Source of the DNA: Nitrosomonas sp. | GTDB lineage: Bacteria > Pseudomonadota > Gammaproteobacteria > Burkholderiales > Nitrosomonadaceae | Reading direction: 5' to 3' | Length of the DNA stretch: 32,942 nt | Assembly: GCA_021774055.1 (NCBI GenBank) | Contig: JAJFJL010000096.1 | Location: forward strand, 1 to 32,942 | Part shown: positions 1-32,942 of the stretch, in pieces | Numbering within the stretch: the first letter of the stretch is position 1 | Layout of the letters: each line of letters opens with the position of its first letter | The notes under the pieces: generated by a model | The model's input: only the letters and a program-made list of their open reading frames with translations | What the model was told of the DNA's origin: nothing | Database searches by the model: none | Position numbers and translations under genes: made by a program

Positions 1-116
1 TGCTCATCTTCTGCATTATGTAAACAGTTACATAGCCGTGCTATGCGCCTGTTTACACGCTTTGAATATGAGCATAAATCCTGTGCTAGTTGCTCAAGTT
101 GTTTCATGCACGTTCC
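1..116. repeat. R1 palindromic element, copy 1 (cut by window edge)
   Basis: This is the right part of a dispersed element whose complete second copy lies at 18871-19028. The shared centre is a strong hairpin: GTAAACAG pairs with CTGTTTAC and CATAGC pairs with GCTATG around a 3-nt loop (about 20-57). TGCTCAT at 1-7 pairs with ATGAGCA at 68-74, and the end GCACGTTCC matches the end of the other copy. The outer left arm lies outside the window. The element ends 7 bp before the mfd stop codon, so it may act as the 3' end structure of that transcript. Confidence 0.85.
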
Positions 117-123
117 TTAGTAA

Positions 124-3100
124 CTACCCCAAAAGCTCATCAATTAATTTTTTTATCCGTACCACACGTTTTGCTGTTTCTGGGATTTGCACATCAATTT
201 TTATTTTATCAGGACCAGATAATACATATTCGTTATCTTGTTGTATCAATTTGATAATATTTGCTGAATCAATCGGTGGGTCTGGTATAAATTGTATTTG
301 TAGATTGTCATCACTGGCATCAATACGTGTAATTCCTAATGGTTGCGCAGCGATACGCAAGTAATGACTATCCAATAGTGTTTTAGATTGATCAGGTAGA
401 AGGCCAAAACGATCAATCAATTCTCGATGCAGTTCATTTAATTGATCGTTATCTGTGCAACTAGCTAAACGTTTATAAATAACTAAACGTTCGTGAACAT
501 CACGACAATAACTTTCTGGCAATAATGCAGGGGAATGTAAGTTAATCTCAGTTGTTATGCCCAATGGTTGCTGCATATCTGGTTCTCGTCCTTCTTTTAG
601 AGATTTTATTGCAGCATCCAACATATTGTTGTAGAGACTGAAACCAATTTCTTGCATTTCACCACTTTGTGAATCACTTAGAACAGCACCCGCACCTCGA
701 ATTTCTAAATCATGCATGGCTAAATAAAAACCAGCGCCAAGTTCTTCCATTGATTGAATAGCTTCTAGTCGTTTTTTAGCTTGCGTTCCGATGGCTGATT
801 CTTCTGGTGTTAACAGGTAAGCGTAAGCCTGGTGATGAGAACGACCCACTCGGCCACGTAGTTGATGTAGCTGCGCTAAGCCAAATTTATTTGCCTGGTT
901 GATAATGATTGTATTCGCACTAGCGATATCAATCCCGGTTTCTATGATTGTGGTACAAAGCAGAATATTAAAACGTTGTTGATAGAAGTCACGCATAACA
1001 TGTTCCAATTCACGTTCGCGCATTTGTCCGTGGGCAATATGAATCCGTGCTTCAGGTAATAATTTAGTAAGTTTTTCATACATATGATTGATGGTATTAA
1101 CTTCATTATGCAGAAAATAGATTTGTCCACCACGTTTTAATTCACGTAAGCAGGCTTCTCGAATAGTTCCTTCTGAGAAACCACTCACAAAAGTTTTAAT
1201 TGCTAGTCGTCGTTGTGGTGCGGTAGCAATAATTGAGAAATCACGTAATCCTTCCAGTGACATTGCCAATGTACGTGGGATAGGAGTGGCTGTTAACGTT
1301 AGCACGTCGACTTCAGAGCGTAGTTTTTTTAATTGTTCTTTTTGACGCACACCAAAGCGATGCTCTTCATCAATAATAACTAATCCCAAATTTTTAAACT
1401 TAACACTTTTTTGAATCAGCTTGTGGGTGCCAATAACAATATCAATTTCCCCGCTGGTTAATCCAGCGAGTGCCTTAGTTTGTTCTTTAGCGGAACGAAA
1501 ACGTGATAATTCTGCAATTTTTACTGGCCATTGTTCTGCAATTAGACCAAAGCGATCTGAGAAATTCTGAAAATGTTGTTCAGCTAATAATGTTGTTGGT
1601 ACTAATACCGCAACTTGCTTGCCATCAGCCGCAGCGATAAAGGCTGCGCGTAAAGCTACTTCTGTTTTACCAAAACCAACATCACCGCAAATAAGGCGGT
1701 CCATTGGTTTGCTAGAAGTTAAATCTTTGATTACCGCTGTAATAGCAGCTGCTTGGTCTGGCGTTTCTTCAAAACCAAAACCTTCTGCAAAGGCATTATA
1801 GTCATGTTGTTGCAGACCGAATACATGGCCTTTGCGGGCTGCTCGTTGGGCGTAAAGATTAAGTAATTCAGCAGCAGTATCGCGGACTTGTTGCATCGCT
1901 TTGCGGCGAGCTTTGTCCCATCTGCCACTACCAAGCTTATGTAGTGGTGCAGTTTCTGGTGATGCACCACTGTAACGCCCAATAAGTTGTAACTGTGAAA
2001 CTGGCACATAAAGTTTATCGCCACCGGCATACTCTAGTGTTAGAAACTCACTCAACTGGCTAGAATCACCTCCACCACCCAGGTCCATACTAATTAAACC
2101 ATGATAACGACCAATACCATGTAGCTCATGTACAACAGGATCACCTGCTTTAATTTCTGATAGATCACGTAATATAGCATCGGTAGATGTTGTTTTACGT
2201 GATTCTCGTGCGCCCTTACCATGCATATGCGCGGCATAAAGTTCTGTTTCTGTAACAAAAGCAATATGTTCAGCAACGCTAATAAAACCATTATGTAGCG
2301 GTGCAACTCCAAGCATAAAAGACTGATCACTGTCGAGGAATTGTGCATAATTATCACAATTTTCTGGATACAAATTATATTGATTCAAATATTCTGCAAT
2401 TAATTCACGCCTACCAATACTTTCTGCTAGCAATAGCAAACGACCATTTGACGGTGTAAAACTGGCAATAAATTCAGCAAACTTTTCTACCGGGTTTTCT
2501 GCATGACGATTAACCTGAATTGACGGCAATTTGTTGATAATTGGTTCTACCGCTAGATCTTTATTTTCATCTTTCAGGGCAATACGTGCGTAAGGCTTTA
2601 GTTTGCCAAAGAATACATCACTACTAAGAAATAATTCATCAGGTGGTATAGGAGGGCGAACTTTATCGGCACGTAATAAATTATAACGAGACTTAGTGTC
2701 ACGCCAAAAATCGTCTATTATTGATTGAACATCATGATGTAAACAACACACGGTGGTTGCTGGCAAATAGTCAAATAAAGTGGCGGTTTGCTCAAAGAAC
2801 AACGGTAAATAATATTCAATCCCAGCAGGCGCAATACCTTTGCTAACATCACTATAAATTCTACTTTTGGACGGGTCACCTTCAAACCTTTCACGAAAAT
2901 TGCTGCGAAAACAACTGCGCCCAGCATCATCCAACGGAAATTCACGAGCCGGTAATAAACGAATCTCATTAACCGGAAAAATACTACGCTGCGTATCTAC
3001 ATCAAAAGTACGCATAGTATCAATTTCATCATCCAGTAAATCAATACGGTAGGGCAGTGAGGTGCCCATTGGGAACAAATCAATCAATCCGCCTCGAATG

Positions 3101-3579
3101 CTGTATTCACCTGGTGATAGCACTTGATTTACATGCTGATAACCAGCTAAAGTCATTTGACTACGGAAATCTTGCTGATTAAGAGTTTCTCCTTTCTTAA
3201 GGAAGAAAGTATGGGCAGCTAGATAATTGCAGGGTAATAGTCGGCAAAGTGCGGTTGTTACTGGCACAATCAATACATCACAATGACCGTTTAATACTTG
3301 ATAAAGAGTTGCTAAACGTTCTGATACCAAATCTTGATGAGGAGAAAAAGTATCGTACGGCAGCGTTTCCCAATCAGGTAACAAATGAGTGCTTAGTTCT
3401 GGGGCAAAGAAAGGAATTTCTTCTTGCAGCCTTTGTGCATCTAGTGCACTCGCTGTAATAATAGTAATTGGTTTAGATTGTTGTGCTAGTCGAGCCAGAA
3501 CAAGGGCATCACTGGAATTGATAAAATCAGTAACAGTGGAAATTTTGCCGGGTGAAGGGGGGGTAAGCTTTGCTTGCAT
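124..3579 (-). CDS. mfd: Transcription-repair coupling factor Mfd
   Basis: Mfd is a DNA translocase that removes RNA polymerase stalled at lesions and recruits UvrA for nucleotide excision repair. At 1151 residues it has the usual full length. In order one sees a UvrB-like N-terminal half, the CarD-like RNA polymerase interaction domain near residue 483 (VVHELHGIGRYHGL), Walker A GDVGFGKT near 633, the DEEH box DEEHRFG near 738, TATPIPRTLAMSLEG, motif VI LRGRVGRS near 908, and a C-terminal TRCF domain (about 1010-1115). It follows tatC by 49 bp in the same direction and is probably the last gene of the run. No clear Shine-Dalgarno precedes the ATG. An R1 repeat sits directly after the stop. 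Confidence 0.97.
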   Translation of the reverse strand: MQAKLTPPSPGKISTVTDFINSSDALVLARLAQQSKPITIITASALDAQRLQEEIPFFAPELSTHLLPDWETLPYDTFSPHQDLVSERLATLYQVLNGHCDVLIVPVTTALCRLLPCNYLAAHTFFLKKGETLNQQDFRSQMTLAGYQHVNQVLSPGEYSIRGGLIDLFPMGTSLPYRIDLLDDEIDTMRTFDVDTQRSIFPVNEIRLLPAREFPLDDAGRSCFRSNFRERFEGDPSKSRIYSDVSKGIAPAGIEYYLPLFFEQTATLFDYLPATTVCCLHHDVQSIIDDFWRDTKSRYNLLRADKVRPPIPPDELFLSSDVFFGKLKPYARIALKDENKDLAVEPIINKLPSIQVNRHAENPVEKFAEFIASFTPSNGRLLLLAESIGRRELIAEYLNQYNLYPENCDNYAQFLDSDQSFMLGVAPLHNGFISVAEHIAFVTETELYAAHMHGKGARESRKTTSTDAILRDLSEIKAGDPVVHELHGIGRYHGLISMDLGGGGDSSQLSEFLTLEYAGGDKLYVPVSQLQLIGRYSGASPETAPLHKLGSGRWDKARRKAMQQVRDTAAELLNLYAQRAARKGHVFGLQQHDYNAFAEGFGFEETPDQAAAITAVIKDLTSSKPMDRLICGDVGFGKTEVALRAAFIAAADGKQVAVLVPTTLLAEQHFQNFSDRFGLIAEQWPVKIAELSRFRSAKEQTKALAGLTSGEIDIVIGTHKLIQKSVKFKNLGLVIIDEEHRFGVRQKEQLKKLRSEVDVLTLTATPIPRTLAMSLEGLRDFSIIATAPQRRLAIKTFVSGFSEGTIREACLRELKRGGQIYFLHNEVNTINHMYEKLTKLLPEARIHIAHGQMRERELEHVMRDFYQQRFNILLCTTIIETGIDIASANTIIINQANKFGLAQLHQLRGRVGRSHHQAYAYLLTPEESAIGTQAKKRLEAIQSMEELGAGFYLAMHDLEIRGAGAVLSDSQSGEMQEIGFSLYNNMLDAAIKSLKEGREPDMQQPLGITTEINLHSPALLPESYCRDVHERLVIYKRLASCTDNDQLNELHRELIDRFGLLPDQSKTLLDSHYLRIAAQPLGITRIDASDDNLQIQFIPDPPIDSANIIKLIQQDNEYVLSGPDKIKIDVQIPETAKRVVRIKKLIDELLG

Positions 3580-3628
3580 TCAGGTTTGCTGTATTCAGTA
3601 GTTAGGAATGTGCAGAACAGTATATTTA

Positions 3629-4447
3629 TTAGTTCTTTTTTTCTTTATTAGTATTGGTGTCACCAGTTGTTTTATTTTTAGATGTTGTCGTTAAGTCAGA
3701 TGCAGTTTTTTTGTTTTTTTTCATTGATAAGCTAGCAATTAAAACACCTAATTCGTAAAGTAAATAAAGCGGGATAGCCAGCATAAATTGTGAAACAATA
3801 TCCGGTGGTGTAAAGATTGCTGCAATGATAAATGCACCAACAAGAACATATTGACGAATTTCTCTTAATTTTTCTACTGTAACAAGCCCTACTTTAACAA
3901 AAACCATCACAAATACAGGAACTTCAAAGGTAATGCCAAAAGTGAAAAACATAGATAAAACAAAACTGACATATTTGCCAATATCAGTCATAACTGCAAC
4001 CCCATCAGGCGCAAAAAAGGTAATAAATTCAAAAACTAGTGGCATTACTGCAAAATATGCAAAGGCCATGCCAAGAAGGAATAAAAAACTACTTGTAAAT
4101 ACAAGTGGTAAGGCTAAACGCTTCTCATGAGAATATAATCCTGGCGCAATAAAAGCCCATATTTGATAGAGCGTGTGAGGTAAAGTAATAAGAAATGCCA
4201 ACATCATGGCAACTTTCATTGGTACAAAGAATGGGGTGACAACATCGGTGGCGATCATTTGCCCACCTTGTGGTAGTTTTTCTAAAAGTGGCTGGGCTAA
4301 TAAAGTGTATAGTTCTCGTGCATAAATAGCACAAGGTAAAAAGCCAAGTGCTATTCCTGCAATTATACGAATTACTCTGGTACGTAGCTCTAGTAAGTGT
4401 GAAATTAATGTGCTATCGGTTTTATTAGTATTATTATCGCTATTCAT
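3629..4447 (-). CDS. tatC: Sec-independent protein translocase TatC
   Basis: TatC is the multispanning receptor of the twin-arginine translocase, which exports folded proteins across the inner membrane. The 272-residue product opens with a short hydrophilic stretch and the conserved HLLELRTR segment that helps bind the signal peptide, then shows about six hydrophobic segments with the family's proline-rich periplasmic loops. The last roughly 35 residues form a Lys/Thr/Asn-rich cytoplasmic tail longer than in many TatC proteins. It lies downstream of tatA and tatB but is separated from tatB by 121 bp containing an R4 hairpin. The ATG lacks a visible Shine-Dalgarno sequence. Confidence 0.97.
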   Translation of the reverse strand: MNSDNNTNKTDSTLISHLLELRTRVIRIIAGIALGFLPCAIYARELYTLLAQPLLEKLPQGGQMIATDVVTPFFVPMKVAMMLAFLITLPHTLYQIWAFIAPGLYSHEKRLALPLVFTSSFLFLLGMAFAYFAVMPLVFEFITFFAPDGVAVMTDIGKYVSFVLSMFFTFGITFEVPVFVMVFVKVGLVTVEKLREIRQYVLVGAFIIAAIFTPPDIVSQFMLAIPLYLLYELGVLIASLSMKKNKKTASDLTTTSKNKTTGDTNTNKEKKN

Positions 4448-4486
4448 ATAATGGTTGCAGGTGTATCAATTAATTTAATAATATAA

Positions 4487-4548
4487 CCTAGATCCTGCAA
4501 AAGATGACGGAGCTTAGATTTTACCTAGATCACTTGCAGTGATCTAGG
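4487..4548. repeat. R4 repeat with 25-bp hairpin between tatB and tatC
   Basis: Two R4-type ends lie side by side. One starts CCTAGATCCTGCA at 4487. The other is a palindrome at 4524-4548, CCTAGATCACT-tgc-AGTGATCTAGG, with 11-bp perfect arms. It lies in the transcript between tatB and tatC, so it could act as an mRNA stabiliser or partial terminator that sets TatC below TatB. Other R4 copies lie at 11831, 22078, 23370, 23535, 24111 and 25610. Confidence 0.85.
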
Positions 4549-4568
4549 TTTTAATCACCCCAGCGTAT

Positions 4569-4985
4569 TTACGGTATATCTTTCTTGGTTATGTCGATTT
4601 GTTGTGCCGCTGACTTAGAGTCTGGCGTGGTTGTTATGATTGAGGGAGTTACCTGAGCACTAGCATCAGTTTGTTGAGCTTCTGTTGGTTTCGACTCAGT
4701 TGTTGTTGAGCTACTCATCTCTGTCATTGATTTTATTTCATCAACCTCTTGCTTCATAGATTCTTTGATTGAACTAGCAGTCTCGTGTACTGAGGCACGA
4801 AGGTTATTTAATTCTTCTATTTTTAATTCATTTTCAATGTCATTCTTGACACCACTCACATATCGTCGAGCACGCCCTAATAAATGACCGAGCGTTCGAG
4901 CTACTCGTGGAAGCCGTTCTGGCCCGATCACAATTAAAGCCACCATTGAAACAATCAGTATTTCTATGAATCCGATATCAAACAT
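4569..4985 (-). CDS. tatB: Sec-independent protein translocase TatB
   Basis: TatB partners TatC in the Tat substrate receptor. The 138-residue product starts with the typical MFDIGFIEILIVSMVALIV membrane helix followed by the GPERLP hinge (residues 21-26), then an amphipathic helix (RVARTLGHLLGRARRYV) and a charged coiled region. The last roughly 50 residues are a Ser/Thr/Gln-rich, probably disordered tail. The GPERLP signature separates it from TatA. It lies 86 bp downstream of tatA. Confidence 0.96.
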   Translation of the reverse strand: MFDIGFIEILIVSMVALIVIGPERLPRVARTLGHLLGRARRYVSGVKNDIENELKIEELNNLRASVHETASSIKESMKQEVDEIKSMTEMSSSTTTESKPTEAQQTDASAQVTPSIITTTPDSKSAAQQIDITKKDIP

Positions 4986-5071
4986 TTGGTTACATCTGTC
5001 TTAAATGCATAACAATATTTACTTAAATTTTATCCGCTTATTTAATAAATTGGATGCAATAAAAAGCCTGG

Positions 5072-5395
5072 TTAGATTTTTTCTCTGGTATCAATGTTAA
5101 TTGTTTGGCTACCTGTTGACGGTGGCGGAGAAGAGATGTTTTCTGTTGTTGAGGTTGATTTTACCTCTTCTTTTTGGCTTGCGTCTTCCCTAACCTCGCC
5201 TTCAATAGTTCGATTATTCATTCGTGACGTATGTGTTGGTGATGTCTCCTCAGGCTCAGAATCCTTAATTCCTTCTTTAAAACCTTTAATCGCGCTACCA
5301 AGATCACCTCCCAAATTACGTAGTTTCTTGGTGCCAAATACCACGACAACAATTGCCAGTACGACAAGCCAATGCCAAATACTAAATGCACCCAT
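5072..5395 (-). CDS. tatA: Sec-independent protein translocase TatA
   Basis: TatA oligomerises to form the Tat conduit. The product has an N-terminal membrane helix ([18 protein letters not shown]), the [10 protein letters not shown] hinge and an amphipathic helix with [10 protein letters not shown], then a polar, probably disordered tail; 107 residues is a little long for the family. Two ATG codons stand in tandem. The sequence AAGGAGG lies only 2 nt before the first but 5 nt before the second (5395), and MGAFSIWHW matches the usual family start, so the second is chosen. This is one of the few strong ribosome binding sites in the his-tat run, fitting the high TatA dose the system needs. Confidence 0.95.
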
Positions 5396-5456
5396 CATAA
5401 CCTCCTTAAAATAGCGTCACTTTATAGTGACCTGATTGAGAAAAGATGATTTTTAC

Positions 5457-5622
5457 CTAGGAGGTTGTCAGAGAATAGAAGCCTACTGCGAAAAAGCTGG
5501 ATTCTGTCATATTTCCCCGTAATTTTCATTAAATATGCCCTATATTCGCCTCAAATCACAGAAAAATCTGACTCGAACCAGTATTTTCTCGCTACGGCCT
5601 CTATTCTCGGACAACCTCCTAG
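5457..5622. repeat. R3 palindromic element, copy 1 (hinT-tatA gap)
   Basis: This 166-bp element begins CTAGGAGGTTGTC and ends with its complement; the terminal 23 bp match as an inverted repeat with one mismatch, and looser complementarity continues inward to about 55 nt. Read on the minus strand, it shares with the copy at 23754-23920 an asymmetric core TTTGAGGCGAATAT-GGG-ATATTTAA (here 5529-5555). CTAG stands at both outer ends, which could be a 4-bp target duplication. It fills most of the 241-bp gap between hinT and tatA. Confidence 0.88.
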
Positions 5623-5639
5623 ATTATTTAAGTGATCAT

Positions 5640-5990
5640 CTAATCTGAATGAATCATTCTTGGCAAACGTTCATCGCCACCAATAACATGAATATGTAAA
5701 TGAAAAATTTCTTGCCCACCAACATGGCCAGTATTAATTATTGTACGAAAGCCATTGTTACAACCTTGTTCTTTTGCCAGACGTGGTGCAAGTAACAACA
5801 TCTTTCCCAGCAACGCTTGGTGAATGCCATCTGTTTCAGATAATGAAGCAACATGAAGCTTTGGTATAATCATAAAATGCACTGGAGCTACTGGATTGAC
5901 ATCATTAAAAGCAACAATATCCTCATCTTCATAAATTTTACTAGCAGGTATTTCACCGTTTACAATTCTACAAAAAAGACAATCACTCAT
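5640..5990 (-). CDS. hinT: HIT-family nucleotide hydrolase HinT
   Basis: HinT-type histidine triad proteins are homodimeric purine nucleoside phosphoramidases. The product shows the N-terminal CLFCRIVNGEIPASKIYED block, the NTGHVGGQEIFHLHIHV region and the catalytic triad HLHIHVIGG near the C-terminus. The ATG at 5990 gives MSDCLFC and 116 residues, the usual size. A GTG 6 nt further upstream is less likely, because GAGG ends 5 nt before the ATG and overlaps the hisE stop, suggesting translational coupling. A HIT gene after hisE and before tatA is a common betaproteobacterial arrangement. Confidence 0.95.
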   Translation of the reverse strand: MSDCLFCRIVNGEIPASKIYEDEDIVAFNDVNPVAPVHFMIIPKLHVASLSETDGIHQALLGKMLLLAPRLAKEQGCNNGFRTIINTGHVGGQEIFHLHIHVIGGDERLPRMIHSD

Positions 5991-5997
5991 TATCACC

Positions 5998-6321
5998 TCA
6001 TTTTTTTCTAGATGCTTTTTCTTCTATCCCAGAAATACCTTCACGCCGCTGCAATTCATTCAATACATCTTCTGGTTTCAAACCATGATGAGCCAATAGT
6101 ACCAGACAATGAAACCATAAGTCCGCTGTTTCACGCACAACATGTTGCGCGTCGCCATCTTTTGATGCCATTAACGTTTCAGCAGATTCTTCGGCTATTT
6201 TTTTAAGAATCTCATCTTGCCCTGCATGTAATAATTTTGCTACATAAGAACTTGATGCATCTGCGTGTTTACGAGTTTCAATGGTTTCCGCAATACGTTG
6301 AAAAATTGTTAAATCAGTCAT
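5998..6321 (-). CDS. hisE: Phosphoribosyl-ATP pyrophosphatase HisE
   Basis: HisE hydrolyses phosphoribosyl-ATP to phosphoribosyl-AMP, the second step of histidine synthesis. The 107-residue all-helical product carries the MazG-like metal site ([13 protein letters not shown] and [19 protein letters not shown]). It is separate from HisI, whereas enteric bacteria have a HisIE fusion. Its ATG overlaps the hisI stop codon by 4 bp (ATGA), so the two are translationally coupled. Confidence 0.96.
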
Positions 6322-6707
6322 TTGTTATATATCTTTTTTGGGTCTTTAATAACAGGCATGGTAACCACCCACTCGTTATTTTCTAGTTTATTGAAGAAAC
6401 AATTATGTCTACCTGTGTGACAGGCAATGCCGCCAATTTGATCCACGGTTAGTAATAGCACATCATTATCACAATCCAAATAAATATCTTTCACTTTCTG
6501 AACATGACCTGATTCTTCACCTTTGTGCCAGAGTTTCTTACGCGAGCGTGACCAATAAACTGCGTGCCCTGTTTCAGCCGTGAGTTTAACAGCTTCACGA
6601 TTCATCCAAGCAACCATAAGTACTTTGCCACTTAAAGAATCCTGCGCAATAGCAGGTATCAGTCCATCAGCAGACCAGTTGATTTTACTAAGCCAAGTAT
6701 CAGACAT
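6318..6707 (-). CDS. hisI: Phosphoribosyl-AMP cyclohydrolase HisI
   Basis: HisI opens the adenine ring of phosphoribosyl-AMP, the third step of histidine synthesis. The 129-residue protein has the family motifs [38 protein letters not shown], the metal-binding DCDND and the zinc cysteines in [11 protein letters not shown]. It overlaps hisE by 4 bp and is separated from hisF by 62 bp holding a perfect 28-bp palindrome. No Shine-Dalgarno is visible in the AT-rich leader. Confidence 0.97.
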
Positions 6708-6731
6708 AAATTTAATTTAAATAATGGTAAC

Positions 6732-6759
6732 GTAGAGACAAGGCATGCCTTGTCTCTAC
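6732..6759. repeat. Perfect 28-bp palindrome in the hisF-hisI gap
   Basis: GTAGAGACAAGGCA is followed at once by its exact complement, giving 14-bp arms with no central spacer. It lies inside the his operon transcript, 25 bp upstream of the hisI start and 10 bp beyond the hisF stop. It has no run of T after it, so a rho-independent terminator is unlikely; an mRNA processing or stabilising hairpin, or a mobile palindrome, fits better. It is unrelated in sequence to the R1-R6 families. Confidence 0.9.
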
Positions 6760-6769
6760 CACAATAACC

Positions 6770-7543
6770 CTACAATCGCACCTCAATTCCATATTCAGCC
6801 ATGCGTTGCTTTGCTTGCTGCACAGTAAATTCTCCATAATGGAAAATACTAGCTGCTAATACAGCATCTGCATGGCCTTGTAATATTCCTTCTACCAGAT
6901 GATCCAGATTACCCACGCCGCCACTGGCAATTACTGGGATATTGACAGCATCAGAAACAGCTCTAGTTAATCCAAGATTAAAACCATTTCTGGTGCCATC
7001 CCTATCCATACTAGTTAATAGAATTTCACCTGCACCAAGTGATTGCATTTTTTTAGCCCACTCAACTGCGTCAATACCAGTCGCTTTACGTCCTCCATGG
7101 GTAAATACTTGCCAACGAGGAGCACTGTCTGTGCCATCAATTTGTTTAGCATCAATGGCAACTACAATACACTGTGAACCATAATGATCTGTTGCATCTG
7201 CAACTAATTGAGGGTTCTGCACTGCTGAAGTATTAATACTTACTTTATCCGCACCCGCATTTAATAATCTACGTACATCTGCGACTTGTCGCACACCACC
7301 GCCAACGGTTAATGGAATAAATACTTGAGAAGCGACTTCTTCGATAATATGTAGAATTAAATCACGATTATCAGAGCTGGCGGTAATATCAAGAAAAGTT
7401 AATTCATCTGCACCTTGTTCATCATAGCGTCGGGCAATTTCGACTGGATCACCAGCATCACGTAGCTCAACAAAGTTTACTCCTTTAACAACTCGCCCAT
7501 TAGTGACATCAAGACATGGAATAATACGTTTAGCAAGACTCAT
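6770..7543 (-). CDS. hisF: Imidazole glycerol phosphate synthase cyclase subunit HisF
   Basis: HisF is the TIM-barrel cyclase subunit that combines ammonia from HisH with PRFAR to give imidazole glycerol phosphate and AICAR. The 257-residue product begins [18 protein letters not shown] with the catalytic Asp of the first strand, and shows [27 protein letters not shown], the fifth-strand AIDAK and [13 protein letters not shown] with the second catalytic Asp. It starts 11 bp after hisA; its AGGA Shine-Dalgarno overlaps the hisA TAG stop. Confidence 0.98.
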
Positions 7544-7554
7544 AAAACAAAATC

Positions 7555-8301
7555 CTAGATAGTTGTGGTCAGCTGATCTGCCAGTTCCTGGGCTTTCTTA
7601 AAATCTAACGAGCCTTCATAAATTGCACGTCCAGTGATTGCACCGCTAATACCTTCTGATTCAATTTTACAAAGTGTATGAATATCATCAAGATTAGTAA
7701 TACCTCCACTAGCAATAACCGGAATCTTTAATGCATTGGCCAAAGTGACGGTGGCTTCGGTATTAATGCCACTAAGCATACCGTCGCGTCCGATATCTGT
7801 ATAAATAATAGCTTCAATCCCATAGTCTTCAAATTGTTTTGCTAATTCAACAACATCATGATCAGTTACTTTAGCCCAGCCATCAATAGCAACTTTACCT
7901 TCTTTGGCATCTAAACCAACAATAATATTTCCTGGAAAATGTTTACTTGCCTGTTGTAAAAAACCAGGTGCTTTTACCGCAGCAGTACCGATGATTACAT
8001 AGTTAATGCCATTCTCAAGATAACGTTCTATGGTAGCCATGTCACGTATTCCGCCGCCAAGTTGGATCGGAATACTACCTCCAACAGTATCAACAATGGC
8101 ACGAATTACAGCTTCATTTTCTGGCTTGCCAGCAAATGCACCATTTAGGTCAACCAGATGTAGGCGACGTGCGCCTTGATCTAGCCAATGTTGCGCCATT
8201 TCAGCGGGGTTTTTGGAAAACACGGTAGCACCTTCCATTATTCCTTGCTTAAGCCGAACACAGTGCCCATCTTTCAAATCAATTGCAGGAATAATAAGCA
8301 T
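7555..8301 (-). CDS. hisA: ProFAR isomerase HisA
   Basis: HisA is the TIM-barrel Amadori isomerase that converts ProFAR to PRFAR, the fourth step of histidine synthesis. The 248-residue protein starts [19 protein letters not shown] with the catalytic Asp8 region, and has [20 protein letters not shown], the second catalytic Asp in [13 protein letters not shown], and the C-terminal phosphate grip ([26 protein letters not shown]). It lies between hisH (22 bp) and hisF (11 bp). Confidence 0.98.
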
Positions 8302-8323
8302 ATATTTAAATTATTTTAATCAA

Positions 8324-8986
8324 TTAGATATTAGTATCTAGAAATGAAGTGGGTGTCCACTTCGTGAAATTACTTAACAGTTTTAATCCAGCATCATGAC
8401 TTTTTTCTGGATGAAACTGCACCGCAAAAATATTGTGCTTGGCAACCGCACAAGTAAAGGGAAAAGGGTAACTGCTACTAGCAGCAATTAATTCTGGGTT
8501 GGTTGTTTCAACATAGTAGCTATGTACGAAATAAAAACGGCTATCGTCAACAATACCATTCCATAATGGATGGTCAATGGTTTGATGAACTTGATTCCAC
8601 CCCATATGAGGTACTTTAAGCTTTTGTCCATCCGTAGCTATCATTGCTGAGGCAGGAAAATGTAAAACTTTTCCAGGTAAAACACCAAGCCCTTTAATAT
8701 TACCTTCTTCACTTTGCTCAAAGAGCATTTGCAAGCCAATACAAATTCCTAAAAATGGTTTGCTGGCAGCAGCTTCTAAAACAACTGCACGTAATCCGCG
8801 CTGATCTAATTCATGCATACATCTAGGCATTGCTCCCTGTCCTGGCACCACAATCCGTGCTGCTTTGCTAACTACAGCTGGGTCATTGGTTACTTGAATA
8901 GAAACTGTGGGGGCGACATGTTCTAGAGCTTTGCATACAGAACGTAAATTACCCATTCCATAATCAACAATTGCGATATCAGTCAT
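8324..8986 (-). CDS. hisH: Imidazole glycerol phosphate synthase glutaminase subunit HisH
   Basis: HisH hydrolyses glutamine and channels ammonia to HisF. The 220-residue class I amidotransferase begins IAIVDYGMGNLRSV, carries the nucleophile in FLGICIGLQMLFEQSEEG, and has the His-Glu pair in FAVQFHPEKSHDAG. The VPGQGAMPRCM stretch is the oxyanion-region segment of the family. It lies 23 bp after hisB. The start is supported by the typical N-terminus, although no strong Shine-Dalgarno is visible. Confidence 0.97.
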   Translation of the reverse strand: MTDIAIVDYGMGNLRSVCKALEHVAPTVSIQVTNDPAVVSKAARIVVPGQGAMPRCMHELDQRGLRAVVLEAAASKPFLGICIGLQMLFEQSEEGNIKGLGVLPGKVLHFPASAMIATDGQKLKVPHMGWNQVHQTIDHPLWNGIVDDSRFYFVHSYYVETTNPELIAASSSYPFPFTCAVAKHNIFAVQFHPEKSHDAGLKLLSNFTKWTPTSFLDTNI

Positions 8987-9009
8987 ACGATGGTGTGGAA
9001 CATATAGGT

Positions 9010-9597
9010 TTACAAAGTGCCTTTAGTAGACGGGATAATGTTGGCGGCACGCAGATCAAGTTCAGCTGCCATGCGCAATGCACGACCAAATGCCTTGAAT
9101 ACAGTTTCCGCCTGATGATGTGCATTCTTACCAGTTAGGTTGTCAATATGCAAAGTTACTAACGCATGATTAACAAAACCCTGGAAAAATTCATTGACTA
9201 AGTCAACATCAAATTGACCAATCCATGCACGAGAAAATTCGATATTAAGCTCCAAACCAGGACGACCAGATAAATCAATCACCACCCTGGACAGGGCTTC
9301 ATCAAGCGGCACATAGGCATGTCCATAACGACATAAGCCTTTTTTGTCACCAACCGCCTGGGCAAATGCCTGCCCAAGAGTAATGCCAATATCTTCAACC
9401 GTATGATGAGCATCAATATGTAAATCACCGTTGGCGCTAACTTCAAGATCAAACATGCCATGACGCGCGATTTGATCCAGCATGTGATCCAAAAAAGGCA
9501 CGCCAGAATTTAACTTAGCTTGGCCTGTTCCATCTAGGTTTAGCTTAATACTGATCTGAGTTTCTAAGGTGTTACGTGTAACCTGAACTTGGCGCAT
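9010..9597 (-). CDS. hisB: Imidazoleglycerol-phosphate dehydratase HisB
   Basis: HisB removes water from imidazole glycerol phosphate to give imidazole acetol phosphate. At 195 residues it is the monofunctional dehydratase, without the histidinol phosphatase half found in enteric bacteria. It shows the two metal-binding repeats, [14 protein letters not shown] and [17 protein letters not shown], and [13 protein letters not shown]. It lies between hisC and hisH. A separate histidinol phosphatase must exist elsewhere, because none is in the window. Confidence 0.98.
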
Positions 9598-9625
9598 AAA
9601 ATAGGATTGTTTGAAATATTAATTG

Positions 9626-10702
9626 TTAAGAAATACTAGCTTGCAACGCTTGATAAAATTGTTGATTTTCTTCAGGTGTTCCAACAGTTACCCGTAAACA
9701 ATTTGTTAACAAGGTGTGCGCTCCATTTAGATTTTTAATTAGAACGTTATGTTGTTTGAGTGTAGCAAAAACTTGATCAGCATTGTTTACCCGAAATAAA
9801 ACAAAATTAGCATCAGAGGGAAAAACTGTAACATTAGGTAACCCTGCTAATTGTTTCAGCATATTGCTACGTTCTGATTTAATCGTGGCTGCTTGCGCCA
9901 ATAACATATCAGGATGTTTCAATACAGCATCAGCAACTAATTGCGTTATTACGCCGACATTATATGGTAAACGTAGTTTTTCTAAATGAGTTAACCATTC
10001 TTCTCTACCAATCAGCAGCCCTAGCCTTAAGCCTGCCAAGCCTAATTTAGAGAGTGTACGCATCAACAACAAATTTGGATATTTAGTTAGCTCTCCGATT
10101 AAACTTGCATCAGCAAATGCATGATAAGCCTCATCAATAACTACAATTCCAGGTGTCGCTTCAATAATACGCAAGACTGTTTCAGTATCAAATAAATTGC
10201 CACTTGGATTGTTGGGATAGGCTAAAAAAATCACTGCAGGCCTGTGCTCATCAATCGCAGCCAGTATCGCATCTAAATCTAATGAAAAGTCAGGCTTTAA
10301 TTGAACCCCAACATATTCTATATTTGTAAAGGTAGCAATCATACGAAACATTGCAAAAGCTGGTTCAACGCTCATTAATACTGCACCTGGCTTAGCCAGT
10401 GCTAAGGCAATAATTTGGATAATTTCATCCGAACCATTACCTAACATGACTTCCATCTCATCAGGAATAGCTAGAGCCTGACGCAAGGTTGCCTTAAGCG
10501 CGGCTGCGCCAGCATCAGGGTAACGATTAACAGGAGCATCAGCTACTAAGCATGAAATCTCATCACGTAATGTGATAGGTAATGCATAAGGATTTTCCAT
10601 TGCATCCAGCTTTATCATGCCACTTGCAGGTGGCACATGATAAGCAGATAGCTTTAAAACTTCTGGACGGATAATTGCGTTTGAGTCGTATGAGTTAGGC
10701 AT
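9626..10702 (-). CDS. hisC: Histidinol-phosphate aminotransferase HisC
   Basis: HisC is a pyridoxal phosphate enzyme that makes histidinol phosphate from imidazole acetol phosphate and glutamate. The 358-residue product has the usual fold type I marks: [10 protein letters not shown] for cofactor phosphate binding, [18 protein letters not shown] with the pyridine-contacting Asp, and the Schiff-base lysine in [13 protein letters not shown]. It is the first gene of the visible his run; the sequence upstream is a divergent intergenic region, so hisG and hisD are not at the head of this operon. Confidence 0.97.
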
Positions 10703-10975
10703 AAGGCGTATTTTAACTCATCATAGATTTAAAAATAACAGATAAGTGAAATATTCTATCAATGTTGCATACATGAATGCCATGAAGAAAATGGTTTTAA
10801 ACTCATAAAAAATTTTAACATTTATTGATAGTGCCCAATTTTAAGTTGATTATCAGTGCTATTTGCGATCAGTTGTATTAACTATTTATTGAATGTTATG
10901 ATTTTATTTCCCAATTTATCAAGTTTTTATAGTGTAACGGCGTATAATCGCGCGCTTTCTAATGTATTAATATTT
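10703..10975. promoter_or_regulatory. Divergent promoter region between hisC and the ZIP gene
   Basis: This 273-bp gap separates two divergent genes and should hold both promoters. On the plus strand a perfect TATAAT lies at 10943-10948, 27 bp before the chosen ATG of the ZIP gene, with only a weak -35 (TTTATC/AAGTTT region). A longer reading of the ZIP frame from 10856 would be translated through this -10 box. For hisC no convincing -35/-10 pair was found. CTATCAAT at 10756 and ATTGATAG at 10821 form a distant inverted pair of unknown meaning. No leader peptide rich in histidine was seen. Confidence 0.45.
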
Positions 10976-11767
10976 ATGTCAACACTCACTTGGATTATTG
11001 TTGCTAGTTTGTGCGGTGGCGCATTAAGTTTATTAGTTGCCGCATTACTAACACTTAATACGCGAACTTCATGGGTATCAATGCTGGTTTCTTATGCCAT
11101 TGGTGCGTTGTTAGGTGCTTCATTTTTGAATACTTTGCCGGAAGCCTTTGCCTTGGCTGACGATCCAAAACAAATAACAGTTGTTGTTTTAATTGGTATT
11201 TTACTTTTTTTTATTTTAGAGAAATTGGTATTGTGGCGCCATTGTCATATTGAAGAGTGTGAAGTGCATGATCCTTCGCATGGTTATTCCAATATTGCGG
11301 AACATGATAACGGACGTAGTGGCATGATGATTGTGCTTGGCGATACTTTTCATAATTTTGTTGATGGAATTTTAATTGCCGCCGCTTTTATGGTTGATGT
11401 GCAATTAGGAATTGTTACCGCAATTGCGATTATTGCGCATGAGATTCCGCAAGAAGCTGGTGATTTTATTATTTTGCTGAACTCTGGTTATACCCGTACC
11501 CGTGCATTTTTAATGAACTTGTTATCTAGCTTTGCCACTTTGGTTGGGGGGGTATTGGCTTATTTCATGTTAAATGAGATGGATAATTTAGTTGCCCCGC
11601 TGCTAGGGCTTGCTTCGGCGAGTATGATTTATGTGGCAATGTCAGATTTAATTCCAGGTTTACATAGGCGGCCAGAAATTAAATCGACAATACAGCAAGT
11701 TACTTTAATCTTGCTGGGAATTGGTACTATCTGGTTTATTGGTGATTTATTTGCACATGCGCATTAG
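10976..11767 (+). CDS. ZIP-family divalent metal transporter
   Basis: ZIP proteins move zinc, iron or manganese into the cytoplasm. The 263-residue product from the ATG at 10976 has about eight hydrophobic segments. The two metal-binding helices are clear: HNFVDGILIAAAF (transmembrane helix 4) and HEIPQEAGDF (helix 5), as in ZIP proteins of the ZupT/GufA kind. A cytoplasmic His/Glu/Cys-rich loop (WRHCHIEECEVHDPSHGY) could hold metal. The frame is open further upstream to 10856, but that extension would cover the TATAAT box and lacks family similarity. The gene stands alone, divergent from hisC and convergent with the AddA-like gene. The metal is not determined. Confidence 0.88.
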   Translation: MSTLTWIIVASLCGGALSLLVAALLTLNTRTSWVSMLVSYAIGALLGASFLNTLPEAFALADDPKQITVVVLIGILLFFILEKLVLWRHCHIEECEVHDPSHGYSNIAEHDNGRSGMMIVLGDTFHNFVDGILIAAAFMVDVQLGIVTAIAIIAHEIPQEAGDFIILLNSGYTRTRAFLMNLLSSFATLVGGVLAYFMLNEMDNLVAPLLGLASASMIYVAMSDLIPGLHRRPEIKSTIQQVTLILLGIGTIWFIGDLFAHAH

Positions 11768-11830
11768 CTATCAATTCCAAGACCTTTTTTACTGTGAAGC
11801 ACATAAAATGTTTCAAGATTTAAAGCTATA

Positions 11831-11887
11831 CTTAGATCACTGTAAGTGATTACACACTATATGCATGATCGGCTTACAGGGTTCAGG
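11831..11887. repeat. R4 repeat, short form, between convergent genes
   Basis: This 57-bp copy starts CTTAGATCACTGTAAGTGAT and has the family centre ACTATATGCATGAT. CTGTAAG near the left pairs with CTTACAG near the right. It resembles the short copy at 24111-24165 base for base over most of its length. It lies in the 123-bp gap between the ends of the ZIP gene and the AddA-like gene, where a hairpin could serve as a terminator in both directions, although no long T run follows. Confidence 0.75.
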
Positions 11888-11890
11888 CAT

Positions 11891-14800
11891 TTATTTTAAA
11901 TACCTCCATTCGCGCCATTCCATTAATAATGGGAAATACAATCCTAGCCTAATTTCTTTTTTTTCAAATTGCCGTATAAGTAAAGCATAAGTATTAAGTT
12001 GCGCGCTATATCGCTCTTGCTCACTATCAAGAAACGCATTTAAATCAGCACCTTCATGGCTACTTGTTTTGTAATCAATAATCCAGCGGATATTATTTGC
12101 ATCACAAAAAGTACGATCAATAATTAAATTAACTAGTTTATTATTAATCACACCTGTCATGCGTATTTCATTTTTGGCATGTTGCTGTGGGCCAAGTAAC
12201 CATTGTCCACGACTATCGCTAATTGTCCTGGTTAATGCGTTGATAACACGTTCGACAGCTTTTTCAATTTCTTGGTTATTATTAACCATTCCACTTGCAA
12301 TTAATGCTTGTCTAAATTGCTTATGTAATGCATTTATTCGCTGTGCATTCCAACCTATCATATTGTCTTCTGCAATATGTTGTAACCAGTGATGAACAAC
12401 TTTTCCAGTGTGTCGTGCTATCTCACCAGACCATGAGAATTCAATTTCTTCTTGTGCTGGTGATTTTTGTTGTGGAAAGTTCCATGCTACTGATGCTGGA
12501 GCTACTGGCAAGTCCCAGTCTGAGGTAACTCGATAAGATGATTGATTAATTAGCAGGTCTTCATTAGATTTGGGTGAACATGCTAAATTTAAGTTTGATA
12601 CTTGCTTAGCAGCTTCTGCGTAGTTGTAATGAACAATTGGCCAAAGTTTATTTAATAAAGTTTTTAACGCAGGTGGTTTTAGTTCCAGAGTGTTCTGTTT
12701 ATTTGTTACTAGGTCAATGTTGCCAAGTAAATGTAGCTGGTTGCGGGCTCTTGTTGCCGCTACGTATAATAGGCGCTGGTCCTCAAAATATGTTTTATCA
12801 TCGTCACAGTTCTGTAACCAAGTATAAGTAAGGTCACTATCTGTTCCAGTTTCCTGAATTGGAGCTAGTACTAAATCAATGCTATCTGACTCTGTTTTTG
12901 GACGTTCCATCCATTTTAGTAGTTGTTTGTCGCTATTTCGTGATGCACGACCTAAGCCAGGTACAATCACGCAATCAAATTCCAGGCCTTTTGCCTTGTG
13001 AATTGTCATGATTTGCAATTGATCACTGGCAGCTGAATCTGGCATAGCATAGAGTCTAGTAAGCTCTTTCTCAAAGTTGGCAAGGTCCGGAATTTCACCT
13101 GCCACTTCATGACTTTCAAGATAATTAAAAAAAATCATGGCATCTTCAAGATCAATTAAACTACGATCATTCTGCATAATTTCATCGCCAACTAAACACC
13201 CTGGGCCACCAAGCGCCATCCATGCAGCCTCTACAGTTTCACGTAATGGCTGGCGATGACGATTATTAATGCAGTCAGTTAATATTTTTCTTAGCTGCAA
13301 TAATCGTTTGTTTCCATCAGAAGAAACTTCATTAAGTTGTTTTTCATCATTAATAATTTCCCATACTGTACTTGGATTTTTTTCTGCAAGTGTAAGTGCA
13401 TGAAGATCTTTTAACGTTAAGCCACACCATGGTGCTCGTAATAAGGCAAACCAAGCTAATCGATCCGCAAAATGAATCAATGCACGTGTAAGCATTAATA
13501 AATCTTGTACCACTGGTTTATAACAAAGAGGCTCTATTTCAAGTGCGCGATAAGCTAGATTATTTTTCTTTAGCTGCGCAACAATTTCAGTTAAATGTCC
13601 ACGATTACGTACCAGAATTGCAGTTTTTGTAGTTGAATGATTGCGTTGTTCTTGTAAGATAATTTCTACAACTTGTTTTGCTTCTGCAACATAATCTTTA
13701 TTAAAAAAAGGATAGATATTAACAGCGTTGCTTGTAAGCGCTGCATTGGTTGCAACCGAGTGGGTATAGGGAACGGCGCCAGCAGTTATATTCTCATAGC
13801 TGGGCATAATTTGAGAAAAACTACTATTAACCCAATCAACAATGCCACTTTGTGAGCGGAAATTTGCGCAAAGAGTGAGTGGTTGCAAAAAAACATTGCC
13901 AATACCTTCATTGCGTGCACGTAAAAACAAACCAACTTCAGCTTCACGAAAACGGTAAATAGATTGCATCGGATCACCGACAATAAACAAACTACGCCCA
14001 TCTTCAGTCTGCCATTCAGCAACCAGTTTTTCAATCAGCTGGTATTGACTAATTGAGGTGTCTTGAAATTCGTCTATTAGTAAATGCTGTATTCGATAAT
14101 CAAGCGCCAGAGCAAGATCTGTTGGCATTTCAGGTTCGCCTAATGCTAACGATGCCGCTTGCGCAACTTCAGTAAAATCTACTTTGCCAGATAGTTGAAA
14201 TGTAACTTTAAGTTGAATAACTGCATGCCACAATAATTTAGTAATTGCTCCTAGTACCTGCCATTGTGTATCAGTATAGGCTTGCTCCGGTAGACTACGC
14301 ATACCATGAAGCGCCTGACACAAGCTATTATCGTTTTGTAATACTTCAATTAGTGCTAAGGCACGTGCTTTCCATTGTGCAGTAATTTCTTTTTCTGATT
14401 TTGTTTTGCCGGGAGGGAAACCATTTCTTACAGTTAGCTGTTTGCGCCAAGTACCTTTATCAGTTAATAACAATGTTGCAATTGCGCGCCAATGGCTAAC
14501 ATCACTATCCAGCAGAGTTTCAAGTTCTCCGCACACAATGATTGGTGAATATTCATCTTTGGACGCAAGGTTAGCTGCAGCATAATGTATTAATGCTAGC
14601 AATTCACTTTGTAACGATTTAGGATATAAGTTAGCGATATGCACAATGGCATCATGTCTTATATTTTGTAGTGCCTCCTGTAATTCCTCACGTGTACCAT
14701 GAATATGACGTAACCAATGATCTCTTTGCGCCAACATTTCAGCTAGTAATGTTTCTATCCGTGCTACATCGTTATCCAGATGTACTAGTAATTGTTCTAC

Positions 14801-15322
14801 ATCTTGTGCAATAGAAGTATCACTTTCAACCAATTCGATAGTTGCTCTCGCCGCTGCAAGATAAAGTTCTGAGGCATTTTCTATGGTTTCTAGCTGTGCA
14901 CCAAATTCTGACAGTATTGGCATTTGTTTGGTAAGCGCAGCGCACAGTGAATCAATAGTTTGTATTCGCAAACGAATTGGGTTTTCAATAATATTCCAGG
15001 CAAATTGATGATCTTGTTGCAAAACCGCCAGAGCTAATTTATTAGTTAATTTTTCATAGGCATTATCAGAAACTTGGCCTGTATTGTTAGCTGCAGTTAA
15101 TGCTATTAATACACGCTCGCGCATTTCTGCTGCAGCTTTTCTAGTAAATGTAATAGCTATAATTTCTTCTGGTGCTTCAACACAGGCAAGTAATTTTAGA
15201 TAGCGTTGAATTAATAGCCCTGTTTTGCCCGATCCTGCAGGTGCCTGAACAATAAATGATTGTTCAGGATCTAGTGCATTAATACGCTCATCAGCATCTG
15301 GAATAGAAGTTAACTTGCTCAT
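11891..15322 (-). CDS. AddA/RecB-like UvrD-family helicase-nuclease
   Basis: This is probably the helicase-nuclease subunit of a two-protein double-strand-break resection enzyme. The 1143-residue protein has SF1A helicase motifs in order: Walker A APAGSGKT (27-34), ITFTRKAAAEMRERV, LLIDEFQDTS near 416, VGDPMQSIYRFREAEVG, LCANFRSQSGIVDWVNSSF, TIHKAKGLEFDCVIVPGLG near 774 and LLYVAATRARNQLHL near 851. A C-terminal PD-(D/E)XK nuclease follows, with WIIDYKTSS near 1081. Its ATG overlaps the stop of the AddB-like gene by one base (TAATG), so the two are translationally coupled. No RecC- or RecD-like gene is nearby. The AddA label rests on domain order and partner. Confidence 0.92.
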   Translation of the reverse strand: MSKLTSIPDADERINALDPEQSFIVQAPAGSGKTGLLIQRYLKLLACVEAPEEIIAITFTRKAAAEMRERVLIALTAANNTGQVSDNAYEKLTNKLALAVLQQDHQFAWNIIENPIRLRIQTIDSLCAALTKQMPILSEFGAQLETIENASELYLAAARATIELVESDTSIAQDVEQLLVHLDNDVARIETLLAEMLAQRDHWLRHIHGTREELQEALQNIRHDAIVHIANLYPKSLQSELLALIHYAAANLASKDEYSPIIVCGELETLLDSDVSHWRAIATLLLTDKGTWRKQLTVRNGFPPGKTKSEKEITAQWKARALALIEVLQNDNSLCQALHGMRSLPEQAYTDTQWQVLGAITKLLWHAVIQLKVTFQLSGKVDFTEVAQAASLALGEPEMPTDLALALDYRIQHLLIDEFQDTSISQYQLIEKLVAEWQTEDGRSLFIVGDPMQSIYRFREAEVGLFLRARNEGIGNVFLQPLTLCANFRSQSGIVDWVNSSFSQIMPSYENITAGAVPYTHSVATNAALTSNAVNIYPFFNKDYVAEAKQVVEIILQEQRNHSTTKTAILVRNRGHLTEIVAQLKKNNLAYRALEIEPLCYKPVVQDLLMLTRALIHFADRLAWFALLRAPWCGLTLKDLHALTLAEKNPSTVWEIINDEKQLNEVSSDGNKRLLQLRKILTDCINNRHRQPLRETVEAAWMALGGPGCLVGDEIMQNDRSLIDLEDAMIFFNYLESHEVAGEIPDLANFEKELTRLYAMPDSAASDQLQIMTIHKAKGLEFDCVIVPGLGRASRNSDKQLLKWMERPKTESDSIDLVLAPIQETGTDSDLTYTWLQNCDDDKTYFEDQRLLYVAATRARNQLHLLGNIDLVTNKQNTLELKPPALKTLLNKLWPIVHYNYAEAAKQVSNLNLACSPKSNEDLLINQSSYRVTSDWDLPVAPASVAWNFPQQKSPAQEEIEFSWSGEIARHTGKVVHHWLQHIAEDNMIGWNAQRINALHKQFRQALIASGMVNNNQEIEKAVERVINALTRTISDSRGQWLLGPQQHAKNEIRMTGVINNKLVNLIIDRTFCDANNIRWIIDYKTSSHEGADLNAFLDSEQERYSAQLNTYALLIRQFEKKEIRLGLYFPLLMEWREWRYLK

Positions 15323-18099
15323 TAGTTATTATTTTTTGTTGCTGGCATGCTGCTCATTCGTTCATGAATACGACAAAATGGTTGCATATCGCAGTATTGG
15401 CAGGTTTGTGGATATTTTTTTGGATCAACTTTGGCATCACCTGTGGCAAACCTATTGGCTAAACTAGTTAAATTAAATTGCCAGGCAGCAATTAATGCCT
15501 CCCATGAATCATATTGCGTATTCTGGCGTGATTCAGAAAATGCTTTCACAGCAGGTAATAAGTCACCATCATAAGCTATGCCAGTAAATCCTATTTCACC
15601 TGTTTTAACTTGAGCAAACGCAAGTGCAGCAGCACCTGGCTCAGATGTAAGCAGATATAAGGGGAGTTGAGGTTCATCTGGACGCTCCCCAAGCATAGAT
15701 GTGACAGATTGTTTTTTAGTTTTATAATCAATTATAATGCGCGATCCGTTGGCAAGTTGATCGACACGATCAAGACGTATGTTTAAGGTTAGATCACCAA
15801 TTTGGATAGTATGTTTTTTTTCTATTTCTGTAACAGTAAAATTTTCACGTTTTCTTTCTTCATCAAGCCAGGTATGGGCTAATCGTACTAAACGTTCTTT
15901 TTCGATGGTAGCGAAACGCCCCGAGAGTATAGTGGGACGATACTGCCGAATATGATTGATAGCTTTATTCGCAGCATTGTTAAGTAGTTTATCTAGTTCT
16001 GCGAAGCTGATGCCATCTAATGTATTTTTTGTTTCTAGTTGCTGCCAACTGTGCGCAAGAACTTCATGCACTAGGGTGCCTCGTTCTAGTGCATTAAGAC
16101 CAGCATGTGGGATAACTAAGCTTTCTATTTGCAATCTATGGCGTGCAAATGCTCGAAATGGGCAAGCTGCGTAATCTTTTATTACCGCAGTTCCGCCGCT
16201 AATATTTTTATTTTCCTCATTATTCTGGTGGGCTTTGGCTAGTGTTTGTTCATTCTCATCACCTAAACAGATTTCAAGCATATTCATCTGTTTTATTTGC
16301 TCACTATGACTCTCATAAACAGGCAACTCCAACATGCCTTTAGGGACTGATTTAATTAGTGCACTAGGTTTTAGTGCATGAGCATCTTTTTCGTCACTTT
16401 GTAATGAATAACTTAAAATCACTTCATTTGCGCAAGACAGCCATCCATTAGTCAGTCGTTGTGAAAATGCTAGTGATTCAGCAGTGGAACTCATAGGTAA
16501 CTTTGCCTGCCGCTGCAATTCGATAGGCAAAAATGGATTGGGGCGTGGCGGCATAGGCCATACTTCATCGGACAAACCCATCACCCATAAGTGATCAAAC
16601 TCTAGACCATCCGCCTCTAGTGCACCTAAAATTTGTATTGGAACCTCTGGTGTTTCTGGTTGGAACAATGTTTCCATTGCCATGCGCCGAAGTCTTGGTA
16701 TAACCTGGTCATACTGAATAGATGGCATAACGCTATCTAGCAAGGTGAAAGCGGCAATCACTTCATACCATTTCTTTAATACTTGATATTCGTTTGAATC
16801 AAGTCCACGTTCGCCAGGAAAACCAATAATATCCAATAATTCAGAAATATTCCTAGTGAATGCTGAAGGTGTTTGTTCGCTGGTTAAATTTAATTGGCGG
16901 AATTTATTTAATCTAGATAATTGATCGAATAACTGCGGACAATTAGTATCACCATTTTCATGTTTAATAAGTGTCAGTAGGCGTTCCAATGTAATACTTG
17001 GCTCGGCAAGTTTTCTTAGTTGTGCATCAAGTAATGCACGTTTATTCATCTCAGTTTCGCTACCACCAATAAATGGCGAACGTAGCAATAAACTGACTTG
17101 CTCATAGTCAATTTCTTTCCCAGATAATGTCATTATCTGAAAAATAGTATTAACTAGTGGATAGGTTGCCAGAAGTAGTCCTAACGACACATTGAATGGC
17201 TTTATTTGCCTGCTGGCACCTGGTAACGCAGCCGTAACATCTGGCTTCATTACTAGGCTAAATACTCTTGTGATGTGACTTCGGTATTTTTCTAGTGTAG
17301 GTACAACTATGCCGATACGTGCATTATTATTAGCTTCAAGTCGTGCTCGTGCCCAAATAGATGCATGGTGAATTTCTTCTTTACTATCAACGCATGTGGT
17401 ACATAATTTATCACCTTGATGTGGTTGATAATGGAATTTTGGTTGGGCTATACGTACTTCACAATCAGTTGTTGAAATTTCTGCTAGAAATGCAGCTTGT
17501 TGTGGTGTAACAGCATCAAAACCATAACAAATTAGTGTCTTTAGGTTTTGTAGTGGCATCTGTTGATATAACTTTATAACACAATCACTAAGTCGTGCAT
17601 TATCTGTTTGGCACGCTTGTTCAGTAAGTTGCTGGTAATGTTGCGCCCATTCTTTGAAGATATTGACATCTTCATTAGCAGGAAAAGTTTCTAATTGTGG
17701 GAAAAGTCGCCAAGCATGCGCAAGTTGCCATGCTTCTTGTGCTAATTTTGCGGTTTTTGGAATAGCTAGTAATGCCTGACTACTGTTACAGCTTCTAATA
17801 ACTGTTTCCCAAAGCACTTGGGTTTGATCAGAAGTTAGTAATGTTGGGGCTGCTGTTATTTGTTCAGTATAGAGTGCATCTGAATAGAAGCGTGTGATCC
17901 ATGCTGAAAATGGTAAAACATCTGCAGAATCCCAAACAACTTTCTTTTGGCTAATTTGATAAGTATCAAATTGATTTTTAAGCGCTAATGCAAGCCGTCG
18001 GTTAGGTGTGACAATCGTAATGCCTGCATCAAGTTCAGCTGCAAGGCGCTTAAAAATTTCATCTACATGAATTGCTGGGAATTGTAAGGTAAGTGACAT
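15322..18099 (-). CDS. AddB-like PD-(D/E)XK exonuclease (probable DNA repair protein)
   Basis: This is the likely partner of the AddA-like protein in DNA end resection. The 925-residue product resembles the proteobacterial 'probable DNA repair protein' family. The N-terminus (TPNRRLALALKNQF) stands where a helicase would have Walker A but has no GKT, so this half is probably an inactive helicase fold. The C-terminal nuclease has GTLVHEVLAHSWQQL, RLDRVDQL and IIIDYKTKK. One cysteine in AACPFRAFA near 648 and three in CQYCDMQPFC near 905 match the iron-sulfur staple of AddB-type nucleases. The gene starts 27 bp after the ferredoxin and overlaps the AddA-like gene. Confidence 0.88.
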   Translation of the reverse strand: MSLTLQFPAIHVDEIFKRLAAELDAGITIVTPNRRLALALKNQFDTYQISQKKVVWDSADVLPFSAWITRFYSDALYTEQITAAPTLLTSDQTQVLWETVIRSCNSSQALLAIPKTAKLAQEAWQLAHAWRLFPQLETFPANEDVNIFKEWAQHYQQLTEQACQTDNARLSDCVIKLYQQMPLQNLKTLICYGFDAVTPQQAAFLAEISTTDCEVRIAQPKFHYQPHQGDKLCTTCVDSKEEIHHASIWARARLEANNNARIGIVVPTLEKYRSHITRVFSLVMKPDVTAALPGASRQIKPFNVSLGLLLATYPLVNTIFQIMTLSGKEIDYEQVSLLLRSPFIGGSETEMNKRALLDAQLRKLAEPSITLERLLTLIKHENGDTNCPQLFDQLSRLNKFRQLNLTSEQTPSAFTRNISELLDIIGFPGERGLDSNEYQVLKKWYEVIAAFTLLDSVMPSIQYDQVIPRLRRMAMETLFQPETPEVPIQILGALEADGLEFDHLWVMGLSDEVWPMPPRPNPFLPIELQRQAKLPMSSTAESLAFSQRLTNGWLSCANEVILSYSLQSDEKDAHALKPSALIKSVPKGMLELPVYESHSEQIKQMNMLEICLGDENEQTLAKAHQNNEENKNISGGTAVIKDYAACPFRAFARHRLQIESLVIPHAGLNALERGTLVHEVLAHSWQQLETKNTLDGISFAELDKLLNNAANKAINHIRQYRPTILSGRFATIEKERLVRLAHTWLDEERKRENFTVTEIEKKHTIQIGDLTLNIRLDRVDQLANGSRIIIDYKTKKQSVTSMLGERPDEPQLPLYLLTSEPGAAALAFAQVKTGEIGFTGIAYDGDLLPAVKAFSESRQNTQYDSWEALIAAWQFNLTSLANRFATGDAKVDPKKYPQTCQYCDMQPFCRIHERMSSMPATKNNN

Positions 18100-18126
18100 G
18101 CGGCAAGGCAGGTTACCGCCTTCTAA

Positions 18127-18450
18127 TTAACGTTGTAGTTGATCAAATTTATCTGTTATTTCAGCCCATTCATCGGCATCAGACGGAGCATCTTTCTTTT
18201 CAATGATTGGCTGCCACTGCTGAGATAATTCTTCGTTCAGTGCAATAAAATGCTGCTGTTCATCTGGCACATCATCCTCTGCATAAATTGCTTCTACCGG
18301 ACATTCAGCAACACAGAGCGTACAATCAATACATTCATCTGGATCGATAACTAAAAAATTTGGCCCTTCTCGGAAACAATCTACCGGACATACATCCACA
18401 CAATCAGTATATTTACATTTGATACAATTTTCAGTTACAACATAAGTCAT
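18127..18450 (-). CDS. fdxA: 7Fe ferredoxin FdxA
   Basis: This small electron carrier has one [3Fe-4S] and one [4Fe-4S] cluster. The 107-residue product has the standard length and start ([17 protein letters not shown]). By alignment with the Azotobacter ferredoxin I pattern, Cys9, Cys17 and Cys50 would hold the 3Fe cluster and Cys21, Cys40, Cys43 and Cys46 the 4Fe cluster. AAGGA lies upstream of the ATG at good spacing. It is followed after 27 bp by the AddB-like nuclease, so they are probably cotranscribed. Its electron donor and acceptor cannot be told from the sequence. Confidence 0.95.
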
Positions 18451-18555
18451 GACAGCTATTCCTTGCGTAATGCTTTTTTAAGAAAGCGCAATTTTAACAG
18501 AAATTCTACACAGAACATTAACTGTCGACAGTAATCTCGAAGTAAGAGTAGTTGC

Positions 18556-18869
18556 TAGTATCTTGTACCCTAAATAACCATGAAAATATGGGGATGCAAA
18601 AATTTGGCATTGGGTCAGCTTGATGACACACTACTTATTTGTACTGTTATTTACATATTGCAAATAACGCGAAAAACTATATATCAATTTGATTGAGAAC
18701 TAATTTATTAGTATTTTCTATTTTATTGTAATGGTTCTAAATGAACTAAATTTAGAAGATATCATCAAGATGACCCAGTGCCAAAAATTGTCGAGAACAA
18801 AGCGAAGAAACGCAGGTATCGGCAATTTGTGCCACAGATTTTCATGGTTATTTAGGGTGTAAGGTACTA
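18556..18869. repeat. R2 palindromic element, copy 1, split by R5
   Basis: The ends TAGTATCTTGTACCC and GGGTGTAAGGTACTA pair along their length when G-U pairs are allowed, and CTAAATAACCATGAAAAT pairs perfectly with the mirror arm. The interior after the R5 insertion (GAGAACAA-GCGAAGAAACGCAGG) matches the copy at 23918-24081. Relative to that copy this one lacks about 35 bp next to GGTAT and carries the 179-bp R5 element plus a short duplication. Confidence 0.88.
18605..18783. mobile_element. R5, MITE-like 179-bp insertion inside R2
   Basis: Terminal inverted repeats of 22 bp (TGGCATTGGGTCAGCTTGAT at the left; complementary CATCAAGATGACCCAGTGCC at the right) differ at two positions. AAAATT flanks the element on both sides, and the uninterrupted R2 copy at 23918-24081 has a single AAAATT there. 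This is the picture of a transposition event with a 6-bp target duplication. The AT-rich interior has no gene, so the element is non-autonomous. No second copy is in the window. Confidence 0.85.
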
Positions 18870-18870
18870 A

Positions 18871-19028
18871 GGAACGTGCATGAAATAAATTAGGCAACTC
18901 GATTTGTATTTATGTCCACCTTCTGCGTTATGTAAACAGTTACATAGCCGTGCTATGCGCCTGTTTACACGCCTTGAATATGAACATAAATCCTGCGCTA
19001 GTTGCCTAATTTATTTCATGCACGTTCC
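18871..19028. repeat. R1 palindromic element, copy 2 (complete, 158 bp)
   Basis: The outer 28 bp (18871-18898 and 19001-19028) are a perfect inverted repeat, starting GGAACGTGCATGAAATAAAT. Inside, ATTTATGT pairs with ACATAAAT, then TGTAAACAG with CTGTTTACA, and CATAGC with GCTATG. The whole element can fold as one long interrupted hairpin. It abuts R2 on the left and ends 24 bp before the motD ATG. Copy 1 is at the left window edge. Confidence 0.92.
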
Positions 19029-19052
19029 CAAGTCAATAATGGAAAAGTATAA

Positions 19053-19889
19053 ATGCGTAGAAAAAGAAGAAATTCCCAACATAATGAGCCTCCTGAAAAT
19101 CATGATCGATGGCTGGTGTCTTATGCTGATTTTATTACATTACTGTTTGCATTTTTTGTGGTGATGTATGCTATTTCCTCGGTCAATGCAGGTAAATATC
19201 GTGTTTTAAGTGATTCTTTAGTTAGCGCATTTAGAACCAAAGATCCTGGTCAATCACAAACAAGTGATTTATATCCAGCAATTGTAGAATTACCTATCCC
19301 AACAGAATCTAATCCTATACAAGCAACAGCTCAACCTATTGTGGATGAGTTAAATAAGAAAAGACAGGTAAAACAAATAAGAATGCGACGTATGGCTAAA
19401 GACATCATGCAAGCTTTGGCTCCATTAGTGGAAGATGGCAGTGTGCGTGTAACGCAAAGTGATCGAGGGATTACGGTCGAGATCAATGCAAGCGTATTAT
19501 TTTCACCTGGTGAAGCGCAGCTAGCAGAAAATTCCAGCACCACATTACGTGCTGTAGCAGCTGTTGTTAAAAATCATGAGCAAGAGATTCATATTGAAGG
19601 TCATACTGATAATTTACCTATAAATACACTACATTACCCATCTAATTGGGAGTTGTCTACCGCACGTGCTAGTCGTGTTATCCGGTTATTTGTTAATAAT
19701 GGGGTTGATGCTAGCCAATTAACTGCATTAGGTTATGGTGAGCATCAACCAGTTGCATTGAATGATACGCCAGAAGGGCGTGCTAGAAATCGGCGTGTAA
19801 TGATTACAATTATGTCCAATGAACCAGAGCAGATTACTGAGATACCTGTTGAATTGGTCTCAGACATAGAAGGTGATGCCGTTAGATAG
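19053..19889 (+). CDS. motD: Flagellar motor stator protein MotD (MotB family)
   Basis: MotB-type proteins form the ion-driven flagellar stator with a MotA-type partner and anchor it to peptidoglycan. The 278-residue product has a basic N-terminus, one membrane helix in SYADFITLLFAFFVVMYA with the proton-carrying Asp26, a linker, and a C-terminal OmpA-like domain (IHIEGHTDNLPI, NWELSTARASRVIRLF, GYGEHQPVALNDTPEGRARNRRV). The short linker and LLFAFFVVMYAIS style favour MotD over MotB. TAA stands directly before the ATG in frame, so the start is fixed. A motC gene normally precedes motD, but here there is a repeat stack. The 3' end overlaps the convergent peroxiredoxin gene by 8 bp. Confidence 0.87.
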   Translation: MRRKRRNSQHNEPPENHDRWLVSYADFITLLFAFFVVMYAISSVNAGKYRVLSDSLVSAFRTKDPGQSQTSDLYPAIVELPIPTESNPIQATAQPIVDELNKKRQVKQIRMRRMAKDIMQALAPLVEDGSVRVTQSDRGITVEINASVLFSPGEAQLAENSSTTLRAVAAVVKNHEQEIHIEGHTDNLPINTLHYPSNWELSTARASRVIRLFVNNGVDASQLTALGYGEHQPVALNDTPEGRARNRRVMITIMSNEPEQITEIPVELVSDIEGDAVR

Positions 19890-20421
19890 CTTGATCTTGA
19901 TATTTCTTTAAATCAGTTACTACTTCTGCGGTGTTACCTGAAGCGCTAGCTGAAAGATATATTTTTACAATCTTTCCCTGTGGATTAATTAGGAAAGTAT
20001 TGCGTCTAGCGAATTTAACAACTCCAAGACTAATCAGAGAATTATAGCTCTTAGCGGTTCTTGCGTTATCGTCAGACAAAAGTTTAAAATGTAACTGATA
20101 TTTTTTGGCAAAGTTAGCGTGGCTGTTAGTATCATCTAAACTGATGCCAATAACTTCTGCGCCAAGTGTTGTTAACTGGCCTAAATCATCACGAAAATTA
20201 CATGCTTGTTTGGTGCAACCAGGTGTGTCGTCTTTCGGATAAAAATATAACACTACCCACTTTCCGATAAAATCTGCTAGTTGATTTGTTTGTCCGTTTT
20301 GATCTGGCAATTTAAAATTTGGAGCAACTTGCCCTATTTTAAGTTTCGGATTACGTGCTCGGTTATTCGAATAAAATAAAGCGGCCAGAATTATGATGCT
20401 ACATATTATGAACCATTCCAT
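19882..20421 (-). CDS. Membrane-anchored peroxiredoxin (Bcp/PrxQ type)
   Basis: This thiol peroxidase reduces hydrogen and organic peroxides. The 179-residue protein carries a peroxidatic Cys69 in FYPKDDTPGCTKQAC and a second Cys74 five residues on, the PrxQ/Bcp resolving arrangement. Unlike typical cytoplasmic Bcp (about 155 residues) it has an N-terminal hydrophobic helix (FIICSIIILAALFY, about 4-17) followed by basic residues, so it is probably anchored in the inner membrane; the basic flank after the helix favours an N-out, cytoplasm-facing domain, but this is not certain. It lies 8 bp after prfC and may be cotranscribed with it. Its end overlaps motD on the other strand. Confidence 0.9.
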   Translation of the reverse strand: MEWFIICSIIILAALFYSNNRARNPKLKIGQVAPNFKLPDQNGQTNQLADFIGKWVVLYFYPKDDTPGCTKQACNFRDDLGQLTTLGAEVIGISLDDTNSHANFAKKYQLHFKLLSDDNARTAKSYNSLISLGVVKFARRNTFLINPQGKIVKIYLSASASGNTAEVVTDLKKYQDQAI

Positions 20422-20429
20422 AGTATTAT

Positions 20430-22049
20430 TTATCCATCCATATGTGTTTGAAATACCAAGCCAGCGTGTTCACGTAATTTATGAAATTTAATTAATGGCC
20501 AATTTTCTTCGGTGACACTTAATTCTGCACCATATGACGCCAAGAAAGTTGGTGCACCAACAGCATCATAGGCAATACGATGTGCATTAGTTTCAATAAA
20601 ACGTTGTAGCTCACGTGGGTTATCAGCAGTTACCCAACGTGCGACTTGATATTTAGCTGGTGCAATGCGTGCTGCGACGCCATATTCATGCTCCAGTCGA
20701 TGGGCGACAACTTCAAATTGTAAAACACCCACCGCACCAAGTAATAAGGTGTTACCAATATGTGGCCGAAATACCTGAATGGCACCTTCTTCGCCAAGTT
20801 GTGTTAGCCCTAGTTTAAGTTGCTTACTACGTAATGGATCGGCAAGCTCAACTGTTTGAAAAATTTCAGGAGCAAAGAATGGCAGACCAGTAAACTGTAA
20901 TGTTTCACCTTCTGTTAGAGTATCGCCCAATTGTAATGTGCCATGATTAGGGATGCCGATGATGTCCCCTGGATAACCAACCTCAAGTAATTCCCTGCGT
21001 TGCGAAAGAAAAGAAACCACAGAGTTGTTACGAATATCTTTACCACTACGCACCACTTTTATATTCATACCACGTTTAAATTGGCCAGAACATATGCGTA
21101 CAAAAGCAATTCGATCACGATGCGCAGGATTCATATTAGCTTGAATCTTAAAGACAACACCTGAGAATTTTTTTTCATTTGGTTTTATTTCTCGTTGCAA
21201 TGCCTGACGTGATTTTGGTGGTGGTGCAAGATCAACCAATGCATCAAGAATTTCACGAACCCCAAAGTTATTAATGGCGGAACCAAAAAATACAGGGGTT
21301 TGTTGCCCAGCAAGAAAGGCTGTTTCGTCAAATTCTGGTGAAGCACCTTTTATTAATTCAATTTCTTGCTGTGCATCTGTAAGACTTGCACCAAAACGTG
21401 TAACAATGTCTGGATCATTAAGGTCGCTGATGATTTCATCATCATCCTTAGCACGATCTTCACCTGGCTGAAATACACGCATACAGTCATTTTGAAGATC
21501 AAACACACCATGAAAACGATTGCCCATGCCAATTGGCCAGGTAAAAGGCGTAGCTGTCATACCGAGCGTTTGCTCTATTTCATCTAACAATGTTAATGGA
21601 TCGCGCACTTCACGATCCATCTTGTTAATAAACGTAAGAATTGGTGTATTACGAGCACGACAAACCGCTAATAATCGTAAGGTTTGAGCTTCCACACCAT
21701 TGGCGGCATCAATCACCATTAACGCAGCATCAACAGCGGTTAATACACGATAGGTATCTTCCGAGAAATCTTGGTGGCCAGGTGTATCTAATAAGTTAAT
21801 CACACAATCTCGATAGACCATTTGCATAACTGAGCTAGCAACTGAAATACCTCTTTGTTTTTCAATTTCCATCCAGTCTGAAGTAGCGTGACGAGTTGAT
21901 TTGCGCGCTTTTACACTGCCAGCAATATGAATCGCGCCTGCATACATTAATAATTTTTCAGTTAGGGTTGTTTTTCCTGCATCCGGATGAGAGATGATTG
22001 CAAACGTTCTTCTTTTTGATACTTCTTGTTGGATTGTTGTGTCCGACAT
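20430..22049 (-). CDS. prfC: Peptide chain release factor 3
   Basis: RF3 is a GTPase that recycles RF1 and RF2 from the ribosome after termination. The 539-residue product has the usual length and G motifs: SHPDAGKTT (about 20-28), the RGISV switch I, LDTPGHQDFSEDTYR and FINKMDRE, followed by the beta-barrel domains (VFKIQANMNPAHRDRIAFVR) and a C-terminal domain. SDWMEIEKQRGISV distinguishes it from EF-G. It is followed after 8 bp by the peroxiredoxin gene. An R4 palindrome begins 28 bp upstream of its start codon, in the leader or promoter. Confidence 0.98.
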   Translation of the reverse strand: MSDTTIQQEVSKRRTFAIISHPDAGKTTLTEKLLMYAGAIHIAGSVKARKSTRHATSDWMEIEKQRGISVASSVMQMVYRDCVINLLDTPGHQDFSEDTYRVLTAVDAALMVIDAANGVEAQTLRLLAVCRARNTPILTFINKMDREVRDPLTLLDEIEQTLGMTATPFTWPIGMGNRFHGVFDLQNDCMRVFQPGEDRAKDDDEIISDLNDPDIVTRFGASLTDAQQEIELIKGASPEFDETAFLAGQQTPVFFGSAINNFGVREILDALVDLAPPPKSRQALQREIKPNEKKFSGVVFKIQANMNPAHRDRIAFVRICSGQFKRGMNIKVVRSGKDIRNNSVVSFLSQRRELLEVGYPGDIIGIPNHGTLQLGDTLTEGETLQFTGLPFFAPEIFQTVELADPLRSKQLKLGLTQLGEEGAIQVFRPHIGNTLLLGAVGVLQFEVVAHRLEHEYGVAARIAPAKYQVARWVTADNPRELQRFIETNAHRIAYDAVGAPTFLASYGAELSVTEENWPLIKFHKLREHAGLVFQTHMDG

Positions 22050-22077
22050 TAATTTAAAATTTCCATTTTATGTATAA

Positions 22078-22099
22078 CCTAGACCCTGCAGGATCTAGG
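22078..22099. repeat. R4 repeat, minimal 22-bp palindrome
   Basis: CCTAGACCCTG meets CAGGATCTAGG, an almost perfect palindrome with one mismatched pair, flanked by TATAA and TATA. It is the R4 terminal motif joined directly to its mirror image without the usual middle. It lies 28 bp upstream of the prfC start. Confidence 0.75.
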
Positions 22100-22260
22100 T
22101 ATAAATTTACTAAAGTTGATACTTGGAGATCATGGTTGGGAGGATAAAAGATAGTGTTTTCATTCATCAAGGTAGATGTGCTTTATTATCCACCCCACAT
22201 ACTTGAACATCAAGGCTGCCAGCTTAGAGCGGGAAAAGATATGGCATGCTTCAATGACGG

Positions 22261-22348
22261 CCCCTCGTCATTCCTGCATGTTTCTAGCAGGAATCCGGGA
22301 TGATCCTGGTATGGATTCCTGCTAAAGGCATGCAGGAATGACGAGGGG
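22261..22348. repeat. R6 dispersed hairpin of the CGTCATTCC type
   Basis: CCCCTCGTCATTCCTGCATG at 22261 pairs perfectly with its 20-bp complement at 22329-22348. Inside, TAGCAGGAATCC pairs perfectly with GGATTCCTGCTA around a short loop. This resembles the GTCATTCC...GGAATGAC intergenic hairpins found in many proteobacterial genomes. Looser complementarity extends outward (CTTAGAGCGGGA against TCCCGTCTTAAG), so it may be inserted in an older palindrome. Confidence 0.85.
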
Positions 22349-22396
22349 GATGTGACAAGTTTTGTCCCGTCTTAAGTTGGTAGTCAACATCAAGCG

Positions 22397-23362
22397 TTAA
22401 CAAATAGTTTTAAATTTTTCTGTTGCCTGAATCAAGGCACTACAAATTCCTGGTTCCCAAGCTGAATGGCCAGCATCTTCTACAATAATATAGTTCGCTT
22501 GCGGCCATGCATGATGCAAGTCATTGGCGCTAATAATAGGGCAGACAGCATCATAACGCCCTTGGATAATAGTAGCAGGGATGTTGTGCAATTTACTGAT
22601 ATTGTTTAAGAGTGAATTCTCAGGTAGAAATATATTGTGACTAAAATAATGTGCTTCCATGCGAGCCATGCCAAGTGCAACTGTATCGCCAGAAAAATAA
22701 TTAACTGTTTCTGGACTAGGTAATAGTGTTGAGCATGATCCTTCGTAGGTACCCCAAGCACGTGCAGCTGGCATATGAATGCGGGGATCAGGATTCATTA
22801 GACGCTGATAATAGGATGCCAGTATATCATTCCGTTCTGCTAGTGGCAGTGGAGTGGTGAATTGATGCCAAGCTTCTGGAAAAAAATGACGTAAGCCATA
22901 CAGAAACCATTTAATCTCTTGTTGCCTACAAAGAAAAATGCCACGTAAAATAAAACCAGAACAGCGCTCTGGATGTGCTTCGCCATAGGCAAGTGCTAGC
23001 GTGCTTCCCCAGGACCCACCAAATATTAACCATTTTTCAATATTAAGAAATAGTCTTAATTTTTCAATATCATTAATCAAATGTGGGGTTGTGTTATCAC
23101 AAATTTCACCAAGTGGTGTTGAGCGTCCTGCACCTCGTTGATCAAAAATGATAATACGGTAAACAGCTGGATCAAAAAGCTGACGGTGGGTAGGTGAAGA
23201 CCCAGCACCTGGCCCACCATGAAGAAATAGTACCGGTATGCCATTGGCATTACCTGATTGCTCCCAATACATCGTGTGGCACGTATCAAGCGGTAACATC
23301 CCGTTGTTGTATGGGTCAATCTCTGGAAATAGTTTGGTATTAAGGTGATTGTTTTTTGTCAT
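22397..23362 (-). CDS. pip: Proline iminopeptidase
   Basis: This alpha/beta-hydrolase of peptidase family S33 removes N-terminal proline from peptides in the cytoplasm. The 321-residue product has HGGPGAGSS for the oxyanion hole, DQRGAGRSTP, the nucleophile elbow GGSWGS (Ser117), Asp271 in GRYDAVCP and His299 in DAGHSAWEPG. Length and motifs are as expected. It appears to be a single-gene unit. The R4 element begins only 8 bp upstream of the ATG, so the ribosome binding region, including an AGG, comes from the repeat end. Confidence 0.96.
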   Translation of the reverse strand: MTKNNHLNTKLFPEIDPYNNGMLPLDTCHTMYWEQSGNANGIPVLFLHGGPGAGSSPTHRQLFDPAVYRIIIFDQRGAGRSTPLGEICDNTTPHLINDIEKLRLFLNIEKWLIFGGSWGSTLALAYGEAHPERCSGFILRGIFLCRQQEIKWFLYGLRHFFPEAWHQFTTPLPLAERNDILASYYQRLMNPDPRIHMPAARAWGTYEGSCSTLLPSPETVNYFSGDTVALGMARMEAHYFSHNIFLPENSLLNNISKLHNIPATIIQGRYDAVCPIISANDLHHAWPQANYIIVEDAGHSAWEPGICSALIQATEKFKTIC

Positions 23363-23369
23363 TATTTAT

Positions 23370-23534
23370 TACCTAGGTCCTGCAAGTAATCGCACACATA
23401 CTGCACAACAGATTTCTCCATATAGCAAACTTTATTCTTTGGGAATATCAATAAGTATTCCACGCAGAATAAGATTGATTCTATGAAACAATTTGTTGCA
23501 CATTATATGCACGATTACTTGCAGGGTCTAGGTA
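23370..23534. repeat. R4 repeat, long form (165 bp)
   Basis: The left end TACCTAGGTCCTGCAAGTAA and right end TTACTTGCAGGGTCTAGGTA are inverted repeats; complementarity goes on inward for about 55 nt with mostly transition differences, which still allow G-U pairs in RNA. The inner part includes ATTCCACGCAGAATAAGATT and GAAACAATTTGTTGCA, both found again in the next copy. It lies 8 bp before the pip start. Confidence 0.88.
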
Positions 23535-23689
23535 TTATCTAAAGTCTTACAGGTAATCATGCGTAACAAGTTATTCCCTATAGCAAGATTTATTTTTTAA
23601 GTTCAACAAGTATTTCACGCAGAATAAAATTCACTACATGAAACAATTTGTTGCATATTATATGCACAATTACTTATAGTATCTAGGTA
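23535..23689. repeat. R4 repeat, second long copy in tandem
   Basis: This copy follows the previous one directly and in the same direction. It shares ATTTCACGCAGAATAAAATT, GAAACAATTTGTTGCA and the end ATCTAGGTATTA. Its left arm is eroded (CTTACAGGTAATCATGCG, without the ATATA stretch), so pairing between its arms is poorer than in the neighbour. It is probably the older copy. Confidence 0.8.
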
Positions 23690-23753
23690 TTAAAAAAGAC
23701 AGCAAAGCATGCCAAGTTAACAATTTGTATTGTATGTGATTCTGGTATATTAC

Positions 23754-23920
23754 CTAGGAGCCTGTCGGACTTATGATTTCGAAGCGAAAATTTGGAGAGT
23801 CGAGGCTAAATTCTCACCGGTTTGAGGCGAATATTGGGTATATTTAACAAAAACTGGGGAGGATTTGGGCCGGCTTCTCCGAATTTGCAGCCGAAACTCA
23901 TAAGTCCGGCAGGCTCCTAG
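23754..23920. repeat. R3 palindromic element, copy 2
   Basis: This 167-bp element has ends CTAGGAGCCTGTCGGACTTA and TAAGTCCGGCAGGCTCCTAG (23-bp inverted repeat, one mismatch). The core TTTGAGGCGAATAT-GGG-ATATTTAA is at 23821-23847. It has nearly the same length as copy 1 (5457-5622) but quite different arm sequences. Its right CTAG is shared with the start of the R2 copy. Confidence 0.9.
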
Positions 23921-24081
23921 TGCCTTGCACGCTAAATAACCAGGAAAATATGGGTATGCAAAAATTTTCTAGAACAAGGCGAAGAAACGCAGGTATATTG
24001 AGTATACGTCAATTTTCTTCAGCGCAGTTATCGGAAATTTGTGCCGCAGATTTTCCTGGTTATTTAGCGTGCAAGGTACTA
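23918..24081. repeat. R2 palindromic element, copy 2 (uninterrupted)
   Basis: The outer 32 bp (TAGTGCCTTGCACGCTAAAT onward) pair with the right end (ATTTAGCGTGCAAGGTACTA) with one mismatch. The inside matches copy 1 at 18556-18869 over ATGCAAAAATT, GAACAA-GCGAAGAAACGCAGGTAT and the AATTTGTGCC block. It holds a single AAAATT where copy 1 has the R5 insertion, so it shows the empty target. Confidence 0.9.
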
Positions 24082-24110
24082 ACATGACAGGATGATAAAT
24101 TTACCCAACA

Positions 24111-24165
24111 CTTAGATCAGACAAGTAATCGTACATTATATGCATTATTATTTGCCTGGTTAAGG
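24111..24165. repeat. R4 repeat, short form
   Basis: CTTAGATCAGACAAGTAATC is followed by the centre GTACATTATATGCA and an imperfect mirror ending GCCTGGTTAAGG. Layout and length match the copy at 11831-11887. It ends 19 bp before the start codon of the gene at 24185, so it forms part of that leader. Confidence 0.75.
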
Positions 24166-24184
24166 TAACAAACAAGGTTTAGAT

Positions 24185-24442
24185 ATGCCACATAACAAAT
24201 TAAAAAAAGAAGAAATTTCTATGTTACGTGCAGAGATAGAAATGCTGATGAATGAGCGTCAGAATCTTCTTAGAATAACTGGTGCAGCTGCGGTTTTTGT
24301 GGCTAATCTAGATAGCAGTGTACTACCTGATGAGGCTTGTAATTCCGCAAGTATATTATCTGATACATTAAATCACCTACCAGAAGAGACGTTACGCGAG
24401 GCTTTGGAAAAAGCTTCTGCAGAGTTTAAAGTCGGTGACTAG
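24185..24442 (+). CDS. Small conserved-type helical protein, function unknown
   Basis: The 85-residue product is charged and helical. The first 40 residues (KLKKEEISMLRAEIEMLMNE) can form a coiled coil. A more hydrophobic GAAAVFVANL follows, then acidic helices ending in LREALEKASAEFKVGD. No signal peptide, cysteine pair or known motif is seen. It overlaps the patatin gene by 8 bp and is probably translated with it, so it may be a partner or regulator of that phospholipase; this is inference from position only. Confidence 0.75.
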   Translation: MPHNKLKKEEISMLRAEIEMLMNERQNLLRITGAAAVFVANLDSSVLPDEACNSASILSDTLNHLPEETLREALEKASAEFKVGD

Positions 24443-25601
24443 ATATAATAAAACTTCACCATCACCTAAAATTGGCCTTGTTTTGACTGGTGGTGGGGCG
24501 CGTGCAGCTTATCAAGTTGGCGTATTACGAGCTATTTCTGAAGTATTGCCGGATACAGTGCGCAATCCTTTTCCAATTATTTGCGGAACTTCAGCAGGTG
24601 CAATTAATGCAACCAGCCTGGCTGTTTCGGCGGATAATTTTCGTGAAGGCATTCGACAATTGGAAGCTGTATGGGCTAATTTTCATGTTAATCAAGTTCA
24701 TCGTTCCGACCTTGCCGGGGTATTGGCTAATAGTGGACGCTGGTTTGTTTCATTGTTATCTAGTGAACTTGGAAGGCAGCAGGCAGTTTCCTTGCTGGAT
24801 AATTCACCGTTAACAAAATTAATTAAAAATCGCTTCCCTTTTCGTAGTATTCAACGCAGTATTTATGCTGGAGAATTACATGCATTAGGTTTGACCGCAT
24901 GGGGATATAGTTCAGGGCAATCAGTTACTTTTTTTCAGGGTGCAAAAGAAATCATGCCATGGAAGCGGGCGCAACGTGTTGGTGTCGCTGCACGCATTGG
25001 TGTGGAACATTTAATTGCCTCGTCTTCTATTCCGTTTATATTTCCCGCTGTTAAACTTAATCGTGAGTATTTTGGTGACGGTTCCATGCGTCAAATGGCA
25101 CCACTTAGCCCAGCATTACATTTAGGTGCAGAAAAAGTGCTGGTTATTGGTGTGCATAAAAAAGCTGAGAACTTATCCCCAAGTCGTGTCAAAGTGACTG
25201 GTTATCCTCCATTAGCACAGATTGCAGGCCATGCAATGAACAGTATTTTTGTTGATAGTTTGGATGTTGATTTAGAGCGTTTGCACCGGATTAACAATAC
25301 CATTAAATTGATTCCACCAAAGATACTAAAAGAAAATGATATGTTGTTACGTCCGGTTGCTTCTATGATGATTTCTCCTAGTGAAGAAATCAATGAAATT
25401 GCGCAGCATTATGCGCATACGCTGCCCCCTGTAATGCGTTTTTTATATCGAGCAGTGGGAGCTATGGGGCCAAATGGATCAACTTTATTAAGCTATGTTT
25501 TATTTGAAGCTCCGTTTTGTCAGGCACTTATTGACTTAGGGTATCGTGACACTATGCAGCAGCGAGATGAAGTTGTGCAGTTTATTGGCTGCGACCAATA
25601 A
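24435..25601 (+). CDS. Patatin-like phospholipase
   Basis: Patatin-family enzymes hydrolyse acyl esters of lipids with a Ser-Asp dyad. The 388-residue product has the glycine-rich oxyanion segment TGGGARAAYQVGVL (about 18-31), the nucleophile elbow GTSAG (Ser53) and the Asp in FGDGSMRQMAPLSPA (near 215). No signal peptide is seen, so it should act in the cytoplasm or on the inner membrane face. The start is GTG inside the end of the preceding small gene. GARAAYQ replaces the more common GARGAYQ. The next gene begins 70 bp later. The substrate is unknown. Confidence 0.9.
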   Translation: MTRYNKTSPSPKIGLVLTGGGARAAYQVGVLRAISEVLPDTVRNPFPIICGTSAGAINATSLAVSADNFREGIRQLEAVWANFHVNQVHRSDLAGVLANSGRWFVSLLSSELGRQQAVSLLDNSPLTKLIKNRFPFRSIQRSIYAGELHALGLTAWGYSSGQSVTFFQGAKEIMPWKRAQRVGVAARIGVEHLIASSSIPFIFPAVKLNREYFGDGSMRQMAPLSPALHLGAEKVLVIGVHKKAENLSPSRVKVTGYPPLAQIAGHAMNSIFVDSLDVDLERLHRINNTIKLIPPKILKENDMLLRPVASMMISPSEEINEIAQHYAHTLPPVMRFLYRAVGAMGPNGSTLLSYVLFEAPFCQALIDLGYRDTMQQRDEVVQFIGCDQ

Positions 25602-25609
25602 ACTTGTTA

Positions 25610-25630
25610 ACTTGCAGGATCTAGGTGATA
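25610..25630. repeat. R4 repeat, half site
   Basis: ACTTGCAGGATCTAGG matches the right end of the R4 family, but no left arm is present. It lies in the 70-bp gap between the patatin and metallo-hydrolase genes and is probably a remnant. Confidence 0.55.
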
Positions 25631-25671
25631 ATTTTCTCAACAAAATATCTAAATTTTGCTGGAGTTAAGAA

Positions 25672-26439
25672 TTGAAATTAAAAATCCTTGGTTGTAGCGG
25701 CGGCATTGGAGCAGGCTCTTACACAACGTCTATGCTTCTAGAGACAGATGTTTTAATTGATGCAGGTACCGGCGTAGGTAAGTTAGACATAGCAGAGTTA
25801 ATGCAAATTGACCATATTTTCATCACACATGCACATTTAGACCATGTCGCGTCTATTCCTTTTTTAGTAGATACCGTGGGACACCGACGTAACAAGCCAA
25901 TTACAGTTTATGCCATACAAGAAACCTTAGATGTTTTACAGCAGCATTTATTCAATTGGAAAGTGTGGCCTGATTTCAATGTAATTCCAACTAAAAACGC
26001 GCCATATATGCAGTTTTGTCCTATTTCTGTTGGCACTATGATTAATTTAAATGGATGTAAGATAACGCCACTACCAGCTAATCACTCAATTCCTGCGGTT
26101 GGTTTTCAATTAAATTCAGGTAAAAAAAGTTTAGTTTTTACTGGTGACACAACTAGTAACAATGATTTCTGGGTGGTAGTTAATCAGATTGAAAATCTAG
26201 GTTATTTAATTATTGAATCAGCATTTAGTAATCAAGACATAGAACTGGCTATCAAGTCAAAGCACCTATGTCCTAGTTTATTAGCAGATGAACTGCAAAA
26301 ACTTACTAAGCCAGATATAGAAATTTATATTACCCATTTGCGCCAGGAAATAACTGATTTAACTATGCATGAAATAGCTTCTTGTGTGAGCAAATTTAAT
26401 CCTCAACAATTAATTAATGATCAAGTAATTGAATTTTAA
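25672..26439 (+). CDS. Metallo-beta-lactamase-fold hydrolase, class II cyclic-nucleotide phosphodiesterase-like
   Basis: The 255-residue product has the metal site of the fold: THAHLDH (His53, His55, Asp57, His58), His138 in ANHSIP, Asp159 in FTGDTTSN and His222 in ITHLRQE. The run HAHLDHVASIP resembles the signature of class II 3',5'-cyclic-nucleotide phosphodiesterases (H-x-H-L-D-H-x-x-S/G), so hydrolysis of cAMP or a related nucleotide is the best guess; a general MBL hydrolase is the alternative. The start is TTG with GGAG upstream at good spacing; the first in-frame ATG would remove strand one. It lies 17 bp before the GAF-GspE gene. Confidence 0.85.
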   Translation: MKLKILGCSGGIGAGSYTTSMLLETDVLIDAGTGVGKLDIAELMQIDHIFITHAHLDHVASIPFLVDTVGHRRNKPITVYAIQETLDVLQQHLFNWKVWPDFNVIPTKNAPYMQFCPISVGTMINLNGCKITPLPANHSIPAVGFQLNSGKKSLVFTGDTTSNNDFWVVVNQIENLGYLIIESAFSNQDIELAIKSKHLCPSLLADELQKLTKPDIEIYITHLRQEITDLTMHEIASCVSKFNPQQLINDQVIEF

Positions 26440-26456
26440 AAACTGGAGATAGCGTT

Positions 26457-28823
26457 ATGAATGTTGCATCAGCATCGACAAAAGAACAGACCGGCAATAT
26501 GCGTGACGAATTAGATTTTTCTAATAACCTTCGAATGGTTACTAATAAAATACATGCTGCCAGTGCAATTGACGAAATTATGTTAGAAGTCAGCAAAGAT
26601 ATTTGTGCTTTATTTAATGCCGACCGTTTGACGGTTTATTCACTTAGTGAGGACAAAAAGTCAATTACATCCAGAGTTAAAATTGGCATAGATTCATTCC
26701 AAGATATAAGTTTTCCTGTTACCGAACAGAGCATTATGGGTTATGTTGGTTTAAATAAGAAAATAGTTAATTTAGAAGATGTTTATAACAAAAAAGAATT
26801 AAGCAAGTTAAATGCAAATTTACGTTTTTCACACGAAGTCGACAAGCTAACAGGATATCGCACCAAACAAATGCTTGTAGCTCCTATATTAGATGCAGAC
26901 AAGCAAGTATTAATGGGTATTGTTCAAGTCATTAATAATAAAGAAGATGATCAGTTTTCTGAAAAAATAGTAGCAGGCATTGGTAAAGTTTGTGAAACGC
27001 TGGCGATTGCTTTTAAGCAGCGTCAGAAACCTAAGTTATTACCAACATCTAAATATGAAGGTTTGATTTCTAATGCGGTTATCTCTGCCTCTGAATTTGA
27101 ATCAGCAACTCGTAGCGCACGTGAAAAAGGTTGCGATCTAGAAGAAGTGTTAATTAATGATTTAAAAGTTAAACCTGCATTAATTGGTAAAGCATTATCT
27201 CTATTCTTTGGGGTTAAATATGAACCTTATAAGCCTGACCGAATTAAGCCGGTATATTTACTAAAAAATTTGAAACGTGATTATGTTGAAAGTAATGCCT
27301 GGATACCTATTGATGATATTAAAGATGGTTTGGTAATACTGTCTCTTGACCCAGAAAAAATAAAGTCTCAACGAATTGTCAATAATATTTTTCCAAAACA
27401 TAAGGTTACTTATGTGGTTTGCACCAACCAAGAATTTAAAGCAACACTAGACTTGTTTTATGGTGATGAAATAGGGGATACCGGCAATATTGATGACATG
27501 CTGTCTGGTCTTACCGAAATAGAAGAAGAAGTTGCTGACGAAGAAGATGAAACCTCAGCAGCATCTGAGAATGAATTAGTGAAGCTGGTGAACAAACTGA
27601 TTATTGATGCTTATAAGATGGGGGCTTCTGATATCCATGTTGAGCCTTATCCAGGCAAAGAAAAAACTAAAATTCGTTTTCGCATAGACGGTTCGTTAAT
27701 GCCTTACGTTGAGATTCCTTCTGGTTATCGTAATGCACTAGTAACACGAATTAAAGTTATGTGTGATCTAGATATCTCAGAGAAACGTAAACCACAAGAT
27801 GGCAAAATAAGATTTAGAAAATATGGCCCATTAGATATTGAATTGCGAGTGGCAACAATGCCGTCTGCGGGCGGTTTGGAAGATGTTGTTATGCGTATCT
27901 TAGCATCCGGAGAGCCTATTCCACTGAATAAAATGGGTTTTACGACACATAATGAGCAAGCACTTGAAAAAATAATCAGTAAGCCTTATGGCTTGTTCTT
28001 TGTCTGTGGTCCAACCGGGTCAGGAAAAACAACAACCCTGCATTCAGTTCTGAAGCATATTAATCGTCCAGAAACAAAAATATGGACCGCTGAAGATCCA
28101 GTTGAAATTACCCAAAAAGGACTACGTCAAGTCCAAATAAATAACAAAGCTGGGTTAACTTTCCCGCTAGTAATGCGGTCATTTCTACGTGCAGATCCTG
28201 ACGTTATCATGGTGGGAGAAATGCGTGATAAAGAAACTACTGCTATTGGTATTGAAGCTTCACTTACTGGTCACTTAGTATTTGCAACATTACATACCAA
28301 CAGTGCTGCCGAATCAGTAATTCGTTTATTAGATATGGGTATGGATCCATTCAACTTTGCCGATGCTTTATTAGGTATCTTGGCACAACGTTTAGCTAAG
28401 CGCCTATGCAAATGTAAAAAAGCACATGTTGCCAGCAAGGATGAGATTGAACGGTTATTAATTGAATATTGTGAAGAATTAAAAAATACTGATCGTTTTA
28501 AGAGTGACTCTGATGCCGCTTATGAGGAGATTCGTACCAATTGGGTCAAGTTGTATGGTAATAAAAAAGGAGAACTCACATTATACAAGCCAGTTGGTTG
28601 CGATAACTGTGTTAATACTGGCTTTAGTGGTCGTGTTGCATTACATGAATTATTAACTGCGACAGCTGTATTTAAAAAGAATATTCAAGAACATGCCCGT
28701 GTTGCGGAAATGGTGGCTACAGCATTAGGTGATGGCATGCGTACACTAAAGCAAGATGGCATAGAAAAAGTGTTACAGGGGATAACCGATATCCATCATG
28801 TGCGGGTGGTGTGTATTAAGTAG
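26457..28823 (+). CDS. GAF-domain GspE/PilB-family secretion/pilus ATPase
   Basis: This hexameric ATPase would power assembly of a type II secretion or type IV pilus-like filament. The 788-residue protein has an N-terminal GAF domain (about 25-180), an MshEN-like domain (about 190-335), an acidic linker (EIEEEVADEEDE, near 357-368) and a T2SSE ATPase domain. Visible motifs are Walker A GPTGSGKTTT near 519, LRADPDVIMVGEMRD near 580, the His box TGHLVFATLHTNSA and the zinc cysteines CKC near 652 and CDNC near 715; the first pair is CxC instead of the usual CxxC. No inner-membrane platform or pseudopilin gene is adjacent. The GAF domain suggests control by a small ligand, perhaps linked to the hydrolase before it. 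Confidence 0.9.
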   Translation: MNVASASTKEQTGNMRDELDFSNNLRMVTNKIHAASAIDEIMLEVSKDICALFNADRLTVYSLSEDKKSITSRVKIGIDSFQDISFPVTEQSIMGYVGLNKKIVNLEDVYNKKELSKLNANLRFSHEVDKLTGYRTKQMLVAPILDADKQVLMGIVQVINNKEDDQFSEKIVAGIGKVCETLAIAFKQRQKPKLLPTSKYEGLISNAVISASEFESATRSAREKGCDLEEVLINDLKVKPALIGKALSLFFGVKYEPYKPDRIKPVYLLKNLKRDYVESNAWIPIDDIKDGLVILSLDPEKIKSQRIVNNIFPKHKVTYVVCTNQEFKATLDLFYGDEIGDTGNIDDMLSGLTEIEEEVADEEDETSAASENELVKLVNKLIIDAYKMGASDIHVEPYPGKEKTKIRFRIDGSLMPYVEIPSGYRNALVTRIKVMCDLDISEKRKPQDGKIRFRKYGPLDIELRVATMPSAGGLEDVVMRILASGEPIPLNKMGFTTHNEQALEKIISKPYGLFFVCGPTGSGKTTTLHSVLKHINRPETKIWTAEDPVEITQKGLRQVQINNKAGLTFPLVMRSFLRADPDVIMVGEMRDKETTAIGIEASLTGHLVFATLHTNSAAESVIRLLDMGMDPFNFADALLGILAQRLAKRLCKCKKAHVASKDEIERLLIEYCEELKNTDRFKSDSDAAYEEIRTNWVKLYGNKKGELTLYKPVGCDNCVNTGFSGRVALHELLTATAVFKKNIQEHARVAEMVATALGDGMRTLKQDGIEKVLQGITDIHHVRVVCIK

Positions 28824-28857
28824 ATGCACTTTTTAGCGTAGCGTGACGAAAAATGTC

Positions 28858-28892
28858 TGTGGGTGACAAATTACGGCAGATTGTTACCCACA
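28858..28892 (+). terminator. Hairpin downstream of the GAF-GspE gene
   Basis: TGTGGGTGACAA pairs with TTGTTACCCACA (12 bp with one wobble pair) around an 11-nt loop, 35 bp after the stop codon. Only TTATTT follows, so it is a weak rho-independent terminator or a 3' end protector rather than a canonical one. Confidence 0.45.
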
Positions 28893-28979
28893 TTATTTGC
28901 GATAACTCAACTTGAAACAAGTTTACTGCCTCCTATAATTTTACAAAGCTAGCCGGGGCCTCTACTTTTCTCCCAAAAC

Positions 28980-29012
28980 AAAAAAAACACCCCGCGAGCG
29001 AGGTGTTTTTTT
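28980..29012 (-). terminator. Rho-independent terminator for the pilin gene
   Basis: On the minus strand CACCTCG pairs with CGGGGTG around the loop CTCG, followed by a run of T. It lies 93 bp past the pilin stop codon. On the plus strand the same bases give a slightly weaker stem (one C-A mismatch), also followed by T residues, so it probably also stops transcription coming from the convergent GAF-GspE gene. Confidence 0.85.
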
Positions 29013-29097
29013 GTTTGATTATTTCAGCCGTAATTGACAGATGGCGCTGCATTTATCCGTCCTACGCACAGGAAGCTACGAATAGCCCGCAACTCAA

Positions 29098-29556
29098 TTA
29101 GCAAATTGCGCCGGCGGCACGTGTGGTGCAGCCACCTGTTTTAACCCAAGCTACAGCTCCCGTAGCAGCTGTGTACGTTGGAGTAAGTATCATAGTGTCT
29201 GCTGCTACGACACCATTTGCCGCAACAGGTGTAGCGGTTATTACACCGGCACCACCTACTACCACGGAAGTTACTACAGCTGTAGCAACAAGCATATCAT
29301 CTGAAACCTCAATGGCCGCACGAGCGCCCGTAGCCGCTACGGCAACAGCATCAGCAGCAGCATTTAAACAATTGCCAGTTTGTATGCATACCTCAATACT
29401 TGTTTTATATGGTGTTGTCGCACTAACAACTTCTGTATATCTTGCTTTTACCATGTAATTTTGATAAGCAGGAACCGCCACTGCGGCCAAAATACCAATA
29501 ATCGCTACAACGATCATCAATTCAATGAGTGTGAAACCTTTTTGTGCTTGTTGCAT
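29098..29556 (-). CDS. pilA: Type IV pilin (PilA-like major pilin)
   Basis: Type IVa pilins polymerise into surface fibres for twitching, adhesion or DNA uptake. The 152-residue prepilin has a short basic leader ending in KG, cleavage before Phe8, the conserved [20 protein letters not shown] helix with Glu at mature position 5, and YQNYMVKAR. The C-terminal disulfide loop is [10 protein letters not shown]; another Cys pair is CIQTGNC. The globular part is unusually rich in Ala, Val, Gly and Thr with few charges. AAGGAG sits 8 nt before the ATG. A sigma-54-type promoter lies upstream. No other pil gene is adjacent, apart from the GspE/PilB-like ATPase on the opposite strand. Confidence 0.93.
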
Positions 29557-29611
29557 GAGAGTATCTCCTTAAAATGTTTAATTGCACATTAAGCATGTGT
29601 ACTTTAGTATA

Positions 29612-29627
29612 TGCAATTTTCATGCCA
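29612..29627 (-). promoter_or_regulatory. Sigma-54 promoter of the pilin gene
   Basis: On the minus strand TGGCAT-GAAAA-TTGCA has the GG and GC pairs exactly 10 nt apart, as the -24/-12 consensus requires. It differs from TGGCAC in one base. Transcription would start about 45 nt before the pilin ATG. RpoN with the PilS/PilR system controls many type IV pilin genes, so control by PilR is likely, but no PilR site was identified. Confidence 0.8.
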
Positions 29628-29762
29628 GAAATTAGTTTTGATAAAAATATATTGTGGAGTTCTGGGGACACAATACTTAATTTCAGACAATTCAATATGC
29701 TGCCTCAATAAGTATTTTAAGTTAGAATGTGACGCTTAATTATTTGTAATGTGAGAAGAATT

Positions 29763-30332
29763 ATGGATACGAATCAGCCTACCTATAACGACATCTTAAG
29801 ACTTTTTCAAGAAACTGACCGTAAATTCCGAGAAACCGATCTTAAATTCCAGAAAACAGGTCGTAAATTTCAAGAAACACAACGTGAAATCAAATTAGTA
29901 AGTGAGTCTATCGGTAGATTGGGCAACCGTTTAGGTGATTTTGTCGAAGAAATGGTTAGGCCCGCTGTAGTACGCTTATTTCAGGAGCGTGGCATTGATG
30001 TTCATGAGGTACATCGTGGAGTTGAGGCTCGCCGTGGTAGTGACGAGATTGAAATTGATTTGCTAGTCGTTAACACAACGGATGTAGTGGTTGTTGAGTG
30101 TAAAAGTATGTTAAGCATTGATGATATTAAGCATCATTTAACAAATTTAAACAAGATAAAAAAGTTATTGCCCACATATTCAGAGAAAAATGTAATGGGC
30201 GCGGTGGCGGCTATGGTGCTGCCAGACAATGTCGGTCGTTATGCTTATAAGCAAGGATTATTTGTGATAGCACAATCAGGAGATCATTTGTTAATCCGCA
30301 ACGATGATAAATTCAAGCCTAATATTTGGTGA
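29763..30332 (+). CDS. PD-(D/E)XK nuclease-like protein with heptad N-terminus (DUF3782 type)
   Basis: The 189-residue product has two parts. Residues about 12-60 are charged coiled coil with a seven-residue repeat (FRETDLKFQKTGRKFQET). The rest looks like a PD-(D/E)XK core: GDFVEEMVRPAVVRLFQERG, then EIDLLVVN with an acidic residue, and VVVVECKS with the E-x-K pair. Such proteins are widespread in cyanobacteria and some proteobacteria, and their function is not established. A GTG four codons upstream is possible, but GAGAAG before the ATG at 29763 favours the ATG. It stands alone between the pilin gene and the chaperone-like operon. Nuclease activity is inferred from motifs only. Confidence 0.78.
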   Translation: MDTNQPTYNDILRLFQETDRKFRETDLKFQKTGRKFQETQREIKLVSESIGRLGNRLGDFVEEMVRPAVVRLFQERGIDVHEVHRGVEARRGSDEIEIDLLVVNTTDVVVVECKSMLSIDDIKHHLTNLNKIKKLLPTYSEKNVMGAVAAMVLPDNVGRYAYKQGLFVIAQSGDHLLIRNDDKFKPNIW

Positions 30333-30537
30333 ATTCAGCACGCTAAGAAAGAGTTATGGAACTCCAGAATTCGCTGTGTGCAGAGGAACGCTGAGTAGAT
30401 TGAATAAGTGAGTCTTAATCCAGCATTAACGGTAAGATCAACCGCACGCAGTAGTGCCTCCATTAAACTTGATTGCTGGGGTATTGATTAATCTCAGTTA
30501 GGGCTGATACATGCCCCCAAGGCTTTAGAATTACAAA

Positions 30538-31002
30538 CTAATTTGTTAATGAATTAAGTACAGTAATCACCTCGGCTTTTCTTAGAGTGACATTGTTCTG
30601 ATTGTCAATGTAACCATTCTTAATAACAGAAAGGATTACTTCATTCTCCATATCAGTAACCTCTTTAGTATCAATTATTTTACAATAACCCATCTTAGCT
30701 TTATTTTCTGGAAATTTTATTTGAGTGATATTTCTAGATTTAAGTAAACGTACAATTTTTTTATGCAGGATACGGGTACTTTTTATGTAGTTTCTAGATG
30801 TTTTATCTAAGGTGTGCTCTTTGTCTTGTAGTGATTCATCTAGTCTTTCGAATATATCCAAGATATCAAATAATTCTTTATATAAATCATGTTCTTTAGT
30901 TTTAAAGGATTCTTCTTGATTCTTAATAGTATTGGTTAGTTGCGCAATTTCCTGCTGAAACTGAGTTAGTTTAACTTTTAAAAATTCTTTTGCTTGCTTC
31001 AT
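30538..31002 (-). CDS. Diverged GrpE-like nucleotide exchange factor
   Basis: The 154-residue product has the GrpE layout: a long coiled coil (about 1-50), a helical segment LYKELFDILDIFERLDESL like the four-helix dimer region, and a C-terminal beta part (MGYCKIIDTKEVTDMENEV and ITVLNSL) like the Hsp70-contacting wing. It is clearly diverged from housekeeping GrpE: the region before MGY is short and the usual GY-x-L wording near the end is changed. The ATG overlaps the stop of the J-like gene (ATGA). It is the last gene of the operon. GrpE assignment is moderate; a plain coiled-coil protein is the alternative. Confidence 0.72.
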   Translation of the reverse strand: MKQAKEFLKVKLTQFQQEIAQLTNTIKNQEESFKTKEHDLYKELFDILDIFERLDESLQDKEHTLDKTSRNYIKSTRILHKKIVRLLKSRNITQIKFPENKAKMGYCKIIDTKEVTDMENEVILSVIKNGYIDNQNNVTLRKAEVITVLNSLTN

Positions 31003-31274
31003 ATTGTTTCATCAAAACAGGATAATCTCTTTAAATCATTAGTAGCTGACGTTGTATTATTTGGTCGTTCAGGAAGTTGGTTGCATGAGCTTGGTATTTC
31101 TATAAAATTAATAAAGTCATGACTTGCTTTAATGACTGGATTCATAAGTTCTTTTTGAGCAATTGCTATTTCTTGAACGGAATATTCCTTGTTTCGCATT
31201 GCCAATGTAACAGCCTGAATAATCTCCTTTTGGGTCATACCCCTGCTAGCATTCAATACCTCATATGGATTCAT
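30999..31274 (-). CDS. J-domain-like small protein without HPD
   Basis: The 91-residue product begins MNPYEVLNASRGMTQKEIIQ, which resembles helix I and the start of helix II of a J-domain (xYYEVLGV...). Where the HPD signature should be there is RNKEYSVQE, followed by a helix-III-like AQKELMNPVIKASHDF. Without HPD it should not stimulate an Hsp70 ATPase in the classical way; it may be a J-like adaptor. The C-terminal 30 residues are polar and probably disordered. GAGGAG lies just before the ATG. It lies 2 bp after the TPR gene stop and overlaps the GrpE-like gene by 4 bp. Confidence 0.7.
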   Translation of the reverse strand: MNPYEVLNASRGMTQKEIIQAVTLAMRNKEYSVQEIAIAQKELMNPVIKASHDFINFIEIPSSCNQLPERPNNTTSATNDLKRLSCFDETI

Positions 31275-31276
31275 TG

Positions 31277-32942
31277 CTACTCCTCAAGATCTTGTAATAA
31301 CTCATGAATTTCATCCACTAGAAAATGATCTGGATCTAAGCTTACAGTCCAGTCATAACATTCTTTTAGAAAGAAAATCCTCTGGGTATTTGTGTCATAC
31401 CAATGAGTTCCATTAACAATAGCTTCTATCCACTGAAAAAAATTATTTTTTACTTCTTGGTGCTTAGTTTGGCGCGCCATGGTACATGCCTTGTTTATTT
31501 TATGTCTATCAAAAAGATCATCCATTTTTTGGATTTCTAATTTTATTTCAAATAGTTCTGCTCCTTTTATGGCTAATGCATTATCTGGATCTAACTGTAA
31601 TGCTTTTTTAAACATTACCTGCATTACTTTATTACTGACGCTCTTTTCATTGTTTACTAGTATCGCTGCACGTGTGCTTATTACCATTGAAAGAAATTTA
31701 CTTATAGATATAGATGGATGCTTCTTATGCAATGCAATTAAAAATTCTTCATAATGAAATAATATATCTGCATCACTGGGTGTAAAAGATCTGTTTGTGA
31801 ACTCTTGTTCTTGAGATGGACTAATTTCAAACCAAGCTATTGCTGCATTAATAAGTCGTTTAGGCCATTCTTTGCCATTATCTAAACAATGTTTCCCATA
31901 GGCAAAATTTACTTTATGCCTGCCATATTCTTCGAATTTATTCCTTTCTGTAACCTGAGGCAAACAATCAATAGCTTCTTCATATGCTTGTTGTTCCATT
32001 AGGTATAAACTTGGCATGGCTAACGAGTAATAACTACCAGTTCGCAAACTGCTTTCTTTATCATTAAAGTCTGTTTGATGTTCTTGAATAAAATCAAGAA
32101 TCTGATCTGATTTATTTAATTGTTTGGCGATTCTAGGTGTGCAAAGTAAATCAGTAAAAGATTTTTGATCTACAAATAATGAATGCAGGTTATTTAATAA
32201 TGATTTTTCTAAATTCCAGATAGAGCGTTCTTTTTCTGTATTTACTGATTTATTGATTAATTCTTCCGCCATACAGAGTAATTTCTGGCGTATCTTAATT
32301 TCTTCTTCTTGAGGAATTGACTGATCCAATTTAAGATTAAATATAGCACTTAACCAGTACAGGCAAAGACCTGATATATCACCATTTAATTCAGCCAGTT
32401 TGAAGCTTGTTTTTGCGTATAAGTTTATTGTTAGGTTATTTGTTTCGGGTGGTGCATTATTAAGCAGTATTTTAATTTCCGCATACTTTTTATTTTCCCA
32501 AAGTTCTTCAACCAAGGTGTATTTACAATAATCTACTAAATTATCAAGATTATGATTTGTAGATGATTCCTGAAGATATATTGCTATTTTATAGGTTTCA
32601 GTAGCGTCTGTATTTTGTTCTAGTCGATCATAAAGATTATCTAGCAATAGCGCTTGGGTGTTGTTTTTTTGTGATAAAAAGCTAACATCTTGAGATTCAA
32701 GATGTTCCCAATTTCTTAAGCATTCATAATAGTTACCTGTTTTTGCTAAGCTAAAACCAAAGTTATAACTAGCCTCACAATCTAAAGTGTCTAATTGTTG
32801 AAAAGCTGTAATAGCTTGTTCATAATTTTCAGCTTTAACTAAACAGCAGGCTTTTCTTGATAATATCGCTTGTTCTGAATGGATAGCAAATGCTTTCTCA
32901 TATTGTGTTGCTGCTTGCAGGTACTCACCAGATGCTTCAGCA
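31277..32942 (-). CDS. TPR-repeat protein, N-terminus beyond the window
   Basis: The frame is open to the right edge with no stop, so at least 554 residues are visible and the true start lies outside. A TTG at 32647 is an internal codon, because upstream sequence continues the same helical repeat pattern (YLQAATQYEKAFAIHSEQA, YEQAITAFQQLDTLD, YYECLRNWEHLE). The protein is a series of tetratricopeptide-like helical pairs, including KKALQLDPDNALAIKGAELF. No membrane segment is visible. It precedes the J-like gene by 2 bp. Its place before J- and GrpE-like genes suggests a substrate or Hsp70 docking scaffold. Confidence 0.8.
   Translation of the reverse strand, partial: AEASGEYLQAATQYEKAFAIHSEQAILSRKACCLVKAENYEQAITAFQQLDTLDCEASYNFGFSLAKTGNYYECLRNWEHLESQDVSFLSQKNNTQALLLDNLYDRLEQNTDATETYKIAIYLQESSTNHNLDNLVDYCKYTLVEELWENKKYAEIKILLNNAPPETNNLTINLYAKTSFKLAELNGDISGLCLYWLSAIFNLKLDQSIPQEEEIKIRQKLLCMAEELINKSVNTEKERSIWNLEKSLLNNLHSLFVDQKSFTDLLCTPRIAKQLNKSDQILDFIQEHQTDFNDKESSLRTGSYYSLAMPSLYLMEQQAYEEAIDCLPQVTERNKFEEYGRHKVNFAYGKHCLDNGKEWPKRLINAAIAWFEISPSQEQEFTNRSFTPSDADILFHYEEFLIALHKKHPSISISKFLSMVISTRAAILVNNEKSVSNKVMQVMFKKALQLDPDNALAIKGAELFEIKLEIQKMDDLFDRHKINKACTMARQTKHQEVKNNFFQWIEAIVNGTHWYDTNTQRIFFLKECYDWTVSLDPDHFLVDEIHELLQDLEE

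Follow-up and report, generated by a model that had tools for sequence, protein, structure and literature searches.

Do the three genes that close this stretch of DNA, read in a preliminary description as encoding a TPR scaffold, a J-like protein and a GrpE-like exchange factor, belong to a dedicated Hsp70 machine, and if so, which genes complete it? The window, as the whole stretch of 32,942 nucleotides analysed here is called, comprises C252:1-32942 of a 3.07-Mb MAG that is 84% complete and ends with three minus-strand open reading frames at 30538-31002, 30999-31274 and 31277-32941. Their tight layout is seen in the sequence just as had been described, with the end of the TPR gene followed after a 2-bp gap by the gene for the J-like protein, which is preceded by GAGGAG and overlaps the GrpE-like gene by 4 bp (ATGA). 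A terminator-like site was not detected at 30250-30600, and no Rfam match was obtained within the window.

The fifth and last gene of the cluster (30538..31002, minus strand) encodes a GrpE-like nucleotide exchange factor of 154 aa. The earlier assignment agrees with a Pfam GrpE match of 38.9 bits against a cut-off of 25.8 (E 8.8e-10), with Pfam GrpE matches at E 0.01 in all 25 aligned family members and with the match of the family profile to the GrpE of the solved DnaK-GrpE complex 4ani (E 3.3e-8). As the genomes behind the loci described below encode a second, much stronger GrpE (125-184 bits) besides the weaker ones in 10/10 cases, the operon GrpE is regarded as a dedicated copy. In the genome of Desulfonema magnum (L034, G1072), the GrpE profile matches at seven places, of which two fall within long open frames (908 and 1194 aa) and suggest further GrpE fusion systems.

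The 91-aa product of the fourth gene (30999..31274, minus strand) is, according to its model, a predicted J fold without HPD. While GrpE was matched by sequence, J was matched by profile and predicted fold: the direct match of the window protein to Pfam J (12.8 bits, E 0.13, residues 2-21) lies below the cut-off, so that the proposed J-like identity stands on the family profile, which aligns to five ordinary J domains with an hhalign probability of 90 and a 10-residue gap over the HPD loop, and on the AF2 model (mean pLDDT of 92-97 for residues 1-50 and of 84 for residues 51-60), the best structural matches of which are J domains. HPD is absent from the J region in 37/37 rows, an HPD at about residue 67 of the J-like part in L057 being located outside the domain, which makes a standard J-activation role doubtful. 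NCBIfam gave no match for the J-like protein, and against the sequences of solved structures its profile retrieved coiled-coil designs, with weak J matches. A TM-like stretch is absent from the window protein and from 35 of 36 relatives.

The third gene (31277..32941, minus strand) encodes the C-terminal 554 aa of a putative TPR scaffold protein and is open at the window edge. Its TPR identity holds at the level of weak matches, but all of these are below the Pfam cut-offs for the window piece, and the gene start that had been placed at the window edge is no true start; the gene seems to run on into contig C12 of the same MAG.

Beyond the right edge of the window (32942), the first two genes are found on C12 (L006), both on the minus strand: a 785-aa Hsp70 (C12:1739-4096; Pfam HSP70 343.6 bits) and a 272-aa protein with a zinc ribbon, one membrane-like span and LysM (ZnR-TM-LysM; C12:360-1178), followed by the N-terminal 108 aa of a TPR-type ORF (C12:2-325, minus strand), recognised by alignment to homologues, which runs off the contig start. 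Reading on for an Hsp70 gene immediately upstream and on the minus strand had been named beforehand as a test, and the gene is indeed present beyond the window, in the same MAG and on the same strand, but it is not adjacent, as the ZnR-TM-LysM gene lies between. The gene order is Hsp70, ZnR-TM-LysM, TPR, J-like and GrpE-like, and the main prediction was right but understated, the system being, by sequence comparison, a conserved one of five genes. A profile search of the own MAG detected this one Hsp70 besides an MreB-type protein.

No exact overlap of 6-300 bases exists between the contig ends, so each TPR piece was aligned to homologues on its own to test whether the contigs join. The C12 piece aligns to residues 1-108 of the homologues in L032, L042 and L080, and the alignment of the window piece starts at residue 117 in nine homologues (L032, L034, L039, L040, L042, L045, L051, L052 and L080), which leaves about eight residues in the contig gap. 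From gene order and the split TPR gene, not from the assembly, we infer that C12 precedes the window. Contamination is unlikely, as one tested gene per contig is typical of the genus: genus matches were obtained in 60/61 genomes, own included, both for the pilB-like gene of the window and for the peptidase gene of C12, the best-scoring other genome reaching 77% in either case.

When 84,980 species genomes were scanned with Hsp70 motifs as the sole key, 106 stretches matched a pattern, and 52 of them encode a relative with 40-73% identity (best segment); since particular peptide motifs are required by the scan, 52 is a minimum number of loci. With the five proteins as queries, all 52 loci gave Hsp70, 45 the membrane protein, 41 TPR, 36 the J-like and 38 the GrpE-like protein, several of the seven loci without a detected membrane gene being cut by contig ends. 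The co-occurrence survey that had been proposed thus shows the five-gene order to recur: all five genes are present on single contigs in 33/52 loci, in one order and on one strand in every case (33/33), and in 28 of the 31 loci that offer 6.5 kb or more from the Hsp70 start onwards, the remaining three (L078, L081 and L082) being divergent or reduced. As the order recurs in loci that were retrieved by Hsp70 motifs alone, the layout is not due to chance. Intergenic gaps range from overlaps to 711 bp, and with genes 100-700 bp apart in some loci a single transcript cannot be taken for granted at every locus.

Judged by their record titles, 39 of the 52 loci are of Deltaproteobacteria/Desulfobacterota type, including Desulfonema magnum, Desulfobacter latus, Desulfamplus, Desulfotignum and the cable bacteria Electrothrix and Electronema; carriers of the operon include cable bacteria and other sulfate reducers. 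The other 13 derive from Spirochaetales, Elusimicrobia, Schekmanbacteria, Verrucomicrobia, Cloacimonadota, Victivallales, Kiritimatiellia, Eubacteriales, a Legionella MAG, three other proteobacterial MAGs and one record titled 'bacterium'; named isolates among the loci are Desulfobacter latus AcRS2 and Desulfonema magnum 4be13. Many of the host lineages are anaerobes. A plasmid search gave 254 records, the matches listed being DnaK-like; two translated among records H3, H14 and H15 proved to be ordinary DnaK. Viral contigs gave no match.

Variants of the cluster occur. In the proteobacterial loci L077 and L078, the J-like domain is fused to the TPR protein, Hsp70 has no zinc ribbon and the membrane protein is short (185-192 aa). 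A related but different cluster in an Eubacteriales MAG (L081:1-9207; several identities by eye) combines an Hsp70 with two zinc ribbons, a J-like/TPR fusion, a zinc-ribbon/TPR/TM/LysM-like protein, a kinase-like ORF and a weak GrpE match. On the Legionella MAG contig (L082:272-1502), an N-terminal Hsp70 piece of 326 aa runs into a C-terminal GrpE-like piece of 96 aa, which may be a reduced or a misassembled copy of the variant locus.

In the sampled taxa of the window host itself, the operon stands alone. The order of the his-tat genes would make this host a betaproteobacterium. The TPR piece was found in 1/101 genomes among relatives, the Hsp70 C-part in 1/300 and Hsp70 at E 1e-90 in 1/369 genomes of its own taxa, each time in the own genome only; in the own phylum sample, 106/398 genomes pass E 1e-62, all but the own genome with at most 230.4 bits, like ordinary DnaK, as against 1718.8 for the own copy. 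As the gene tested on each contig is one that the genus usually carries, while among these relatives the TPR gene is restricted to the own genome, horizontal gain is the simplest reading, and the window host seems, on this distribution, to have acquired the operon in this way. A donor was not identified, because the window Hsp70 sits with 20 rows in an unresolved part of the tree. An empty site was not found, the two tested flanking genes being non-adjacent in the listed single-contig relatives (e.g. 62 kb apart in G053, more than 2 Mb in G006). The own MAG yielded no other GrpE and no other DnaK-type Hsp70, most likely owing to an assembly gap or incompleteness. It does encode, on contig C173 (L012, ORF 1486-2568, plus strand), a 360-aa protein with two J domains in tandem.

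The Hsp70 itself retains the NBD motifs GIDLGTTNS, GGGTFD and PAYFND, intact in the own protein and, with small variants, in the relatives inspected, and a C-terminal substrate-binding beta-sandwich of predicted fold, which in the L032 model is followed by nine helices. The DVLLLD-type interdomain linker occurs in 0/45 family proteins versus 11/11 ordinary DnaKs (DVLLLD or DVVLLD). Its place is occupied by a zinc ribbon in most family Hsp70s, with the ribbon cysteines conserved at 90% or above in 33 aligned C-parts; missing from the Hsp70s of L076, L077 and L078, the ribbon is not essential. Scores stay below the NCBIfam DnaK equivalog cut-offs (312.4 bits versus 648 and 305.8 versus 822.55). 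A C-terminal tail pattern is shared by 43/45 Hsp70s and, having been chosen after viewing the tails, is descriptive; a first, narrower pattern had matched 20/44.

In the membrane protein the zinc ribbon is N-terminal, and LysM, where present, often forms the other end. The ribbon pattern recurs in 44 of 46 rows of this protein and a membrane-like stretch in all 46, exactly one such stretch being present in 43/43 rows when L075, L081 and L083 are left out. Pfam LysM is found in the own membrane protein and, at E 0.01 or better, in seven of ten chosen relatives, five of which exceed the Pfam cut-off; at E 0.01, it was not detected in the other three scanned. Positive charge leaves the topology unsettled, with the N side richer in K/R in 24/43 proteins. 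On account of its cysteines and of the soluble Hsp70, the ribbon would be cytosolic.

The reading to which we assign a probability of about three in four is that the window carries the last three genes of an operon of five, whose products would form an Hsp70 machine that is self-contained, anchored in the inner membrane and under non-standard J control. From the parts and their order, conserved across phyla, we infer transcription as an operon, assembly into a complex, tethering to the membrane, a client and a role at the envelope. The five genes would be expressed as one transcript; the membrane protein would hold the machine at the envelope, with its zinc ribbon in the cytosol and LysM on the peptidoglycan outside; and the TPR protein would act as scaffold, perhaps by binding the conserved C-terminal tail of Hsp70 in the way that Hop binds EEVD. 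Hsp70 would bind and release clients with ATP, reset by its own GrpE, and the J-like protein, since HPD and the canonical DVLLLD linker are both missing, would position or restrain Hsp70 rather than trigger hydrolysis in the standard way. Clients would probably be envelope or exported proteins, or the machine would watch for envelope damage. The neighbourhood names no client: the 346 neighbouring ORFs include no family seen in more than 5/52 loci, a weak negative as many contigs are short. Two of the recurring neighbours resemble, by eye, an MsbA-type ABC transporter (five loci) and a LolC-type protein (three loci), both of them envelope genes (e.g. L061:6514-8274, minus strand, and L050:1771-3000, minus strand); their distances vary and chance is likely.

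A more far-reaching proposal, to be held tentatively and in our view doubtful, is that the operon specifies a bacterial Hsp70 motor of a new class, anchored in the inner membrane, perhaps also in the cell wall, and working without HPD-type J activation. HPD and DVLLLD, the two halves of the canonical J-Hsp70 contact, would have disappeared jointly, with an HPD-less J-like/TPR module and zinc-ribbon docking taking their place. The system would then correspond in bacteria to the Pam16/Mge1/mtHsp70 import motor, its substrates being polypeptides at the envelope. The PAM motor consists of mtHsp70, Mge1, Pam16, Pam18 and Tim44, and because its J-like subunit Pam16 lacks HPD, it is the closest functional analogy. 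Both systems combine an Hsp70 tethered to a membrane, presumably so for the operon, with an own GrpE and an HPD-less J-like subunit; unlike the PAM motor, the operon has no counterpart of the HPD-bearing Pam18 and a TPR scaffold in place of Tim44. A constant translocase gene was not found beside the loci, a secY-like ORF being seen solely in L036 and L046 (by eye). Both of these genomes, which are related, have a ribosomal-protein and secY-like cluster about 0.4-9 kb upstream of the Hsp70 gene, with the operon behind it (identities by eye). As a natural experiment, the family raises the question whether an Hsp70 cycle can be controlled without HPD and the hydrophobic linker.

Could the cluster instead encode a stress-type paralogue of DnaK-DnaJ-GrpE, an additional copy that serves general folding in the cytosol and has the membrane and TPR proteins as accessories? 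The ATPase motifs and the fold of the substrate-binding domain are ordinary, the GrpE homology is clear, and Hsp70 with NBD, SBD-beta and helical region, GrpE homologue and predicted J-fold partner are common to both systems. Such a paralogue is nevertheless unlikely, as HPD is missing from all J regions and the DVLLLD-type linker from all 45 family proteins, most of which carry the zinc ribbon there, and as the membrane gene accompanies 45/52 loci, with several others cut by contig ends; further departures from DnaK-DnaJ-GrpE are the TPR and ZnR-TM-LysM proteins and, in the L032 model, the nine helices that follow the beta domain. In L006, moreover, no exact sigma32 consensus, weaker promoters aside, and no CIRCE element within three mismatches was found.

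Passages of a review list three prokaryotic Hsp70 types, DnaK, HscA and HscC (PMC8215388). HscC of E. coli with DjlB/DjlC resembles the machine proposed here in being a specialised Hsp70 thought to work at the plasma membrane with membrane-bound partners, but is said in the same passages to lack a GrpE signature and to have tail-anchored J proteins as partners (PMC8215388), whereas the operon encodes GrpE and its anchor is a separate ZnR-TM protein. Since one cluster provides its Hsp70 together with a dedicated J-like protein, GrpE, scaffold and membrane protein, the present family looks like a further, self-contained Hsp70 type. Another specialised DnaK paralogue is MxDnaK2 (SglK) of Myxococcus xanthus, its gene being adjacent to that of a second GrpE. 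The available passages place it in a genome with two GrpE homologues, treat it as a DnaK homologue and, in contrast to the present family, mention no ribbon, LysM or J-like operon (PMC11019930).

A description of the five-gene set was not recognised in the searches made of open-licence PMC literature. The closest published gene sets seen are HSP70/GrpE-bearing GAP1-N2 GTPase systems, biological-conflict systems which, in the parts consulted, have a GTPase core to which HSP70 and GrpE are accessory, along with zinc ribbons, wall-binding domains, J or TPR proteins and J/TPR fusions (PMC7159879). A related module for self/non-self discrimination or phage response, with the chaperone as threshold device, would fit the distribution, which looks sporadic, since in the phylum sample of Desulfonema magnum 2/395 genomes, centre included, pass E 1e-200 (at most two candidates scored per genome among the rows listed) and the TPR piece occurs in 1/101 genomes among relatives of the window host, the own one; the kinase-like ORF added at L081 points the same way. 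Such a module is very unlikely all the same, given that, with neighbour families limited to at most 5/52 loci and many flanks short and of varying length, no constant GTPase, GAP1 or effector is seen beside the operons, and that PADLOC matched none of the Hsp70, LysM, TPR (window piece), J-like and GrpE-like proteins.

That the zinc ribbons of the Hsp70 linker and of the membrane protein are cysteine switches of a redox- or metal-gated chaperone, freeing the machine under oxidative stress as in Ruc or Hsp33, is hardly credible despite the conserved ribbons of both proteins and the many anaerobic hosts, as three family Hsp70s have no ribbon and zinc ribbons are often plain docking modules. Ruc is a zinc-coordinating partner of Hsp70 that becomes active on oxidation (PMC7448276).

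Within the window, a 193-aa protein with weak matches to DUF3782, a Card1-like endonuclease and NERD is encoded at 29751-30332 (plus strand), convergent with the GrpE gene. Further to the left, a Type II/IV secretion ATPase with N-terminal GAF and MshEN domains (26457-28823, plus strand) lies near a pilin gene (29098-29556, minus strand).
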